The notes under the pieces: generated by a model
Told to the model about the DNA's origin: nothing
Database searches by the model: none
What the model saw: the letters and a program-made list of their open reading frames with translations, nothing else
From: Plantactinospora sp. BC1
Lineage (GTDB): Bacteria > Actinomycetota > Actinomycetes > Mycobacteriales > Micromonosporaceae
NCBI RefSeq assembly: GCF_003030345.1
Contig: NZ_CP028158.1
Span: 5,270,001 to 5,334,000 of the forward strand
Length of the DNA: 64,000 bases
Direction of reading: 5' to 3'
Position numbers and translations under genes: made by a program
In this document: piece after piece, positions 1-64,000 of the stretch
Position numbering within the stretch: position 1 is the stretch's first letter
Layout of the letters: each line of letters opens with the position of its first letter

Positions 1-1
1 C

Positions 2-2047
2 AACAACATACCGTGGTCCAGGCTGACCCACATCAACTACGCCTTCGCCTGGATCGAGGGGAACCGGATCTCGGTCGGTGCGGACGGTCCGGACAACCCG
101 GCCACCGGGATGACCTGGGACGGGCCCGGTACCGAGATGGACGAGAGCCTGCCGTACCGGGGCCACTTCAACCTGCTGAGCACGTACAAGGACCTGCATC
201 CCCGGGTGAAGACGCTGATCTCGGTGGGTGGCTGGGCGGAGAGCCGCGGCTTCTACCCGATGACCACTAACGCCGACGGCACCACCAACCAGGCCGGAAT
301 CAACACGTTCGCGGACTCGGTGGTCGACTTCCTCCGCCGGTACGACTTCGACGGGGTCGACATCGACTTCGAGTATCCGACCGTGCTGGACGACACCGGG
401 AACCCGAACGACTGGGCCGTCGCCCAACCGCGCCGGAAGGGACTGCCGGCGGCGTACACCGCGCTGATGAGGACGCTGCGGGAGCGGCTGGACCGGGCCG
501 CGGCGGCGGACGGCGAGTACTACCTGCTGACCTCCGCCTCGTCGGCCTCCGGCTACCTGGTGCGTGGCATGGAGAACCACAAGGCGCTGCGCTACCAGGA
601 CTACACCAACCTGATGGCCTACGACTATCACGGGTCGTGGAACGACGTGGTCGGCCCGAACGCCGCGCTCTACGACGACGGCAAGGACCCGGAGCTGGCC
701 GAGCTGTACAACACCCCGGAGTACCAGAAGATCGGCTACTTCAACACCGACTGGGCGTTCCACTACCTTCGCGGCGCGATGCAGGCCGGACGGATCAACA
801 TCGGGATTCCGTACTACACCCGGGGCTGGCGCGACGTCACCGGCGGCGAGAACGGCATGTGGGGGAAGTCGGTCGGTGCGGACTGCCAACCCGGGACCGG
901 CCTGGTCCGGCCCTGCGGCAACGGCGCGGTCGGGGTCGACAACATCTGGCACGACCTCTCCGCCGAGGGCGAGGAGGTCGGCGCGGGGGTCAACCCGATG
1001 TGGCACGCCAAGAACCTGGAGCGCGACGTCACGCCCCGCTACACCAGGGCGGTCGGTCTGAGCCCGGAGACCGACCCCGACGACCGGCGTACCGGCACCT
1101 ACGACCGGCACTGGGACGAGGTGACCCGCACCGCCTGGCTGTGGAACTCGGAGAAGCGCACCTTCCTGTCCATCCAGGACATGCAGGGTCTCGACCAGAT
1201 CATCGACTACGTCGACCGCAGCGGCGCGGGCGGCGTGATGATGTGGGAACTCTCCGGCGACTACGACTGCCCGGACGAGGCTGACACCAGCGCCAGGAAC
1301 CCGTGCGTGATGGGCTACACCCTGACCAACCGGCTGCACGAACGGCTGCAGGATTTCGACGCGTACGACAACAGCCGCGGCGCCGGCAGCTCCGCGCAGC
1401 GCCCCGGCTCGGCGATCGACGTCACCGTCGACCTCGTGCAGTACCCGACCGAGACGGCGAAACTCTGGCCGTTGACGCCGACGGTCCGGATCACCAACAA
1501 CACCGGGGTGACGATCGGTGGTGGCAAGGAGAACGTCGTTTCCTTCGACCTGCCGACCTCCACGCCCGCGCTGATCAAGGACGGCGACTGGCAGACCGGC
1601 GAGCAGGGCGGCCGGTGGAAGGTCCAGGCCGGGCACACCGGGCCGAACGCCCGGACCGGACTCGCCGGTGACTTCCACCGGGTGAGCCTGGCGCTGGACT
1701 ACTGCCAGATCATCCCGGCCGGCAAGAGCCTGGACGTGCCGATCGTCTACTACATTCCGGCCACCGGACCGGTGAACACCACGGTCAAGCTCGGTGCCAC
1801 GACGTACGCCCCGGTGACCGAGCACAACCGGGGGGCCGGAAGGGTGAACCCGCCGGCCGGCGGCTGCTCGGCACCGGCCTGGGACGCGGCCAGGGTGTAC
1901 GACCCGGCGACGCAGTCGGTGGAGAACGTCACCGTGAAGTACAACGGCAACGTCTGGCGGGCCAAGTGGTGGACCCAGGGCAACGCGCCCGGCACCGGGT
2001 CCGGCCCGGACCACGAGCCCTGGAAGCTGGTCGGTCCGGCCAGCTGA
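2..2047 (+). CDS. Family 18 chitinase, secreted (5' end outside window)
   Basis: This is the C-terminal 681 residues of a GH18 chitinase, which cleaves beta-1,4-linked N-acetylglucosamine in chitin outside the cell. The frame is open at the window edge, so the signal peptide and start are missing. Counting from the first codon here, the conserved SVGGW is at residues 74-78. The catalytic DGVDIDFE is at 117-124, with the acid/base Glu at 124. A barrel-end MMWELSGD follows before about residue 430. A beta-rich middle domain covers roughly residues 460-590, and the last 58 residues form a CBM5/12 chitin-binding module with the aromatic AKWW patch. Retention of all catalytic residues suggests an active enzyme. 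It converges on the LuxR-type gene downstream. Confidence 0.95.
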   Translation, partial: NNIPWSRLTHINYAFAWIEGNRISVGADGPDNPATGMTWDGPGTEMDESLPYRGHFNLLSTYKDLHPRVKTLISVGGWAESRGFYPMTTNADGTTNQAGINTFADSVVDFLRRYDFDGVDIDFEYPTVLDDTGNPNDWAVAQPRRKGLPAAYTALMRTLRERLDRAAAADGEYYLLTSASSASGYLVRGMENHKALRYQDYTNLMAYDYHGSWNDVVGPNAALYDDGKDPELAELYNTPEYQKIGYFNTDWAFHYLRGAMQAGRINIGIPYYTRGWRDVTGGENGMWGKSVGADCQPGTGLVRPCGNGAVGVDNIWHDLSAEGEEVGAGVNPMWHAKNLERDVTPRYTRAVGLSPETDPDDRRTGTYDRHWDEVTRTAWLWNSEKRTFLSIQDMQGLDQIIDYVDRSGAGGVMMWELSGDYDCPDEADTSARNPCVMGYTLTNRLHERLQDFDAYDNSRGAGSSAQRPGSAIDVTVDLVQYPTETAKLWPLTPTVRITNNTGVTIGGGKENVVSFDLPTSTPALIKDGDWQTGEQGGRWKVQAGHTGPNARTGLAGDFHRVSLALDYCQIIPAGKSLDVPIVYYIPATGPVNTTVKLGATTYAPVTEHNRGAGRVNPPAGGCSAPAWDAARVYDPATQSVENVTVKYNGNVWRAKWWTQGNAPGTGSGPDHEPWKLVGPAS

Positions 2048-2053
2048 CCGGTA

Positions 2054-2088
2054 CCGGTCGAGAGGGGGCGTCCGGTCGAGAGGGGCGT
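2054..2088. repeat. Tandem duplication in the chitinase/LuxR convergent gap
   Basis: An 18-base unit beginning CCGGTCGAGAGG is followed directly by a second copy one G shorter. It lies between the stop codons of two convergent genes. No clear terminator hairpin was recognised here. Confidence 0.7.
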
Positions 2089-2138
2089 CCGTCCGGGGCC
2101 GACCCGGGCGGGCGCTCCACCTCGGCACGCCGGCGGGG

Positions 2139-5018
2139 TCAGTGGTCCGCGGCGACCCCGTCCGGCTCCGCGCTGAACGCGGCACGGGCGATCTCCACCC
2201 GGCTCCGCATGCCGAGCTTCGCCAGGATCCGCGAGATGTGCGTCTGGGTCGTCCGCCGGGTCAGGAACATGCTCTGCGCGATGTCCGGCGTCGAGCGGCC
2301 GGCCGCGACCAGCAGCGCCACCTTCCGTTCGGTCGGGGTCAGCGCCTCCCAGCCGTGCCCGGCACGTTTGACCCGGGCACCCCGTACGCCGCGCCGGACC
2401 CCGTACGCCCGCAGCCGCGCCCCGGCCCGGCGGATGTCCCAGGCCGCACCGAACCCGCCGTACAGCTCGATCGCCTCGTCCAGCACGGCGCGTGCCTCGG
2501 CCGTCTCGCCGCACCGCGCGAGGACGACGCCGAGATCCTCCAGCGCTCCGGCGAGGTCCACGGGCGCTCCGGCGCCCCGGTAGTGGTCCACCGCCGAGCG
2601 CAGCGGTACCGGATCGCCGTCGTGCAACCCCCGGCACCAGTCGGCGGCCGCGGCGGCCCGGGCCGGCACCTGCTCCGCCGCCGCCTCGGCCAGGCAGGCC
2701 CGCACGGCGGTCTCCGCAGCCGACCGGTCGTCCACGGCCAGGGCGAGCCGGACGAGTCCGGGCAGCCACTGGTGGGTCAGCGTCATCTCGCCGGGCCGGC
2801 GTTCGAGGAAGTCGCCGAGCAGGGCCAGGGCCAGCGGCCGGTCTCCGTCCTGTTCGGCGGCGAGCGACCGCCCGACCCGGAGGAAGTCGGTGTTCTCCCG
2901 GTCGGCGACGGTGACGACGGGGCGGTCGGACACCGCCCGGAGGTGCGCGGCGGCTTCGGCCCGCTCGTCCCGGCGGGCGGCGACGACCGCGGCCACGCCG
3001 TGCCACAGCCACCCCGGCCCGCCCTCCCGCAGCCCCCGGTACGTCGACGCCGAGCCGTTCTGCTCGACCGCGTGAAGTTCCGCCAGCGCGTCGTCCCAGC
3101 GCCCCAGCCAGTACATCAGCACGCCGGCGGTGACTCCGGAGGTGGTGTCGTCGGCCCGGCCCGCCCGGTGCAGGAACTCCCGCACCTCCCGCAGCGCACC
3201 CTCGGCGTCGGTCCACCGGCTGAGGTTCTGTAGCGAGAAGATCCGTCCGTGCAGCGCGAACGCGCGCAGGTCCACGTGGTCGGCGGTGGTGCCGAGGGTT
3301 TCGATCGCCCGGTCCACGCAGTCCAGTGCGAGCCGATGCTGCCGCCGTACGGAGTGGCTGGTCCACATGTCGGTCAGCGCGTACGCCGCCGCGAACGCGT
3401 CCCCCGCCGCCTCGCTGATCTCCAGCGCGTTCCGGGCGGTGACGTCCGCCGCGGCCAGGTCTCCGCGGCCGGCTCGCTGGAACATCGCCAGCGAGGCGAG
3501 TAGCCGGGCACGCCAGACGTCGGGCAGGTCGACGGCATTGAGGGCCCGGCGCAGGGCGGCGGCCGCCGCGTCGTTGTGCCCACCGCTGAACAACGCGCGG
3601 GCGAGCACCCAGCAGAGGTGGCCACGGTCGGCCGGTTCCACGACGACCGCCAGCGCCTGTCGGGCGCGTACCGTCGCCTCCTCGTGCTGGCCCGTGCCGA
3701 GCAGGACCCGGGCCAGGGTCATCCCCAGCACCGCCCGCTCGCGGTCGTCGGTCGGGTCGTGGTCGAGTTCCCGGCGCAGCAGTTCGGCCGCAAGCTGCGG
3801 CGTCCGGCCCGCCAGCAGCGGGCCTGCCTCGGTCAGCCAGCGCCGCGCCCACCGGTCGCCGACCACACCGGAGGCCAGCAGGTGCGCGGCGACCCGCTGC
3901 GGCTCGACGCTGGCGGCCTCCAACGCCCGGGCCGCGTCGAGGTGAACTGCCGCCCGCAGCGCCGCCGGCATGCTGTCGTGCAGGGCCTGCCGGATCAGCG
4001 GGTGCCGGAAACGCATCCGCGGCCCGGCGTCGACCAGGATTCCGGCCGCCACCGCCTCGTTCAGGTGGCCGGAGAAGTCGATTGCCGGCCGACCCAGCAG
4101 TACCGCGAGTTCGGTGACCGCGAACTCCCCACCGAGCAGGGTCGCCACCCGCAGCAGGTCGACGGTCTCGGCCGGGACGTAGCTCAGCCGGCTGTCCAGC
4201 GCCGCGGCCAGCGACCTCGGCACGGTGGCGGAGGCCGGGTCGCGCACCTCGGCCTGCACGCCGACGTCCACCATCTCCTCGCGGACCAGCGACTCGGCCA
4301 GCTCGCGCAGGTACAGCGGGTTGCCCATCGCCTGAGCAGCCAGCCCGACCAGCCCGGCCCCGGGTGGCGCCCCCAGCAGGCCGGTGAGCAGGTCGAGCAC
4401 CGCGCCCTGGTCCAGCGGACCGAGCGAGATCCGGAGCGCGTCCCGGTCACTGGCCACGGGTCGCAGCCGCTGCACGGCCGGCCGGTGGGAGCCGGGACGA
4501 TAGGAGAGAACCAGCAGCAACGGCAGATGGACGGCCGCCGAGGCCAGCCTGCGGCAGGCGTCGAGGGAGGCGTCGTCGGCCCACTGGACGTCGTCCACGA
4601 TCAGCACCGTCGGGCCGGTGCTGCACAGCTCGTCGACGAGGGCGACGACCATCTCGACGGCTGTCGCGTACGTGGCGTCGGCAAGGTCGAGGGCGGGACG
4701 CCTGGCGCTCAGGAACGCCGCGATCTCGGCGCGGCGGGGATCGGACGAGCGCGTCCCGATTTCGAGGCAGTCGCAGAGCACGCCGAGTGGCGGCGGGTGG
4801 ACCAACTGGTCGGCGACGCCCCGCAACACCTGGTAGCCCAGGTCGGTGGCGATCCCCGCGCCGACCGCCACCAGCGACGACTTGCCGATGCCGGGCTCGC
4901 CCTCGATCCAGACCACCCCACCGGTACCGGTGTGCAGGCTCGCTACGGCCTCGCGCAACATCGCGGTCTCGGCCACACGCCCGGCCCAGAGCGCTCCGGG
5001 TTCGGCGGAAAGCGGCAT
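2139..5018 (-). CDS. LAL-type LuxR family transcriptional regulator (AAA ATPase + LuxR HTH)
   Basis: This is a large ATP-dependent LuxR (LAL) regulator of 959 residues, the usual size for the family. Walker A (GEPGIGKSS) is at residues 40-48 and Walker B (VLIVDDVQWADD) near 139-150. The middle is a helical, TPR-like region rich in Ala and Arg. The C-terminal LuxR helix-turn-helix runs from LTPTERKVALL at about 893 to the HISRILAKLGM recognition region near 928-938. The start chosen is the ATG preceded by GAGGAG. A longer open frame upstream (48 more codons) lacks this support and has no homology-like content. LAL proteins activate neighbouring pathways in response to an unknown small ligand. 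Its neighbours here are the chitinase and the protease, so control of exoenzyme production is a plausible inference only. Confidence 0.92.
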   Translation of the reverse strand: MPLSAEPGALWAGRVAETAMLREAVASLHTGTGGVVWIEGEPGIGKSSLVAVGAGIATDLGYQVLRGVADQLVHPPPLGVLCDCLEIGTRSSDPRRAEIAAFLSARRPALDLADATYATAVEMVVALVDELCSTGPTVLIVDDVQWADDASLDACRRLASAAVHLPLLLVLSYRPGSHRPAVQRLRPVASDRDALRISLGPLDQGAVLDLLTGLLGAPPGAGLVGLAAQAMGNPLYLRELAESLVREEMVDVGVQAEVRDPASATVPRSLAAALDSRLSYVPAETVDLLRVATLLGGEFAVTELAVLLGRPAIDFSGHLNEAVAAGILVDAGPRMRFRHPLIRQALHDSMPAALRAAVHLDAARALEAASVEPQRVAAHLLASGVVGDRWARRWLTEAGPLLAGRTPQLAAELLRRELDHDPTDDRERAVLGMTLARVLLGTGQHEEATVRARQALAVVVEPADRGHLCWVLARALFSGGHNDAAAAALRRALNAVDLPDVWRARLLASLAMFQRAGRGDLAAADVTARNALEISEAAGDAFAAAYALTDMWTSHSVRRQHRLALDCVDRAIETLGTTADHVDLRAFALHGRIFSLQNLSRWTDAEGALREVREFLHRAGRADDTTSGVTAGVLMYWLGRWDDALAELHAVEQNGSASTYRGLREGGPGWLWHGVAAVVAARRDERAEAAAHLRAVSDRPVVTVADRENTDFLRVGRSLAAEQDGDRPLALALLGDFLERRPGEMTLTHQWLPGLVRLALAVDDRSAAETAVRACLAEAAAEQVPARAAAAADWCRGLHDGDPVPLRSAVDHYRGAGAPVDLAGALEDLGVVLARCGETAEARAVLDEAIELYGGFGAAWDIRRAGARLRAYGVRRGVRGARVKRAGHGWEALTPTERKVALLVAAGRSTPDIAQSMFLTRRTTQTHISRILAKLGMRSRVEIARAAFSAEPDGVAADH

Positions 5019-5760
5019 GGCTCCTCGAATATTACAGTGAAGTCCGCCTATCGAGGGTCCCGGATGGACGCAACCGTCGGGTCGGGCAGGTCCGGCCGGA
5101 CGAGCCAGGTCGCGCCGGCCGTGCGCCGACCCGGTGCGGAGGGGGCGTCCTTCCCTCCGCACCGGGTTCCGCCCGCGTCAGCCGGCGGCGCCGGTGGGCC
5201 GCCGCCGTTGACTGGCAGCGCGGATGGCATTTCTCCCGAAACCACATCCGGCGCCGTGGAGACCGGATCCGGTTCGACGGCCCGGCAACGCGCCGGCCGG
5301 GTGGCTGAGGTCCAACCGCTCCCGGGTGGTCGTCGGATCGACGCGGGCCGCCGACCGAGACAGTTGCCGAAAAATCTCGGTAATCTGGCCCCGTCGATAT
5401 GCCGTACCACTATTAATACCCATCGAACGCGCGGGACACAAGACCTGGCTGCCCTGCTTGATGACAGGTTGCAAACTCCCGGAACATGACCGGAAGTTCC
5501 GGAGAAGCGATGTGCCCGCACGACCTGGGCGCCCGGCGAGGGCCTACCGCTGTCGTCGGGCGGGGGTGCCGCCCGACCCGCCCACGGGCGACCGCCGCCG
5601 GCAGGCATCATTGCCACCCATCCTTTGACTGTGGTAAATATGATCGACAATTCGGAAGCCAGTGGGCGTCGATGTCCATTCTGGTCGACCATCCGGTCGA
5701 TGCCGGCGTTCACGCCCTGGGGGCGTCCGCTGCCCCGGGGTGATCACGGGGAGGACTCCA
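5019..5760. other. Divergent intergenic region, no gene recognised
   Basis: These 742 bases separate the LuxR-type regulator from the protease and should hold both promoters. The stretch around 5380-5490 and again near 5620-5665 is clearly richer in A+T than its surroundings. No hexamer pair with acceptable spacing was convincing. A TTGACT at 5625-5630 has no partner at 16-19 bases. Open frames through the region have no recognisable content. Confidence 0.6.
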
Positions 5761-6999
5761 ATGGGTTCGAGAAAACACGTCTTCAGGCGGCTGGCGCTCG
5801 CGGTGTCGTTCGGCATGCTTGCCGCCACCGGCGGCGTCGCGGCTTCCGGCCCGGTCGCGGCGGCACCGGCCCCCGGGGACCAGTCCGCACAGGTGGAGCT
5901 GGTGGCGCAGCTTCACCAACTGACCGCCAGCAAGGGCCTGCGCGGGTTCGCCGGCTCGGCACTCGACGCGGACGGCCGGACGGTCCGGCTGTACTGGGCC
6001 GGCGACCAACCGTCCGCGCTGCGATCCTTCGCGTCCCGGCTCCGGAGCGGGGTCAGGCTGTCGGTCATCAGCGTCCCCTACGACCAGGAGGAGATCGTCG
6101 CTCGCGCCCGAGCCCTGATCAAGGCGGCGAAGCTGCGGGGCATCCCGATCGGGGCGGTCTCCAGCACCTCGGACCTGCGTGGCCTGCACGCGGACGTGGA
6201 ACCGTCGGCGACCGCGGAACAGCGCGCGGAACTGCGCCGGCTCGGGGCCACCGAGATCTCCGAAGCGGGTGCGATGGTGCCGTTGGCGAGATATTCCGAC
6301 AGTGCGCCGTTCTGGGGTGGGGCGGTGATCGAGCGTCCCGGGGCGGTCTCCGGGAGTTTCGCGCACTGCTCCACCGGCTTCGCCGCGCGCACATCCTCCG
6401 GAACGGTCGGCATGCTGACCGCCGAGCACTGCGGCGCGAACCGCGACTGGACGACCCCCACCGTGCTCGGGCTCTCCTCGGTGCCGGTCGGACACTCCAA
6501 CGCCGGACACGCCACCACCGACTCGATGCTCATCACCGGCCGCACCTACTCCGCGTTCCTGTACCGGGGCGACTGGTCGTCCGGGACCGGCCGGCAGGTC
6601 ACGAGTCGCTCGGGCCCGTCGATCGACCAGAAGGTGTGCGCCGGTGGTGGGATGTCCGGTGAGGTGTGCAACGCGACGGTGCACCGGATCAACGTGATCG
6701 GCCCGAACGGTGCCGGGCCGGGTTACTTCGCGCGTACCTCGTCGTCGAGCGTTCCGCTCGCGGGACAGGGCGACAGCGGAGGTCCCGGGTTCGCCGTCGC
6801 GGTCTCGAACGGCAACATCACCGCGCTCGGCATCGTCAGCTCGGCGTACCTGACGGACAGGGCCACGAGCTGCCCCGGCGGCACCTCCAACCCTTGGAAC
6901 AACTCCGTACCGGCGCGTGAGTGCTTCTACAACGTCCACTTCATCAACCTGACCGCGATCGAGGCCGCGCTCGGCGTGTCGGTGATGACCAGCCCGTGA
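5761..6999 (+). CDS. Secreted chymotrypsin-fold serine protease (family S1, streptogrisin/alpha-lytic-like)
   Basis: This 412-residue preproprotein is predicted to be secreted and to hydrolyse extracellular protein. An Arg/Lys-rich N-terminus and hydrophobic segment with an alanine-rich cleavage region (VAAAPA, about residues 32-37) form the signal peptide. Residues 40-180 look like an N-terminal pro-region of the kind that assists folding in S1 bacterial proteases. The mature domain carries the triad His223 (TAEHC), Asp254 (TTDSM) and Ser339 (GQGDSGGP). Cysteine pairs at about 203/224, 293/303 and 371/388 are consistent with disulfides. The ATG is preceded by GGGGAGG. It sits opposite the LAL regulator, which may control it. 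Confidence 0.93.
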   Translation: MGSRKHVFRRLALAVSFGMLAATGGVAASGPVAAAPAPGDQSAQVELVAQLHQLTASKGLRGFAGSALDADGRTVRLYWAGDQPSALRSFASRLRSGVRLSVISVPYDQEEIVARARALIKAAKLRGIPIGAVSSTSDLRGLHADVEPSATAEQRAELRRLGATEISEAGAMVPLARYSDSAPFWGGAVIERPGAVSGSFAHCSTGFAARTSSGTVGMLTAEHCGANRDWTTPTVLGLSSVPVGHSNAGHATTDSMLITGRTYSAFLYRGDWSSGTGRQVTSRSGPSIDQKVCAGGGMSGEVCNATVHRINVIGPNGAGPGYFARTSSSSVPLAGQGDSGGPGFAVAVSNGNITALGIVSSAYLTDRATSCPGGTSNPWNNSVPARECFYNVHFINLTAIEAALGVSVMTSP

Positions 7000-7226
7000 C
7001 CGCCAGGGCGTTCGTCGTCGTACTACATCAGCCGCGCGACCGGAGATGGATGCGGCTGATCGCTGAACCGTACGTCGACAGCGTCGCCGAGGGCCTCTCC
7101 ATGCCGCCCCGGGTCGTGGTGCGGCTCAGGCCCGACGTCTCGGCCGAGCAGGCCGACGAGATCGCGGACGCGTTCCGGGCTCACCTCGACGGCGAGCCGG
7201 TCACTGTCGAGACCCGGCCCACCTGA
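6996..7226 (+). CDS. Small hypothetical protein coupled to the protease stop codon
   Basis: This is an open frame of 76 codons whose GTG start overlaps the protease stop as GTGA, the coupling arrangement used repeatedly in this window. The product is soluble, with no signal or membrane segment. It has an acidic helix (SAEQADEIADAF) and beta-like stretches such as RVVVRLRP. I do not recognise a family. The overlap and sensible amino-acid composition favour a real gene. The lack of any known domain and the decayed DNA immediately downstream keep confidence low. An immunity or chaperone role for the protease would be pure speculation. Confidence 0.45.
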   Translation: MTARAFVVVLHQPRDRRWMRLIAEPYVDSVAEGLSMPPRVVVRLRPDVSAEQADEIADAFRAHLDGEPVTVETRPT

Positions 7227-7324
7227 CGCCGCCCGGGCAACCGCCGCATGCGGTGCCCGGGCGGATCGCGGTTCTGCGCCGCACCGTGCGCAGCAGGGGT
7301 GACGGATACGCGTCCCTGCTGGCG

Positions 7325-7536
7325 CTCGACCGCCTGCTCGCCGCCCCGGCCGGTCGGCCGCCCGCAAGCGGCTGACCCGGGCCGAGCAGGCGCTCGGGCA
7401 TTCGGTGCTGCATGCGCCGGACGCCCGGCACGACCTCTGGCTCACCGTCCGCGCCCTCGAAACCTGGCGGAGCGGCACCCCCTCGACCAACCCGCGTGAG
7501 GCGGCAGGCTCCCGTTCCGCCTGGTGGTTGGTCTAG
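7325..7536 (+). pseudogene. Decayed 3' fragment of the PucR-like regulator gene found at 10300-11940
   Basis: The last 35 or so codons of the intact regulator are recognisable here: RAEQALGHSVLHAPDARH versus RAEQALGRSLLHAPDARH in the intact copy. The fragment enters through a CTCGACCxCCTGCTCGCCGC segment that also occurs in the intact gene, at about 11656-11680. About 130 bases are missing between the two matching blocks, and the two blocks are in different frames. The fragment is therefore deleted, frameshifted and lacks any start. The tail after RALE diverges to a TAG. It is best read as a relic of a partial gene duplication. Confidence 0.8.
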
Positions 7537-7743
7537 TGGGTCATCCATCCCGAGGCAGGAGGAGCCACGGAGCCCGCCTCACCCGCAGCCGGCGCGCGTT
7601 GTCGGTGGCGACCGCCCAGGTCGAGCGGGCGCCGCCGGACGCGAGGTCAACAATGCGAGGCCGCCGACCAGGGATCCGCCACCGCCACGCTGCGGTGAGC
7701 ACCGCCCGCGACGGGTACGACGGATCCCCGGTCGACGCTGGGC

Positions 7744-8478
7744 CTAGCCTCGGCGGTAGACGGAGACGTGGCTGCCGCTCTCCGCGCCGAACGGCCGACG
7801 GTGCCAGTCGGCGTACCGCTCGGCGAGCCGGAGACCGGCCCGCTCCGCCATCTGGTCGATCTGCTCGGGCCAGGCATACCGCATGCCGAACGGCTTGAGG
7901 TGCACACCCTGACCATCGAACCTGATCGTCTGCCGGACGAACGTCTGCGCGTCCCGGTCGAACCGGTGCAACCGGATCGTCGCCGACTCCTCCGTCACGT
8001 CCCACACCTGGACCTGCTGCTCGGTCCGGTCCATGTCGGCCGGGTCCGGGACGTACGTCTCGATCACGAACGCGCCGCCCGGTGCCAGCACCCGCGCGAC
8101 GTTGCGGAAGCAGTCCTCCTGCCGCCCGGCGTCGACCAGGTTGAACAGCGTGTTGTAGACCAGATAGGCCAGGGTGAACGGCCCGTCGACCGGTACGTCC
8201 GCCATGTCACCGATGACGACCGGAAGCTGCTCGCCACCGGGCTTGGCACGCAACTGTGCCACCATCTCCTCGGACGCCTCGACGCCCTCGACGGCGAGGC
8301 CGCGGGCGGCCAGCGGAAGTGCGACCCGGCCGGTGCCGATCGCGAGTTCCAGCACCGGACCGCCATCGGCGAGCCCTTCGAGGAAGTCCACCGCCGGACC
8401 CGGGTCCGGGTTGGTGCCCTTGTCGTAGCCGGCGGCCCAGAGCCGGCCGAAGAGGCCGGGATCGTCGAGAAGGGACAT
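7744..8478 (-). CDS. Class I SAM-dependent methyltransferase
   Basis: The 244-residue product has a Rossmann-type methyltransferase fold. Motif I is VLELAIGTGRVALPLA at about residues 42-57. It is followed by the acidic VEGVEASEEM strand end that binds the SAM ribose, and by an acidic GDMADVPV motif and a VLAPGGAFVIE post-motif. The substrate is not predictable. The ATG is chosen over the GTG just before it because AGGAGG sits seven bases upstream. It is monocistronic as far as can be seen. The 284-base gap upstream contains only a short tandem repeat. Confidence 0.9.
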   Translation of the reverse strand: MSLLDDPGLFGRLWAAGYDKGTNPDPGPAVDFLEGLADGGPVLELAIGTGRVALPLAARGLAVEGVEASEEMVAQLRAKPGGEQLPVVIGDMADVPVDGPFTLAYLVYNTLFNLVDAGRQEDCFRNVARVLAPGGAFVIETYVPDPADMDRTEQQVQVWDVTEESATIRLHRFDRDAQTFVRQTIRFDGQGVHLKPFGMRYAWPEQIDQMAERAGLRLAERYADWHRRPFGAESGSHVSVYRRG

Positions 8479-8669
8479 CACGCGCCCTCCTCGTGCGGGG
8501 CCGGCCGAGAAACCGGGGATACTGCCGTCGGGCGCGCCCTACCGGCGCCCGCCGCTGTGCTGGTCGTGAAGTCCGACGTACTCATGAAGCCTCATATCCT
8601 GGGGGTAGACGACACCTGCTCGCTGACGGGACATCGGCGCTCGTGGCATGGCCGTCTCCTCTCGACTGG

Positions 8670-8702
8670 CTTCGGCTCGGCTTCGGCTCGGCTTCCGGTC
8701 GG
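8670..8702. repeat. Three tandem 11-base units
   Basis: CTTCGGCTCGG occurs twice, followed by a variant CTTCCGGTCGG. It lies in the otherwise featureless gap between the methyltransferase and the VOC gene. Confidence 0.75.
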
Positions 8703-8765
8703 CCGGCAACGGTCAGGACATCAGAGGCCGACTCGCTCCGGCAACCGGTTTACCGCCCCGGCCTG

Positions 8766-9185
8766 CTAACGTCCGGGCAGACCGGGCGGCGCGGCGGCCG
8801 GGCCGAGCAGGTCCCACAGGTTGCCGGCGATGTCCCGGAACACCGCCACCCGGCCGTACGGCTCGGTCCTCGGCGGGCGTACGAACTCGACGTCGGCCGC
8901 TGTCATCCGGCCGTACGCGGCGTCGAAGTCGTCGACTCGGAGGAAGAAGCCGACCCGGCCGGCCACCTGAGCGCCGACCACGGCAGTCTGCGGCTCGCCG
9001 TCGGCGCGGGCGAGCAGGATGCCGGTCTCGGCGCCCGGTGGCCGGACCACGACCCACCGTTTCGGGCGACCGTCGTTGGTCAGCGACGGCGAGTCCTCGA
9101 CCAGGTCGAAGCCGAGCACGCCGGTGAAGAACTCGATCGCCGGGTCGTACTCCGCCACCACGATGGTCACCAGGTCGATCCGCAT
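8766..9185 (-). CDS. VOC/glyoxalase-fold protein
   Basis: This 139-residue single-domain member of the vicinal-oxygen-chelate superfamily has paired beta-alpha-beta-beta-beta modules. The N-terminal module starts MRIDLVTIVV and has a typical EFFTGVLGFDL helix. The C-terminal module has the usual VAVFRDIAGNLWDLLG ending, where the Asn and Asp/Glu positions take part in metal or substrate contact. Family members include lyases, dioxygenases and resistance proteins, so function cannot be fixed. The ATG follows the MerR-type regulator stop after 19 bases, so the two probably share a transcript. Confidence 0.9.
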   Translation of the reverse strand: MRIDLVTIVVAEYDPAIEFFTGVLGFDLVEDSPSLTNDGRPKRWVVVRPPGAETGILLARADGEPQTAVVGAQVAGRVGFFLRVDDFDAAYGRMTAADVEFVRPPRTEPYGRVAVFRDIAGNLWDLLGPAAAPPGLPGR

Positions 9186-9204
9186 CAGGCGGAGCCTAGC
9201 CGGG

Positions 9205-9996
9205 CTACGGAGCCTGCCCGGTCCGCCCTGCGGCACGTACCCGGTCGAGGTAGTCGACAAGGGCGCGCATCTGGTCGACCGGCCACGGGAGGTTCCGGCC
9301 GAGTTCCCCGCTCTGCTCGTCCCACATCCGCCGGGCCGCCGCCCGGGTCCGCTCGCCGTCGGCTCCGGGCGGGTGGAACCGGCCGGCCAGCGCGTCCCAG
9401 CGGGCGACCAGGGTCCGTACCGCCGGGTCGTCGGTCGGGGTGCCGTCGCGTACGTGCCGGAGCAGTTCGGTGACGAGTTCCGCCCATTCCGTCCGGGCCG
9501 CCTCGACTCCGTCCGGGCCGATCGCCGCCCGCCGCCGCGCCAGTTGCTCCCGCTCTTCGGTGCTGAACGAGGTTTCGAACACAGAGATCATCTCCAGGGT
9601 CGTCAGGAACTGCTCCGGGCCGGGCATCGACGCCGCGTCGATCTGGTCGAGCAGCCCCTGTAGCCGCTCGGTGAGCTGGCCGAGCCGGGCCGCCTGTGCC
9701 GCCAGTCCCCGCAGTTGGGCGGCCAGCAGCTCGCGCATCCCGGCCAGGTCGTCCGCCGCCCCGGCCAGCGCGACCGCGACCTCCTCCAGGGACAGCCCGA
9801 GCCCGCGCAGCGCGCGTACCCGGTAGAGCCGGCGCAGGTCACCCTCGGTGTACCGGCGGTGGCCCGAACTGGTGCGCTCGGCGGCCCGCAACAGGCCGAT
9901 CTCGTCGTAGTGGTGCAGGGTGCGGACGGTGGTCCCGGTGGCCCGGGCCAGCTCACCGATGCTCCACCGACGTCCGGCGTCGTCTCTCCCGGTCAC
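9205..9996 (-). CDS. MerR family regulator with C-terminal TipAS-like domain
   Basis: The 263-residue regulator has an N-terminal winged-helix MerR domain (RWSIGELARATGTTVRTLHH, then YDEIGLL and the GHRRY signature, residues 10-52). A dimerisation coiled coil lies near 70-125, and the C-terminal domain resembles the ligand-binding TipAS fold (EREQLARRRA and a conserved WDEQ/W-x4 pattern). TipAS domains bind thiopeptide antibiotics and related ligands. The GTG start lies seven bases from a -10-like hexamer of a promoter with a 19-base spacer, as expected for an autoregulated MerR gene. The VOC gene directly downstream is its likely co-transcribed partner. Confidence 0.9.
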   Translation of the reverse strand: MTGRDDAGRRWSIGELARATGTTVRTLHHYDEIGLLRAAERTSSGHRRYTEGDLRRLYRVRALRGLGLSLEEVAVALAGAADDLAGMRELLAAQLRGLAAQAARLGQLTERLQGLLDQIDAASMPGPEQFLTTLEMISVFETSFSTEEREQLARRRAAIGPDGVEAARTEWAELVTELLRHVRDGTPTDDPAVRTLVARWDALAGRFHPPGADGERTRAAARRMWDEQSGELGRNLPWPVDQMRALVDYLDRVRAAGRTGQAP

Positions 9997-10299
9997 GTCC
10001 GGAACGCTACGACCTCCCGCGACGTCAGGTGCAACCGCGAAACAGCACCGTCCCGGAGCGGACCGCAGCCGGACCGCAGCCGGGCCGGAGAGCGGATCGG
10101 CCTCCGCCGACGTCCCGGTACGCTGGCTCCGCCCACCGGCTCGACCGGCCTTCCGGCCAGCGCCGTCGCGGCGGGTGGCGACCGGCCGGGCGTCGCGGTC
10201 GGGGCGACGGACCGGTACCGGAGCGGCACCGGACTTCGCCGCCCCGGGGGGAGTACGGATTCGCCGCCCCGGAAGGACGTACCGAGGAGTCAGCACCCG
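9997..10299. other. Divergent regulatory region between MerR and PucR-like genes
   Basis: The 303-base region contains the MerR-type promoter near its left end and a GAGGAG ribosome binding site for the PucR-like gene at 10284-10289. Between them is GC-rich sequence with a short direct repeat (GGACCGCAGCCG twice near 10060-10082). No further gene is seen. Confidence 0.6.
10004..10034 (-). promoter_or_regulatory. Candidate MerR-type promoter with 19-base spacer
   Basis: On the minus strand TTGCAC (-35) and TAGCGT (-10) are separated by 19 bases, the extended spacing that MerR-family activators correct by DNA distortion. ACCT and AGGT half-sites lie in inverted orientation at 10012-10015 and 10027-10030, mostly inside the spacer. 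The GTG of the regulator begins seven bases beyond the -10, implying a very short leader. Confidence 0.5.
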
Positions 10300-11940
10300 A
10301 TGAGCCGGGAACCAGGGGACGTGGCCGCGCCGAGCCGTGCTGACGATCTGCTGACCCTCGCCCGCCTATCCGTCGGGCGGGACGCGGTGCGGGCGATCCT
10401 GGACTGGCTCGGGCGGCGTACCGGTGGAGCAGCCCTGCTGGTCGGAGCCGATCGGAGGGTACTCGCCGGAGCGGCCGACCGGCTCGGACCCGGCACCCCG
10501 CTGTCCCGGGTCGTCGGCGCCGCCGTCGCGGACCTGTCCCGGCGCGGGTCGAACGCCGCAGTGGTCGACACCGCCGGGCCGGCCCGGGTGCACCTGCTGC
10601 GGCTGGCCGGCGGCGACCCGGACCGGTCCGCCGCCGCGCTGGTTGCCCGGGCCGAGGAACAGCTCGGGTACCTCGTGGTGGTCGCCGCCCCCGAGCGGCA
10701 GCTCGGCGAACTCCTCGCCGACGCCGCGCGGACGCTGTCGCTCTGCTGGCGGATCGAGGAGGCGGACCGGGCCCGCCGGCGGATCGCGGCCGCCGACGCG
10801 CACGGCCGGGAGGCGGTGCTGCACCTGTTGATGGTCGGCGACGTGCCGCCCGCCCGGCGGATCGCCTCGGCGCTGCGGCCGCAGCTGCCCGAGGCACTCC
10901 GGGTCTGTGTGATCGAGTGTGTCGGCCGGCAGCGGTACGAGGTCGCCGCCGAGATCGACCGGTCGCTGGCCGGCCGGGCCTGGATCGTGCCCTGTCCGGT
11001 TCGCTCGAACCATCTCATCGCGCTCGTCCCGGCCGAGCCGTCCGGCGGCGACGCCCCGGCACCGAGCCGGGAGACCGCCCAGCAGGGTGCCGGACGGGCC
11101 GATCCGGCGGACCGGCTCGGGCGGCTGATCACCGCCCGGGCCCGGCAGTGCCGGGTCGGGATGAGCGAGCCGGTCGGGTTGCCGGAGACCGCCAGCGGGT
11201 ACGAGCAGGCCTTCCACGCGCTGGCGGTGGCCCGGGCCACGACCGGGTACGCCCGGTTCGACCGGCAGCGCGAGCTGGCGCCGCTCACCGGCCCGGACGG
11301 GTACGCCTGGGCCGAGCGGCTGCTGCGACCCTGCCTCGGCCACACGCCGGCCCGGCGGGCCGACCCGGGGGCGGCGGAGTTGCTCGGCACGCTCAACTCG
11401 TGGCTCGCCTTCGACAGTGCGGCCAGCCGACACCTCAAGATCCACCGGAACACCCTGGCCGGCCGGCTGCGACTGCTCAACGCGCTGCTCGGACTGGATC
11501 TCCTCCGGGTCCGGGACCGCTCCGCCGCCTGGCTGGCGCTGCGGCTGCGCGACGCACCACGCCCGCAGGGCCCGGAAGCCGCCGTACCACGACCGCAGAG
11601 TCCGGAAGCTGGCACGCTGTCGGCCGGAGGGGTTCCGGGCGGCCGGGAGGTCACCCTCGACCACCTGCTCGCCGCCCCGGCCGTGACGGCGTGGGCCCGG
11701 ACCCGGCTCGGGCCGCTGCGGCCGGCGGACCGGTCGATCGGGTTCGAGACGGTACGGGCCTGGCTGGCCGCCGACACCAGTCTCGCCGCCACCTCGGCCG
11801 CGCTCGGCATCTCCGTCTCGGCCACCCGCAAGCGGCTCTCCCGGGCCGAGCAGGCGCTCGGGCGTTCGCTGCTGCACGCGCCGGACGCCCGGCACGAACT
11901 CTGGCTCGCCGTACGCGCGCTCGAACTGGCCGAGGGCTGA
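10300..11940 (+). CDS. PucR-like helix-turn-helix transcriptional regulator
   Basis: The 546-residue regulator has a GAF/PucR-type N-terminal region, a central degenerate GGDEF-like region and a PucR C-terminal helix-turn-helix. The helix-turn-helix (HLKIHRNTLAGRLRLLNALL) lies around residues 378-397. Unusually, a second helix-turn-helix-like segment follows at the extreme C-terminus (AATSAALGISVSATRKRLSR, near 504-523) and ends ALELAEG. The ATG has GAGGAG ten bases upstream. This second segment is what survives in the pseudogene at 7325-7536. PucR proteins regulate catabolic genes, but no adjacent target operon is visible. It converges on hisG across a repeat-rich gap. Confidence 0.85.
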   Translation: MSREPGDVAAPSRADDLLTLARLSVGRDAVRAILDWLGRRTGGAALLVGADRRVLAGAADRLGPGTPLSRVVGAAVADLSRRGSNAAVVDTAGPARVHLLRLAGGDPDRSAAALVARAEEQLGYLVVVAAPERQLGELLADAARTLSLCWRIEEADRARRRIAAADAHGREAVLHLLMVGDVPPARRIASALRPQLPEALRVCVIECVGRQRYEVAAEIDRSLAGRAWIVPCPVRSNHLIALVPAEPSGGDAPAPSRETAQQGAGRADPADRLGRLITARARQCRVGMSEPVGLPETASGYEQAFHALAVARATTGYARFDRQRELAPLTGPDGYAWAERLLRPCLGHTPARRADPGAAELLGTLNSWLAFDSAASRHLKIHRNTLAGRLRLLNALLGLDLLRVRDRSAAWLALRLRDAPRPQGPEAAVPRPQSPEAGTLSAGGVPGGREVTLDHLLAAPAVTAWARTRLGPLRPADRSIGFETVRAWLAADTSLAATSAALGISVSATRKRLSRAEQALGRSLLHAPDARHELWLAVRALELAEG

Positions 11941-11980
11941 CCGTCGCGCGCCGACCCGCGCACGGCAGCACCAGCGCCGA

Positions 11981-12108
11981 CACCGGCACCAGGCACCAGG
12001 CACGAGCACCGGCACCAGGCACCAGGCACGAGCACCGGCACCAGGCACCAGGCACGAGCACCGGCATCAGGCACCGACACCGGCACCGGCACCGGCACCG
12101 GCACCGGG
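11981..12108. repeat. 26-base minisatellite plus CGGCAC hexanucleotide array
   Basis: Three perfect copies of a 26-base unit (CACCGGCACC then AGGCACCAGGCACGAG) run from 11981 to 12058. A partial fourth copy and about five CGGCAC hexamers follow, to 12108. All strands are open in one frame (repeating Gly-Thr or Ala-Pro-style peptides), which is an effect of composition. The array lies in a 370-base gap between convergent genes and is likely to vary in length between strains. Confidence 0.9.
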
Positions 12109-12218
12109 GCTCACTGTGCACGGCGGCACCGGCACGGCGGTCGCTGTGCGGATCGCTCCCTCGCGACCGGCTGCTCGGCGTCGTACGGTCTCGCTGTCGG
12201 GGGGCCGGTGTGGGGGAC

Positions 12219-12280
12219 GGCCACCGTCCGGTGATCCTTCGGGTTGTGCCACGAGGGCGAAGGGCAGCCGGACGGTGGCC
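12219..12280. terminator. Hairpin between convergent PucR-like gene and hisG
   Basis: Perfect 13-base inverted arms (GGCCACCGTCCGG and CCGGACGGTGGCC) enclose a 36-base loop about 30 bases beyond the hisG stop. There is no T-tract, as is common in actinomycetes. It can serve either strand. Confidence 0.55.
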
Positions 12281-12310
12281 TTGGCTCGACGGCGGCGGTC
12301 GAGCGGCCGA

Positions 12311-13156
12311 CTACAGCCGGCAGGCGTGGATGTTGGTGACCAGGATCGCCCGGGCACCGACCTCGTACAGCTCGTCCATGATCCGGTGTACGTCCTGGCG
12401 CAGCACCATCGCCTGCACCGCCACCCAGCCCTCCCGGTGCAGCGGCGAGATGGTCGGGGACTCGATCCCCGGGGTGAGCGCGCTGGCCTTCTCCAGCAGG
12501 TCGGCCCGGACGTCGTAGGCGAGCATCACGTACCGGCGGGCGACCAGTACGCCCTGCAGGCGGCGGAACAGTTGGTCCACCTGCCCGTTGGCCGGCGCAC
12601 CGGTCCGGCGCACCAGTACGGCCGAGGAGCGCAGGATCGGCTCACCGACGATCACCAGTCCGGCCTGGCGCAGCGTCGCGCCGGTGGAGACGACGTCCGC
12701 GACCACGTCGGCCACGCCGAGGCGTACGGCGTTCTCGACCGCGCCGTCGAGCCGGATCACCGTGGCGTCGAGCTGGTGCGCGGCCAGGTATCCCTCGACC
12801 ACCCCGGGATAGGCGGTGGCGATGCGCCGGCCGGCGATCTCGTCGACGGTCGAGACGGTTTCCGGCCGGGCGGCGAACCGGAAGATCGAGCCGCCGAAGT
12901 CCAGGTCGAGGATCTCCTCGGCCGGGCTGGCCGAGTCGACCAGCAGGTCCCGGCCGGTGATGCCGAGGTCGAGGTCGCCGGAGCCGACGTAGGTGGCGAT
13001 GTCCTTGGGGCGCAGGTAGAAGAATTCGACGTCGTTGGCGTCGTCCCGGCAGATCAGGTCGCGGTCGTCACCGCGCTGGCGGTAGCCCGCCTCGCGCAGC
13101 ATCTGGGCGGCTGGTCCGGAGAGGGTGCCTTTGTTGGGTATGGCGATGCGCAGCAT
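12311..13156 (-). CDS. hisG: ATP phosphoribosyltransferase (long form)
   Basis: HisG catalyses the first step of histidine synthesis, joining ATP and PRPP to make phosphoribosyl-ATP in the cytoplasm. The 281-residue length identifies the long form that carries a C-terminal ACT-like regulatory domain and does not need HisZ. Residues 1-210 hold the two periplasmic-binding-protein-like catalytic lobes (MLRIAIPNKGTLSG, then VVADVVSTGATLRQAGL as the PRPP-binding loop near 153-170). The C-terminal regulatory part spans about 212-281, where histidine is expected to inhibit. hisE lies 84 bases upstream on the same strand, giving a hisE-hisG unit. Confidence 0.98.
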   Translation of the reverse strand: MLRIAIPNKGTLSGPAAQMLREAGYRQRGDDRDLICRDDANDVEFFYLRPKDIATYVGSGDLDLGITGRDLLVDSASPAEEILDLDFGGSIFRFAARPETVSTVDEIAGRRIATAYPGVVEGYLAAHQLDATVIRLDGAVENAVRLGVADVVADVVSTGATLRQAGLVIVGEPILRSSAVLVRRTGAPANGQVDQLFRRLQGVLVARRYVMLAYDVRADLLEKASALTPGIESPTISPLHREGWVAVQAMVLRQDVHRIMDELYEVGARAILVTNIHACRL

Positions 13157-13240
13157 CGGTAGTGCTCCTCGCGGTCAGGGATCGGAATCGGGCTGACGGA
13201 CGCGTCCGGTGCGGTCGACCGGAAGGGACGCGGCGGGGCA

Positions 13241-13504
13241 CTACAGATGTCGGTAGACGTCCTTGAGTTCCAGGCCGGTGGCGAGCATCAGCACCTGCGC
13301 CTGGTAGAGCAACTGGGAGATCTCCTCGGCGGCCCGTTCCGGACCCTCGTGCTCGGCGGCCATCCACGCCTCGGCCGCCTCCTCGACGACCTTCTTGCCG
13401 ATCGCGTGCACGCCGCGTTCCAGCGCGGCCACCGTCGCCGAGCCGGGGGTGCCGGCCGCGGCCTTGGCCTGTAGCTCGGCGAACAGCTCCTCGAACGTCT
13501 TCAC
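13241..13504 (-). CDS. hisE: Phosphoribosyl-ATP pyrophosphatase
   Basis: HisE hydrolyses phosphoribosyl-ATP to phosphoribosyl-AMP and pyrophosphate, the second step of histidine synthesis. The 87-residue all-alpha MazG-like protein has the metal-binding [14 protein letters not shown] helix (residues 37-50) and [14 protein letters not shown] (60-73). It begins [12 protein letters not shown] and is of normal length for a stand-alone enzyme. In related actinomycetes hisE usually abuts ribH. Here about 4.8 kb of other genes separates them. Confidence 0.97.
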
Positions 13505-13551
13505 GGAATCCGATTCTCGCAGCCGACCGGCACCGGCCCGGTCGCCGGGTC

Positions 13552-13582
13552 GGCCGGCGGCCCACCAGGTGGACCGCCGGCC
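13552..13582 (-). terminator. Terminator after the GerMN-domain gene
   Basis: A near-perfect palindrome with arms GGCCGGCGGCCCACC and GGTGGACCGCCGGCC (one mismatch, single-base centre) begins four bases past the stop codon of the upstream gene and ends 48 bases before hisE. It should insulate hisE from the sigma-factor operon. Confidence 0.65.
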
Positions 13583-13585
13583 GGT

Positions 13586-14731
13586 TCAGCGCACCGTCAC
13601 GGTGTGGTCGTCGAGGAACTGCTCGGTCCCGTCCGCCAGCGAGATCGCGTACGCGGTCAGCGTGTACCGGCCCGGCGGCAGCGTGACGGCGACCTTCGCC
13701 TCGCCCTGGGCCGGCCCGGCGATGGAGAGCGTGACGAACTGCTCGCGTACGGTACGGGTACCGCGCTGGATCCGGAGCTGGGCGGTCGCCTCGGGCAGGA
13801 TCCCGGCGATGTGCACCTGGAAGCTCCGGTTCACCGTGTCGGCGTGCTGCGGCGAGATCAACCAGACCGGGGCGAGCACCTCCGTCGCCGGGGCCCGGCG
13901 CAGCACCCCGGAGGTGTCGACCCGGCCCCAGAGCCGGTCGACCGGTGCCCCGTCCAGCCGCAGCCGCAGCCCCGAGATCCCGGGTACGGCGGTGACGGTC
14001 CAGACCAGTTGCTGCACGGCCAGCCGCGCGGTCACCTCGTCGACGTCGTTGTCGGCCGCCCCGGCGAGGTCGACGGTGGCGACGCCGTCGGCGACGGTCA
14101 CCTCCCGCAGGTCGGTCCCGACCGGCCACGGGTTGCGGTAGTCCGGGTCCATCCCGACCGGCCCGTCCAGCAGGTTCCGCAGCGCGGCGGTGGCCCGGTC
14201 CCTTGCCGAGCCGTCGTGTAGCCACAGCCGGTGGAACTCCCGGTAGAGCCGGGGTCGGCCCGGGTCGCCGCCGAGGTAGTAGACCGGCAGCCCGGCCGTC
14301 GTCGCGGTGGGGCCGGCTGCCGGCGTACCCGGTCCGGTCCCGACCGACGGGGCGGCCGCGCCGTCCGGCGGGGTCGGCCCGGGCCGCACCTCGTCGGGTG
14401 TCGCACTCGCCGACCGGTGCGCGCCGACCGCCCCGGGCGGCGGCTCGACCCGGTCGGACGGGGTCGGCACGACCGTGCTGGCCAGCCCGACCACCACCGC
14501 CGCCACGCTCAGCGTGGCGACCGTCACGGCACCGGCCGCCAGCGGTGACCAGCCGCCCCAGCGGCCCCCGGCGAACCGGGGCGGTGACCATGCCGGCCGC
14601 CGCCACCGGCGCCACGCGCCGCCCCGGTCGCCGGCCGCGGTCCGCCGCTGGATCTCGGGCAACGCGCCCGGTCCCGGCTCGATCCGGTCGGCCTCGTCCG
14701 CGAGTACCCGGCGCAGCATCTCCTCGTTCAC
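13586..14731 (-). CDS. Membrane-anchored GerMN/Gmad2-domain protein, candidate anti-sigma partner
   Basis: The 381-residue protein has a short Arg-rich cytoplasmic N-terminus, one transmembrane helix at about residues 63-88 and a Pro/Thr-rich linker to about 145. A GerMN domain follows (VYYLGGDP through the LVWTVTAVPGI strand, roughly 148-260). The last part is a Gmad2 immunoglobulin-like domain (VWLISPQHADTVNRSFQVHI onward to the end). Both domains are known from spore-germination and cell-surface proteins of Gram-positive bacteria. The GTG start overlaps the sigma-factor stop as GTGA, so the two are translationally coupled. By position it is a good candidate for a membrane protein that senses the envelope and restrains the sigma factor. 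That role is inferred from context, since no ZAS-type zinc motif is present. Confidence 0.85.
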   Translation of the reverse strand: MNEEMLRRVLADEADRIEPGPGALPEIQRRTAAGDRGGAWRRWRRPAWSPPRFAGGRWGGWSPLAAGAVTVATLSVAAVVVGLASTVVPTPSDRVEPPPGAVGAHRSASATPDEVRPGPTPPDGAAAPSVGTGPGTPAAGPTATTAGLPVYYLGGDPGRPRLYREFHRLWLHDGSARDRATAALRNLLDGPVGMDPDYRNPWPVGTDLREVTVADGVATVDLAGAADNDVDEVTARLAVQQLVWTVTAVPGISGLRLRLDGAPVDRLWGRVDTSGVLRRAPATEVLAPVWLISPQHADTVNRSFQVHIAGILPEATAQLRIQRGTRTVREQFVTLSIAGPAQGEAKVAVTLPPGRYTLTAYAISLADGTEQFLDDHTVTVR

Positions 14732-15249
14732 CGCTCCGCCCCCATCCTCTGCTTCAGCGCGGCCAGCCCCCGGAAGGTGTGGCTCTTCACCGCACCCCGG
14801 CTGACCCCCATCAGGTCGGCGGTCTCGGCCTCGGAGAGGTCGAGGTAGTAGCGCAGCACCAGCGCCTCCCGCTGCCGGGTCGGCAGGGTACGCAGCGCCG
14901 CCATCACCGCGTCGTGCTGGAGCAGGTCGAGGGCGCCGCTCTCCGCGCTCGGCGCGTCGGCCACCGGCCCGGCTCCGGCCAGGTAGGCGGTCACCACCCG
15001 GCGATGCCGCAGCGCCGACCGGCACCGGTTCAGCACGCTGGTCCGCAGGTAGCCGAGGGCGCGGTCGGCGTCGCGCAGCCGGGACCAGTGCCCGTGCAGC
15101 GCGACGTAGCCGTCCTGGACGATCTCCTCGGCCGCACCCTGGTCGTGCAGGAGCAGCGTGGCGAGGCGTACCAGCGGACGGTAGTGCGCGGCGAAGAGGC
15201 TGCTGATGGCCTCGTCCGCCGACCACTGTGGTGGTCCCGGTCGTGTCAT
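14728..15249 (-). CDS. SigE-family RNA polymerase sigma-70 factor (ECF type)
   Basis: This is a 173-residue ECF sigma factor of the actinobacterial SigE50-like group. Region 2 contains YRPLVRLATLLLHDQGAAEE and the IVQDGYVALHGHW helix (about residues 23-55). Region 4 is the C-terminal helix-turn-helix (LPTRQREALVLRYYLDLSEA, then GVSRGAVKSHTFRGL near 150-164). The ATG follows GGGAGG with good spacing, whereas the open frame upstream has no conserved content. It is the first gene of a two-gene operon with the GerMN/Gmad2 protein, and it is divergent from the ABC transporter. Confidence 0.93.
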   Translation of the reverse strand: MTRPGPPQWSADEAISSLFAAHYRPLVRLATLLLHDQGAAEEIVQDGYVALHGHWSRLRDADRALGYLRTSVLNRCRSALRHRRVVTAYLAGAGPVADAPSAESGALDLLQHDAVMAALRTLPTRQREALVLRYYLDLSEAETADLMGVSRGAVKSHTFRGLAALKQRMGAER

Positions 15250-15436
15250 GGTCCTCCCGCCGGGCGGGTCGGAGACCAGTTGGGTCGTCACGGCTGCATG
15301 ACGCGCGACCCCCCGTTCCGGTTTACCCGTCGCGGTGGTCCGACACCACTCGACAGGCCGGTGACAGGCCGATATACCCACTTGATCGATGAGATTGTCT
15401 ATGGATCTTCGTCGACGTGTGCCTATGCTGTCGGCC

Positions 15437-16294
15437 ATGGCTCGCCGATCTCTGCCGGTCGCGCTCACGACCGCCACTCTTGTTCTCGCGGCCCTCGTCG
15501 GCTGCGCGCCCCAGAACCAACCCGTACCCAATCCGGCGCAGGCCGCCTGCACCAAGGCCGAGCTGAAGACGCGTACCCCGGGCAAGTTGACCGTCGCGAC
15601 CGACGATCCGGCGTACGAGCCCTGGTTCGCCGACAACCTGCCGGGCAACGGCAAGGGCTTCGAGTCGGCGGTCGCCTACGAGGTCGCGAAGCAGCTCGGC
15701 TTCGCCCGGATCGACGTGCAGTGGGTACGGGTCAAGTTCGACACCGCCATCGCGCCGGGGCCGAAGGAGTTCGACTTCGACATCAACCAGTTCTCGATCA
15801 CCGACGAGCGCAAGCAGGCGGTCGACTTCACCTCGCCGTACTACCTGGTCCGGCAGGCGGTCGTCGCCGGGAAGGGCTCCAGGATCACCGGGAAGACCCG
15901 GCTGGCCGACCTCCAGGGGGCCAAGCTCGGCGCGCAGGTGGGCAGCACCAGCTACCAGGCGATCACCGACGTGATCAAGCCGACGGTCAAGCCGCAGGTC
16001 TACAACACCAACGACGACGCGAAGAAGGCGCTGCAGAACGGCCAGCTCGACGGCATCGTGGTGGACCTGCCCACCGCCTTCTACATCACCTCGGCCGAGG
16101 TCAAGGACGCCACCATCGTCGGGCAGTTGCCGCAGGTCGGGCTCCCGGAGGCCTTCGGCCTGCTGCTCGACAAGGACTCGCCGCTGACCGGCTGCGTGAG
16201 CGGCGCGGTCGACGCGCTGCGCGCCAACGGCACGCTCGGCAACCTGGAGCGGACCTGGCTCTCCGAGGTGGCCGGCGTAGCCGACATCACGTGA
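15437..16294 (+). CDS. Amino-acid ABC transporter substrate-binding lipoprotein
   Basis: This is a periplasmic-binding-type (SBP_bac_3) lipoprotein of 285 residues, presenting a polar amino acid or similar small ligand to the permease. The signal peptide ends in a lipobox LALVGC-like sequence (AALVGC), with the lipidated Cys at residue 23. The start shown gives the best signal peptide, though an ATG 12 bases upstream is also possible. The mature part has the family order: LTVATDDPAYEPW, then FDFDINQFSITDERKQAVDF, then a LADLQGAKLGAQVGSTS hinge. Extra Cys residues may form a disulfide. Its stop overlaps the permease GTG. Confidence 0.95.
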   Translation: MARRSLPVALTTATLVLAALVGCAPQNQPVPNPAQAACTKAELKTRTPGKLTVATDDPAYEPWFADNLPGNGKGFESAVAYEVAKQLGFARIDVQWVRVKFDTAIAPGPKEFDFDINQFSITDERKQAVDFTSPYYLVRQAVVAGKGSRITGKTRLADLQGAKLGAQVGSTSYQAITDVIKPTVKPQVYNTNDDAKKALQNGQLDGIVVDLPTAFYITSAEVKDATIVGQLPQVGLPEAFGLLLDKDSPLTGCVSGAVDALRANGTLGNLERTWLSEVAGVADIT

Positions 16295-17136
16295 CGCTGA
16301 CCGACCACCACCCGTCACCGATCGCCCGCCAGCGGACCGCCTACCGGAAACGGCAGACGGTCCGCTCGGTGCTGGTCGCCGCCGCCTCGACCGGAGTACT
16401 CGGCACCCTGCTGGTCGTCGCGGTGACCGGGTCGCCGGGTTGGGAGCGGGTACGCGAGTCCTTCCTCGACCAACGCATCGGCCGGGCCGCCCTGCCGGAG
16501 ATCCTCACCGGACTCTGGCTCAACGTCCGGCTGCTCTTCTTCTGCGCGCTCGGTGCGCTCGCCCTCGGCCTGCTGGTGGCGGTGCTGCGTACCCTGCGCG
16601 GGCCGGTCTTCTTCCCGGTCCGGGCGTTGGCCGCCGGCTACACCTACACGTTCCGCGGGCTGCCGCTGATCATCGTGATCTACGTGCTCACCCTCGGCGT
16701 CCCCGGGCTGCGCTTGCAGGGGATGCCGCCGGTACTGGTGCTCGGCGGGATCGCCCTGGTGCTGACCTACGGCGGCTACCTGGCCGAGGTGTTCCGGGCC
16801 GGCATCGAGTCGATCCATCCGAGCCAACTCGCCGCCGCCCGGTCGCTCGGGCTCACCTACCGGCAGACGATGCGGCACGTGGTGCTGCCGCAGGCGGTCC
16901 GCCGGGTCGCCCCGCCGCTGCTCAACGACGTGGTCGCGCTCCAGAAGGACGTCGGGCTGGTCTCGCTGGCCGGCCCGATCGACGCGGTACGCGCGGCGCA
17001 GATCGCCACCGCCGAGAGTTTCAACTTCACGCCGTACATTGTCGCGGGGGTGCTCTTCGTGCTGCTCGCCGTACCACTGATCGCGGTCACCGACTGGGTG
17101 ACCCTGCGCGCCGCCCGCCGGCAGGCCGCCCGATGA
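16291..17136 (+). CDS. Amino-acid ABC transporter permease
   Basis: This 281-residue inner-membrane permease of the HisMQ family has about five to six hydrophobic helices. The cytoplasmic coupling loop that contacts the ATPase is clear: EVFRAGIESIHPSQLAAARS around residues 168-187, continuing LGLTYRQT. The start is GTG, overlapping the lipoprotein stop (GTGA). An N-terminal basic stretch precedes the first membrane helix. Only one permease gene is present, so it presumably acts as a homodimer. Confidence 0.95.
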   Translation: MTLTDHHPSPIARQRTAYRKRQTVRSVLVAAASTGVLGTLLVVAVTGSPGWERVRESFLDQRIGRAALPEILTGLWLNVRLLFFCALGALALGLLVAVLRTLRGPVFFPVRALAAGYTYTFRGLPLIIVIYVLTLGVPGLRLQGMPPVLVLGGIALVLTYGGYLAEVFRAGIESIHPSQLAAARSLGLTYRQTMRHVVLPQAVRRVAPPLLNDVVALQKDVGLVSLAGPIDAVRAAQIATAESFNFTPYIVAGVLFVLLAVPLIAVTDWVTLRAARRQAAR

Positions 17137-17891
17137 GCACACCCGTGTTGAGCTGCCGAGGGCTGCGCAAGGTCTTCGGCGGACACGTCGTACTCGACGG
17201 CCTCGACCTGGAGGTGGCCGAGCACGAGGTGGTGGCGTTGATCGGCGCCTCCGGCTCCGGCAAGTCGACGCTGCTGCGCTGCGTGAACCTGCTGGAGGAG
17301 ATCGAGGACGGCACGATCCACCTGGACGGCGAACACGTCACCGACCCGCGCGTCGACCCCGACCTGGTACGCCGACGGATCGGGATCGTCTTCCAGGCGT
17401 ACAACCTCTTCCCGCACCTGCGGGTGCTGGACAACATCACGCTGGCGCCGGTCCGGGTGCACCGGCGCAACCGCGCCGAGGCCGAGGCGCAGGCCCGGGA
17501 GTTGCTCGCCCGGGTCGGGCTGGCCGGAAAGGCGGCCGACTATCCGGACCGGCTCTCCGGCGGCCAGCAGCAGCGGGTGGCGATCGTCCGGGCGCTGGTC
17601 AACTCGCCCCGACTCCTGCTGCTCGACGAGGTGACCTCGGCGCTGGATCCGGAACTCGTCGGCGAGGTGCTGACGATGATCCGGGACCTGAAGGCGGACG
17701 GCATGACCATGGTACTGGCCACCCACGAGATGAGCTTTGCCCGCGAGGTCGCCGACCGGGTCTGCTTCCTCGACGGCGGACGGGTGATCGAGGAGGGGCC
17801 GCCGGAGCAGGTGCTCGGTGAGCCGACCCAGCCCCGTACCCGGCAGTTCCTCCGCCGGATCATCGAGGCGGGCCGGCTCCAGGTCGGCTGA
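17133..17891 (+). CDS. Amino-acid ABC transporter ATP-binding protein
   Basis: This 252-residue ATPase of the GlnQ/HisP family energises the transporter. Walker A is GASGSGKST (about residues 38-46) and the signature is LSGGQQQR. Walker B is LLLLDEVTSALD, and the switch His lies in ATHEMS. Its ATG overlaps the permease stop (ATGA), completing a three-gene coupled operon. The gene ends at a convergent gap carrying the first of the inverted-repeat elements. Confidence 0.97.
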   Translation: MSTPVLSCRGLRKVFGGHVVLDGLDLEVAEHEVVALIGASGSGKSTLLRCVNLLEEIEDGTIHLDGEHVTDPRVDPDLVRRRIGIVFQAYNLFPHLRVLDNITLAPVRVHRRNRAEAEAQARELLARVGLAGKAADYPDRLSGGQQQRVAIVRALVNSPRLLLLDEVTSALDPELVGEVLTMIRDLKADGMTMVLATHEMSFAREVADRVCFLDGGRVIEEGPPEQVLGEPTQPRTRQFLRRIIEAGRLQVG

Positions 17892-17953
17892 CCACAGACC
17901 ACAGACCACAGACCACGGTCGACGGCCGACGCCTGAGGTTCTCGGTCCGGGAG

Positions 17954-18180
17954 CTGTCGAGCTGCCCCACTTGTGCACCCGCCCCCACCACAACCACGGC
18001 CGCACCACCCCACCAGCAGACTGTCGAGCTGCCCCGGCTGGGCGCCCACGCGGCAGGCCGCCGCCGCTGGGACAGGCCGCCGCCGGTGGAGCAGGCCGTC
18101 GCCGGTGGAGCAGGCCGTCGCCGCCACAAGCCGGAAGCGACCGACGGCGGTGCCCCGTCTGTGCACCCAGCTCGACAGTC
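17954..18180. repeat. Inverted-repeat element, copy 1 (three ends)
   Basis: A forward core CTGTCGAGCTG is at 17954-17964 and a full forward end GACTGTCGAGCTG at 18019-18031. The exact reverse complement is at 18168-18180. The last two could pair to form a 13-base stem closing 136 bases. The loop holds a 19-base tandem repeat (18076-18113, GCCGTCGCCGGTGGAGCAG type, with a degenerate copy before it). The gap lies between the convergent ABC ATPase and ribH genes and contains no protein gene that I can support. Confidence 0.85.
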
Positions 18181-18271
18181 TCGCGATCGGGGTACTGTCC
18201 CCTGGCTTGCACGCCGCCGTCCGACGCGAGCCAGGCCGCGCCGCCGCCCCGGCCAGCGGGCGGGCGGGCGC

Positions 18272-20126
<1,855 letters not shown>

Positions 20127-20130
<4 letters not shown>

Positions 20131-20756
20131 GCCACGGCCTCCAGTCCGTCCACCGGCAGTCGCCCGCCGGTCGTCAGCAGTCGTTCGACGTACTTGGCGA
20201 GGACGTCAACCTCGAGGTTGACCGGCTCGCCGACACCCTTGCGGCCCAGCGTGGTGGCGGCCAGTGTGGTCGGGATCAGCCCGACCGAGAAGGTCTGCGG
20301 GGTCAGCGCGGCGACGGTCAGCGAGACACCGTCGACGGTGATCGAGCCCTTCTCCACCACGTACCGGGCGAGGTCGGCGGGGAGGGCGAAGGTGACCGTC
20401 TCCCACTGCTCGGCCGGCTCCCGCCCGACGATCTCGGCGACCCCGTCGACGTGCCCCTGCACCAGGTGGCCGCCGAGCCGGCTGCCGAGGGTGGCGGCCC
20501 GCTCCAGGTTGACCGGGTCACCCGGGCGCAGCGCCCCCAGCGCGGTACGCCGGAACGTCTCGCCCATCACGTCGGCGGTGAAGGTGTCGCCGTCGACGGT
20601 CACCACGGTCAGACAGACCCCGTTGACGGAGATCGAGTCGCCGTGCCGGGCGTCCGAGGTGACCACCGGGCCGCGGATCGCGACCAGCGCAGAGTCGCCG
20701 CCGGTGTCGTCCCGCCGGACCAGTTCGCCCAACTCCTCCACGATGCCGGTGAACAT
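20127..20756 (-). CDS. ribE: Riboflavin synthase alpha subunit
   Basis: RibE (called ribC in some nomenclatures) dismutates two lumazine molecules to riboflavin and the pyrimidine precursor. It has 209 residues with the expected internal duplication of two lumazine-binding barrels. The N-barrel begins [10 protein letters not shown] and contains [10 protein letters not shown] (about 43-52). The C-barrel contains the matching [10 protein letters not shown]. Each barrel also has its [10 protein letters not shown]-type or equivalent ligand strand. The start is only two bases past the ribD stop and the stop overlaps the ribBA ATG, so translation through ribD-ribE-ribBA is coupled. Confidence 0.98.
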
Positions 20757-20758
20757 GC

Positions 20759-21820
20759 TCAGCCCTCCGTCTTCCGGGGAAACGCGGTGACCCGCAGATC
20801 GGGGCCGACCGGTGTGACATCGGTGAACTCCAGGTCGATGACCTCGGAGATGGAACGCGCGCCCGCGTCGCCGAGCGCGGCCGGGCCGGCGCCGAGCAGC
20901 TTCGGCGCCAGGTAGCCGACCACCTTGTCGACCAGGCCGGCGGCGAGGAACGCGCCGGCCAGGGTCGGGCCGCCCTCCAGCAGCGCCGCCCGGACGCCGC
21001 GCCGGTAGAGCTCCGCGAGCAGCCGGGGCAGGTCGACGTGACCGTCCGGCCCGGCGCCGACCTCCTTGGCGGTCGCCACCCAGGTCGGTGCGGCGCCGTC
21101 CCGGACCCGGGCGTCCGACGGGGTACGGCCGGCGCTGTCCACCACCACCCGCAGCGGCTGCCGGATCGCCAGGGTGCCGTCGCGCAGGTTCCGGGCGGTC
21201 AGTCTCGGGTCGTCGGCGAGCACGGTGCCGACCCCGGCGATCACCGCGTCGACGGTGCCGCGCAGCGCGTGCACGTCGATCCGGGCCGCCTCGGACGTGA
21301 TCCACATGCTGGTGCCGTCCGCCGCCGCGATCCGGCCGTCCAGGGTCGCCGCGTACTTCCAGATCAGGTACGGCCTCCTCCGGCGTACCGCGGTCAGCCA
21401 GGCCAGGTTGCCGGCCTCCGCCTCGGCGGCGCGTACCCCGACCTCGACCTCGACCCCGGCCGCCCGCAGCCGCTCGATCCCGCCCGTGGCGATCGGGTTC
21501 GGATCGGGCACCCCGACCACCACCCGGCGGACCCCGGCCGAGATCAGCGCCCCGCTGCACGGCCCGGTACGCCCGGTGTGGTCGCAGGGTTCCAGGGTCA
21601 CCACGGCGGTACCGCCCCGGGCCCGCTCGCCGGCCTGGGCCAGCGCGACGATCTCGGCGTGCGGACCACCGGCGTACGCGTGGAAGCCCTCGCCGACGAT
21701 CTCGCCGTTCGGATCGAGCAGCACGCAGCCGACCAGGGGATTGGGACTCGTCGTGCCAAGGCCGCGGGCCGCCAGCGCGATCGCCCGGCGCATCGCCTCG
21801 TCGGCGGAGACGCCCCCCAT
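20759..21820 (-). CDS. ribD: Bifunctional riboflavin deaminase/reductase
   Basis: RibD deaminates and then reduces the pyrimidine intermediate of riboflavin synthesis. The 353-residue protein has an N-terminal cytidine-deaminase fold with zinc ligands in HAEIVAL and EPCDHTGRTGPC (about residues 49-85). A DHFR-like reductase domain follows (RPYLIWKYAATLDGRIAA, then ALLEGGPTLAGAFL near 285-298). The ATG is preceded by GAGAGGGAA and is the first coding gene after the FMN riboswitch leader. FMN-dependent control of the whole rib operon is expected. Confidence 0.98.
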   Translation of the reverse strand: MGGVSADEAMRRAIALAARGLGTTSPNPLVGCVLLDPNGEIVGEGFHAYAGGPHAEIVALAQAGERARGGTAVVTLEPCDHTGRTGPCSGALISAGVRRVVVGVPDPNPIATGGIERLRAAGVEVEVGVRAAEAEAGNLAWLTAVRRRRPYLIWKYAATLDGRIAAADGTSMWITSEAARIDVHALRGTVDAVIAGVGTVLADDPRLTARNLRDGTLAIRQPLRVVVDSAGRTPSDARVRDGAAPTWVATAKEVGAGPDGHVDLPRLLAELYRRGVRAALLEGGPTLAGAFLAAGLVDKVVGYLAPKLLGAGPAALGDAGARSISEVIDLEFTDVTPVGPDLRVTAFPRKTEG

Positions 21821-21984
21821 GCCGTTCCCTCTCCCTCGCCCGTCGTCGTAGCGCGCGGGCGGGAGCGGGAGGGGCACCGGCCGGTGGCCGGGCGTGCGGC
21901 GGCGGAGCATGGGGGCGACGGCAGGCGCCGACCCCGGCGGACCACGGGTCGGCGCACACGCACCGGCCAGCGGACCCATCCGTC

Positions 21985-22150
21985 CCGCGCGCTGTCTCCC
22001 ATCCGGACTGTCTGGGCGCGGAAACTGCCCGCCCCCAACCGTCGGCCCTGGGTTCTCACCAGGTCCACCGGGCGGCCGAGGCCGACCGGGTCGCGGGCTT
22101 ACCGGGCTTGCGCCCGGATCACCGCCGGTTCGGAATTACACCGAGTCCCG
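21985..22150 (-). promoter_or_regulatory. FMN riboswitch (RFN element)
   Basis: Reading the minus strand, the conserved RFN blocks occur in order: CTCGGTGTAATTCCGAACCG, CGGCGGTGATCCGGGCGCAA, AGCCCGCGA, GGACCTGGTGAGAA, and near the 3' end CAGTCCGGATGGGAGACAGC. The aptamer binds FMN. About 165 bases separate it from the ribD ATG, so the expression platform (terminator or ribosome-site sequestration) lies in that leader. No gene is present in the leader. Confidence 0.96.
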
Positions 22151-22206
22151 CCAGCGCGTGGTGGGTACGGATCGAGTGTGACACGGAACCGGGGCCGTCG
22201 GACCGG

Positions 22207-22244
22207 TGAGGCGATCCACCTCACAACAACGTGACCGCCGTCAC
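22207..22244 (-). terminator. Paired short hairpins after the GGDEF gene
   Basis: GTGACCGCCGTCAC spans the stop codon, and GTGAGG/CCTCAC with a seven-base loop follows at 22207-22225. Together they could end the rpe-GGDEF transcript before the rib leader begins. Confidence 0.4.
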
Positions 22245-23248
22245 TTCGCCCCGCGGCGCCGCTCCCCCGCGTCGGCGGCCGGTGCCCCCGGGGTACGCCG
22301 CCGGTCCATCGCCACGTACGAGCCGGGCTGGCTCTTGGCCACCGTCTTCATCTCGGAGGCGGCGGCGATCACCTCCAGCGGGTCGGTGAACCGGCGCTCC
22401 GGCACCGACAGCGACACCCCGATGGAGAGGGTGACCAGGTGGGCCCGCTGGATGTTGCCGCGCCGGTCCTTCAGCTCGACGTAACCGCGCTTGGCGTCCT
22501 CCGGGTCGTAGAGCTCGTCGGCGGTCTTCTCGAAGTCGACCACGGCCCGCTCGGTCAGCGGTCGGACCTGCTCGGGGGCGCAGACGATCACGAAGTCGTC
22601 GCCGCCGATGTGCCCGAGGAAGGCCGGCGGCAGCCCGACCGAGACCACCGCCCGGTGCAGGCTGCGGGCCAGCGCGCTGATGAACTCGTCGCCGCGGACG
22701 AAGCCGTACCGGTCGTTGACGCTCTTGAACCGGTCGATGTCGATGTAGCCGACCGCGTAGTCGACGCCGCTGCGTACCCGGTCGCCGATCTCCCGGCGGA
22801 CCCGGGTGTTGCCGGGCAGCCCGGTCAGCGGGGAGACCTCGCGGAACTCCTTGTTGCGGCGCAGCGTGGAACTGATCCGGGCGATCAACTCGGCGGTGTC
22901 GAAGGGCTTGACCAGGTAGTCGTCGGCACCGGCGGTGAGCCCGTGCACCTTGTCCACGGTCAGGCCCTTGGCGGTGAGCATGATCACCGGCAGCGCCGAG
23001 GTCATCGGGTTGGCCCGCAGCCGCCGGGTCAGCTCCAGCCCGTCGATCCGGGGCATCCGCAGGTCGACCACGGCCAGGTCGGGCCGGCGCCGCTCGATCA
23101 CCTCGAGCGCCTCCTGACCGTCGCCGGCCTGCACCACGTCGAAGCCGTGCAGCTTGAGGTTGAACGAGACGAACCGGACGATGTCCTCGTCGTCGTCGAC
23201 CACCAGGATCAGGTCGGGCCGCTCCTCGGCGACCCCGTCGACGCTCAC
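22241..23248 (-). CDS. Response regulator with GGDEF domain (PleD-like)
   Basis: This 335-residue protein joins a CheY receiver to a GGDEF domain, so it is a candidate phosphorylation-controlled diguanylate cyclase. The receiver has the acidic DDD (about 18-20), the phospho-acceptor Asp in [11 protein letters not shown] (near 61) and the KPF lysine near 114. The GGDEF domain contains [20 protein letters not shown] and an active-site loop written IGGDDF instead of GGDEF. The GTG overlaps the rpe stop (GTGA), so it is translated behind rpe. Whether GGDDF is catalytically competent is uncertain. c-di-GMP matters in this genome because its effector BldD is encoded at 47.8 kb. No cognate histidine kinase is adjacent. 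Confidence 0.93.
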
Positions 23249-23925
23249 GGGGCGGCGACGGCGCGCTCGGCGAGCCGCCGTAGCTGGGTCACCGCCGCGG
23301 CCGGGTCGGCCGCGCCGTAGACGGCGGTGCCGGCGACGAAGGCGTCCGCGCCGGCCGCCGCCGCCTGCTCGATGGTGTCGGCCGCGATGCCGCCGTCCAC
23401 CTCGATCCGCAGTTCGAGGTGGCCCGCGTCGGCGTGCCGGCGGGCGGTCCGGACCTTGTCGAGCAGTTCGGGGATGAACCGCTGCCCCCCGAAACCCGCC
23501 TTGATAGTCATGATCAGCAATGTATCGAAGCTGGGCAGCAGGTCAAGGTACGGTTCGATCGGAGTGTCCCGGTCGATCGCCAGCCCGGCCTTCGCCCCCG
23601 CCGAGCGGAGGTCCTTGGCCAGCGAGACCGGGTTGTCACAGGCCTCGGCGTGGAACGTCACGTTGTACGCCCCGGCGTCGGCGTAGCTCGGCGCCCAGCG
23701 CCGCGGATCGTCGATCATCAGGTGTACGTCGAACGGCAGCGCGGTCGCGGCCAGCAGGCTCTGCACCACCGGCAGCCCGATGGTCAGGTTCGGCACGAAG
23801 TGGTTGTCCATCACATCGACGTGCAGCCAGTCCGCCGTGGACTCCACCGCCTGCACCTCGTCGGCGAGCCGGGCGAAGTCTGCGGCGAGGATGCTGGGCG
23901 CGACGATCGGCGCTGGTACGGTCAC
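23245..23925 (-). CDS. rpe: Ribulose-phosphate 3-epimerase
   Basis: Rpe interconverts ribulose 5-phosphate and xylulose 5-phosphate in the pentose phosphate pathway. The 226-residue TIM barrel has [10 protein letters not shown] at the N-terminus, the metal-binding [13 protein letters not shown] (about 34-46), HLMIDDP, and the [11 protein letters not shown] phosphate-binding region near 177-187. The GTG start is the first position consistent with homologues ([15 protein letters not shown]); the longer frame upstream reads across the neighbouring gene. In actinomycetes rpe typically neighbours the rib genes, matching the shared ribulose 5-phosphate pool. Confidence 0.98.
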
Positions 23926-23963
23926 CGCGCCAGTGTACGAATGCCGGGCACACCCCGCGCCCG

Positions 23964-26087
23964 TCACCCTCGGATCGTGGCGGCACCGGAGAAGAACCGG
24001 TCCGGGGTGATCGGCAGGTCGCGTACGCGTACCCCGGTGGCATGGTGCACGGCGTTGGCGATCGCCGCGGCGGTACCGACGATGCCCAGCTCGCCGATGC
24101 CCTTCGAGCCCATCGGATTGACGTACGGGTCCTCCTCGACCAGCGTGTGCACCTCCACGCAGCCGACGTCGGCGTTGGTCGCGATGTGGTACTCGGCGAG
24201 GTCGTGGTTGACCACGTGACCGAAGCGCGGATCGACCACGCACTGCTCGTGCAGCGCCATCGACAGTCCCATCGTCATCCCGCCGAGCAGTTGGGAACGG
24301 CCCGTCTTCGGGTTGATGATCCGGCCGGCGGCGAAGACGCCGAGCATCCGGGGCACGCGTACCTCGCCGGTCGCCTCGTGCACCCGGGCCTCGACGAACT
24401 GCGCGCCGAAGGCGTACATCGAGAAGCGTTCCCGGTCCGGGTTCTCCGGCATGTCGGCGCTGGCCTCGATGCCGTGCGGCGGCGGGTCGGCGTGCTCGGC
24501 CGCCACCCGGGCCCGGAGCCGGCGTGCGGCCTCGACCACCGTGCTGCCCCACGACGTCATCCCGGACGAGCCACCGGCGGACATCGCCGCCGGCAGGTCC
24601 GTGTCACCGATCCGCAGCACGACCCGGTCGACCGGTACGGCCAGCGCGTCGGCCGCGATCTGGGTCAGCGAGGTCCAGGTGCCGGTGCCGAGGTCGGCGG
24701 CGCCGATCGAGACGAGGTACCGGCCGTCCGGCTCCATCCGGATCGTCGCCGACGAGCCGGGCAGCTGATAGACCGGGTACATCGAGGAGGCCACCCCGGT
24801 GCCGACCAGCCAGCCACCGGCGGCCCGCCGGACCCCGGGAGTCGGGTCCCGGCCGGCCCAGCCGAACCGGCGGGCGCCCTCGCGCAGGCAGGCCACCAGG
24901 TTGCGGCTGGAGAACGGCCGGTCCAGCTCGGGATCGCGCGGCGGTTCGTTGGCGATCCGGAACTCGACCGGATCCTGCCCGCAGGCGATCGCCATCTCGT
25001 CCATCGCCGACTCCAGCGCGTACATCCCGGGGGTCTTGCCCGGGGCGCGCATGATCGTCGGTACCGGCACGTCGAGCCGGACCATCCGGTGCGTGGTACT
25101 GCGGTGCGGCGCCGCGTACATCACCCGGGTCGGCGTGGCGGTCTGCTCGGCGAACTCCTTGTGCCGCGCGGTCTGCTGCACCACCTCGTGGCCGATCGCG
25201 ACCAGCCGGCCGTCCGGCCCGGCACCGAGCCGGATCCGCTGCACCGACGGGGTCCGGTAGCCGACCTGGGAGAACATCTGCTGCCGGGTGAGTGCGAGCT
25301 TCACCGGACGGCCGGGTACGGCGAACGCGGCCAGCACCGCGAGCACCACGTCCGGATGGGTGTGCAGCTTGCCGCCGAACGCGCCGCCGACGTGTGGCGA
25401 GATCACCCGGATCCGCTCCAGGTCGAGTCCGAAGAGCGTCGCCAGCGACCTGCGCAGCCCGTGCACCCCCTGGCTGCCGACGTGCAGGGTGAGCCGGTCG
25501 TCGACCCACTGGGCGATGGTGGAGTGCGGCTCCAACTGGGCGTGCTGATACCAGGCCGTGGTGTAGGTGGCGTCCAGACGTACCGCCGCCTCGGCCAGCG
25601 CCGTCTCCGGGTCGCCGAGCACGCTGTCGGTGGCGAACCCGCCGTTGAGCACCTCCGGGGCGTACCGGTCCGGATGGTCGCCCCGCAGCGCGACGTCGTG
25701 CGGGCCGGCCTGGTAGTCCACCCGGACCAGGCCGGCGGCCCGGCGGGCGGCCTCGGAGGTCTCCGCCACCACCCCGGCGACGAACTGCCCCCGGTACGCC
25801 ACCTCGGGCGTTTGCAGGATCAGCACCTCGGGATCGTCGAACGAGGCGACCCGGGCCGCGTTCTCGTGCGTCAGCACGGCCAGCACGCCCGGCTCGGCCA
25901 GCGCCGGCTCGGTCTGCACGGCGGCGACCCGGCCGACCGCCACGGTGGCCTGCACCGGAAACAGATAGGCCGGCCGGTCGACGGGGTGCTCGAAGGCGTA
26001 CCGGGCGGTCCCGGTGACCTTCGCCGGCCCGTCGAACCTGTCCAGCGGAGTGCCGATGGCCCGGACCGGCAGTGTCTTCCCGTCCAC
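23964..26087 (-). CDS. Xanthine dehydrogenase-family molybdopterin-binding subunit (orphan)
   Basis: This is the large, molybdenum-cofactor-binding subunit (707 residues) of an XDH/aldehyde-oxidase family hydroxylase, most like the stand-alone YagR/PaoC type. The N-terminal ald_Xan_dh domain starts [16 protein letters not shown]. Cofactor-binding loops include [12 protein letters not shown] (about 229-240) and [12 protein letters not shown]. The catalytic glutamate lies in the C-terminal [12 protein letters not shown]. The usual Fe-S and FAD subunit genes are absent on both sides (rpe and rsmB), so partner subunits must come from elsewhere, or the protein is non-functional. The frame is intact. 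The substrate cannot be assigned. Confidence 0.92.
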
Positions 26088-26178
26088 ACCTGCAATGTAT
26101 GTGCGGAAGTGTCCCCACCCACCCGCTTCGGTGGAAGTCGGGCCGGATGCCGACCGGCAGCACCCGCGCCGGTGCCGC

Positions 26179-27777
26179 TCAGCCCCGGCGCAGCACCGCC
26201 AGGAACATCGCGTCGGTGCCGTGCCGGTGCGGCCAGAGCTGCACCGTGGGGCCGTCGCCGAGGCCGGGCATCCCGGCCGGCAGCAGCGGGCGGGCGTCGA
26301 CGAAGTCGACCGGTACCCCGGAGCGCCGGGCCGCCTCGGTGACCGAGACGTGCGTCTCCACCACGTGCGGCGAGCAGGTCACGTACGCCACCACCCCGCC
26401 CGGCCGGACCGCCCGGAGCGCGGCGCCGAGCAGCTCCCGCTGCAACCGGGTCAGCGCCGGCAGGTCGGAGGGCTGACGGCGCCAGCGGGACTCGGGACGC
26501 CGCCGCAGCGAGCCGAGACCGGTGCAGGGCGCGTCGACGAGTACCCGGTCGAAGGAGTCCTCCGGCAGGTCCGGGTCCCGCCCGACGGTGCGCCCGTCGA
26601 CGTTGAGCACGGTCACCGGCAGCCCGCGTACGGCCTGGGAGACCAGCCGGGCCCGGTGCTCGGCCACCTCGACGGCGGTCAGCGAGGCGCCCCGCTGGGC
26701 GGCGATGGCGCCGAGCAGGCCGGACTTGCCACCCGGCCCGGCACAGAGGTCGAGCCACCGTTCGTCGGTGCCCTCGACCTCGGCGGCGGTGAGCGCGGCG
26801 GCGACCAGTTGGGAGCCCTCGTCCTGGACGTGCGCCCGGCCGTCGGCCAGCACCGCCAGCTCGCCCGGGGCACCCCCGGCCAGATAGACGGCGTACGGCG
26901 AGAAGGCGCCCGGCGCGCCGCCCACCTCGTCGGCGACCTCGACCGCGTCTGCCCGGCCCGGACGGGCGCAGAGGTGCACCGGCGGCCGCTGGTTGTCCTC
27001 GATCAGCAGCCGGGTGGTCTCCCCCAGGTCTCCGCCGAGCGCCTCGGAGAAGGCCCGCACGATCCACTCGGGATGGCTGTAGGTGAGGGCCAGGTGCCCG
27101 ATCGGGTCGCTCTCGGCCGACGGGGCGAGCTCGGCCAGCCAGGTGTCGAGGTCCTTGCCGGCGATCTCCCGCAGCACGGCGTTGGCGAACCCGGACGCCC
27201 CCGGGGCGACGGAACGGACCAGGTCGACCGTGGAGGAGACGGCGGCGTGCGCCGGGACCCGGGTGTAGAGGATCTGGTAGGCGCCGAGCCGCAGCGCGTC
27301 CCGGGGTTGCGGGTCGATCCGCGCGACGTCCCGACCGGCGGCGGCGGTGAGGATCGCGTCCAGGGTGCCCCGGACCCGCAGCGTGCCGTAGGTCAGCTCG
27401 GTGGCGAAGGCCGCGTCCCGGCCGTGCAGCCGCCGGTCGCGCAGGATGCCCGGCAGGACGAGGTTCGCGTACGCGTCGTCCCGGTGCACCGCCTCGATCG
27501 CCTCGTACGCCGCCTGCCGGGGCAGGTCGACCGCCGGCCGCGCCGCCCGGGGCGGGCGCCCGTCCCGGTCCCGCTGGCCGGCGCCCCGGCCGCCCCGGTC
27601 GGCACCACCCTGCCCGGTACGCCCCCGTGGGGCGTCCCGCCGCCGATCGTCACGCCGAGGGTCGTCGCGCCGCTGGTCGTCACGCCGCCGGTCGGTGCCG
27701 CCCTGCGCACGGTCGTCGCGGCTCCGGTCGGCTCCGGCCCGTGCGGTGCCGCCGACCTGTCCGGTACCTTCGCTCAC
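26179..27777 (-). CDS. rsmB: 16S rRNA (cytosine-967-C5)-methyltransferase
   Basis: RsmB methylates C967 of 16S rRNA using SAM. The 532-residue protein has an unusual N-terminal tail of about 80 residues rich in Arg, Asp and Gly, with repeated RRDD units. A NusB-like RNA-binding domain ([18 protein letters not shown] onward, about 86-215) and the catalytic domain follow. The latter has [20 protein letters not shown] (SAM motif I), the [15 protein letters not shown] motif and the nucleophilic cysteine region YVTCSPH. The GTG start overlaps the fmt stop (GTGA). The tail could have a shorter true start, but no better ribosome binding site is visible inside it. Confidence 0.96.
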
Positions 27778-28712
27778 CCGAAATGCTCCCCACCGGCGAC
27801 CCGTACGCCCCGGGCCCAGTCCGGCGCCGGCATGGCGCGCTTGCCCGCCGCGCGTACCTCGCCCAACTCCACCGCAGTGGTGGCGGTACCGGCCAGCACC
27901 CGGCCGCGCTCGACCAGCAACTCGCCGGGCTTGAGTTCCGGTGCGTTGCCGACCGGCCGCACCGGGCCGAGCTTGACCCGGTCGCCCCGGAACCGGGTCC
28001 AGGCGCCGGGGGCCGGGGTGGCGGCCCGGATCCGCCGGTCCACCGCGAAGGACGGCTCCGACCAGCGCACCTCACCGTCGGCGACGGTCAGCTTCGGCGC
28101 CAGCGAGACCCCGTCGGCGGGTTGCGGCACCGCGTGCGCGGTCCCCTGCCCGATCGCGTCCAGCACGGCGACCAGCAGGCCACTGCCGCTGGCGGCGAGG
28201 CGTTCCAGCAGGTCACCGGCGGTGTCGGAGGGCCGGATCTCCTCGGTCACGGTGCCGAAGACCGGCCCGGTGTCCAGCCCGGCCTCCAGTTGGAAGACGC
28301 TGGCGCCGGTGACCTGGTCGCCGTGCAGCACCGCGTGTTGCACCGGCGCAGCACCGCGCCAGGCGGGCAGCAGCGAGAAGTGCAGGTTGACCCAGCCGTA
28401 CGCCGGGATCTCCAGCGCCTCCGGTGGCACCAGCGCGCCGTAGGCGACCACCGGTACGCAGTCGGGGGCGAGTTGGCGCAGCCGGTCGAGGAACTCCGGC
28501 TCCCGGGGCCTGGCCGGGGTCAGCACCTCGATGCCACGCTCGTCGGCCCAGGCACCCACGGGGGACCGGGCCAGTCCCCTGCCGCGACCGGCCGGGGCGT
28601 CCGGCCGGGTCACCACGGCCAGCAGTTCGTGCCCGGAGGCGGCGATGGCGTCCAGGCTGGGCAGGGCGACGGCCGGCGTACCGGCGAAGATCAGGCGCAC
28701 CGGCCGGGTCAC
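27774..28712 (-). CDS. fmt: Methionyl-tRNA formyltransferase
   Basis: Fmt formylates the initiator methionyl-tRNA with 10-formyltetrahydrofolate. The protein has 312 residues. The N-terminal Rossmann-type domain has [16 protein letters not shown] (8-23) and a catalytic region with [19 protein letters not shown] (about 109-127, Asn/His active site). The C-terminal OB-fold domain follows from about 205. GTG start overlaps the def stop and its own stop overlaps rsmB, so def-fmt-rsmB is one coupled operon. Confidence 0.98.
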
Positions 28713-29329
28713 CGACCCAGGCCGAACGGGCTGGCGGGGCGGTCCGAGCCGCCCAGACCCAGCTTGGCGGCCAGGCCCTGGCGCCGGTCGGCCGGCGGGT
28801 CGTGCGGGCTGACCTTGATCACCGGCGGGGCGTCCTGGTCGTACCAGTCCGCCTGCCGGATCGCCTTCATCGCCTCCTTGCGCCCCTCGGCGTCGAGGCG
28901 GTCGAGGAAGAGCACCCCGTCGAGGTGGTCGGTCTCGTGCTGCACGCAGCGGGCCATCAGGCCGGTGCCGACGATCTGCATCGGGTCGCCGTACTCGTTG
29001 AAGCCCTTGGCGATCACGTTGAGCCGGCGCTTGGTGTCGAAGTAGAGCCCGGGGATGGAGAGGCAGCCCTCGGGACCGTCCTGCTCGTCGGAGTCGGGGA
29101 ACTCAAGTACCGGGTTGACCAGGTGTCCGAGCACGTCGTCGACGTCGAAGGCGAACACCCGCAGGCCCACGCCGAGCTGCGGCGCGGCCAGGCCGGCGCC
29201 GTTCTGCTCCCGCATCGTGTCGGTCAGGTCGGCGACCAGTTTGCGCAGCTCGGCGTCGAAGTCGACGACCGGTTCGGCCGGGGTGCGCAGCACCGGGTCC
29301 CCGAAGAGACGGATGGGCTGGACGGTCAC
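28709..29329 (-). CDS. def: Peptide deformylase
   Basis: Def removes the N-formyl group that Fmt introduces. The three metal-site motifs are present: [10 protein letters not shown] (about 43-52), EGCLSIPG (about 87-94) and QHETDHLDG (about 130-138). The 206-residue length includes a C-terminal extension ([16 protein letters not shown]) common in actinomycetes. The GTG start is preferred to an ATG 18 bases upstream because that ATG lies directly against AAGGAG, which is correctly placed as the ribosome binding site for the GTG. The usual N-terminus ([13 protein letters not shown]) also begins there. Confidence 0.97.
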
Positions 29330-29448
29330 GCGGGACGGCTCCTTCACGGATGGGATCGGTGGTGCCGTACCCAGTCTACGGGCGGGCGAGGGGGACGACC
29401 GGTGCGCCGGGACCGGCGGGTGCGAGGGGCCGGGTACGGTGCGAGCCG

Positions 29449-29468
29449 GCCGTGACGCCGGTCACGGC
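29449..29468 (-). terminator. Terminator-like hairpin
   Basis: GCCGTGAC and GTCACGGC pair perfectly around a four-base loop, about 55 bases beyond the stop codon of the kinase-ParB gene and upstream of def. It probably separates the two transcription units. Confidence 0.5.
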
Positions 29469-29521
29469 GGGAGGGCGGAGCGCGGGGTGGGACGTGGCGG
29501 TGCCGAGGGGCGGGCGACGGG

Positions 29522-30505
29522 TCAGGGTTGGGTGCCCGGCTCGCCGGCCAGTACGGCGTCGGTGCGCTCCAGGATGTGCTCGGGGAGCGGGAGCTGCGTG
29601 CCGTGCGCGGCGTCCCAGTCGTAGATCACGCTCAGCCCGACCTCGGCCCGGAAGTACTCGATCGCGCTGAGCCCGCCGACCACCTGCTCGTCGCACTCGG
29701 CGACGAGTTCCCCCGGCACCAGCTTGAAGCCGTTGCGCAGCGCCGCGCTGAGCCGGCGGTGCCCGTCGACCACGAAGAACTTCTCGCCGGTGTAGCCGAT
29801 CCGCAGCGGCTCCAGCGCCTCCTCGCCGGCCTGCCCGACCTGGGCGACGAAGTCCGACTCCCAGAGGCCGCGCAGTCCCTGGACCTCCTGGGTGGGGTAG
29901 ATCCGGGCCGGGTCGAGCAGCAGCAGCGGCGGGGAGTCCCGAAGGATCTCCTGGCCGAAGGAGCCCTCGTAGGCGGCGATGACGTGCTCGACCACCTCGA
30001 CCGCCGACGCCTTGGTGGTGTCGCAGATGAGGTCGTAGTTGCGCAGCTTCGCCTTGTCGACGCCGTACCGGACCAGGAAGCGGTTCCGCTCGCTCTCGCT
30101 GCGTTCGTGCAGCTTGGCGCGGGCCTCCTCGATCGAGGTGTAGCTCTCCGCCGGCCCGGAGGGCCGGGCGAGCACCCGGCGTGCCGCCTCGGTCGGCTCG
30201 GTAATCATATGGATCTTGAGCGCGTTCTTGAAGAAGTGCCAGGCGAGCCGGCTGTCGACGATCAACTGCTCGCCGGAGTCGGCGATGTCCTGCTGGAGCT
30301 GGTCGACGTAGCCGTCGACCGCCTGGTCCAGCTCGGCGTGCAGGTTGAGCTGGAGCGCGGTCATCTTGCGCTGCTGGGCCATCTCCCGATAGAGGTCGCC
30401 GACGCTGACCCGGCGCAGCCCGAGCCGTTTGGCCAGCTCGATGGAGACGGTGCTCTTACCGCTGCCAAGGTCACCGTTCAGGACGATCGACTGCCGACCG
30501 GTCAC
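29522..30505 (-). CDS. Cytidylate-kinase-like P-loop protein fused to a ParB/Srx-like domain
   Basis: The 327-residue protein has two parts. Residues 1-180 resemble a CMP-kinase-like P-loop NTPase: GDLGSGKSTV at 11-20, then a DSRLAWHFF segment and a RNRFLVRYGVD helix in the places expected for the NMP-binding and lid regions. Residues 190-325 resemble the ParB N-terminal/sulfiredoxin fold: LLLDPARIYPTQEVQGLR, then the hallmark VVDGHRRLSAALRNG near 248-262. Several ParB/Srx proteins bind or hydrolyse nucleotides, and SerK phosphorylates free serine, so an enzyme rather than a DNA-binding role is conceivable. It lies alone between def and priA, with terminator-like hairpins on each side. The function is unknown. 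Confidence 0.8.
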   Translation of the reverse strand: MTGRQSIVLNGDLGSGKSTVSIELAKRLGLRRVSVGDLYREMAQQRKMTALQLNLHAELDQAVDGYVDQLQQDIADSGEQLIVDSRLAWHFFKNALKIHMITEPTEAARRVLARPSGPAESYTSIEEARAKLHERSESERNRFLVRYGVDKAKLRNYDLICDTTKASAVEVVEHVIAAYEGSFGQEILRDSPPLLLLDPARIYPTQEVQGLRGLWESDFVAQVGQAGEEALEPLRIGYTGEKFFVVDGHRRLSAALRNGFKLVPGELVAECDEQVVGGLSAIEYFRAEVGLSVIYDWDAAHGTQLPLPEHILERTDAVLAGEPGTQP

Positions 30506-30673
30506 GACCTACCCACCCCTGATCCCAGGTTGCTCAAGATCAATAGTTTGAACGCCGAACCGGCGCGGTCACTCTCCGTCACGCTTCTCGCGTGGAGCAT
30601 GAGGGGCGATGGTATCACCCGGATCTCCGATCACAGGTCGGACTCTGAGTGCGTCCGCTCCCGATACCCACTG

Positions 30674-30699
30674 CGGAGGGTAGTCGAAACAACCCTCCG
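30674..30699 (-). terminator. Terminator-like hairpin after priA
   Basis: CGGAGGG and CCCTCCG pair around a 12-base A+T-rich loop, about 40 bases beyond the priA stop codon. Confidence 0.5.
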
Positions 30700-30739
30700 T
30701 GTCGGGTTCTCGGTCAGTACCCGGTCAGATCGGTACCCG

Positions 30740-32935
30740 TCAGAAGATGTCCTGCGGGTCGACCTGGACCCGGACCGGCTGGCCGGCCTTGCGGGCCGTG
30801 CGGAGCGCCGCCGCCTCGTGCAGGGCGGTCGCCAGCGCGGCGGCCTGGGACCGGGGCACCCGGATCAGCATCCGCTCCTGCCCCTCCGGGGCCGGCACCG
30901 GGCCGAGCACCTCGGCGGCCGGCGGCAGCCGGGCCTCGTCCAGCAGCTCCGCCACCGCCGTCGCCACCCCGGTCAGGCTGGCCATCCGGGCCGCCGGCGG
31001 AAAGCCCAGCTCCCGCCGCTCGGCCAGCTCCCGGCCGGCGAACCAACCGGGATCCCAGCGCAGCAGCGCCTGCACCGGCGCCAGCGACCCGTCCGCGACC
31101 ACCACCACCCGGCCGCCGGCCGCACCGGGCCGGGCCAGCGCCGCCGCCGCCAGCCAGCGACGCAGCGCCTCCTCCCCGGCCCGCAGGTCCGCCCGGGTCA
31201 GCAGCGCCCAGGAGTCCAGCAGCAGCACCGCGCCGTAGCCGCCGTCGGCCACCGGCTCGGCGCCGGGCGTCGCGATCACCAGGCCCGCGTCACCGGGCAC
31301 CGAACGCAGCACCTCCTCCCGGCCCGAGGTCCGCACCGGCACGCCCGGAAACGCCCGGCCCAGCTCCTCGGCGGTACGCCGGGCACCCACCACCGCCGCC
31401 CGGAGCCGGTGCCCGCCGCACTGCGGGCAGGAGTATCCGGCGGTCACCCGGGCGCACCACCGGCAGGCCGGAGTCGCGCTGGCCGAGCGCAGGGCGAGCG
31501 GGCCGGAGCAGTGCGGGCACCGGGCCGGCGCCCGGCACTGCGCGCAGGCCACCGCCGGCAGATAGCCGCGCCGGGGCACCTGGACGAGTACCGGCGCGTC
31601 GGCCTTCAACGCCGCCCGGGCCGCGTCCCAGGCCAGGCTCGGCAGCCGGGCCGAGGCCGCGGCGGGGTCCCGGGCCAACTGCGGGTCGTCGCCGGTCGGG
31701 GTGATCCTCGGGGTACGCGCCCGCAGCGTCGCCCGGTCGGCCACGATCTCCCGTGCCCACCCCGTCTCGACGAGCAGCCGCGACTCGGCGGTGCGGGCGT
31801 ACCCGCCGACCAGCACCGCGGCGTCACCGAGCCGCGCCCGGGTGAGCAGCACCTCCCGGGCGTGCGGGTACGGCGCCCGGGGCTCGGCGTGCAGGTCGTC
31901 GCCGTCGTCCCAGATCGCCACCAGCCCGAGGTCGGCGACCGGGGCGAACATCGCGGCCCGGGTACCGATCACGACCGGTACCCGGCCCCGGCAGGCCGCG
32001 AGGAAGGCCCGGTACCGCCGCGCCGGCCCGAGTGCCGCCGAGAGCGCCACGTGCCGCCCGGCGCCGAGCAGCCCGGTCAGCGCGGCGTCGAGTCGTTCGA
32101 GGTCCCGGGCGTCGGCCACCACCGCCACCACGCCCCGGCCGCCGCGTACGGTCGCCGCCGCCGCCTCCGCGAACCGGGTCGCCCAGTCCTCGCCGGGCAG
32201 CGCCGACCAGACCGCCCGGGGTGCCCGGCCGTCGGCCAGGGCCCGCAGGAACCCGGGTCCGGCCGGATAGCTCCGCCAGCCCGCCTCGACAGGTCCGTCG
32301 GCACCGACCAGCCCCTCGGTACCGTTCGTGACCGCTCCGGCCAGCCCTTCGGAGCCCTCGGAAACCGCTCCGGCCGCCCCCTCGCTGACGTCCGGGACCG
32401 CTCCGACCGCCCTCTCGGGACCGTCTGCGGCCAGTCCGGCCGGCCCCTCGGGACCCGCCGAAACCGCTCCGGCCAGCGCCTCGGGACCGTCCGGAACGGG
32501 TCCGGTCGGTGTCGCCGCGGCCGCTGCGGGTTCCGGTCCGGTCTCGTCCGCCGCCGGTACCGACTCCGTCGCCGGGTGGGTGCCGGTCGGTGGGGGCGGC
32601 GCGGTGGGCGGGGCGGCCTCGCGCTCGACCCGGGCGTGCCGGGGCGGGACGGCCAGCCGCAGCACGTCGGCGAGGTTGCCGGCGTACCGGTCGGCGACCG
32701 CCCGGGCCAGCCGGGCGATCTCCGGGGTCAGCACCGGCTCGGGCGAGACGACCCGCTCCAGGTAGCTCAGCCGGCCCTCGTGGGCGGAGAGTTCGGCCCG
32801 GTCCAGCAACCAGCCGTCGACGAGCTGGCCGGCGAACCGCACCCGCACCCGGGTGCCCGGCCGGGCCTGGTCGGCGAGGTCGGCCGGGACCAGATAGTCG
32901 AAGGGCCGGTCCAGGTGCGCCAGCGGCACGTCCAC
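30740..32935 (-). CDS. priA: Primosomal protein N' (PriA-like), ATPase motifs lost
   Basis: This is the actinobacterial form of the replication restart protein. The DNA-binding N-terminal domain (VPLAHLDRPFDYLVPADLAD) and the zinc-binding cysteine pairs (CAQC, CPHC, CRWC, CPQC at about 474-513) are kept. The helicase Walker A (GxTGSGKT in E. coli) is replaced by SALPGEDWATRFAEAA, and the DEEH box by IWDDGDDLH. It is therefore predicted to bind DNA but not to unwind it, as is known for this lineage. A Pro/Ala/Glu-rich insert of about 110 residues (near 105-220) repeats GPEGLAGAV-type units. The GTG used has no ribosome binding site, and homologous residues (LPVARV) appear to extend upstream of it through a strong hairpin towards the metK stop. 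Confidence 0.9.
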   Translation of the reverse strand: MDVPLAHLDRPFDYLVPADLADQARPGTRVRVRFAGQLVDGWLLDRAELSAHEGRLSYLERVVSPEPVLTPEIARLARAVADRYAGNLADVLRLAVPPRHARVEREAAPPTAPPPPTGTHPATESVPAADETGPEPAAAAATPTGPVPDGPEALAGAVSAGPEGPAGLAADGPERAVGAVPDVSEGAAGAVSEGSEGLAGAVTNGTEGLVGADGPVEAGWRSYPAGPGFLRALADGRAPRAVWSALPGEDWATRFAEAAAATVRGGRGVVAVVADARDLERLDAALTGLLGAGRHVALSAALGPARRYRAFLAACRGRVPVVIGTRAAMFAPVADLGLVAIWDDGDDLHAEPRAPYPHAREVLLTRARLGDAAVLVGGYARTAESRLLVETGWAREIVADRATLRARTPRITPTGDDPQLARDPAAASARLPSLAWDAARAALKADAPVLVQVPRRGYLPAVACAQCRAPARCPHCSGPLALRSASATPACRWCARVTAGYSCPQCGGHRLRAAVVGARRTAEELGRAFPGVPVRTSGREEVLRSVPGDAGLVIATPGAEPVADGGYGAVLLLDSWALLTRADLRAGEEALRRWLAAAALARPGAAGGRVVVVADGSLAPVQALLRWDPGWFAGRELAERRELGFPPAARMASLTGVATAVAELLDEARLPPAAEVLGPVPAPEGQERMLIRVPRSQAAALATALHEAAALRTARKAGQPVRVQVDPQDIF

Positions 32936-32944
32936 GCAGACGCG

Positions 32945-32980
32945 AGCGACCGGCAGCCCAGGCGCGGGCTGCCGGTCGCT
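32945..32980 (-). terminator. Strong hairpin between metK and priA
   Basis: Perfect 15-base arms AGCGACCGGCAGCCC and GGGCTGCCGGTCGCT enclose a six-base loop. The hairpin begins 14 bases after the metK stop and ends nine bases before the annotated priA start, so it may act as a metK terminator or as an attenuator for priA. Confidence 0.75.
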
Positions 32981-32994
32981 GCGCTTGCTGGTGG

Positions 32995-34188
32995 TCAGGC
33001 TCCCGCGGCCGACTTGAGGTCGGCGGCGCGGTCCGTGTTCTCCCAGGTCAGGTCGGGCAGCTCACGGCCGAAGTGGCCGTACGCGGCGGTCTGCCGGTAG
33101 ATCGGGCGGAGCAGGTGCAGGTCCCGGATGATGGCCGCCGGACGGAGGTCGAAGACCTCGCCGACCGCCCGCTCGATCCGGTCCACCGGTACGTTCTCGG
33201 TGCCGAAGGTCTCGATGAAGAGGCTCACCGGGTGCGCCTTGCCGATCGCGTACGCGACCTGGACCTCGCAGCGCTCGGCCAGCCCGGCGGCCACCACGTT
33301 CTTCGCCACCCAACGGGTCGCGTACGCGGCCGAGCGGTCGACCTTGGACGGGTCCTTGCCGGAGAACGCCCCACCGCCGTGCCGGGCGTACCCGCCGTAG
33401 GTGTCGACGATGATCTTGCGTCCGGTCAGTCCGGCGTCGCCCATCGGCCCGCCGATCTCGAACCGGCCGGTCGGGTTGACCAGCAGCCGGTACCCGTCGA
33501 TGTCGAGGCCCAGTTCCTCCAGCTCCGGCGCGATGACGTGCTCGCGGATGTCCGGGGTGAGCAGCGACTCCAGCGAGATGTCGGCGGCGTGCTGGCTGGA
33601 GACGACGACCGTGTCGAGCCGGACCGGGCGCAGCCCGTCGTATTCGATCGTGACCTGGGTCTTGCCGTCCGGCCGTAGGTACGGGATGGTCCCGTCCTTG
33701 CGGGTGGCGGAGAGCCGCCGGGCCAGCCGGTGTGCCAGGGCGATCGGCAGCGGCATCAGCTCGGGCGTCTCCGAGCAGGCGAAGCCGAACATCATGCCCT
33801 GGTCGCCGGCGCCCTGGGCGTCCAGCGCGCTCTCCGACGAGCCGGAGCGCAGCTCGATGGCGCTGTCCACACCCTGGGCGATGTCCGGCGACTGCGATCC
33901 GATCGACACGCTGACGCCGCAGGAGGCGCCGTCGAAGCCCTTCTTCGACGAGTCGTAGCCGATGCCGAGGATCGTCTCGCGGACGATTGCCGGAATGTCG
34001 GCGTACGCCTTCGTGGTCACCTCGCCCGCGACGTGCACCTGGCCGGTCGTGATGAGAGTTTCGACCGCGACCCGGCTACGCGGATCCTGGTCCAGCAGCG
34101 CGTCGAGGATGCCGTCGCTGATCTGGTCAGCGATCTTGTCGGGGTGGCCTTCCGTGACCGACTCCGAGGTGAACAAGCGACGTACCAC
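32995..34188 (-). CDS. metK: S-adenosylmethionine synthetase
   Basis: MetK makes SAM from ATP and methionine. The 397-residue protein has the three-fold repeated fold with [20 protein letters not shown] at 7-26, [12 protein letters not shown] (about 125-136) and the P-loop-like [16 protein letters not shown] (about 269-284). A GTG start with AGGAG at the right distance is used. A TACACT at 34225-34230 on this strand is a reasonable -10, without a good -35. SAM supplies the several methyltransferases in this window and BioA, which uses SAM as amino donor. Confidence 0.98.
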
Positions 34189-34279
34189 GGTGCTCCTAAA
34201 GATATCGAATTCAGTTGACGCGGCAGTGTAGTCACGGCCGCCTGGTCCCCTGACCTTGCCCGGTAAGCGTGCTACCCGG

Positions 34280-35485
34280 TCATGACAGGCCGGTTAAGCG
34301 CGTTACTACCAGATCCCAGACGCCGTCGGCGAGATCTTCCTTGGATTGCTCGGGAAACGCTGTCGCCGAACCGTCAGCGCCGAGCACGACGGCGGTGTTG
34401 CGGTCGGCACCGAAGACCAAGTCCGGGCCGACCTCGTTCACCACGATCAGGTCGGCGCGCTTGCGGACCAGCTTGGCCCGGGCGTTCGCCTCGGCGTCGC
34501 TGGTCTCGGCGGCGAAGGCGACCAGCACCTGCTCCGGCCGGCGGCGCTGGCCCAGCTCGGCGGCGATGTCGGGGTTGGCCACCAGTTCGACGGTGAGGTT
34601 GTCGCCCCGGTCCGACTTCTTGATCTTGTTGGGCGCGTACGTCGCCGGCCGGAAGTCCGCCGGTGCCGCCGCCATCACCACGGCGTCGGCCGTCTCGGCC
34701 GCCTCCAGGGTGGCCTTGCGCAGCTCCTCGGTGGTGGAGACCCGGACCACGTCCGCGCCGGCCGGGTCCGGCAGCGCCACGTTCGCGGCGACCACCGTCA
34801 CCTGGGCGCCCCGGGCCACCGCCGTGCGGGCGAAGGCGTAGCCCTGCTTGCCCGACGACCGGTTGCCGAGGAACCGCACCGGGTCCAGCGGCTCGCGGGT
34901 GCCACCGGCGGTCACCACCACCCGGCGGCCGGCCAGGTCCCGGGGCTCGGCGACGCCGCGGGCGAGCACCCGGCGGGACACCGCGAAGATCTCGGCCGGG
35001 TCGGGCAGCCGGCCCTTGCCGGTGTCGACGCCGGTCAGCCGGCCGCTCGCCGGCTCGATCACCAGGACGCCCCGCTGACGCAGCGTCGCGACGTTCTGCA
35101 CGGTGGCCGCATGCTCCCACATCTCGGTGTGCATCGCCGGGGCGAGCACCACCGGGCAGCGGGCGGTCAGCAGGGTGTTGGTGAGCAGGTCGTCGGCGAG
35201 ACCGTGCGCGGCCTTGGCCAGCAGGTCGGCCGTTGCCGGGGCGACGACCACCAGGTCGGCGGCCTGGCCGAGGCGGACGTGCGGCACCTCGTGCACGTCG
35301 GCCCAGACGTCGTCGGCGACCGGCTGGCCACTCAGCGCCGCCCAGGTCGGCGCGCCGACGAAGCGCAGCGCGGAGGCGGTCGGCACGACCCGGACCCGGT
35401 GCCCCGACTCGGTGAAGAGCCGGAGCAGCTCACAGGCCTTGTAGGCGGCGATGCCACCGCCCACCCCGAGAACGACAGCGGTCAT
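34280..35485 (-). CDS. coaBC: Bifunctional phosphopantothenoylcysteine decarboxylase/phosphopantothenate-cysteine ligase
   Basis: CoaBC performs two steps of coenzyme A synthesis. The N-terminal flavin-dependent CoaC domain (about 1-180) has [13 protein letters not shown], a conserved active-site His near VPHVRL and the APAMHTEMW substrate motif. The C-terminal CoaB ligase (about 185-401) has [20 protein letters not shown], the [12 protein letters not shown] nucleotide loop and the conserved lysine in the KIKKSDRG segment. Length and motif order are normal. It follows rpoZ after 19 bases in the same direction, as is usual in actinomycetes. Confidence 0.98.
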
Positions 35486-35504
35486 CGCCGACGCCCGGAC
35501 GACC

Positions 35505-35768
35505 CTACGGCTGGTCGGTCGGCTCGGCGGTGAGCAGACCGGCGTTGATCTCCCGCATCGCGATCGAGAGCGGCTTCTCCTGCGGAGTGGTCTCCACCAG
35601 CGGGCCGACGTACTCCAGCAGGCCCTCGCCGAGCTGGCTGTAGTAGGCGTTCACCTGGCGGGCGCGCTTGGCGGCGAAGATCACCAGAGCGTACTTCGAG
35701 GTGGTCTTCTCGAGCAGCTCGTCGATCGGCGGGTTGGTGATGCCTTCGGGACTGGCGATGGATCCCAC
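35505..35768 (-). CDS. rpoZ: RNA polymerase omega subunit
   Basis: Omega is a small structural subunit that assists assembly of beta prime. The 87-residue protein has the conserved [20 protein letters not shown] (10-29) and [14 protein letters not shown] (30-43), and ends in a flexible acidic tail. It sits between gmk and coaBC as in most actinobacterial genomes. Confidence 0.98.
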
Positions 35769-35904
35769 GGGGATAAACCTCGGTGTCTTCTCGACCGCCG
35801 GGCGCGGCGGTCAGGTCGGAGTTGGCTCAGGTCGCTGCCCGCCTCGAATCCGCGTCGACCGCGTCGGCAGCACTCCGGGTTGTTTCCCCCGGGTCGGCGT
35901 TGCC

Positions 35905-36417
35905 TCAGGTCGGCGTCAGAAAGGACGAACCGAGCAAGCTTACCAGTTCGTCCGCAGCACGCCCGAGCACGTCGTTCACGACCGTGGCGTCGAATTCGCG
36001 ACCGGCGGCGTGCGCGTCCGACCGGGTCGGAGCCAGGTAGACCAGCCGGGCCTGCGGCATCGCCGCCCGTACCTGGTACGCGCCGCGCAGGTCGATCGGG
36101 AGCAGCACGGGTTGGCCGGCCGACAGCCGGGTCCGTACCGGCTCGCGGGGCGTGCCGTACCGGTGGACGCCGATCTCCGACCACTCCAGCAACTCTCCGC
36201 CGTCGAGCAGCCGGGCGAATTCGGTCCGGTCCAGGAAGCGGTAGTGCACCCCGTCGATCTCGTACCGCCGACGGGGGCGGGTGGTCACCGGGACCGGGAG
36301 CCACAACCGGGGCGACCGGGACCGGACAAGTTCCGTCACGCTGTCCTTGCCGGCCCCGGAGGGACCGGCAAGGACCGTGAGACGAGCCGCTGGGCGGACA
36401 TCGTCATGCGTACCCAC
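35905..36417 (-). CDS. gmk: Guanylate kinase, shortened, lid region missing
   Basis: Gmk phosphorylates GMP to GDP. The 170-residue product keeps the P-loop GPSGAGKD (18-25), the GMP-binding TTRPRRRYEIDGVHYRFLDR segment (45-64) and EIGVHRYGTPREPV (81-94). The segment between VYLAPTRSD and EFDATVVND (residues 127-147) is only about four to ten residues long. In typical enzymes roughly 25-30 residues here form the ATP lid with its conserved arginines. The frame is clean through the junction, so this is a real shortening and not a frameshift. The locus order mihF-gmk-rpoZ is standard. Activity may be reduced, or the lid function replaced. Confidence 0.9.
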   Translation of the reverse strand: MGTHDDVRPAARLTVLAGPSGAGKDSVTELVRSRSPRLWLPVPVTTRPRRRYEIDGVHYRFLDRTEFARLLDGGELLEWSEIGVHRYGTPREPVRTRLSAGQPVLLPIDLRGAYQVRAAMPQARLVYLAPTRSDAHAAGREFDATVVNDVLGRAADELVSLLGSSFLTPT

Positions 36418-36443
36418 TGCTTGTTTCTACACGGCGGGTGGAA

Positions 36444-36761
36444 CTAGTTCGCCGAGAATTCTCCAAGCAGTGCCTTGCGCTGCTGCTCACCGAGGCCACG
36501 GAGGCGACGGCTGTCGGCGATCTTGAGCTTCTCCATGATCTGGGTGGCCCGGATCTTGCCGATTCCCGGCATGGCCTGAAGTACGGCCGATACCTTCAGC
36601 TTGCCGACGACGTCGTCCGACTCCGCACGGTCGAGGACGGCGGCGAGGTTGGTCTTGCCCTGCTTGAGCTCTTCCTTGAGCTTCGCCCGGGCCTTGCGGA
36701 TCTCCGCGGCCTTCTCCAGCGCGGCTGCGCGCTGTTCGGGGCTCAGTTGGGGGAGCGGCAC
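36444..36761 (-). CDS. mihF: Integration host factor, actinobacterial type (mIHF/sIHF)
   Basis: This is a nucleoid-associated protein unrelated to enterobacterial IHF. The 105-residue basic protein has a helical N-terminal part (AALEKAAEIRKARAKLKEEL) and a helix-two-turn-helix DNA-binding part containing the diagnostic MPGIGKIRATQIMEKLKI (about 64-81), then RRLRGLGEQQRKALL. The ATG is preceded by GAGGAG. The 171 bases upstream, between it and the pyrF stop, probably hold its own promoter. In Streptomyces sIHF affects topology, sporulation and antibiotic production. Confidence 0.98.
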   Translation of the reverse strand: MPLPQLSPEQRAAALEKAAEIRKARAKLKEELKQGKTNLAAVLDRAESDDVVGKLKVSAVLQAMPGIGKIRATQIMEKLKIADSRRLRGLGEQQRKALLGEFSAN

Positions 36762-36932
36762 CAGTTCTCCTCAGGTCCCTATCGCGACGGGCGGGACGCG
36801 CCGTCGCATCTGTGAAACGTGGTGTGCCTGGCAACCAAAGGGGTATGTGGTTCCCAGCGCCGGGAAAACTAGCGGCCAACGGAGGTTTCGGCAACGTGGG
36901 CACGCCATGATCATGTCAGCGTAACCGTGAGA

Positions 36933-37775
36933 TCACTGACCGCCGCCGGTCAGCGCGGCCCGGCAATCGGCCAGCGCCCGCTCCGCGGCGGCCCGCAACG
37001 CGGCCGGCTCGGGGCCCGCCCCGAGCACCTCCCGGGAGTACGACGGAAGCACCTTCGACAGCTCGCCGCCGAAGACCGTACGCAGGTCGTCGGCGCGTCC
37101 GCCCTGCGCGCCGAGGCCCGGGGCGAGCAGCGGTCCGCCCACTCCGGAGAGGTCGTGTCCGGTCTCGCCGATGGTGGCGCCGACGACGAGCCCGAAGCTG
37201 CCCAGCGGTTCCGCACCCGCGTTGAGCTGCGAAATCTCTTCAATGATCGTTTGCGCGACGGTTCGTCCGTCCGCGCCGACGGCGCGCTGGACGCTGGCGC
37301 CCTCGGGGTTGGAGGTGAGCGCCAGCACGAAGACGCCGCCGCCGTGCTTGCGCGCCGTGTCGAACATCGGGGCGAGCGAGCCGACCCCCAGGAAGGGGCT
37401 CGCGGTGATCGCGTCGACATACATCGGGCTGGATGGATCCAGGTACGCGTCGGCGTACGCGGCGACCGTGGAGCCGATGTCGCCGCGCTTGACGTCAAGC
37501 AGAACGAGCGCTCCGGCGCCCCGCAACTGTCGGATAATTGACTCAAGTACGCCGACCCCGCGCGACCCGAACCGCTCGAAAAATGCCGACTGCGGCTTGA
37601 CCACCGCGACCCGGTCGCCGAGCGCCTCGACCACCGTCTCGCCGAACCGGGCCAGCCCGTCGACGTCGTCGCTCAGCCCCCACCGGCTCAGCAGCGCGGG
37701 ATGGGGATCGATGCCGACGCAGAGCGGCCCGCGCTCCGCCATCGCCCGGTGCAGCCGACTGCCGAAGGTCTCCAT
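36933..37775 (-). CDS. pyrF: Orotidine 5'-phosphate decarboxylase (type 2)
   Basis: PyrF performs the last step to UMP. This is the mycobacterial-type enzyme of 280 residues. The catalytic Asp/Lys tetrad lies in LVLLDVKRGDIGSTVAAYAD (about 91-110), and SPFLGVGSLAPM and a GLVVGAT phosphate-binding region follow. The start METFGSRLHRAM is preferred because GAGAGG lies directly upstream; a 20-codon longer frame has poor content. An 11-base perfect hairpin lies just upstream of the ribosome binding site, between bioA and pyrF. Confidence 0.97.
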   Translation of the reverse strand: METFGSRLHRAMAERGPLCVGIDPHPALLSRWGLSDDVDGLARFGETVVEALGDRVAVVKPQSAFFERFGSRGVGVLESIIRQLRGAGALVLLDVKRGDIGSTVAAYADAYLDPSSPMYVDAITASPFLGVGSLAPMFDTARKHGGGVFVLALTSNPEGASVQRAVGADGRTVAQTIIEEISQLNAGAEPLGSFGLVVGATIGETGHDLSGVGGPLLAPGLGAQGGRADDLRTVFGGELSKVLPSYSREVLGAGPEPAALRAAAERALADCRAALTGGGQ

Positions 37776-37793
37776 TCGCCTCTCCTCTCCGCC

Positions 37794-37820
37794 GGCGACC
37801 TGACCCTCCGTCAGGTCGCC
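37794..37820 (-). terminator. Hairpin between bioA and pyrF
   Basis: GGCGACCTGAC and GTCAGGTCGCC pair perfectly around CCTCC. It lies 19 bases before the pyrF start and about 85 bases after the bioA stop. It could end the pyr-bioA transcript or modulate pyrF translation. Confidence 0.55.
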
Positions 37821-37904
37821 GCGACTAACCGTCATGTCCTCGACCGGCCGCCGCCCCGCCGACGTACCGCGTCGACGGATCCACCGGGGAGCGGCGCGTC
37901 CGCC

Positions 37905-39179
37905 TCAGCCGGCCTGGGCGGCGGCGCCGATCGCCGCGCAGATCAGGGCCAGGTCGTCCTCCCCGGTGACGTACGGCGGCATCGTGTAGATCAGGTCCCG
38001 GAACGGGCGCAGCCAGACCCCGTACGTCGCCGCGGCCTCGGTCGCCGCCGACATCTTCACGTCGTGGTCGAGTTGCACCACGCCGATCGCGCCCAGCACC
38101 CGCACGTCGGCCACCCCTGCGGCGCCCCGTAACGGCGCCAGGCCGGCCGAGAGCCCCGCGGAGATCCTCGACACGTCCACCGCCCAGTTTCCGGCCTCCA
38201 GCAGCCCGATAGAGGCGTTTGCGACCGCACAGGAAAGCGGGTTCCCCATGAAGGTCGGGCCGTGCGCGAGTACCCCGGTCGCGGAGATGCCCTCGGCGAC
38301 CCCGGGGGTGCAGAGCGTGGCGGCCAGGCTCAGGTAGCCGCCGGTGAGCGCCTTGCCCAGACACATCACGTCCGGGGTCACCCCCGCGTGCTCCGCCGCG
38401 AAGAGCGCGCCGGTCCGGCCGAAGCCGGTGGCGATCTCGTCGAAGATCAGCACGATGTCGTGCTCGGTGCAGACCTCGCGGAGCAGCCGCAGGTACTCCG
38501 GGTTGTGGAAGCGCATCCCGCCGGCCCCCTGCACCACCGGCTCGACGATCACCGCGGCGAGTTCGCCGGCATGCCGGTGCAGCGCGTCGGCGAGCGCGGT
38601 CGCGTACCCGGGGTCGACCGGGGCGGCGAAGCCGGGCGGCGGCTCGGCGGCGAAGACCTGCCGGGGCAGTACGCCGGTCCAGAGCGAGTGCATCCCGCCG
38701 ACCGGGTCGCAGACGCTCATCGGATGGAAGGTGTCCCCGTGGTAGCCGCCCCGCCAGGTGGCCAGCCGGTGCCGCTGGGGCCGCCCCCGGCCGCGCTGGT
38801 ACTGCAACGCCATCTTGACCGCCACCTCGACGGAGACCGAGCCGGAGTCGCAGAGGAAGACGTGTTCCAGGCCGGGCGGGGTGATCCCGACCAGGGTGTC
38901 GGCCAGCCGGACGGCGGGCTCGTGGGTCAGCCCGCCGAACATCACGTGGCTCATCCGGCCGAGCTGGTCGGTGACGGCGGCGTCCAGCACCGGATGCCGG
39001 TACCCGTGGATCGCCGCCCACCACGACGACATGCCGTCGACGAGTTCCCGGCCGTCGGCCAGGCGCAGCCGGACCCCCTCGGCGCTGGAGACCACGAAGG
39101 GGTCGGTGCTGGCCGGCATCGGGGCGTACGGGTGCCAGACGTGGGCCCGGTCGGCCGCGACGATCTCCTCCGGGGTCAC
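37905..39179 (-). CDS. bioA: Adenosylmethionine-8-amino-7-oxononanoate aminotransferase
   Basis: BioA transfers an amino group from SAM to KAPA to form DAPA in biotin synthesis. The 424-residue PLP enzyme shows WHPYAPMPA near residue 15, [16 protein letters not shown] (48-63), [13 protein letters not shown] with the PLP-binding Asp (about 245-257), and the Schiff-base Lys in [10 protein letters not shown] (about 274-283). Other bio genes are not in the window. Its insertion between pyrD and pyrF is unusual for function, but the 40-base gap and shared strand suggest co-transcription with the pyr operon. Confidence 0.97.
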
Positions 39180-39219
39180 CGCCGCTCCCCCGGTCCCGCT
39201 GTGGCGGCCTCCCCGGGGC

Positions 39220-40277
39220 TCACCGCCGGCTCGCCCGGGCCACCGCGCGGACCAGTCCCGGCCCGCCGTAGACGAAGCCGGTGTAGAGCTGCACCAGGCT
39301 GGCCCCGGCGTCCAGCAGCGCGGTGCCGTCCGCCGGGTCGAGGATGCCGCCCACCCCGACCACCGGCAGCGCCCCGCCGGTCTCGCGGTGCACGAAGGAG
39401 ACCACCTCGCGGGTACGCGCCGTCAGCGGCCGCCCGGAGAGCCCGCCCGCCTCGCCGGCCCGGTGCGCGTCGGCGGCGGCGATCCCGTCCCGGCCCAGCG
39501 TGGTGTTGGTGGCGATCACCCCGGCGGCGCCCCGGTCCAGGCAGACCGCCAGCAGTTCGGCGATGGCCGGCTCGGTCAGGTCCGGGGCGATCTTGACCAG
39601 GATCGGCTTCTCCCCGACCAGCGCGGTCAGCAGCGCGTCGAGGTGCGCCCGGTCCTGGAGCGCCCGCAACCCCGGGGTGTTCGGCGAGGAGACGTTGACC
39701 GCGAAGTAGTCGCCGTACGGCGCCAGCGCCCGGTACGAGGCGAGGTAGTCGGCGACGGCGTCGTCCAGCGGGGTGACCTTGGACTTGCCCAGCGAGATGC
39801 CGAGCGGCACCCCCAGCGGCCGGCGCAGCGCGGCCAGCCGGGCGGCCAGCGCCTCGGCACCGGCGTTGTTGAAGCCCATCCGGTTGATCACGGCCGCGCT
39901 CTCCGGCAGCCGGAACAGCCTCGGCCGGGGGTTGCCCGGCTGCGGGTGCGCGGTGACCGTACCCACCTCGACGAAGCCGAAGCCGAGCGCGGGCCAGGCC
40001 GGCAGCGCGGCGCCGTCCTTGTCCATCCCGGCGGCCAGCCCGACCGGGTTGGGGAAGCCGATCCCGAAGACGGTGCGCGGGGCGGAGACGGCGTACCGGG
40101 CCCGCAGCGCGGCCAGCGCGGCCGGGCTGCGGGAGAGCCCGGCCAGCCGGCGCAGCGTCCACTCGTGCGCGGTCTCGGCGTCGCCGCCGCCGAGCCGGAA
40201 CAGCGCCGGCCGGACGATCCGGTCGAAGACCGCTCCCCCGCCCGCCGTGCCCCGGCCCGGTTCCGTCGTCGTCGCGC

Positions 40278-40281
<4 letters not shown>
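39220..40281 (-). CDS. pyrD: Dihydroorotate dehydrogenase (quinone), class 2
   Basis: PyrD oxidises dihydroorotate to orotate at the membrane with quinone as acceptor. The protein has 353 residues. A class 2 N-terminal helix region ([18 protein letters not shown]) precedes the FMN barrel. The barrel has [16 protein letters not shown] (about 76-91), RMGFNNAGA and [14 protein letters not shown], the last including the catalytic serine. The GTG overlaps the carB stop (GTGA). Confidence 0.98.
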
Positions 40282-43600
<3,319 letters not shown>

Positions 43601-43601
<1 letters not shown>

Positions 43602-44719
43602 CAGGAGCCCTTCTTCTCGATCAACTCGGCGAAGCGGTCGAAGAGGTAGTCCGCGTCGTGCGGGCCGGCCGCCGCCTCCGGGTGGTACTGCACGGTGAAC
43701 GCGGGCACGTCCCTGGCCCGCAGCCCCTCGACCACGTTGTCGTTCAGGCAGACATGGCTCACCTCGACCCCGCCGAAGTCGGTGTCGATCACCTGGTTCA
43801 GCGGCGCGTCGACCGCGAACCCGTGGTTGTGACTGGTCACCTCCACCTTGCCGGTGGACTGGTCCAGCACCGGCTGGTTGATGCCCCGGTGCCCGTACCC
43901 CAGCTTGTAGGTGCCGAAGCCGAGCGCCCGGCCGAGGATCTGGCTGCCGAAGCAGATCCCGAAGAGCGGAACCTGCCGGCGCATCACCTCGCGGGCCAGC
44001 CCGGCCGGATGGTCGGCGGTCGCCGGGTCACCCGGGCCGGGCGAGAAGAAGACCGCGTCGGCGCCGGTGGCCAGCAGGTCGTCGATGCTCGACGACGCCG
44101 GCAGCACGTGCGTGGTGACCCCGCGCGCGGCGAGCCGGCGCGGCACGTTCCGCTTGATCCCCAGGTCGAGCGCGGCCACGGTGAACCGGTGCTCCCCCTC
44201 GGCCTGCACCACGTACGGCCGGGGCGTGGTCACCTCGGCGGAGAGGTCGGCCCCCTCCATCCGGGGTGCCTCGCGGACCCGGGCCAGCAGCTCGTTCGGG
44301 TCCTCGGTCAGGCTCGACACCCCGACCCGCATCGCGCCGCGCTCCCGCAGGTGCCGGGTGAGCGCCCGGGTGTCCACCCCGGCGATCCCGACCACGCCCT
44401 CGGTGGCGAGCCGGTCCTCCAGGGCGCCGGTGGCCCGCCAGTTCGAGCCGATCCGGGCCGGGTCCCGGACGACGTACCCGGCCACCCAGATCCGGCCCGA
44501 CTCGTCGTCCTCGGGGTTCACCCCGGTGTTGCCGATGTGCGGCGCGGTCTGCACCACCACCTGGCGGTGGTACGACGGGTCGGTCAGGGTCTCCTGGTAG
44601 CCGGTCATCCCGGTGTTGAAGACCGCCTCGCCGAAGGTCTCCCCCACGCTGCCGTACGCCTCGCCCCGGAAGCTCCGGCCGTCCTCCAGGACCAGGATCG
44701 CCGGTCGACGCCGACTCAT
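43601..44719 (-). CDS. carA: Carbamoyl-phosphate synthase small chain
   Basis: CarA hydrolyses glutamine to feed ammonia to CarB. The protein has 372 residues. The N-terminal CPSase domain has [18 protein letters not shown]. The class I glutamine amidotransferase domain has the nucleophile Cys in [14 protein letters not shown] (about 262-275) and the catalytic HPE in QYHPEAA near the C-terminus. The ATG overlaps the pyrC stop (TGATG). Confidence 0.99.
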
Positions 44720-46029
44720 CACCGCACCGCCTTTCCGTCCAGCACCGTCGGCTCGCCGCGCAGGAAGGTCGCGACGATCCGGCCGGGCAGGGTGAGCCCG
44801 GCGTACGGGGTGTTGCGGCTGCGGCTGGCCTGCTCGCCCGGGTCGATGGTGCGACGGGCCGCCGGATCCACCAGGGTCAGGTTGGCCGGTACCCCGGGTG
44901 CCGGGTCGCGGCCGTGCTCGACCAGCCCGGCGATCCGGGCCGGGGTCCGGGACATCCGCTCGGCGATCAGGTCCCACCGTTCGCCGAGTACGTCGAGCAG
45001 CACCGAGAGCGCCGTCTCCAGCCCGAGCATGCCCGGCCGGGCGTACGCCCACTCGCACTCCTTGTCCTCCAGCGCGTGCGGGGCGTGGTCGGTGGCGACG
45101 ATGTCGACGATCCCCTCGACCAGCGCCTCGCGCAGCGCGGTGACGTCGGCGGCGGTCCGCAGCGGCGGGTTCACCTTGAACACCGGGTCGTAGCTGGTGG
45201 CCCGTTCGTCGGTGAGCAGCAGATGGTGCGGGGTCACCTCGGCGGTGACCCGTACCCCGCGCTTCTTGGCGTGCCGGAGCACCTCGACGCTGCCGGCGGT
45301 GGAGAGGTGGCAGACGTGCAGCCGGCTGCCGACGTGCTCGGCCAGCAGCACGTCCCGGGCGATGATCGCCTCCTCGGCGACCGCCGGCCAACCGGTCAGG
45401 CCGAGCCGGGTCGAGACCTCGCCCTCGTGCATCTGGGCGCCCTCGGTCAGCCGGGGCTCCTCGGCGTGCTGCGCGATGACCCCGTCGAACGCCTTGACGT
45501 ACTCCAGGGCCCGGCGCATCAGCCGGGGGTCGGCGACGCAGTGCCCGTCGTCGGAGAAGATCCGCACCCGGGCGGCGGACTCGGCCATCGCGCCCAGCTC
45601 GGCCAGGTGCTCGCCGGCCAGCCCGACGGTGACGGCACCGATCGGCTGCACGTCGACCAGCCCGGCCTCGCGGCCGAGCCGCCAGACCTGCTCGACCACC
45701 CCGGCGGTGTCGGCGACCGGCGAGGTGTTCGCCATCGCGCAGACGGCGGTGTAGCCCCCCAGCGCCGCCGCCCGCGAGCCGGACTCGACCGTCTCGGCGT
45801 CCTCCCGGCCCGGTTCCCGCAGGTGCGTGTGCAGGTCGACCAGGCCGGGCAGCGCGACCAGCCCGTCCCCGTCGACCACCCGCGCCCCACGGGCGGCCAG
45901 GCCCCGGCCCGCCTCGGCCACCACGCCGCCGGTGAGCAGCAGGTCGGTCGGCTCGGCGCCGACCACCCGCACTCCCCGGATCAGGTACGCGGCGCCCGGG
46001 TCACCTCCGGCCGTCAACTCGGTCTTCAC
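44719..46029 (-). CDS. pyrC: Dihydroorotase (class I)
   Basis: PyrC cyclises carbamoyl aspartate to dihydroorotate. The 436-residue amidohydrolase has the zinc motif [10 protein letters not shown] (65-74), further ligands in [14 protein letters not shown] and HVCHLST, and the catalytic ATDHAPH (about 309-315). It lies between pyrB and carA, with overlaps at both ends. The ATG overlaps the pyrB stop (ATGA). Confidence 0.99.
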
Positions 46030-46949
46030 TTCATTCCCCCCAGCAGCAGGTACAGGACGGCCATCCGGACGGAGACGCCGTTGGCGACCTGTTCGACGAT
46101 CGTGGAGCGGGGCGAGTCGGCCACCTCGGGCGCGATCTCCATCCCGCGGTTCATCGGACCCGGGTGCATCACGATGGCGTGGTCCGGCAGTCGGGCCATC
46201 CGGGGTCCGTCGAGCCCGTACCGCCGGGCGTACTCCCGGGCGGACGGGAAGAAGGAGTCGGCCATCCGCTCCCGCTGCACCCGCAGCATCATCACCACGT
46301 CCGAGGTGGGCAGCACCGCGTCGAGGTCGTACGACACCTCGGTGCCGGGCGCGAGCGCCGTGCCGATGTCGACCGGGATCAGCGTCGGCGGGCCGACCAG
46401 GGTCACCTTGGCGCCGAGGGTGGCCAGCAGCAGCACGTTGGAGCGGGCGACCCGGCTGTGCAGCACGTCACCGACGACCGCGACGGAGAGCCCGGCGATC
46501 CGCCCCAGTCGGGACCGCATCGTGTACGCGTCGAGCAGCGCCTGGGTCGGGTGCTCGTGGGTGCCGTCCCCGGCGTTGAGCACCGAGCCGTCGACCCAGT
46601 TGGCGAGCCGGTGCGGCGCACCGGAGGCGGGGTGCCGGATCACCACCGCGTCGGCGCCCATCGCCTGGAGGGTCAGCGCGGTGTCCTTCAGGCTCTCGCC
46701 CTTGGAGACGCTGGAGCCCTTGGCGGAAAAGTTGATCACGTCGGCGGAGAGCCGCTTCGCCGCCGCCTCGAAGGAGATCCGGGTCCGGGTGGAGTCCTCG
46801 TAGAAGAGGTTGACCACGGTACGGCCGCGCAGCGCGGGCAGCTTCTTCACCTCGCGGCCGGCCACCGTCGCCATCTCGGCGGCGGTGTCCAGGATCAACG
46901 TCGCGGTCGCCGCGTCGAGATCCGCACCGGAAAGTAGGTGTTTGAGCAC
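46026..46949 (-). CDS. pyrB: Aspartate carbamoyltransferase catalytic chain
   Basis: PyrB joins carbamoyl phosphate and aspartate. The 307-residue protein contains the carbamoyl-phosphate loop [13 protein letters not shown] (about 49-61), the [14 protein letters not shown] loop (77-90), HPTQALLD (about 133-140) and the C-terminal HPGPMNRG aspartate-binding region. No pyrI regulatory subunit is present, as is usual for actinobacteria. The GTG overlaps the pyrR stop (TAGTG). Confidence 0.99.
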
Positions 46950-47530
46950 TATGCCGCCCCTCCGATCAGCTTGACCTCGTCGGCGCCGTCGGTCTCCGCG
47001 AGTGTCACCTTGACGCTCTCGGCGAGCGCCGTCGGGATGTTCTTCCCCACATAGTCGGCCCGGATCGGCAACTCCCGGTGGCCCCGGTCGACCAGCACGG
47101 CGAGCTGTACCGAACTCGGCCGGCCGAGTTCGGTGAGCGCGTCCAGGGCGGCCCGGACGGTCCGGCCGGAGAAGAGGACGTCGTCGACCAGGATCACCCG
47201 CTTGCCGTCGATGCCCTCCGGGGGAACCTGGGTCGGCCCGATCGCGCGTACCGCGTGTCGACGGAGATCGTCACGGTAGAGAGTGATATCCAGCACACCC
47301 ACCGGTACGTCGATGTCCTCGAAGGCGCTGATCCGGGCGGCCAGCCGGCGGGCCAGCGGAGCGCCCCGGGTGGGGATACCGAGCAGTACGGTGTCGGCCG
47401 CGCCCTGGGTCTTCTCCAGGATCTGGTGTGCGATTCGGTCCACCACCCGGGCCAGTTCGGCACTGGTCAGGATGACCTTCACGGACGGTGGTGGGACCGG
47501 CTGCGGCTGAGCAGCCTGCGGGTACGCCAC
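46949..47530 (-). CDS. pyrR: PyrR bifunctional regulator / uracil phosphoribosyltransferase
   Basis: PyrR binds UMP and its own mRNA leader to repress pyr expression, and has weak UPRTase activity. The 193-residue protein has a Pro-rich N-terminal tail, then [20 protein letters not shown], the [13 protein letters not shown] loop and the PRPP-binding [20 protein letters not shown] (about 110-129). A GTG start with a G-rich ribosome binding site fits the length of homologues. It heads the pyrR-pyrB-pyrC-carA-carB-pyrD operon, and a candidate PyrR-binding hairpin covers its ribosome binding site. Confidence 0.98.
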
Positions 47531-47534
47531 GGCG

Positions 47535-47564
47535 GACCCCCTTCCCCGCCTCACGGGACGGGTC
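47535..47564 (-). promoter_or_regulatory. Candidate PyrR-binding hairpin over the pyrR ribosome binding site
   Basis: On the pyrR strand GACCC and GGGGUC can pair around a loop carrying UCCCGUGAGGC (47548-47558). This matches the PyrR consensus core UCCNGNGAGGY seen in bacilli and mycobacteria. The G-rich ribosome binding site lies in the 3' arm, so UMP-PyrR binding would block translation, as reported for mycobacterial pyrR. Confidence 0.6.
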
Positions 47565-47813
47565 GTTAAAGGACGTCGGATTCCGGCGCTTGCCTGAGCA
47601 GGCCCGAGCCGGGGCTCTAGCCACGTTACCACTGGCCACAGGGCCGGCTCCGGCGGGCCGCTGACCGTCGGGTCAGCGAGTCGAAACCGCCCGGCTGAAC
47701 ACGATCTTTGTAATAGGTAGGTAACTAGCACTTGACCACGTGTCGTAATCCCCGTACCGTCACGCTCCGTAGCGATCGCTGGGGAGATCCCCGACCAGCA
47801 CTGGGAGTGCCGA

Positions 47814-48302
47814 ATGCCCTCTGAATACGCCAAGTCGTTGGGCGCGCGCCTGCGCTCTATCCGTCAGCAGCAGGGACTGTCCCTGCAGGGGGTGGAGGAG
47901 AAGTCAAACGGGCGGTGGAAAGCCGTCGTGGTCGGCTCGTACGAGCGGGGCGACCGGGCGGTGACGGTCTCCCGTCTCGCCGAACTCGCGGACTTCTACC
48001 GGGTGCCCGTCTCGGAGCTGCTGCCGGACGGCAGTGGCGTCCGTCACGAGCCGACGAACAAGATCGTGCTCGACCTCGAGCGGCTGTACGACGAGGCCTC
48101 CGAGGACCTGGCCTACGTCGCCCGCTATGCCCGAGCCATCCAGCAGCAGCGCGGTGACTACAACGGACGGGTGCTGTCGATTCGCGCGGACGACCTGCGG
48201 GCGCTCGCGATCGTCTACGACTCGTCCCCCTCCGGGCTGATCGAGCGGCTCACCGAGCACGGCGTGCTCGTCGCCGACCCCCGGGCGCTCTTCGCGTCCT
48301 GA
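47814..48302 (+). CDS. bldD: BldD, c-di-GMP-responsive master developmental regulator
   Basis: BldD represses sporulation genes during vegetative growth when dimerised by tetrameric c-di-GMP. The 162-residue protein has the XRE-type N-terminal helix-turn-helix ([20 protein letters not shown], residues 8-27, then [15 protein letters not shown]). The C-terminal effector domain has [13 protein letters not shown] and a conserved acidic/Arg c-di-GMP site near the [10 protein letters not shown] segment. It is divergent from pyrR and followed by a terminator. The 283 bases before it include an A+T-rich stretch at 47700-47750 that probably holds its promoter. Confidence 0.98.
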
Positions 48303-48311
48303 TCCCCCCGA

Positions 48312-48356
48312 CTCGCGGGGTCCGTGCCCAGTGGGCGCGGGCCCCGCGAGCCGTTT
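48312..48356 (+). terminator. bldD terminator
   Basis: CTCGCGGGG at 48312-48320 pairs with CCCCGCGAG at 48342-48350, with an inner GCCCA/TGGGC stem. GTTTCT follows. It starts ten bases after the bldD stop. Confidence 0.75.
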
Positions 48357-48436
48357 CTGCCCTCGGATTCCCGGTTCCGGCCCTCGCCCGGTAACGGCGC
48401 CGGACGCCGGCTCCTCGGCCGGTCCCGAGGACCTGG

Positions 48437-48540
48437 GGCGGCGGACCGGCCGGGTCGATCGCCGCAGCGCGGCGGACCGGGCGGACCGATCGCCGCACCC
48501 CGACGCCGCGGCGCGGCGGACCGGGCGGGTCGATCGTCGC
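48437..48540. repeat. Three imperfect 30-base direct repeats
   Basis: Units containing GCGGACCGG, then CGGGTCGATCG or CGGACCGATCG, then CCGC occur at about 48437-48465, 48467-48496 and 48511-48540. They lie between the bldD terminator and the second inverted-repeat element. Confidence 0.7.
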
Positions 48541-48575
48541 GGCGCGGCGGCCGACCAGGACATACCTGTCAACCA

Positions 48576-48802
48576 GACTGTCGAGCTGCCCCGCCTGCCC
48601 TCCCGAAGAGGAAGACCTCCCGAGGAGGAAGACCTCCCGAGCGGCGGTCGAGAGCCGCTTCCGACAGCACCCCCGCCGCCCGGGTCCCCCGGTCACAATC
48701 CGCATCGCCGCCGCCCGCCCGGACCCGACTCTCCCGGACGAGATCGCCCACCGAGGCGACCGTCGGCTCCGGTGGGCGCACAAGCGGGGCAGCTCTACAG
48801 TC
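48576..48802. repeat. Inverted-repeat element, copy 2
   Basis: The forward end GACTGTCGAGCTGCCCCGC (48576-48594) and reverse end GCGGGGCAGCTCTACAGTC (48784-48802) form a 19-base stem with one mismatch and a loop of about 190 bases. The loop includes two copies of GAGGAAGACCTCCCGA (48608-48623 and 48625-48640). It lies between the convergent bldD and nusB genes, and the rest of the 601-base gap has no supported gene. Confidence 0.85.
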
Positions 48803-48903
48803 CCGCTCACAGACAATGCCCGGGAGGCCGGCAACCGGCACCGCGACGGGGCCGGCCGCCAGGCGAAGGGACGGGTGATGCGCTGCGCTCAGCGCGTCGC
48901 CGC

Positions 48904-49338
48904 TCAGCGCGTCGCGTACTCGGCGATCCGGCCCAGGAGGCCGTTGAGGAATCGCGGCGAGTCGTCGGTCGACATCTGCCGGGCCAGCTCGACCGCCTCG
49001 CTGATCGCCACCGCGTCGTCGATCTCGTCGACGTAGAGCAGCTCGTAGATGGCGATCCGGGCGAGGTTGCGGTCGACGACCGGCATCCGGTCCAGCGTCC
49101 AGCCCTCGGCGTAGCTGTCGATCAGCTCGTCGATCCGGGCCTGGTACTCCGCCACGCCCTCGATCAGGCCGATCGCGTAGTCCAGGTGCTCCGGGCGCGG
49201 CTGTTCCAGCCGCTGGAGATAGCCGGCCAGCACCTCGGCGACGGGCCGGGTCCGCACGTCCGCCTCGTAGAGGACGTCAAGGGCCCGCTTGCGCGCCTTG
49301 CGGCGAGCGGGCATCTGCTGCTTGGGGCCCTCCGCCAT
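48904..49338 (-). CDS. nusB: Transcription antitermination factor NusB
   Basis: NusB binds boxA RNA with S10 (NusE) during rRNA transcription. The 144-residue helical protein begins with a basic RRKARKRALDVLYEADVR region (12-29) and has the conserved ISEAVELARQMSTDDSPRFL (about 113-132) followed by NGLLGRIAE. It overlaps efp by one base (TGATG) and ends in the gap with the second inverted-repeat element. Confidence 0.98.
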   Translation of the reverse strand: MAEGPKQQMPARRKARKRALDVLYEADVRTRPVAEVLAGYLQRLEQPRPEHLDYAIGLIEGVAEYQARIDELIDSYAEGWTLDRMPVVDRNLARIAIYELLYVDEIDDAVAISEAVELARQMSTDDSPRFLNGLLGRIAEYATR

Positions 49339-49895
49339 CAGGCTCGGCCGAGATAGCGGCCGTCGCGGGTGTCGACCTTGATCTTCTCGCCGGTGGTGAT
49401 GAAGAGCGGCACCTGGACGGTGGCACCGGTCTCGACCGTCGCCGGCTTGTTGCCACCGGTGGACCGGTCACCCTGTAGGCCCGGCTCGGTGTAGGTGATC
49501 TCCAGCACCACGCTGGTCGGCAGCTCGACGTAGAGCGGCACACCCTCGTGGGTGGCGACGATCGCCTCCGCCTCGGGCAGCAGGTAGTTGGCCGCCTCGC
49601 CGACCGTCCCGCCGGGCACCGGAATCTGGTCGTACGTCTCCAGATCCATGAAGACGTAGTCCTCGCCGTCGGCGTACAGGTATTGCATGGTGCGCTTGTC
49701 GACGGTGGCCGTGTCGACCTTGGTACCCGCGTTGAACGTCTTGTCGACCACCTTGCCGGAGAGCACGTTCTTCAGCGTGGTGCGCACGAAGGCACCGCCC
49801 TTGCCGGGCTTGACGTGCTGGAACTCCACGACGGCCCAGAGCTCGCCGTCGAGGTTGAGAACCAGACCATTCTTCAGGTCGTTGGTGGTGGCCAT
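49338..49895 (-). CDS. efp: Elongation factor P
   Basis: EF-P relieves ribosome stalling at polyproline codons. The 185-residue protein has three beta barrels. The domain I loop with the modifiable residue position is in the [15 protein letters not shown] segment (residues 30-44). The C-terminal barrel contains [20 protein letters not shown]. It is cotranscribed with nusB. Only 61 bases separate it from aroQ upstream. Confidence 0.98.
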
Positions 49896-49956
49896 TTCCT
49901 GCCTTGATCTTTAATTCGGGCGGACAGACCCGGCAAGTCTACTAGGGGCGTCCAGT

Positions 49957-50400
49957 TCAGCCGTTGGAGCGGTCCCGCAGCGCGGCCAGGTGCAGCAGGG
50001 CGAGCCGGTAGCCGTCGACACCGAGGCCGCAGATCACCCCGGTCGCCACCGCCGAGACCACCGAGTGGTGCCGGAACTCCTCCCGGGCGTGAATGTTCGA
50101 GATGTGCACCTCGACCAGCGGGCCACGGAGCATCGCGCAGGCGTCCCGGACCGCATAGGAGTAGTGCGACCAGGCGGCCGGGTTGAGCACCACCGCCGCC
50201 TCCTCGTCGGCCGCCTGGTGCAGCCAGCCGAGCAACTCCGACTCGGCGTCGGTCTGCCGGACCCGTACCTCCAGCCCCAGCTCCCGGCCGGTCGCCTCGC
50301 AGCTCGCCACCAGGTCGGCGTAGCTGGTGGCGCCGTACACCTCGGGCTGCCGGATGCCGAGCCGGCCCAGGTTTGGCCCGTTGAGCACGTAGACCCTCAT
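49957..50400 (-). CDS. aroQ: 3-dehydroquinate dehydratase, type II
   Basis: AroQ removes water from 3-dehydroquinate in the shikimate pathway. The 147-residue type II enzyme begins [20 protein letters not shown]. It has the catalytic Tyr in EVYGATSY (20-27), the NPAAWSHYS loop with its conserved His (about 73-81), and [12 protein letters not shown] near 97-108. The ATG overlaps the aroB stop (ATGA). Confidence 0.98.
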
Positions 50401-51473
50401 CCGGCCACCTCGGCGTACGCGTCGCGCAGCAGCTCGTCGTCCGGACCGTCCAGGATGCCGGGCTCGGCCAGCCCGTCCAGCACCACGAAGCGCAACCGGT
50501 TGCCCCGGGCCTTCTTGTCCACCCGCATCGCGGCCAGCAGCTCCGGCCAGGCGTCCGCCCGATAGCTCGTCGGCAGCCCGAGCGTGGTCAGTACGGTCCG
50601 GTGCCGGGCCGCCGTCGGCTCGTCGAGCCGCCCGGCCCGCCAGGCCAGCCCGGCGGCGTAGACCTGGCCGACGGAGATCGCGTGCCCGTGCCGCCAGCGG
50701 TAGCCCTCGACCTTCTCGATCGCGTGCCCGAGGGTGTGGCCGTAGTTGAGGATCTCCCGCCGGCCCGCCTCGCGCAGGTCGCCGGAGACCACCTCCGCCT
50801 TGACCCGGACCGCCCGCTCGACCAGCTCGCGGACCACCTGCCCGGTCGGATCCGTCGCGGCGGTCGGGTCGGACTCGATCAGTTCGAGGATGGCCGGGTC
50901 GGCGATGAAACCGCACTTCACCACCTCGGCCAGCCCGGCCGTCAGGTCGACCGCCGGCAGCGAGTCCAGCATCGCGAGGTCGCAGAGCACCCCGACCGGC
51001 GGGTGGAAGGCACCGACCAGGTTCTTGCCGGCGGCCGTGTTGACGCCGGTCTTGCCGCCCACCGCCGCGTCGACCATACCGAGCAGCGAGGTCGAGACCG
51101 GCACCCAGCGCACCCCGCGCAGCCAGCAGGCGGCGACGAAGCCGGCCAGGTCGGTGACGGCGCCGCCGCCGACCCCGACCACCGCGTCGGTACGCGTGAA
51201 GCCCGCCGCGCCCAGCCGCGCCCAGCAGGCGGCGGCGACCTCGATGTCCTTGCCCGCCTCGGCGTCCGGCACCGGCACGGTCAGCGGCTCGGTCCCGGCG
51301 GCCCGGAGCCGCTCGGCCAGCTCGTCGGCCTGCGCCTTCAGCGGCGGGGCGTGCAGCACGGCGACGCGCTGGGCACCGTCCAGCAGGGGCGGCAGCGCGG
51401 CCAGCAGGTCCCGGCCGACGAGTACGTCGTACGGCCGCTCGCCGCCGACCGGGATTCGGGTCAGCTCGTCCAT
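50397..51473 (-). CDS. aroB: 3-dehydroquinate synthase
   Basis: AroB converts DAHP to 3-dehydroquinate using NAD and a divalent metal. The protein has 358 residues, with [20 protein letters not shown] (NAD site, about 98-117), [19 protein letters not shown] (127-145) and zinc ligands in GLAEVVKCG and [11 protein letters not shown]. The start [11 protein letters not shown] is the first plausible one. The open frame continues upstream only as composition noise. It is separated from its usual partner aroK by the WYL regulator, the hydrolase and the third inverted-repeat element. Confidence 0.98.
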
Positions 51474-51484
51474 CGGGCTAGAGC

Positions 51485-52477
51485 CTAGAGGATCGGGTCC
51501 GCCGCCAGTGGTGGCCGGCGAGCCGCGTACCCGGCGAGCGTGCCGGCGTAGCCGGTGACGGCGGTACGCAGCTCGTCCGGGCGGAGCACGGTGAACGGCC
51601 AGCCCAGCCCGGCGAGGAGCTGGGCCATCCCGGTCAGGTCCTCGGCCCGGGCCCGCAACAGGATGCCGTCGGCGGTTGCGGTCAGCTCGGCGGCGCTGGG
51701 CGGCACCCGTCGCCGGGCCTGTTCCAGGTCGGTCTCCAGCAGCACCTCGACCTCCCAGCGGTACGGCACCTCGGCCAGCGACCGGGTGACGTGCCCGACC
51801 GGATCGAAGCCCTCCGGCACCGTGAAGGTCCCGGTCCCGGTGGCGGTGGCGACCGAGGCGATCCGGTCGAGCCGGAAGGTGCGGATCTCGTCGCGTCGGT
51901 GGTCGTGGCCGGTGACGTACCAGCGACCGGCGTGGAAGACCAGGCCGTACGGGTCGAGGTCGCGTACCGACGCCTCGCCGCGCCAGGAGCGGTAGTCGAT
52001 GGTGACCCGGTGCCGGGAGCGGGTCGCCGCGCCGAGCGCGAGCAGGGTCGCGGTGGCCGGACGGGGCGAGGCGGCCGGCCGTCGGAGGCTGAACCCGAGG
52101 CTGCGGGTCAACCCGTCGAGCCGGTCGGCGAGCGGTTCGGGCAGTACCCGGCGGATCTTCGCCTCGGCGAGCCCGGTGGCGGGTGCGGCGGTGCCGAGGC
52201 CGAGCTGTTCGGCGGCGACCAGTCCGAGCAGTACGGCCACCGCCTCGTCGTCGGTGAGCATCAGCGGCGGCAGCCGGTAGCCGGGCTGGAGCCGGTAGCC
52301 GCCGTACCTCCCCCGGGCGGCGGTCACCGGGATGCCGAGTTCGACCAGGGTGTCGGCGTAGCGCCGGACGGTCCGCTCGTCGACACCGAGCCGGGCGGCC
52401 AGCTCGGCACCGGTCAGCCGGTGCGAACCCTGCAACAGCTCCAGCATCCCGAGCACCCGGGCGGCGGGATGTGGCAC
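51485..52477 (-). CDS. HTH/WYL-domain transcriptional regulator
   Basis: This 330-residue regulator has a DeoR/HTH_11-type winged helix ([20 protein letters not shown], about 23-42, then the [16 protein letters not shown] wing). A WYL ligand-sensing domain follows ([20 protein letters not shown], near 170-189), and a C-terminal WCX extension completes it. WYL proteins often sense nucleic-acid or nucleotide ligands. The start is GTG. It is divergent from an alpha/beta hydrolase, with a perfect inverted repeat in the 84-base gap that could be its operator. Confidence 0.92.
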
Positions 52478-52490
52478 GGGTCACCCTCCT

Positions 52491-52515
52491 AATCCGGGCG
52501 GAAGTCGCCCGGATT
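52491..52515. promoter_or_regulatory. Candidate operator between WYL regulator and hydrolase
   Basis: AATCCGGGCG and CGCCCGGATT form a perfect 10-base inverted repeat around five bases (GAAGT), 13 bases upstream of the regulator start and 46 bases upstream of the hydrolase start. It is well placed for autoregulation and control of both genes. Confidence 0.55.
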
Positions 52516-52561
52516 CCACCGTACCGTCGTCACCGGATCGTCCGACAGAAGGAGCAGACAG

Positions 52562-53305
52562 ATGGCCACGTACGTCCTCGTCCCCGGTTTCTGGCTCGGC
52601 GCCTGGGCCTGGCGGGAGGTGACCGAGGGGCTGCGCGCGGCCGGGCACCGGGCGTACCCGATGACCCTGACCGGGTTGGCCGACCGGGCCCACCTGGCCG
52701 GCCCCGACGTGGGTCTGGAAACGCACACCGCCGACATCGTCGGACTGGTCGAGGCGGAGGAGCTGCACGACGTCGTACTCGTCGGGCACTCCGGCGGCGG
52801 GATGCCGGTCCAGCAGGCGGCGGACCGGCTCCCCGACCGGATCGCCCGGGTGGTCTACCTCGACAGTGGACCGCTGCCGGAGGGTACGGCGCAGTTCGAC
52901 ACCAACCCGCCGGAGGAGCAGGCGCGGCTCCGGGCGCTGATCGGCGACGGACACCTGCTGCCGCCGCCGGAGTGGGCCCCGGCCACCGACCCGAACCTGG
53001 CCGGGCTGGACGACACGGCCCTGGACCTGCTCCGCCGCCGCGCCACCGCCGAGCCGCTGCGCGCCGCCACCGACCCGGTGACGTTGCCGCACGGCGGCAC
53101 GGTGCCGGCGGCGCTGATCGCCTGCACGTTCCCGGTGGAGACGGTCCGGCAGATGGTCGCGCAGGGGCACCCGTTCTTCGCCGGGCTGGTCGGCGCCGAC
53201 CTCTACGGCCTGCCGACCGGGCACTGGCCGATGTTCAGCGAGTCGAAGCGCCTGACCGAGCTGCTGGACCGGATCGGCCGAGCGCTCCCGACCAGCGTCG
53301 AATAG
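52562..53305 (+). CDS. Alpha/beta-fold hydrolase, esterase-like
   Basis: The 247-residue enzyme has an alpha/beta hydrolase fold. The oxyanion-side motif LVPGFWLGAWAW (6-17) is near the N-terminus, the nucleophile elbow GHSGGG holds Ser78, and the catalytic His lies in TGHWPMFSE near the C-terminus. The opening motif resembles methylesterase and hydroxynitrile-lyase-like families, so a small ester or ketone substrate is plausible. AGAAGGAG precedes the ATG. The substrate is not predictable. Confidence 0.9.
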   Translation: MATYVLVPGFWLGAWAWREVTEGLRAAGHRAYPMTLTGLADRAHLAGPDVGLETHTADIVGLVEAEELHDVVLVGHSGGGMPVQQAADRLPDRIARVVYLDSGPLPEGTAQFDTNPPEEQARLRALIGDGHLLPPPEWAPATDPNLAGLDDTALDLLRRRATAEPLRAATDPVTLPHGGTVPAALIACTFPVETVRQMVAQGHPFFAGLVGADLYGLPTGHWPMFSESKRLTELLDRIGRALPTSVE

Positions 53306-53406
53306 CCGTCGGCGGCTCGGACGTCCCCCGCTGGGCACGGGTGCCCAGCGGGGCCGGCAGCTGCCCGGTCGGCCCCTGTAGGGGGCCGGCAGCTGTCCGG
53401 TGGTGA

Positions 53407-53555
53407 GACTGTCGAGCTGCCCCGCTTGTGCCCCCACCACGCCAGCCGGCACGTCACGGTCACCGCGTCACCGCGTCACCGCGTCGCCGCTGGAGCGCCG
53501 ACCGCCGTCCCGACACCGGAGTTCCAGCCCCGTTCGTGCACCCAGCTCGACAGTC
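53407..53555. repeat. Inverted-repeat element, copy 3
   Basis: GACTGTCGAGCTG at 53407-53419 and its exact reverse complement at 53543-53555 enclose 123 bases, including three CACCGCGTC-type nonamers (53461-53487). The right end matches that of copy 1 over about 30 of 34 bases (CCCCGT..GTGCACCCAGCTCGACAGTCT). The element lies between the convergent hydrolase and aroK genes; nothing else is seen in the 389-base gap. Confidence 0.85.
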
Positions 53556-53694
53556 TTCGCACCGGCTACCTTCCCGGTGGCCGTCCGGGCCAACGACGGC
53601 GGCGCGGGCCCGGCGACCGGCGCGGCGGCCGTCCGGCGTACGGCCTCGGGCAGCGTCTGTCCGGCTACCGCAGCACCGCCGAACGGCCGGGGCC

Positions 53695-54210
53695 CTAACC
53701 GACCCGGTCGCCGGCCAGCCGGGCCAGGATCTCCTCGGCCACCTCTTCCGGGGTCCGCCCGTCGGTGACCACCGTCCAGGTGGCGACCTCGGTGTAGAGC
53801 GGTCGCCGCTGGTCGAGCAGGTGCTTGAGGGTGGCCCGGGGGTTGATCGCCAGCAACGGCCGGCCAGCGCCCAGGCCGACCCGCTTGACCGCGTCCGGCA
53901 GCTCCACCGAGAGGTAGACGACCCGGTGTCCGGCGAGTGCGGCCCGGTTCTCCTCGGCGAGGATCGCGCCGCCGCCGAGCGCCAGCACCCCGTCGAAGGA
54001 GGCCAGCGCGTCCGCCACGGCGGCCCGTTCCAGGGTACGGAAATGTTCCTCGCCGTCGTCGACGAAGATCTCCGGGATCGGCTTGCCGGCCGTCGCCTCG
54101 ATGTCAACGTCGGTGTCCCGGAAGTCGACCCCGAGACCCTTGGCGACCAGCAGCCCGGTGCTGGTCTTGCCGGCGCCCATCACGCCGACCAGAACACAGA
54201 CCGGCGCCAT
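53695..54210 (-). CDS. aroK: Shikimate kinase
   Basis: AroK phosphorylates shikimate with ATP. The 171-residue enzyme has Walker A GVMGAGKTS (9-17), the shikimate-binding DTDVDIEATAGKPI (33-46), GGGAI (about 79-83) and the lid arginines near LGAGRPLL. It overlaps aroC by one base (TGATG), giving an aroC-aroK coupled pair. Confidence 0.98.
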   Translation of the reverse strand: MAPVCVLVGVMGAGKTSTGLLVAKGLGVDFRDTDVDIEATAGKPIPEIFVDDGEEHFRTLERAAVADALASFDGVLALGGGAILAEENRAALAGHRVVYLSVELPDAVKRVGLGAGRPLLAINPRATLKHLLDQRRPLYTEVATWTVVTDGRTPEEVAEEILARLAGDRVG

Positions 54211-55388
54211 CAGTGGATCACCAGGTTGTCGAGGTAGCCGGCGAGGTTGCGGCGGATCTCGGCGACCGAATCGCCGCCGAACTTCTCCAGTGCCGCCTCG
54301 GCCAGCACCAGCGCGACCATCGTCTCGGCGACGATCGCGGCGGCGGGCACGGCGCAGACGTCGGAGCGCTGGTTGATCGCGGTCGCCGGCTCGCCGGTCG
54401 CCACGTCCACGGTGGAGAGTGCCCGGTTGAGCGAGGAGATCGGCTTCATCGCGGCGCGTACCCGCAGTGGCTCGCCGGTGGTGATCCCGCCCTCCAGGCC
54501 ACCGGCCCGGTCGGTGACCCGACGTACCCCGGTCGCGGTGGGGACGATCTCGTCGTGCGCCACCGAGCCCCGGGACCGGGCCTGCTGCCAGGCGTCACCG
54601 ATCTCCACACCCTTGATCGCCTGGATGGACATCAGCGCGGCGGCGAGCCGGGCGTCGAGCTTGCGGTCCCACTGCACGTGGCTGCCCAGCCCCGGCGGTA
54701 CGCCGTAGCCGAGCACCTCGACGATCCCGCCGAGGGTGTCGGCGTCGGCCTTGGCGGCGTCCACCTCGGCGACCATCCGGGCGCTGGCCTCCGGGTCGAG
54801 GCAGCGCAGCGGGTCGGCGTCGATCCGCTCGGCGTCCTCGGGGCGGGGCTGTAGCCCGGGTTTGGCGGCCACCGAGCCGAGTTCGACCACGTGCGAGACG
54901 ATCTCGATGCCGAGCGCCTGCCGGAGCAGGGCCCGGGCGACGGTGCCGACCGCGACCCGGGCGGCGGTCTCCCGGGCGCTGGCCCGTTCCAGGATCGGTC
55001 GGGCGTCGGTGTGGCCGTATTTCTGCATGCCGGCCAGGTCGGCGTGCCCGGGTCGGGGGCGGGTCAGCGGCGCGTTGCGGGCCTGACCGGCGAGCAGCTC
55101 CGGGTCGACCGGGTCGGCCGCCATCACCGTCTGCCACTTCGGCCACTCGGAGTTGCCGACCCGGATAGCCACCGGGCTGCCCAGGGTCAGGCCGTGCCGG
55201 AGACCGCCGATGATCTCGACCTCGTCCCGCTCGAAGGCCATCCGGGCGCCCCGGCCGTAGCCGAGCCGACGGCGACCCAACTGGCGGACGATCTCCTCGC
55301 TGGTCACCTCGACCCCGGCCGGCAACCCTTCCAGCACCGCAACCAGGGCGGGACCATGGGACTCTCCCGCCGTCAACCAGCGCAACAC
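54210..55388 (-). CDS. aroC: Chorismate synthase
   Basis: AroC makes chorismate from EPSP using reduced FMN. The 392-residue protein begins [20 protein letters not shown] (GTG start, GAGGAG upstream) and contains the conserved histidine motifs GESHG (8-12) and [20 protein letters not shown] near 123-142, together with the [10 protein letters not shown] and DLNR-like [11 protein letters not shown] signatures. It is separated from aroE by about 4 kb of intercalated genes. Confidence 0.98.
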
Positions 55389-55485
55389 GACCAACCCTCT
55401 CCTCGTCGCGACCGGGCCGGCCGCCCGCCGGTCAAGTTTGGCACGGCCCCGGTGCACCGCCGCGCACCGCCCGCGCCGTCCCGTT

Positions 55486-55581
55486 CTACGGACTGGCGGT
55501 CTCCCGCGGCTACGGACTGGCGGTCTCCGGCGGCTACGAACTGGCGATCTCCGGCGGCTACGAACTGGCGATCTCCGGCGG
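55486..55581. repeat. Four 24-base tandem repeats over the MarR stop codon
   Basis: Four copies of a unit beginning CTACG[A/G]ACTGGCG lie head to tail. On the minus strand each encodes Pro-Pro/Arg-Glu-Ile/Thr-Ala-Ser-Ser/Pro-stop, that is, the last seven codons and the TAG of the MarR gene. The fourth copy (55558-55581) is the real C-terminus. Confidence 0.9.
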
Positions 55582-56055
55582 GCCGGGCGGCCGGGCGGCA
55601 TGTTCCTGGTCGGCGAGCAGGTCGGCGAGGTGCCGCAGGTGGTCGGCGGCCCGCACGACGTCCCGCCGGGCCGGCTCGTCGAGCCGGTGCAGCGCGTCGA
55701 GCAGCAGGTCCCGCCGGTGTGCGACGTAGTCGCCGATCCGCAGGTGCGCGGCCGGGGTCAGCCGGAGCCGGACGATCCGCCGGTTCTGCGGGTCCCGGGT
55801 GCGCTCCAGCAGGCCGGCACCGGCGAGTTCGCCGACCAGGGTACTGACGGTGTTGGCGGCGGTGTGCAGCCGCTCGGCGGCCTCCTTCACGCTGACCCCG
55901 GGGCAGCGTTCGACCAGCCGGAGCACCTCCACCTGGGCGTCCGGCAGCGGTGTCCGGCCGGTACGCCGGCTGGTCGACCGGCGCAGTACCCGGTGCAGGT
56001 CGGCCACCGCGCCGCCGAGCGTCTCCGCCGCGCTGACCGTCGCCTCGTCGGTCAT
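55558..56055 (-). CDS. MarR family transcriptional regulator
   Basis: The 165-residue winged-helix repressor has [20 protein letters not shown] and [20 protein letters not shown] (recognition helix, about 64-83), followed by the wing [13 protein letters not shown]. It ends in [14 protein letters not shown], and the tail coding is tandemly repeated beyond the stop. It is divergent from a Bcr/CflA-type exporter with a palindrome between them, so it probably represses that gene and responds to its substrate. Confidence 0.94.
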
Positions 56056-56116
56056 CCTCGCCCCCGTCGTCTCCCCGCCCGGCACCGTCCCGGCGTCGGC
56101 CACTTCACATCGCAAC

Positions 56117-56134
56117 AACTCTGCATACAGAGCT
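56117..56134. promoter_or_regulatory. Candidate MarR operator
   Basis: AACTCTGCATACAGAGCT contains CTCTG and CAGAG inverted around CATA, with one mismatch in the outer bases. It lies in the 112-base divergent gap, 62 bases upstream of the marR-type start and 34 bases upstream of the exporter GTG. Confidence 0.5.
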
Positions 56135-56167
56135 AAAGTGTCGGCTGTTCCAAGATTAGGGGGACCA

Positions 56168-57475
56168 GTGAAGAGCGCGCGCTCCGCAGCACCGCCGGGC
56201 CGAGCCGCAGCAGTCGGACAACTCCTGCTGCTCAGTACCCTGACCGCGGTCGGCCCGCTCTCCCTCGACATGTACCTGCCGGCCTTCCCCGAGATGACCG
56301 ACGACCTCTCCGCCACCCCGGCGCAGGTGCAGTACTCGCTCACCACCTTCCTGTTCGGCCTCGCCCTCGGGCAGCTCGTCACCGGGCCGCTCAGCGACCG
56401 GTGGGGCCGGCGCCGGCCGGTACTTGTCGGCGTCGTCGCGTACACCGTGACCAGCCTGCTCTGCGCGTTCGCCCCGTCGGCCGAGGCGCTCGCCGCGCTC
56501 CGCCTGCTCCAGGGCCTGGCCAGCGGTACCGGCGTCGTCGTCGCCCGGGCCATCGTCCGGGACCTGCACTCCGGCGTGGCGGCGGCGAAGTACTTCTCCC
56601 GGCTGACCCTGATCTTCGGAGTCGCCCCGGCCGCCGCGCCGGCCCTCGGCAACCTGGTACTCCAGTTCGGCTCCTGGCGGGCGGTCTTCGTCGTGCTGTC
56701 GGCGATCGGGCTGCTGCTCCTCGCCGCCGTCGCCTGGCGGCTGCCGGAGACGCTCCCGCCACAGCAACGGCACACCGGCGGGCCGGCCGCCACCGCCCGG
56801 GTGATGTGGGGGCTGCTCACCGACCGGGTCTACCTCGGATACGTACTCGCCCAGGGGCTGGCCTTCGCCGCGCTCTTCGCGTACATCTCCGGGTCCTCGT
56901 TCGTGATCCAGGACGTCTTCGCGCTCTCCGCCGGCTGGTTCACCCTGGTCTTCGCGGTGAACGCCGTCGGGATGACCGCGACCGGACAGCTCAACGCCCG
57001 GCTGCTCGACCGGTACAGTCCGCGCCGGCTGCTCGGCAGCGGCCTGGTCGCCGGCCTGCTGGCCGCCGGCGCCCTACTCGGCGGAGCGGCCACCGCGAAC
57101 GTCCCGACCGTACTGGTCGCGCTCTTCGTCTTCGTCTCCTGCCTCGGGATGGTCCTGCCGAACGGGCTGGCCCTGGCCCTGGACCGGCACCCCCGGTACG
57201 CCGGCAGCGCCGCCGCGCTGCTCGGTGCGCTCCAGTTCACCATCGCCGCCGCCGTGGCACCGCTGGCCGGGATCGGCCCGGACGACAGCGCGGTGCCGAT
57301 GGCCGTGTCGGTGCTCGGCAGCGCCGCGCTCTCCGCACTGGTGGTCCTCACCCTTGCCCGGGAAGGGCGGACGGGGACCGGCCGAACCGGCGGCGGAGCG
57401 ACCGGGGCGCGTGAGCCTGCGAGAACCGAGCTATCGCGTACGTCCGCCGGTCCCGCCCGGGCCGAACGCAGATGA
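56168..57475 (+). CDS. Bcr/CflA family MFS drug exporter
   Basis: This is a 435-residue major facilitator with about 12 hydrophobic helices. The family features near the N-terminus are PLSLDMYLPAFPEM (loop after helix 1) and the motif A loop GPLSDRWGRRRPVLVG (about 71-86). Bcr/CflA members export bicyclomycin, chloramphenicol, sulphonamides and related compounds by proton antiport. A Gly/Arg/Thr-rich tail of about 35 residues ends the protein. GTG start with AGGGGG upstream. The substrate is unknown, and the adjacent MarR regulator suggests inducible resistance. Confidence 0.92.
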   Translation: MKSARSAAPPGRAAAVGQLLLLSTLTAVGPLSLDMYLPAFPEMTDDLSATPAQVQYSLTTFLFGLALGQLVTGPLSDRWGRRRPVLVGVVAYTVTSLLCAFAPSAEALAALRLLQGLASGTGVVVARAIVRDLHSGVAAAKYFSRLTLIFGVAPAAAPALGNLVLQFGSWRAVFVVLSAIGLLLLAAVAWRLPETLPPQQRHTGGPAATARVMWGLLTDRVYLGYVLAQGLAFAALFAYISGSSFVIQDVFALSAGWFTLVFAVNAVGMTATGQLNARLLDRYSPRRLLGSGLVAGLLAAGALLGGAATANVPTVLVALFVFVSCLGMVLPNGLALALDRHPRYAGSAAALLGALQFTIAAAVAPLAGIGPDDSAVPMAVSVLGSAALSALVVLTLAREGRTGTGRTGGGATGAREPARTELSRTSAGPARAERR

Positions 57476-57480
57476 ACGAC

Positions 57481-57513
57481 GCCCCGCCGCCCGGGTCGTC
57501 CGGACAGCGGGGC
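57481..57513. terminator. Bidirectional terminator
   Basis: GCCCCGC and GCGGGGC form a stem around 19 bases, in the 58-base gap between the convergent exporter and DUF397 genes. Confidence 0.55.
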
Positions 57514-57533
57514 GCTGGTCGTGTCTCTGCGGG

Positions 57534-57719
57534 CTACGGCCGCCGGGCTACCTCACCGACGAACGCCCGCCAGGCGGTCGGGCCGAACGTCAGGGTGCCG
57601 CCATCCCGATCCTTGGTGTCCCGGACCAGTACCCGGTCGGGAAGGTTGTCGGCAACCTCGACACAGTTACCCTGGTTGGTGCCGCTGCGGCTGCTCTTGT
57701 GCCAGTTCGGCTCAGTCAT
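57534..57719 (-). CDS. DUF397 domain protein
   Basis: This 61-residue protein is of the DUF397 family (NWHKSSRSGTNQGNCVEVAD at 5-24, then RDTKDRDGGTLTF and the AWRAFVGEV ending). Such proteins are encoded beside Scr1/WhiJ-like XRE regulators in actinomycetes. They are thought to act with them, much as a small partner in a toxin-antitoxin-like or developmental switch pair. Its start overlaps the regulator stop by eight bases. Confidence 0.95.
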   Translation of the reverse strand: MTEPNWHKSSRSGTNQGNCVEVADNLPDRVLVRDTKDRDGGTLTFGPTAWRAFVGEVARRP

Positions 57720-58488
57720 TGTTGTTGACCGCCTTCATGATCAGGTCTTGCGACAAGCTTACAGGCAGAGCTAGACCCCGGACGATCTCCCACAATCGCT
57801 CCAGTTCGTCGACGTCCGCCCCGTCGGTTACCGAACGTCCTCGAAGCTGGTCGTCAAGATAGACGGCCCGGCCTCGGGCCGGAAGGGTCGCCAGCACGAA
57901 CGCTCCCTGAAGGCCAGGATGCAGGCCAGCGGCCCGGGGCACAATCAGGATCTGCACCTGCGGCCGGCGACCCACCTCGATCAGATGTTCTAGCTGACCC
58001 TTCATGACGTCGACAGGCCCATAGCTGAGGGCGACCTCACAAATGACCGCAGACAGCATCGGAGGGTTGGGCCGGTCGATCGTCGCAGCTTGCCGTTCAC
58101 GTCGGACCTGCGTTGTCCGGTCAATCACCTCCCCGGGCAGCCTGCCGCTGGCCAGCAGCGCCCGGGTGTACGCCTCGGTCTGGAGTAGCCCGGGAATCAG
58201 GCTGTGTTCAAAGCAGCGCAACATGGTTGCCCGCTGCTCGTGCTCCGTCCAGGGGCGCAGCCAGGTGGGCCGGGCATCCTCCCGCGCCTCCCTGGTTGCA
58301 CGCTGGATCTCGTCTCCGGTCTTGAAATGCTCGTCAAGGCGTTCGGCGGTGTCCGGCTGAGGAATCATCCGGCCCTGCTCGAACGCCGCGATCGATGCTC
58401 CACTCAGGCCAACAGCCGCCCCCACCTGATCCCGGGTTCGCTTCGCGCGCGTTCGTTGTGTCCTGAGGATCTCGCGTAGGTCATTCAT
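57712..58488 (-). CDS. XRE-family regulator, Scr1/DUF5753 type
   Basis: The 258-residue regulator has an N-terminal XRE helix-turn-helix (RDQVGAAVGLSGASIAAFEQ, about 19-38) and a DUF5753 C-terminal domain. The latter contains the conserved EHEQRATMLRCFEHSLIPGL (81-100) and LLQTEAYTRALL, and later GLQGAFVLATLP. WhiJ in Streptomyces is of this type, and many copies per genome act as paralogous switches. The partner is the DUF397 gene directly downstream. Confidence 0.95.
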   Translation of the reverse strand: MNDLREILRTQRTRAKRTRDQVGAAVGLSGASIAAFEQGRMIPQPDTAERLDEHFKTGDEIQRATREAREDARPTWLRPWTEHEQRATMLRCFEHSLIPGLLQTEAYTRALLASGRLPGEVIDRTTQVRRERQAATIDRPNPPMLSAVICEVALSYGPVDVMKGQLEHLIEVGRRPQVQILIVPRAAGLHPGLQGAFVLATLPARGRAVYLDDQLRGRSVTDGADVDELERLWEIVRGLALPVSLSQDLIMKAVNNND

Positions 58489-58738
58489 CTAATCCACCCG
58501 GCTCCAGATCAACTAGTCAATATCCTTCAATACTCTCGCTCGCTTATCTTCCGCTCCAGGCAGGTCCAGGTCCAGGGTGGAGGGCAGACGATGAAGGACT
58601 GGCGCGCCAACCCTGACCATCCAACGCCTCAGGGGGCGTCCCATTGCGTCCCCACGAATGCGCTCCGCCGTCAAGGACGGGACCGATTCGGAAAGGCGCT
58701 CCTCGCCCCTTATCTCCGAGACTCTGAGAGGTGACCTA

Positions 58739-59035
58739 ATGACCCTGGGAACCCGGCCCCACCGACGAGACTGGCGGCGACTGTGGCTGTACTGCCGATG
58801 TGGCCACCGCTGGGTCTGCCCAGACTCACTCAAAGGGATCCCGTTGCCATTCGGCCCCCCGCTGCGACCAATGACCGAAGCGGAGTACCGGGCCGGCATG
58901 GCGGCGTTCTCGCCCAAGGTCACGCGGTCGGAGCCGATCGGTCCGCCGCCGCCGAACACACGGTGGGCGCGGGAGGGCAGGGACGGCCGCTACCGGAAAC
59001 GAGCGTCGGATGCCGAGCGCGCCGGTCGGGTATAA
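58739..59035 (+). CDS. Small cysteine-containing hypothetical protein
   Basis: This 98-residue product begins MTLGTRPHRRDWRRLWLYCR, with a CRCGHRWVCPD motif (19-29) that looks like a zinc-binding knuckle. The rest is basic and Pro-rich. The ATG chosen is preceded by GAGAGG. A longer frame starts 27 codons upstream without a ribosome site. It is divergent from the XRE/DUF397 pair and overlaps the next small gene. No family is recognised with confidence. Confidence 0.6.
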   Translation: MTLGTRPHRRDWRRLWLYCRCGHRWVCPDSLKGIPLPFGPPLRPMTEAEYRAGMAAFSPKVTRSEPIGPPPPNTRWAREGRDGRYRKRASDAERAGRV

Positions 59036-59327
59036 CCGTGATCGGGCCACAGGAGCGCTGGTACCGGCACATGCGACGGCTCGCCCAGCGTCGCTACCCG
59101 ACTGCAGACACCTCCCGGCGTACTCGTATAGCTGCCAGACCTGTCGCGACCCCTGGCCCTGCGCTCCCGCCCGCCTGGCCCTGCTCATCGGCTTCAGAGG
59201 CGACCGGGTCGGACTGATGATGTACCTCGCGGTACACCTCACCCGGGCGCTGCGAGCCATGCCCGACACACACCCCGCGCTGATCGCCGGACAGATCCTC
59301 TACTGGGTGCCCCGGCGCCGCCAGTGA
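59010..59327 (+). CDS. Small cysteine-containing hypothetical protein
   Basis: The 105-residue product contains YSCQTCRDPWPCAPARLALL (39-58), a C-x2-C-x4-C cluster seen in small actinobacterial proteins encoded near Scr1-type regulators. A hydrophobic helix MMYLAVHLTRALRAM follows. The start overlaps the end of the preceding small gene by 26 bases in another frame, which suggests translational coupling. The function is unknown. Confidence 0.6.
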   Translation: MPSAPVGYNRDRATGALVPAHATARPASLPDCRHLPAYSYSCQTCRDPWPCAPARLALLIGFRGDRVGLMMYLAVHLTRALRAMPDTHPALIAGQILYWVPRRRQ

Positions 59328-59464
59328 GCTGCCCCGTCATCCGACCGACCGGCCCGCCTCGGTTCGCCGCCTTCCCCTCGGCGCTCCGGGGCGGGCCTCT
59401 GTGCGCCCGAGTTCCCGACGACCACCACGCGACCTCGCGGCCCGCCGGGCGGCAGGATCTCGTC

Positions 59465-59485
59465 GAACCGGCCCGGAGCCGGTTC
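59465..59485 (-). terminator. aroE terminator
   Basis: GAACCGGC and GCCGGTTC pair perfectly around CCGGA, touching the aroE stop codon. Confidence 0.5.
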
Positions 59486-60314
59486 AGTGCCCGGCGCGGG
59501 CGGCCGCGAGGGCGGAACGCATCTCGTGCACCGGGGCGGAAACCCCGGTGAACTGCTCGAACTGCCCGACCGCCTGGGCGAGCAGCAGGTCGAGGCCGGA
59601 GACGATCCGGCAGCCGGCCGCCGCCGCAGCCGCCGCGAGCGGAGTCGGCCACGGGTCGTAGACGACGTCGAAGAAAACCGTCTCGGGCCGCCAGGACCCG
59701 GCCGCCGCCGCGAACCCGTCGGCGGCGCCCTTCGGCACGGTGGAGATCACCAGATCCGCACCGTCCCGCCCGGCCGGAGCCGCCCACTCCGCGACCTCGA
59801 AGCGCAGCCCGAGCGCGTCGGCCAGCCGGGCCAGCTCGGCACCGGCGGCGGGACGGCGTACCCGGCAGGTGACCCGGCGGGCGGCCAGTTCGACGGCGGC
59901 GGCGAGCGCGGCTCGGGCCGTACCGCCGGCGCCGAGCAACACCACCTCCGCACCGGCCGGCACACCGGCGCCGGTCAGCACGTCGACCATCCCCGGTACG
60001 TCGGTGTTGTCGGCGGCCCAGGATCCGTCCTGCCGGCGTACCAGAGTGTTGGCGGCACCGATCGCGGCGGCGACCGGCGAGACCTCGCCGGCCACCGCGA
60101 GCGCCGCCTCCTTCAGCGGCATGGTCAGGGAGAGCCCCGCCCACTCCGGGCCGAGCCCGGCGACCAGGTCGGGCAGCTCGGCCTCGGCGCACTCGATCGC
60201 CGTGTACGACCACCCGGTCAACCCGGCCGCCGCGTAACCGGCGTTGTGGATCACCGGGGAGAGCGAGTGGGCGATCGGCTTGCCCAGCACCGCCGCCCGA
60301 CGCTCGGCACTCAC
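59484..60314 (-). CDS. aroE: Shikimate dehydrogenase
   Basis: AroE reduces 3-dehydroshikimate with NADPH. The 276-residue protein has the shikimate-binding AVLGKPIAHSLSPVIHNAGY (about 8-27), the catalytic Lys in SLTMPLKEAAL (66-76, normally MPxK), the AADNTDVPGM motif, the nucleotide-binding VVLLGAGGTARAAL and the C-terminal GLDLLLAQAVGQFEQFTG. The GTG start leaves only about 14-20 bases to the end of the inserted IS. No good ribosome binding site is present in that remnant, so the insertion may have removed or replaced upstream control signals. Confidence 0.96.
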   Translation of the reverse strand: MSAERRAAVLGKPIAHSLSPVIHNAGYAAAGLTGWSYTAIECAEAELPDLVAGLGPEWAGLSLTMPLKEAALAVAGEVSPVAAAIGAANTLVRRQDGSWAADNTDVPGMVDVLTGAGVPAGAEVVLLGAGGTARAALAAAVELAARRVTCRVRRPAAGAELARLADALGLRFEVAEWAAPAGRDGADLVISTVPKGAADGFAAAAGSWRPETVFFDVVYDPWPTPLAAAAAAAGCRIVSGLDLLLAQAVGQFEQFTGVSAPVHEMRSALAAARAGH

Positions 60315-60343
60315 CTCGTCGTCATCAAGAGCCGCCCGAAAAA

Positions 60344-60363
60344 CCCCTGGCTTCAGCCAGGGG
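60344..60363 (+). other. Left-end subterminal hairpin of the IS
   Basis: A perfect eight-base stem CCCCTGGC/GCCAGGGG with TTCA loop, preceded by a run of A, is typical of the left end recognised by single-strand Y1 transposases of the IS200/IS605 group. Confidence 0.75.
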
Positions 60364-60447
60364 GAGGAAAGTGCGGTCAGGTGTGCTGTTGGTTGTCGGC
60401 ATGGCGTCGACTCCTCCGTGTGGGCGGAACTGTCGGATGCGGCTGGG

Positions 60448-61653
60448 ATGCTCGCGGGTGTGGAAGAGGTGGTGCGGTACACCTACCGGTTGCGCCCCGG
60501 CGCGACCGCGGAGGCCGCGCTGCTGGCCGAGTGGGGGCGGTGTCGCTGGCTGTGGAACGAGGCCGTCCACCAGTACAAGACCGGCCGCAAACCCACCTTC
60601 GGAAAGCTGTCGAAGCTGCTGACCGAGGCACGGGCCCGCTCGTCGTGGCTGCGCGAAGGATCCCAGGTCGCGCAACAACAAACGCTGCGCACCTACGCTC
60701 TCGCTCTTCAGCACTCCTTCAAGGTGAAGGGACGGGGCCGGCCGAGACCGAAGCGGCGTAAAGACACCCTGCCTAGCCTCGGATACACGGTGCGTGGGTT
60801 CTCGATCCGCGACCAGCGGCTGCGGCTGCCCGGCGGCGTCACCATTCCCGTCGTCTGGTCCCGCGAACTGCCGAGCGCCCCGACCAGCGTCCGGATCTAT
60901 CAGGACACGATCGGGCACTGGTACGCCTCCTTCGTCGTCCGCCGCGACACCACGCCCGCCCCCGACGTCGAGGGGGCGATCGGTGTCGACTGGGGCGTAA
61001 CGACGACCGCGACGACCACCGACCCGGCTTACGACCTGCCACACCTCGGCCACCGGAAACGGTGTGCCGCCGAACTGGCCAAACTCCAGCGCCGGATGGC
61101 CCGCCGTCGGCGATCGAAGGGTGTCACGCCGTCGAACGGCTACCTGCGGGCCAAGCACCAGGCGGCGAAGCTGGCAAAGAAGGCGGCCCGGCAGAACACC
61201 CACGACGCTCGCGTCTGGGCGAAAAAGGTCGTCGACAACCATGCCACCATCGCCGTCGAGGACTTCACACCGACATTCCTCGCCAAATCCCGGATGGCGC
61301 GCAAGGCCGCTGACGCGGCGATCGGCGCGGCGAAACGGGAACTGATCAACCGTGGCATGCGGGCGGGCCGGAGGGTGGTGCTGGTACCGCCTGCCTACAC
61401 CACGATGACCTGCTCGCAGTGCGGTACGAGAGCCAAGCACCGCCTCGGACTGGGTGTCAGAGTCTTCCGGTGCGACACCTGCGGACACACCGCCTGCCGC
61501 GACCGGAACGCCGCGAGGACGATCCTCGCCACGGCAGAACGCGGCCGTGCTGGTGCCGACGACGTAAGACATGCGATCACCTCCTCCCGGGATGGTCGTC
61601 TCGTGCGGTCCGAGCCAGAAATCCCCCGACTTCCAGCCATGGGGAAGCGTTAA
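60448..61653 (+). CDS. tnpB: TnpB RNA-guided endonuclease (IS605 OrfB family)
   Basis: This 401-residue TnpB is the ancestor-type relative of Cas12 nucleases. It has the N-terminal helix-turn-helix region (RCRWLWNEAV and LWNxxxHxYK, 31-44). The split RuvC nuclease has all three acidic residues: Asp181 (GVDWGV), Glu271 (AVEDF) and Asp352 (RDRNAA). The zinc ribbon has cysteines at 322, 325, 342 and 345. It therefore appears catalytically intact. The ATG is used; a GTG 12 bases later is also possible. The last about 20 codons run into the right end of the element, where the guide RNA is normally made. Mobilisation would need a TnpA supplied elsewhere. Confidence 0.92.
   Translation: MLAGVEEVVRYTYRLRPGATAEAALLAEWGRCRWLWNEAVHQYKTGRKPTFGKLSKLLTEARARSSWLREGSQVAQQQTLRTYALALQHSFKVKGRGRPRPKRRKDTLPSLGYTVRGFSIRDQRLRLPGGVTIPVVWSRELPSAPTSVRIYQDTIGHWYASFVVRRDTTPAPDVEGAIGVDWGVTTTATTTDPAYDLPHLGHRKRCAAELAKLQRRMARRRRSKGVTPSNGYLRAKHQAAKLAKKAARQNTHDARVWAKKVVDNHATIAVEDFTPTFLAKSRMARKAADAAIGAAKRELINRGMRAGRRVVLVPPAYTTMTCSQCGTRAKHRLGLGVRVFRCDTCGHTACRDRNAARTILATAERGRAGADDVRHAITSSRDGRLVRSEPEIPRLPAMGKR
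61560..61653 (+). ncRNA. Probable omega RNA / right end of the IS
   Basis: By analogy with characterised TnpB elements, the 3' end of the tnpB gene plus the right end gives the omega RNA scaffold. The guide is then copied from flanking DNA, here the last bases of mltG. A CCCC/GGGG stem lies near 61624-61644. This placement is inferred from family knowledge, not from a folded structure. Confidence 0.35.
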
Positions 61654-61654
61654 C

Positions 61655-62875
61655 TCAGAGCACGCCGTTCTCGCGGGCCTTCTGGATGTTCCGCTCGTGC
61701 TCCTCGTTGGTGGTGGCGAACTCGGAGTGGCCCTCCTTGTCGACCGCCACGAAGAACAGCCAGGTCCCCTTCGGCGGGTTCATCGCCCCTTCCAGGGCCT
61801 TCTGACCGGGGTTGTTGATCGGCCCCGGTGGCAGCCCGGCCTTGCCATGCATCCGGTACGGGTTGTTCTTGTCGAAGAGTTCGGCGTCCGTCATGTCCCC
61901 GGACCGCTTGGTCTTCTTGCCGGTCAACTCCCAGTAGTAGTTGACCCCGACGTCGAACTCCAGGCACCCGGTCAGGCCGTTGCCGTTCTTGCAGTAGTGG
62001 TCGCCGCTGTAGATGCGGTTGTAGGCCACCCGGGCGACCTTGCCGAGGTCGTCGGCGTTGCCCGCCTCGGCCTGGGCGAGCGACGCCACGATCAGCGCCT
62101 CGTACGGGCTGATCTCGCGCTCCTTCTGCACCCGGTCGACGAAGTCGATCTCCTCGGCGACCGACATGAACCGCTGCACCATCAGCTTGAGGATCGCCTC
62201 GGCACTGGCGTTCGGCGGAAGCTCGTAGGTGTCCGGGAAGAGGAAGCCCTCGATCGACTTACGCGCCGACTGCTTGTCGTCGCGGTTGAACCAGAAGTCG
62301 GCGATGCCGAGCCCCTTCAGGTCCTTGGCGGCCGTCTCGAAGTCCTTCACCGGGAGCTTCGTCTCGGCCGCCAGCGCCTTGAAGATCTGCTTGGCCGTCG
62401 CGCCCTCCTTGACCAGGAAGCCGTTGACCAGCTTGTTCTTCAGGTCGAGCAGCAGGCCCAGCGCGGCCTTCGCGTTCATCTCCTTGCGGACCTTGTAGGT
62501 GCCCGGCTGGATGTTCTGGCTCCGCGAGTTCTCCTGGGCCGCCTCGATGAACGCCTTGGTGCTCTTGACGACGCCGGCCGCGACCAGCGTGTCGGCGATC
62601 TCGGCGATGCTCTGGCCCTCTTCGACCTGGACCTGGATCTCACCGCTGCCGGTGCCGTCGTAGTCCGGCGTGACGAAGTAGCCCTGCACCCGGTCGAAGC
62701 CGTACCAGCCGGCGCCGCCGAGGACGCCGAGCAGCACGAACGTCATCAACAGTGCGGCGACCGTGCGGCCCCGCCCGCCACGCTTCTTCTTGCCGTCGCG
62801 TTTGCGCTGCGCGCCGCGCCGGTGGCGTCCCTTCTCCGCACGCTCGTCGAACGCGAGCTCCAACTCGTCGATCAT
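61655..62875 (-). CDS. mltG: Endolytic peptidoglycan transglycosylase MltG
   Basis: MltG cleaves nascent glycan strands and so sets their length. The 406-residue protein has a long basic cytoplasmic N-terminus (RRGAQRKRDGKKKRGGRGRT, about 19-38), one transmembrane helix (VAALLMTFVLLGVLGGAGWY, 39-58), a LysM-like region (EIQVQVEEGQSIAEIADTLV) and the YceG catalytic domain. In the latter the active-site Glu is in VASLAQAEAG and the family motif YNTY-like region reads VAYNRIYSG, with LPPGPINNPGQKAL near the end. The IS begins right after the stop codon. The start overlaps the ruvX stop. Confidence 0.97.
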   Translation of the reverse strand: MIDELELAFDERAEKGRHRRGAQRKRDGKKKRGGRGRTVAALLMTFVLLGVLGGAGWYGFDRVQGYFVTPDYDGTGSGEIQVQVEEGQSIAEIADTLVAAGVVKSTKAFIEAAQENSRSQNIQPGTYKVRKEMNAKAALGLLLDLKNKLVNGFLVKEGATAKQIFKALAAETKLPVKDFETAAKDLKGLGIADFWFNRDDKQSARKSIEGFLFPDTYELPPNASAEAILKLMVQRFMSVAEEIDFVDRVQKEREISPYEALIVASLAQAEAGNADDLGKVARVAYNRIYSGDHYCKNGNGLTGCLEFDVGVNYYWELTGKKTKRSGDMTDAELFDKNNPYRMHGKAGLPPGPINNPGQKALEGAMNPPKGTWLFFVAVDKEGHSEFATTNEEHERNIQKARENGVL

Positions 62876-63333
62876 CCTGTCCGCCTCCGCTGCCTGTCCA
62901 GCCAGCTCTGCAGAATCTCCACCGCGGCCGCCTGATCGACCACCGCCCGTTGACGCCGTCCTCGGACGCCCCGCTCGGCTAGCCTACGAGAAGCCACGAC
63001 GGTCGACATCCTTTCATCCACCAGATCGACCGGCACGGGCGCGATCGCGGCGGCCAGCCGCCGGGCGTACGCCTTCGCCTGGGTCGCCGCCGGGCCGTGC
63101 GCCCCGGCGAGGGTCACCGGCAGCCCGACCACCACCGTGACCACCTCGTGGAGTACGACGAGCCGCGCGAGTTCCGAGATATCGGCTGGAACCGCCTCAA
63201 TACCGGTCTTCAGGTCCCGGGCCAGCGTCACCAGCGGGGTGGCCAGCACCCCGTCCGGGTCGGAGAGCGCCACGCCCACCCGTACCTGGCCGACGTCCAC
63301 GCCGAGCCGCACGCCACGGACCGGAGTCGTCAT
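62872..63333 (-). CDS. ruvX: Putative pre-16S rRNA nuclease / Holliday junction resolvase-like YqgF
   Basis: The 153-residue RNase H-fold protein is of the YqgF/RuvX family, implicated in 16S rRNA 5'-end maturation. The catalytic Asp is in RLGVDVGQVRVGVALSD (9-25). VVVGLPVTLAGAHGP (67-81) and the DLVDERMSTV motif (about 103-112) follow, with the final acidic residue in AVVDQAAAVEIL. It overlaps mltG (ATGA) and is followed upstream by alaS, the conserved actinobacterial order. Confidence 0.97.
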   Translation of the reverse strand: MTTPVRGVRLGVDVGQVRVGVALSDPDGVLATPLVTLARDLKTGIEAVPADISELARLVVLHEVVTVVVGLPVTLAGAHGPAATQAKAYARRLAAAIAPVPVDLVDERMSTVVASRRLAERGVRGRRQRAVVDQAAAVEILQSWLDRQRRRTG

Positions 63334-63429
63334 CGTGCCGTGCCAGGGGAAGGTCGGTTCATCGTGTTACGCCACCGGAAAACTGGATCATCCGATTCCT
63401 GTCGGCCGGCCCGGGGCAACTCGGCCCGG

Positions 63430-63475
63430 CCGGCGGGCCGTCGTGGCTGGAGATCCAACCACAACGGCCCGCCGG
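63430..63475 (-). terminator. alaS terminator
   Basis: Arms CCGGCGGGCCGTCGTGGCTGG-type and CCAACCACAACGGCCCGCCG (about 20 bases, two mismatches) surround AGAT, about 20 bases beyond the alaS stop. This would separate alaS from ruvX-mltG. Confidence 0.75.
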
Positions 63476-63495
63476 GGAGCAACCAGTGCCGCAGG

Positions 63496-64000
63496 TCACG
63501 CCTCGACTAGCGCCTTCTCGACCGCGGCCAGCAGGCTCGGCGCCTCGCCGGCCGGCAGGCCGCCGCCCTGGGCCAGGTCGGCGTTGCCGCCGCCCCGGCC
63601 GGAGAGGGCGGCCTTGACCAGAACCGCCGCCGAGACACCCCGATCCTTCGCAGCGCCGTTCACCGCGACCACCAGCGACGCCTTGCCGTTCGCCCGGGCC
63701 GCCACCGCGACCACCGCCGGACGCGCCGCGTCGATCTTGCCCCGGATCTCCTGGGCGAGAGTACGCACGTCGTTGCCGGCCGCGCCCTCCGGCGCCTCGG
63801 TGCCGACGAAGGCGACCCCGCGGATGTCCCGGGCCGCCGAGGCGAGCGCCGCCGCACCGCCCAGCACCAGTTGGGCGCGCAGCTTTTCCAACTCCCGCTC
63901 GGCGTCCCGGAGTTGGGCGACGGTCTGCTCGACCCGGTCCGCCACCTGGTCACCGGGGACCCGGTACAGCTCGGCCAGCCGGGAGACCAGCAGGTGCTCC
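63496..64000 (-). CDS. alaS: Alanyl-tRNA synthetase, C-terminal part (5' end outside window)
   Basis: This is the last 167 codons of AlaRS, which charges tRNA-Ala. It includes the coiled-coil linker ([20 protein letters not shown]) and the C-terminal DHHA1 domain with the glycine motif [12 protein letters not shown], involved in tRNA and dimer contacts. The frame is still open at the window edge. The synthetic and editing domains lie outside. Confidence 0.97.

Follow-up and report, generated by a model that had tools for sequence, protein, structure and literature searches.

We report that the window, i.e. the whole 64,000-nucleotide stretch of Plantactinospora sp. BC1 DNA analysed here, encodes a fusion of an NMP kinase of the archaeal-type CMP kinase group with a ParB/Srx-like domain, and that this protein has probably replaced guanylate kinase (Gmk), with its ParB/Srx-like half as an accessory and likely nucleotide-sensing part. 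Specifically, the gmk gene in the same gene row is damaged, the kinase and the loss of gmk show matching occurrence patterns, and selection acts on the kinase half. The nearby damaged gmk and the kinase that tracks gmk loss are the main point, which is absent from an earlier annotation made from the sequence alone (the first-pass annotation). Judging from the occurrence patterns, GMP would be the substrate (GMP kinase activity, EC 2.7.4.8).

The fusion gene, its kinase half and the damaged gmk

The P-loop GDLGSGKSTV, the LLLDPARI lead-in and DGHRRLSAALRNG, which the first-pass annotation had read, are all found in the fusion reading frame (Table 1). The putative architecture that it proposed, a CMP-kinase-like and a ParB/Srx-like domain in one chain, is supported by Pfam and TIGR02173 for the N-terminal half and by profile comparisons for the C-terminal half. 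The fusion is not due to chance since the full-length form recurs, usually with 72-97% identity, in dozens of named species. Since a canonical cmk and a separate ParB_N protein are also present in the Plantactinospora genome, the fusion is an extra protein there.

Table 1. Positions in the window of the fusion gene, its parts and the neighbouring genes
Feature	Position	Strand	Basis
Fusion gene, 327 aa, GTG start	29522..30505	-	ORF and translation; conserved in 73 named loci
Kinase half, residues 1-182	29960..30505	-	Pfam/NCBIfam, dN/dS 0.19, Foldseek
P-loop GDLGSGKS (kinase half)	30452-30475	-	
DSRLAW signature (kinase half)	30239-30256	-	
ParB/Srx-like core, residues about 191-272	29690..29935	-	hhalign, PDB profile match Spo0J, weak model
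Box GHRR, residues 248-251	29753-29764	-	within ParB/Srx-like core
C-terminal tail, residues 273-327, YDWxAAH motif	29525..29689	-	alignment
priA, upstream neighbour of fusion gene	30740..32935	-	Pfam
def, downstream neighbour of fusion gene	28709..29347	-	Pfam
fmt	27774..28712	-	Pfam
rsmB	26179..27777	-	Pfam
metK	32995..34188	-	Pfam
coaBC (dfp)	34280..35485	-	Pfam
rpoZ (omega subunit)	35505..35768	-	Pfam
Damaged gmk, 170 aa	35905..36417	-	TIGR03263, alignment with intact Gmk
H2TH-domain protein (mycobacterial IHF-like)	36444..36761	-	Pfam H2TH_5; 'mIHF' is the name given here
pyrF	36933..37835	-	Pfam OMPdecase

The kinase half matched the Pfam families AAA_18 (8e-17), Cytidylate_kin2 (2e-12) and Cytidylate_kin (2e-11), and its Foldseek matches were CMP, shikimate and adenylate kinases. 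The whole half aligns with the archaeal-type (d)CMP kinase model TIGR02173 (4e-25), and the P-loop, the NMP-binding arginine and a C-terminal RYG.D...YDL are common to both. However, the score of 88.7 bits is under the curated cut-off of 102.1, and the fusion protein differs from that family in having DSRLAWxF in place of E-S/G-R-L-A-G-W, in its extra C-terminal half, and in co-occurring with canonical cmk and with gmk loss. Some standalone relatives exceed the TIGR02173 cut-off, and the NCBI family models would label many of these proteins (d)CMP kinase. We take D129-G130-R131-D132 of E. coli Cmk to correspond to D84-S85-R86-L87 of the kinase half; this change would remove a cytosine-contacting Asp, but archaeal Cmk has the same change, and the support that it lends to the GMP reading is therefore weak. 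With Gmk (TIGR03263, PF00625) the fusion protein shares the predicted reaction and, in the actinobacterial class to which genome G244 belongs (see below), the genomic position, but it belongs to a different P-loop kinase family and has no TIGR03263 match.

The fusion gene was said in the first-pass annotation to stand alone between def and priA; instead it is part of the co-directional row pyrF-mIHF-gmk-rpoZ-coaBC-metK-priA-[gene]-def-fmt-rsmB, and metK/priA and def/fmt/rsmB flank the fusion wherever contigs reach (L001-L072), with varying spacing to def. The gmk gene of this row, 5.4 kb from the fusion gene, is the only gmk match in its genome. It scores 132 bits against the TIGR03263 cut-off of 160 and covers only profile positions 2-123 of 180. 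Alignment with intact Gmk showed that the P-loop and the GMP-binding region are kept and that the LID of about 26 residues is gone, including the block ELxRRLxGRGTDDxETIxRRLxxAxEEL of intact relatives; the lid pattern is absent in 59 of the 59 named loci with a readable gmk. In NMP kinases the lid arginines serve phosphoryl transfer, and the LID-less Gmk would have lost its activity. Although loosely selected, the frame of the LID-less gmk has stayed open in Micromonospora, Salinispora and Plantactinospora, and repurposing is possible.

Occurrence of the kinase and loss of gmk in two actinobacterial groups

Named species with the fusion include many in Plantactinospora, Micromonospora, Salinispora and Verrucosispora, and there is also an Actinoplanes. 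In a sample of 171 Micromonosporaceae genomes, 61 (16 of 44 genera) have the fusion. Among the same 171 genomes the gmk match was well under the cut-off in 41, ending near profile position 123 of 180 where listed, and the seven genomes of genus g293, all with the fusion, gave no gmk match. Altogether, 48 genomes of eight genera have a truncated gmk or none, and the fusion is present in every one of them (48/48). Together with G169, a fusion-bearing genome whose gmk is visibly damaged in the P-loop and lid segment, the count is 49 of 50, the exception being G543, whose assembly is 77% complete. The only other fusion-less genome that failed the gmk test, G537, did so because of a single frameshift in an otherwise intact gmk, and in 12 genomes the fusion coexists with a full gmk. 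The switch can be seen within genus g273, where G505 has the fusion and a damaged gmk, which has also lost the Walker A lysine, whereas G534 and G552 have an intact gmk and no fusion. Fisher's test gave 8e-28 for the Micromonosporaceae (G169 counted as intact, G537 as defective), a descriptive value that ignores relatedness; the genome counts in this cross-count and in the one below are not phylogenetically independent.

The class of G244 is in the same phylum as the window but is a different class; the fusion occurs in three of its genomes, and there are also standalone kinases that share a clade with it. The kinase-bearing row reads carB-pyrD-pyrF-(~104 aa)-kinase-metK-coaBC-priA-def-fmt, with gene identities inferred from protein lengths and the order in the window, and the kinase often occupies the position that gmk has in the window. 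This placement led to a search for gmk in a choice of 28 genomes: none of the kinase-bearing genomes of the class had a canonical gmk (G244 and G831 gave just 24 and 32 bits with the gmk model) and seven kinase-less class-mates had one, while canonical cmk was over the cut-off in 27 of the 28 tested genomes, including that of the window. Among the 175 genomes of the class that are at least 90% complete, the 13 without a canonical gmk are the same 13 that have the kinase (E about 6e-29 or better), and none of the other complete genomes has it (Fisher p about 7e-20, which ignores phylogeny and is descriptive). Weaker matches elsewhere in the class (E about 1e-9) cover the P-loop region only, and seven further gmk-less genomes in the draw are 64-79% complete.

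Families f47, f49 and f69 of this class also hold gmk-positive genomes without the kinase, and the swap of gmk for the kinase therefore probably happened more than once there. In the tree, the fusions and the standalone kinases form one supported clade, outside of which the kinases of G831, G835 and G905 group with haloarchaeal cmk; these three, out of the 13 gmk-less genomes, thus carry a different, archaeal-cmk-like lineage, apparently an independent swap. Their kinases (L222, L223 and L224) have ESRLAGW or EARLAGW and a Thr in place of the P-loop lysine, and all three genomes are gmk-less. Genome G919 (91% complete) has a standalone kinase, no gmk and no canonical cmk match over the cut-off, either because cmk was lost in the assembly or because the kinase serves both roles; a CMP role is possible there.

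Relatives, selection and the ParB/Srx-like half

Outside these groups, Rhodococcus megaplasmids and a Parabacteroides distasonis plasmid encode the fusion at 33-40% identity over 80-93% of its length, with the YDWxAAH motif of the tail in common according to the alignment. The Parabacteroides gene (L136:8612-13619) lies downstream of capsule genes in a tight co-directional run, together with genes for an AAA_28 ATPase, a protein of 284 aa that fits no Pfam family clearly, a radical SAM-SPASM protein, a zinc-type dehydrogenase and HPRT, possibly a biosynthetic operon. In Rhodococcus (L134:9191-17904; also L135 and L137) the fusion is part of a recurrent stress-type island with a dsRBD-fold protein, a universal stress protein and a Clp N-domain protein, to which pDK2 adds an NHEJ ligase and Hsp20. 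On a Natrinema megaplasmid (L139:3953-6071) the gene for a haloarchaeal TIGR02173 kinase, a single-domain relative and candidate guanylate kinase of archaea, adjoins an IMP dehydrogenase gene. A gene for a 262-aa kinase-like protein overlaps a B12-binding-type radical SAM gene (L103:11-2106) in a different family of the order. In G605 (L205), a second Gmk-like frame (GTRGAGKTTLAELLLRESGTAMRRVPSFTTRPP...) shares a 10-kb stretch with a fusion whose C-terminal half has decayed.

No relative was found in the viral collection, using queries led by Micromonosporaceae or the Parabacteroides protein, or in phage records; with housekeeping genes as neighbours, a prophage or toxin-antitoxin role was dropped. 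The search of genus g24 (no match in 120 genomes) had no positive control and is hence uninformative.

The median dN/dS for 16 Micromonospora-group loci was 0.19 for the kinase half, 0.18 for def and 0.18 for fmt, compared to 0.42 for the ParB core, 0.51 for the tail and 0.54 for the damaged gmk. Hence, constraint on the kinase half equals that on def and fmt and is weaker on the ParB half and on the damaged gmk; given the constrained kinase half, we dropped the idea of a dispensable fusion. The kinase half is no less constrained in gmk-intact genomes (pN/pS 0.34 vs. 0.50), suggesting that the fusion protein is useful beside an intact gmk too. All 82 fusions that come from lineages with a defective gmk retain the GHxR box (13 of these are on short contigs with gmk out of reach, and close relatives were counted separately), versus four of 12 with an intact gmk. 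It is lost in the fused relatives of Rhodococcus and G244 and in several Micromonosporaceae, including most of the gmk-intact ones.

The C-terminal half alone gave 11.6 bits with Pfam ParB_N, below the gathering score of 26.3, and its profile had the ParB protein Spo0J (1vz0, E 0.02) as only match in the PDB. Weak matches of this profile in actinobacterial genomes were, where readable, mostly canonical ParB or DGHHR ParB-like proteins. The HHpred-type check proposed in the first-pass annotation likewise favoured the assignment, since hhalign gave probabilities of 95.2% for ParB and 96.0% for the DGHHR group against at most 6% in 17 control alignments; the ParB set was drawn from genome matches of the same profile, so that the hhalign result and those matches are not fully independent. 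In both the hhalign and the Spo0J comparison the GxxR box is aligned. AlphaFold2 models were poor both with 13 sequences (mean 50.7) and with 61 (mean 52.2); in them the b-a-b-b-a-b order of the C-terminal half fits ParB/Srx but pLDDT is under 50 over most of it, and the best 50 Foldseek matches of the 61-sequence model were to the kinase half only. The fold claim consequently rests on the profiles, which indicate a genuine though remote ParB/Srx relationship for residues 191-272.

This core, with its GxxR box, is homologous to that of the ParB-CTPase fold proteins (ParB, Noc and PadC), but the fusion protein is without the HTH and C-terminal dimerisation domains of canonical ParB and has only a short tail after the core. 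With the SerK/SbnI free-serine kinases and sulfiredoxin it shares the fold class, and D-G-H-x-R in some members; unlike in these, the nucleotide-binding box is not conserved in the fused family and there is no serine or cysteine context. Among non-fused relatives, actinobacterial DGHHR ParB-like proteins of about 290-370 aa (L100:1075-1941 and L118) are closest to the C-terminal half. A survey of ParB-fold domains states that they bind CTP, ATP or GTP with a specificity that is not predictable from sequence, and its main text names no nucleotide kinase among the fusion partners (PMC12704722).

Predicted function and its significance

In the mechanism that we propose, the kinase half would transfer phosphate from ATP to GMP (GMP + ATP to GDP + ADP) using the P-loop, the NMP-binding arginines and the C-terminal arginine/lid segment. 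The ParB/Srx-like half would not be required for the basic reaction, because standalone relatives appear to fill the same role without a second domain; most likely it would be a nucleotide-binding regulator that tunes the cell's sole GMP kinase to guanine or cytidine nucleotide levels. The neighbours of distant relatives, HPRT in the Parabacteroides run and IMP dehydrogenase beside the single-domain haloarchaeal relative, count for the GMP role.

Counting against guanylate kinase are the damaged gmk, whose frame is open and whose GMP-binding region is present in most such genomes, so that it could still be partly functional, and the 12 Micromonosporaceae with an intact gmk next to a fusion whose kinase half is still constrained. 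Both observations, and the P-loop that the damaged gene has kept, would agree with a broad NMP or other small-molecule kinase that works together with a LID-less Gmk still making GDP, a partnership that would account for the match with gmk damage. We consider this unlikely given the seven g293 genomes and the 13 genomes of the class of G244 without any gmk, the loose evolution of the damaged gmk, and the missing Walker A lysine in G505. Also counted against are the standalone relatives above the TIGR02173 '(d)CMP kinase' cut-off, the lack of a cmk match in G919, the different, archaeal-like kinase lineage in three of the 13 gmk-less genomes, and the phylogenetic non-independence of the counts. 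With TIGR02173 as the best family match, and with certain ParB-fold domains binding CTP according to the survey (PMC12704722), the fusion could be a second (d)CMP kinase, perhaps tuned by CTP on the ParB-like half; this is improbable, as such an enzyme is not needed where canonical cmk is present (27 of 28 tested genomes, that of the window among them) and would leave the tracking of gmk loss unexplained.

The first-pass annotation had suggested a two-step reaction or a sensor, and the ParB/Srx-like half as a second catalytic site, e.g. a free-serine kinase, would suit the GHRR box and lead-in strand and the DGHKR and PTEN of the Parabacteroides protein. We regard a two-step enzyme of this SerK-like kind as very improbable: the fusions of Rhodococcus, G244 and most gmk-intact Micromonosporaceae no longer have the box, standalone kinases do without the second half, the C-terminal half is the less constrained part, evolving about twice as freely, and no serine-pathway neighbours were seen. 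The sensor part of the suggestion is possible and would fit the accessory role that we predict for this half in a kinase replacing Gmk.

All guanine nucleotides depend on one single step, the conversion of GMP to GDP. Gmk is described as essential (PMC5686395), and for Archaea the GMP kinase reaction is known but the enzyme is not (PMC4177761). In our literature searches, which covered only a minority of subscription papers, no description of the fusion or of a gmk replacement and no paper linking guanylate kinase with Micromonospora was found, and titles and abstracts gave nothing relevant on cytidylate kinase with ParB or on non-orthologous guanylate kinase. More tentatively, the archaeal-type CMP kinase group might include an unrecognised second guanylate kinase family that took the place of Gmk on several occasions within Actinomycetota (two lineages seen), that is maybe also the archaeal enzyme, and that was joined by a ParB-fold switch for GTP supply in the Micromonosporaceae. 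Identifying the GMP kinase of genera with a damaged gmk, such as Micromonospora, Salinispora and Plantactinospora, would correct the '(d)CMP kinase' names, and it would provide a concrete candidate group for the archaeal guanylate kinase as well as an example of a core metabolic kinase that carries a ParB-fold domain.

Follow-up and report, generated by a model that had tools for sequence, protein, structure and literature searches.

The guanylate kinase gene (gmk) of Plantactinospora sp. BC1 encodes a short protein that lacks the ATP lid, and comparison across Micromonosporaceae suggests that Gmk was probably displaced by a non-orthologous enzyme, protein K, as the replacement GMP kinase. The gene for K lies 5.4 kb from gmk in the window, which is the whole stretch of 64,000 nucleotides analysed here (positions 5,270,001 to 5,334,000 of contig NZ_CP028158.1). 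The fuller reading, in which a hitherto unrecognised GMP kinase, of the archaeal CMP kinase type and fused to a ParB/sulfiredoxin-like domain, repeatedly displaced Gmk, is slightly favoured here; it would make K a candidate lead to the archaeal GMP kinase gene, and nucleotide-sensing control would be possible. The conversion of GMP to GDP is the step that all guanine nucleotides pass through. The abstract of PMC5686395 presents Gmk as an essential, conserved enzyme.

The features of the gmk locus in the window were as follows:

35905..36417, minus strand: lid-less gmk homologue, 170 aa, GTG start, the only PF00625 protein of the genome
36340..36366, minus strand: P-loop GPSGAGKDS of the short Gmk, with the Walker lysine present in Plantactinospora
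36289..36291, minus strand: Pro43 of the short Gmk, at the yeast Ser34 position (S34P; hinge/guanine site)
35998..36027, minus strand: deletion junction TRSDAHAAGR in the short Gmk, 10 residues against 36 in full-length relatives
36444..36761, minus strand: mihF, actinobacterial integration host factor and upstream neighbour of gmk, by profile match
35505..35768, minus strand: rpoZ, downstream neighbour of gmk, by profile match

The gene order was mihF - gmk - rpoZ - coaBC - metK and then priA, the last three by presumed identity. The order from mihF to metK is the usual actinobacterial place for gmk, in agreement with the original prediction, which had been made for this gene from the DNA letters. 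The Pfam Guanylate_kin profile (PF00625) covered the short Gmk over profile positions 2-125 of 182 only, and TIGR03263 gave 132.4 bits against a cut-off of 160.45 with a match to positions 2-123 of 180 only, which places the protein below the full-length level. The LAP-to-EFD distance was 10 residues in the window's Gmk compared to 36 in full-length family members, showing that approximately 26 residues were missing, and the missing segment is the ATP lid with its yeast Arg131, Arg135 and Arg146 positions. The short gene was in an open frame in all seven Plantactinospora genomes searched and its product was exactly 170 aa in all ten copies measured, so the deletion is neither chance nor an assembly slip. 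A lid segment missing from an intact reading frame, as first reported, was thus confirmed as an in-frame deletion. In addition, the second gmk-like gene that the original prediction had proposed to look for was not found by a PF00625 search of the complete single-contig 8.33-Mb genome. The other PF00625 matches in this genome at E ≤ 10 were four in number, short and at the P-loop, with 11.5-12.5 bits against a cut-off of 25.2. Overall, the Plantactinospora short form shares with known Gmk (EC 2.7.4.8) the locus, the P-loop, the core strands and Arg38, Arg41, Tyr50, Glu69 and Tyr78, but differs in the absent lid with its three arginines, in the replacement of Ser34 by Pro and in scoring below the TIGR03263 cut-off.

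The catalytic residues were compared in an alignment of 118 distinct family Gmk proteins (49 full-length and 69 short) with yeast Gmk for numbering. The residue counts were taken from rows matched by a simple sequence pattern; copies with frameshifts or strong divergence (G026, G065, G112, G315 and G321 among them) were read separately. Lys14, Ser34, Arg38, Arg41, Tyr50, Glu69, Tyr78 and the lid arginines 131, 135 and 146 were present in all 49 full-length rows. The lid arginines were gaps in all 69 short rows, the window included, and Ser34 was replaced in all 69, by Pro in the window and in all seven distinct Plantactinospora rows and by Pro (30), Ala (15), Thr (7) or Val (6) in the 58 Micromonospora rows. 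The short Gmk of Plantactinospora retained the Walker lysine K14 and the GMP phosphate ligands R38, R41, Y50 and Y78 in 7/7 rows, and Glu69 was likewise retained. The early claim of a preserved P-loop and GMP site was therefore correct for the Walker lysine and the phosphate ligands but not for Ser34, which is Pro. In the Micromonospora short Gmk the Walker lysine was gone (58/58 rows), Tyr50 had become Arg (58/58) and Tyr78 had become Arg (56/58). The yeast mutant structure 4f4j reads SVPSTTR where the window's Gmk reads PVPVTTR. Passages of an eLife study (PMC4718807; structure 4f4j) report that S34P, s36P in the numbering of that study, abolished yeast Gmk activity. The Ser34 change and the loss of the lid arginines suggest that the short form does not work as a normal GMP kinase, and they argue strongly that it is probably inactive.

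The Mg-ligand Ser of the P-loop (GKS) was Asp in 46 of the 49 full-length family rows and Gly in the other three, with L032 and L344 among the full-length loci altered at this residue, and it was Asp in the window too. The change, an unusual one, predates the lid loss and may have predisposed Micromonosporaceae to lose Gmk. The GKD P-loop was rejected as a correlate of the lid deletion because it occurred in those 46 full-length rows as well.

Among 300 Micromonosporaceae genomes, Gmk scored above the TIGR03263 cut-off in 165, gave a lower match only in 125 and gave no match in 10. The short form was common to Plantactinospora (g1), Micromonospora with Salinispora (within g4, which also holds Verrucosispora) and several sister genera; the labels g1 and g4 were assigned by nearest named sequences, and g66 is Dactylosporangium. 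By K sequence, the named genomes nearest to that of the window were those of Plantactinospora. The deletion described by the original prediction as lineage-specific is therefore real but not confined to this genome, and the Micromonosporaceae alignment showed the short form to be common within the family, a result which that prediction had itself named as one that would count against it. No Gmk match was found in any of the seven Dactylosporangium genomes sampled. Their locus showed mihF, then intergenic DNA and then rpoZ, with no Gmk frame seen (the contig of G073 ended too early), and PF00625 at E ≤ 10 in three Dactylosporangium genomes produced sub-cut-off matches only, with little beyond the P-loop. 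Two Micromonospora genomes of g4 (G315 and G321) had only broken gmk remnants, and a script-based frame search found no proper Gmk frame in Salinispora vitiensis (L265). With Dactylosporangium lacking gmk and the two Micromonospora carrying broken remnants, the description of gmk as an essential gene probably no longer holds.

Three further genomes had unusual Gmk genes. The Gmk of G112 (g12) scored 153 bits, below the cut-off, with a P-loop Gly replaced by Ala (GPSGAAKSS) and a scrambled, proline-bearing lid; this full-length protein (L315), which is counted here among the decays, nonetheless filled all catalytic columns in the alignment and, by its sequence, is possibly at an early stage of decay. 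G007, which is without K, had a one-base frameshift in the P-loop region of Gmk (L364, ~2900-2960) in a gene otherwise normal, and G086, also without K, had Gmk split by a single frameshift further on (L316, L318) with both halves otherwise normal. Both frameshifts are likely sequencing errors; were they real, Gmk would have decayed in two genomes that have no K.

Selection on the short protein was estimated as pairwise Nei-Gojobori medians, which are not tree-based. The dN/dS of the short Gmk was 0.27 in Plantactinospora and 0.46 in Micromonospora, compared to 0.23 for full-length Gmk and to about 0.04 or less for mihF and rpoZ in Micromonospora. The Micromonospora short Gmk measured 177 aa in 52 of 59 copies. 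Some purifying selection thus acts on the short Gmk, which may for this reason keep some function. A tentative reading of the dN/dS below 1 and of the fixed length in both genera is that the short protein persists as a pseudoenzyme and has acquired a new role in binding, like the MAGUK GK domains; this reading is an addition to the displacement explanation and not a competitor of it. The MAGUK GK domains and GKPID show a parallel loss of catalysis with a Ser to Pro hinge change, and the Ser to Pro pattern is found in MAGUK sequences, whose GK domains keep a lid region. The MAGUK GK arose by duplication beside a working Gmk, whereas in Plantactinospora the sole genomic copy decayed. S34P-type hinge changes are reported in parts of PMC4718807 to have converted a Gmk into a protein-binding domain, which favours a new binding role; the loss of the gene in Dactylosporangium and its breakage in G315 and G321 speak against one.

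Since Gmk is apparently dead, some other enzyme must phosphorylate GMP. Kinase families were searched in 41 genomes (23 Gmk-decayed and 18 intact). A hidden second Gmk was rejected, as PF00625 at E ≤ 10 in 20 genomes produced only extra matches of at most 15.5 bits, which included ABC ATPases, GTPase-like and thymidylate-kinase-like proteins. A thymidylate-kinase paralogue was rejected as well: the divergent second thymidylate-kinase-like gene was found in most decayed genomes and not all, being absent in the decayed G029 and G139 and present in many intact genomes. An adenylate-kinase paralogue was rejected on the single match above the cut-off in the decayed genomes G204, G208, G188, G315 and G319. 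The adenylate-kinase search also turned up, in every one of the 23 decayed genomes, a frame of ~320-400 aa or longer with a weak P-loop match (E 0.002 to 0.03). This was K, and the copy in the window and its surroundings were as follows:

29522..30505, minus strand: K, 327 aa, CMP-kinase-like NMP kinase with a ParB/sulfiredoxin-fold domain, candidate GMP kinase
29939..30505, minus strand: kinase domain of K, matching AAA_18/Cytidylate_kin2
30449..30475, minus strand: P-loop GDLGSGKST of K, invariant in 24 aligned family members except S18
29525..29938, minus strand: C-terminal ParB/sulfiredoxin-like domain of K, by structure comparison
30740..32935, minus strand: priA-like gene flanking K, by position and conservation from sequence
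28709..29347, minus strand: def-like gene flanking K on the other side, by position and conservation from sequence

The names priA and def for the flanking genes are presumed. The first 190 residues of K matched AAA_18 with 62.3 bits (cut-off 29.4) and Cytidylate_kin2 with 48.2 bits (cut-off 28), which places K in this NMP kinase superfamily. The archaeal CMP kinase model TIGR02173 gave 88.7 bits, below its equivalog cut-off of 102.1, and K is therefore not a member of that equivalog. An AlphaFold2 model of K (pLDDT 86.2, pTM 0.85) was closest in the PDB to a putative kinase (3hdt_A, Z 18.5), with CMP kinases at Z about 15 (E. coli 1kdo, 15.4); the comparison of the full model tested mainly residues 2-185, and the C-terminal part was compared via its own model. 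A separate model of the last 138 residues (pLDDT 89.1) matched sulfiredoxin 6ky4 with Z 9.3 (88 residues, rmsd 3.0) and ParB 7bnk with Z 8.4. The top rows 1-9 had Z 8.1-9.3 and were mostly ParB, Noc and sulfiredoxin, Z near 8 being modest, and free serine kinase was a lower-ranked match. A Pfam search of the C-terminal domain showed nothing above cut-off, the best being ParBc_2 with 13.8 bits against 23.6 (E 0.04). A regulatory or accessory nucleotide-binding role may be proposed for this domain. The C-terminal model resembles the ParB-N/sulfiredoxin/free serine kinase fold, from which K differs by the fusion to an NMP kinase. The likeness of K to the archaeal-type (d)CMP kinase TIGR02173 consists of the whole-domain match, the SRLA motif, the kinase lid pattern and the CMP kinase fold. 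On the acceptor side, however, K reads DSRLAWHFF where the haloarchaeal CMP kinase reads ESRLAGW, and K is without the RR after the conserved Asp; K also has the extra C-terminal domain, and its host keeps its own bacterial Cmk.

The dN/dS of the K kinase domain, again from pairwise Nei-Gojobori medians, was 0.083 in Plantactinospora and 0.18 in Micromonospora and Dactylosporangium, and the kinase domain is under strong purifying selection. The C-terminal domain was less constrained than the kinase domain, with 0.21 to 0.35. It was shortened or degenerate in several intact-Gmk genomes (e.g. L204-L211), in which the kinase domain was conserved.

K was found in 156 of the 300 Micromonosporaceae genomes, after removal from 162 matches at E ≤ 0.001 of six weak ones taken as other kinases (G033, G082, G089, G116, G178 and G277; E 2.6e-8 to 6.1e-4). 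When the per-genome rows of both searches were combined by hand, K was present in 133 and absent in 2 of the 135 genomes in which Gmk was not intact, and present in 23 and absent in 142 of the 165 genomes with intact Gmk. The two K-less genomes without intact Gmk were G086, with its single frameshift, and G091, which is 77% complete. The 23 intact-Gmk carriers showed that K alone does not force the loss of Gmk. Within g12 (22 genomes), 21 had a normal Gmk and no K, and the sole K carrier was G112 with its sub-cut-off Gmk; within g24, G029 had K and a dead Gmk, and G083 and G102 had a normal Gmk and no K.

Parsimony on a tree built from six genes in 60 genomes gave 6 changes in the state of Gmk and 12 in that of K, with approximately six Gmk decays, all in K-bearing lineages. 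Random independent pairs on supported branches showed K going the same way in 3.2 of 4 and the opposite way never, four pairs being too few for significance (sign test p about 0.25). Three of 394 genomes sampled across the class carried K, all of them Micromonosporaceae. Gmk was above cut-off in 377 of the 394, the three K carriers were among the few below it, and the 11 genomes without any Gmk match were fragmented drafts (40 to 1310 contigs). K lay within the priA-def interval in the window, g1, g4, g11, g21 and g58. In G029 it was directly upstream of pyrF-mihF-gmk, in G115 it was ~20 kb from gmk, and in Dactylosporangium it was at a different site. This patchy distribution and the differing sites suggest several acquisitions.

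Under the displacement explanation, K would have spread patchily through Micromonosporaceae and would have taken over the conversion of GMP to GDP (and the dGMP step) where Gmk decayed. The ancestral Gmk, then freed from selection for catalysis, would have decayed. Ser34 and the lid would have gone first (Plantactinospora and relatives), the Walker lysine and the phosphate-binding tyrosines next in other lineages (Micromonospora), and the whole gene last (Dactylosporangium, some Micromonospora). That K phosphorylates GMP and dGMP is a hypothesis drawn from its co-occurrence, its locus and its family. Against it, K is by sequence closest to CMP kinases and not to GMP kinases, and a gene other than K could track Gmk loss equally well.

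Two further roles for K were considered and rejected. All 42 genomes tested, whether Gmk-decayed or intact, had an ordinary Cmk (TIGR00017) above cut-off, and K is therefore not required for CMP. As a phage gene, K had one weak match in 50,697 phage records and no confirmed relative in viral contigs.

A reading in which K only accompanies the loss of Gmk and has another role, for instance in antiphage or nucleotide-analogue chemistry, is rather unlikely. Gmk would be dead under this reading too, and GMP would be phosphorylated by some other enzyme: a broadened adenylate kinase or thymidylate-kinase paralogue, a kinase driven by polyphosphate, or a protein not yet recognised. The family of K is best known as CMP kinases, K occurs alongside an intact Gmk in the 23 genomes above, and its kinase domain matched the PADLOC pVip-kinase model (2e-23, 81 bits, over model positions 3-174 of 474 only), all of which fits such a role. 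K resembles the prokaryotic viperin-system kinases (pVip-kinase, VakA) in the kinase domain but is fused to a ParB/sulfiredoxin-fold domain instead, and a Pfam search found no radical SAM family, as in the viperin domain, in the K protein. The near-complete match of K to Gmk loss and its place near the Gmk locus in several genera argue against a mere companion. Among the other enzymes, the single adenylate kinase match in five decayed genomes means that no extra copy is needed, and the divergent second thymidylate-kinase gene is missing in two decayed ones. The possibility that the short protein is still a working guanylate kinase, which acts without a lid or receives its arginines in trans, comes near to the original prediction and is very improbable: Plantactinospora keeps the open frame, the Walker lysine, Arg38, Arg41, Tyr50, Glu69 and Tyr78 and a dN/dS close to that of full-length Gmk, but the lid arginines are gone in every short row and the Walker lysine in every Micromonospora row, Dactylosporangium lives without gmk, and S34P is reported to abolish activity in the passages of PMC4718807 on yeast Gmk.

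Should Micromonospora, Salinispora, Plantactinospora and Dactylosporangium, all large genera of antibiotic producers, live without a functional Gmk, their metabolic models and annotations would be wrong, and annotations may mistake the dead gmk for the enzyme. If the displacement explanation is true, K would be a second, unrelated solution for GMP phosphorylation, the Micromonosporaceae genes would form a natural series of an enzyme decaying stepwise after replacement, and the search for the missing archaeal GMP kinase would gain a testable lead in K. A 2014 comparative study (PMC4177761) states, in one of its passages, that the GMP kinase reaction of Archaea is known and the enzyme is not, so that an archaeal-type kinase with this role would have wider interest. 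The open-access papers searched showed nothing on guanylate kinase loss in Micromonospora or Salinispora, and nothing on this case under guanylate kinase displacement or the missing archaeal GMP kinase.

Relatives of K were also seen on plasmids. The Rhodococcus plasmid pDK2 (L214:5809-6897) carries one with the DSRLAWHF motif and a similar C-terminus (46% identity), near genes annotated as a dsRBD-fold protein and a universal stress protein. The Parabacteroides distasonis plasmid NZ_CP143950.1 (L215:4612-9619) carries an operon in which a K-like kinase gene stands with genes for a viperin-like radical SAM protein and a dehydrogenase and with the purine salvage gene hpt. Its kinase shares the DSRLAWHF motif with K, and the operon is possibly a purine-nucleotide analogue pathway.
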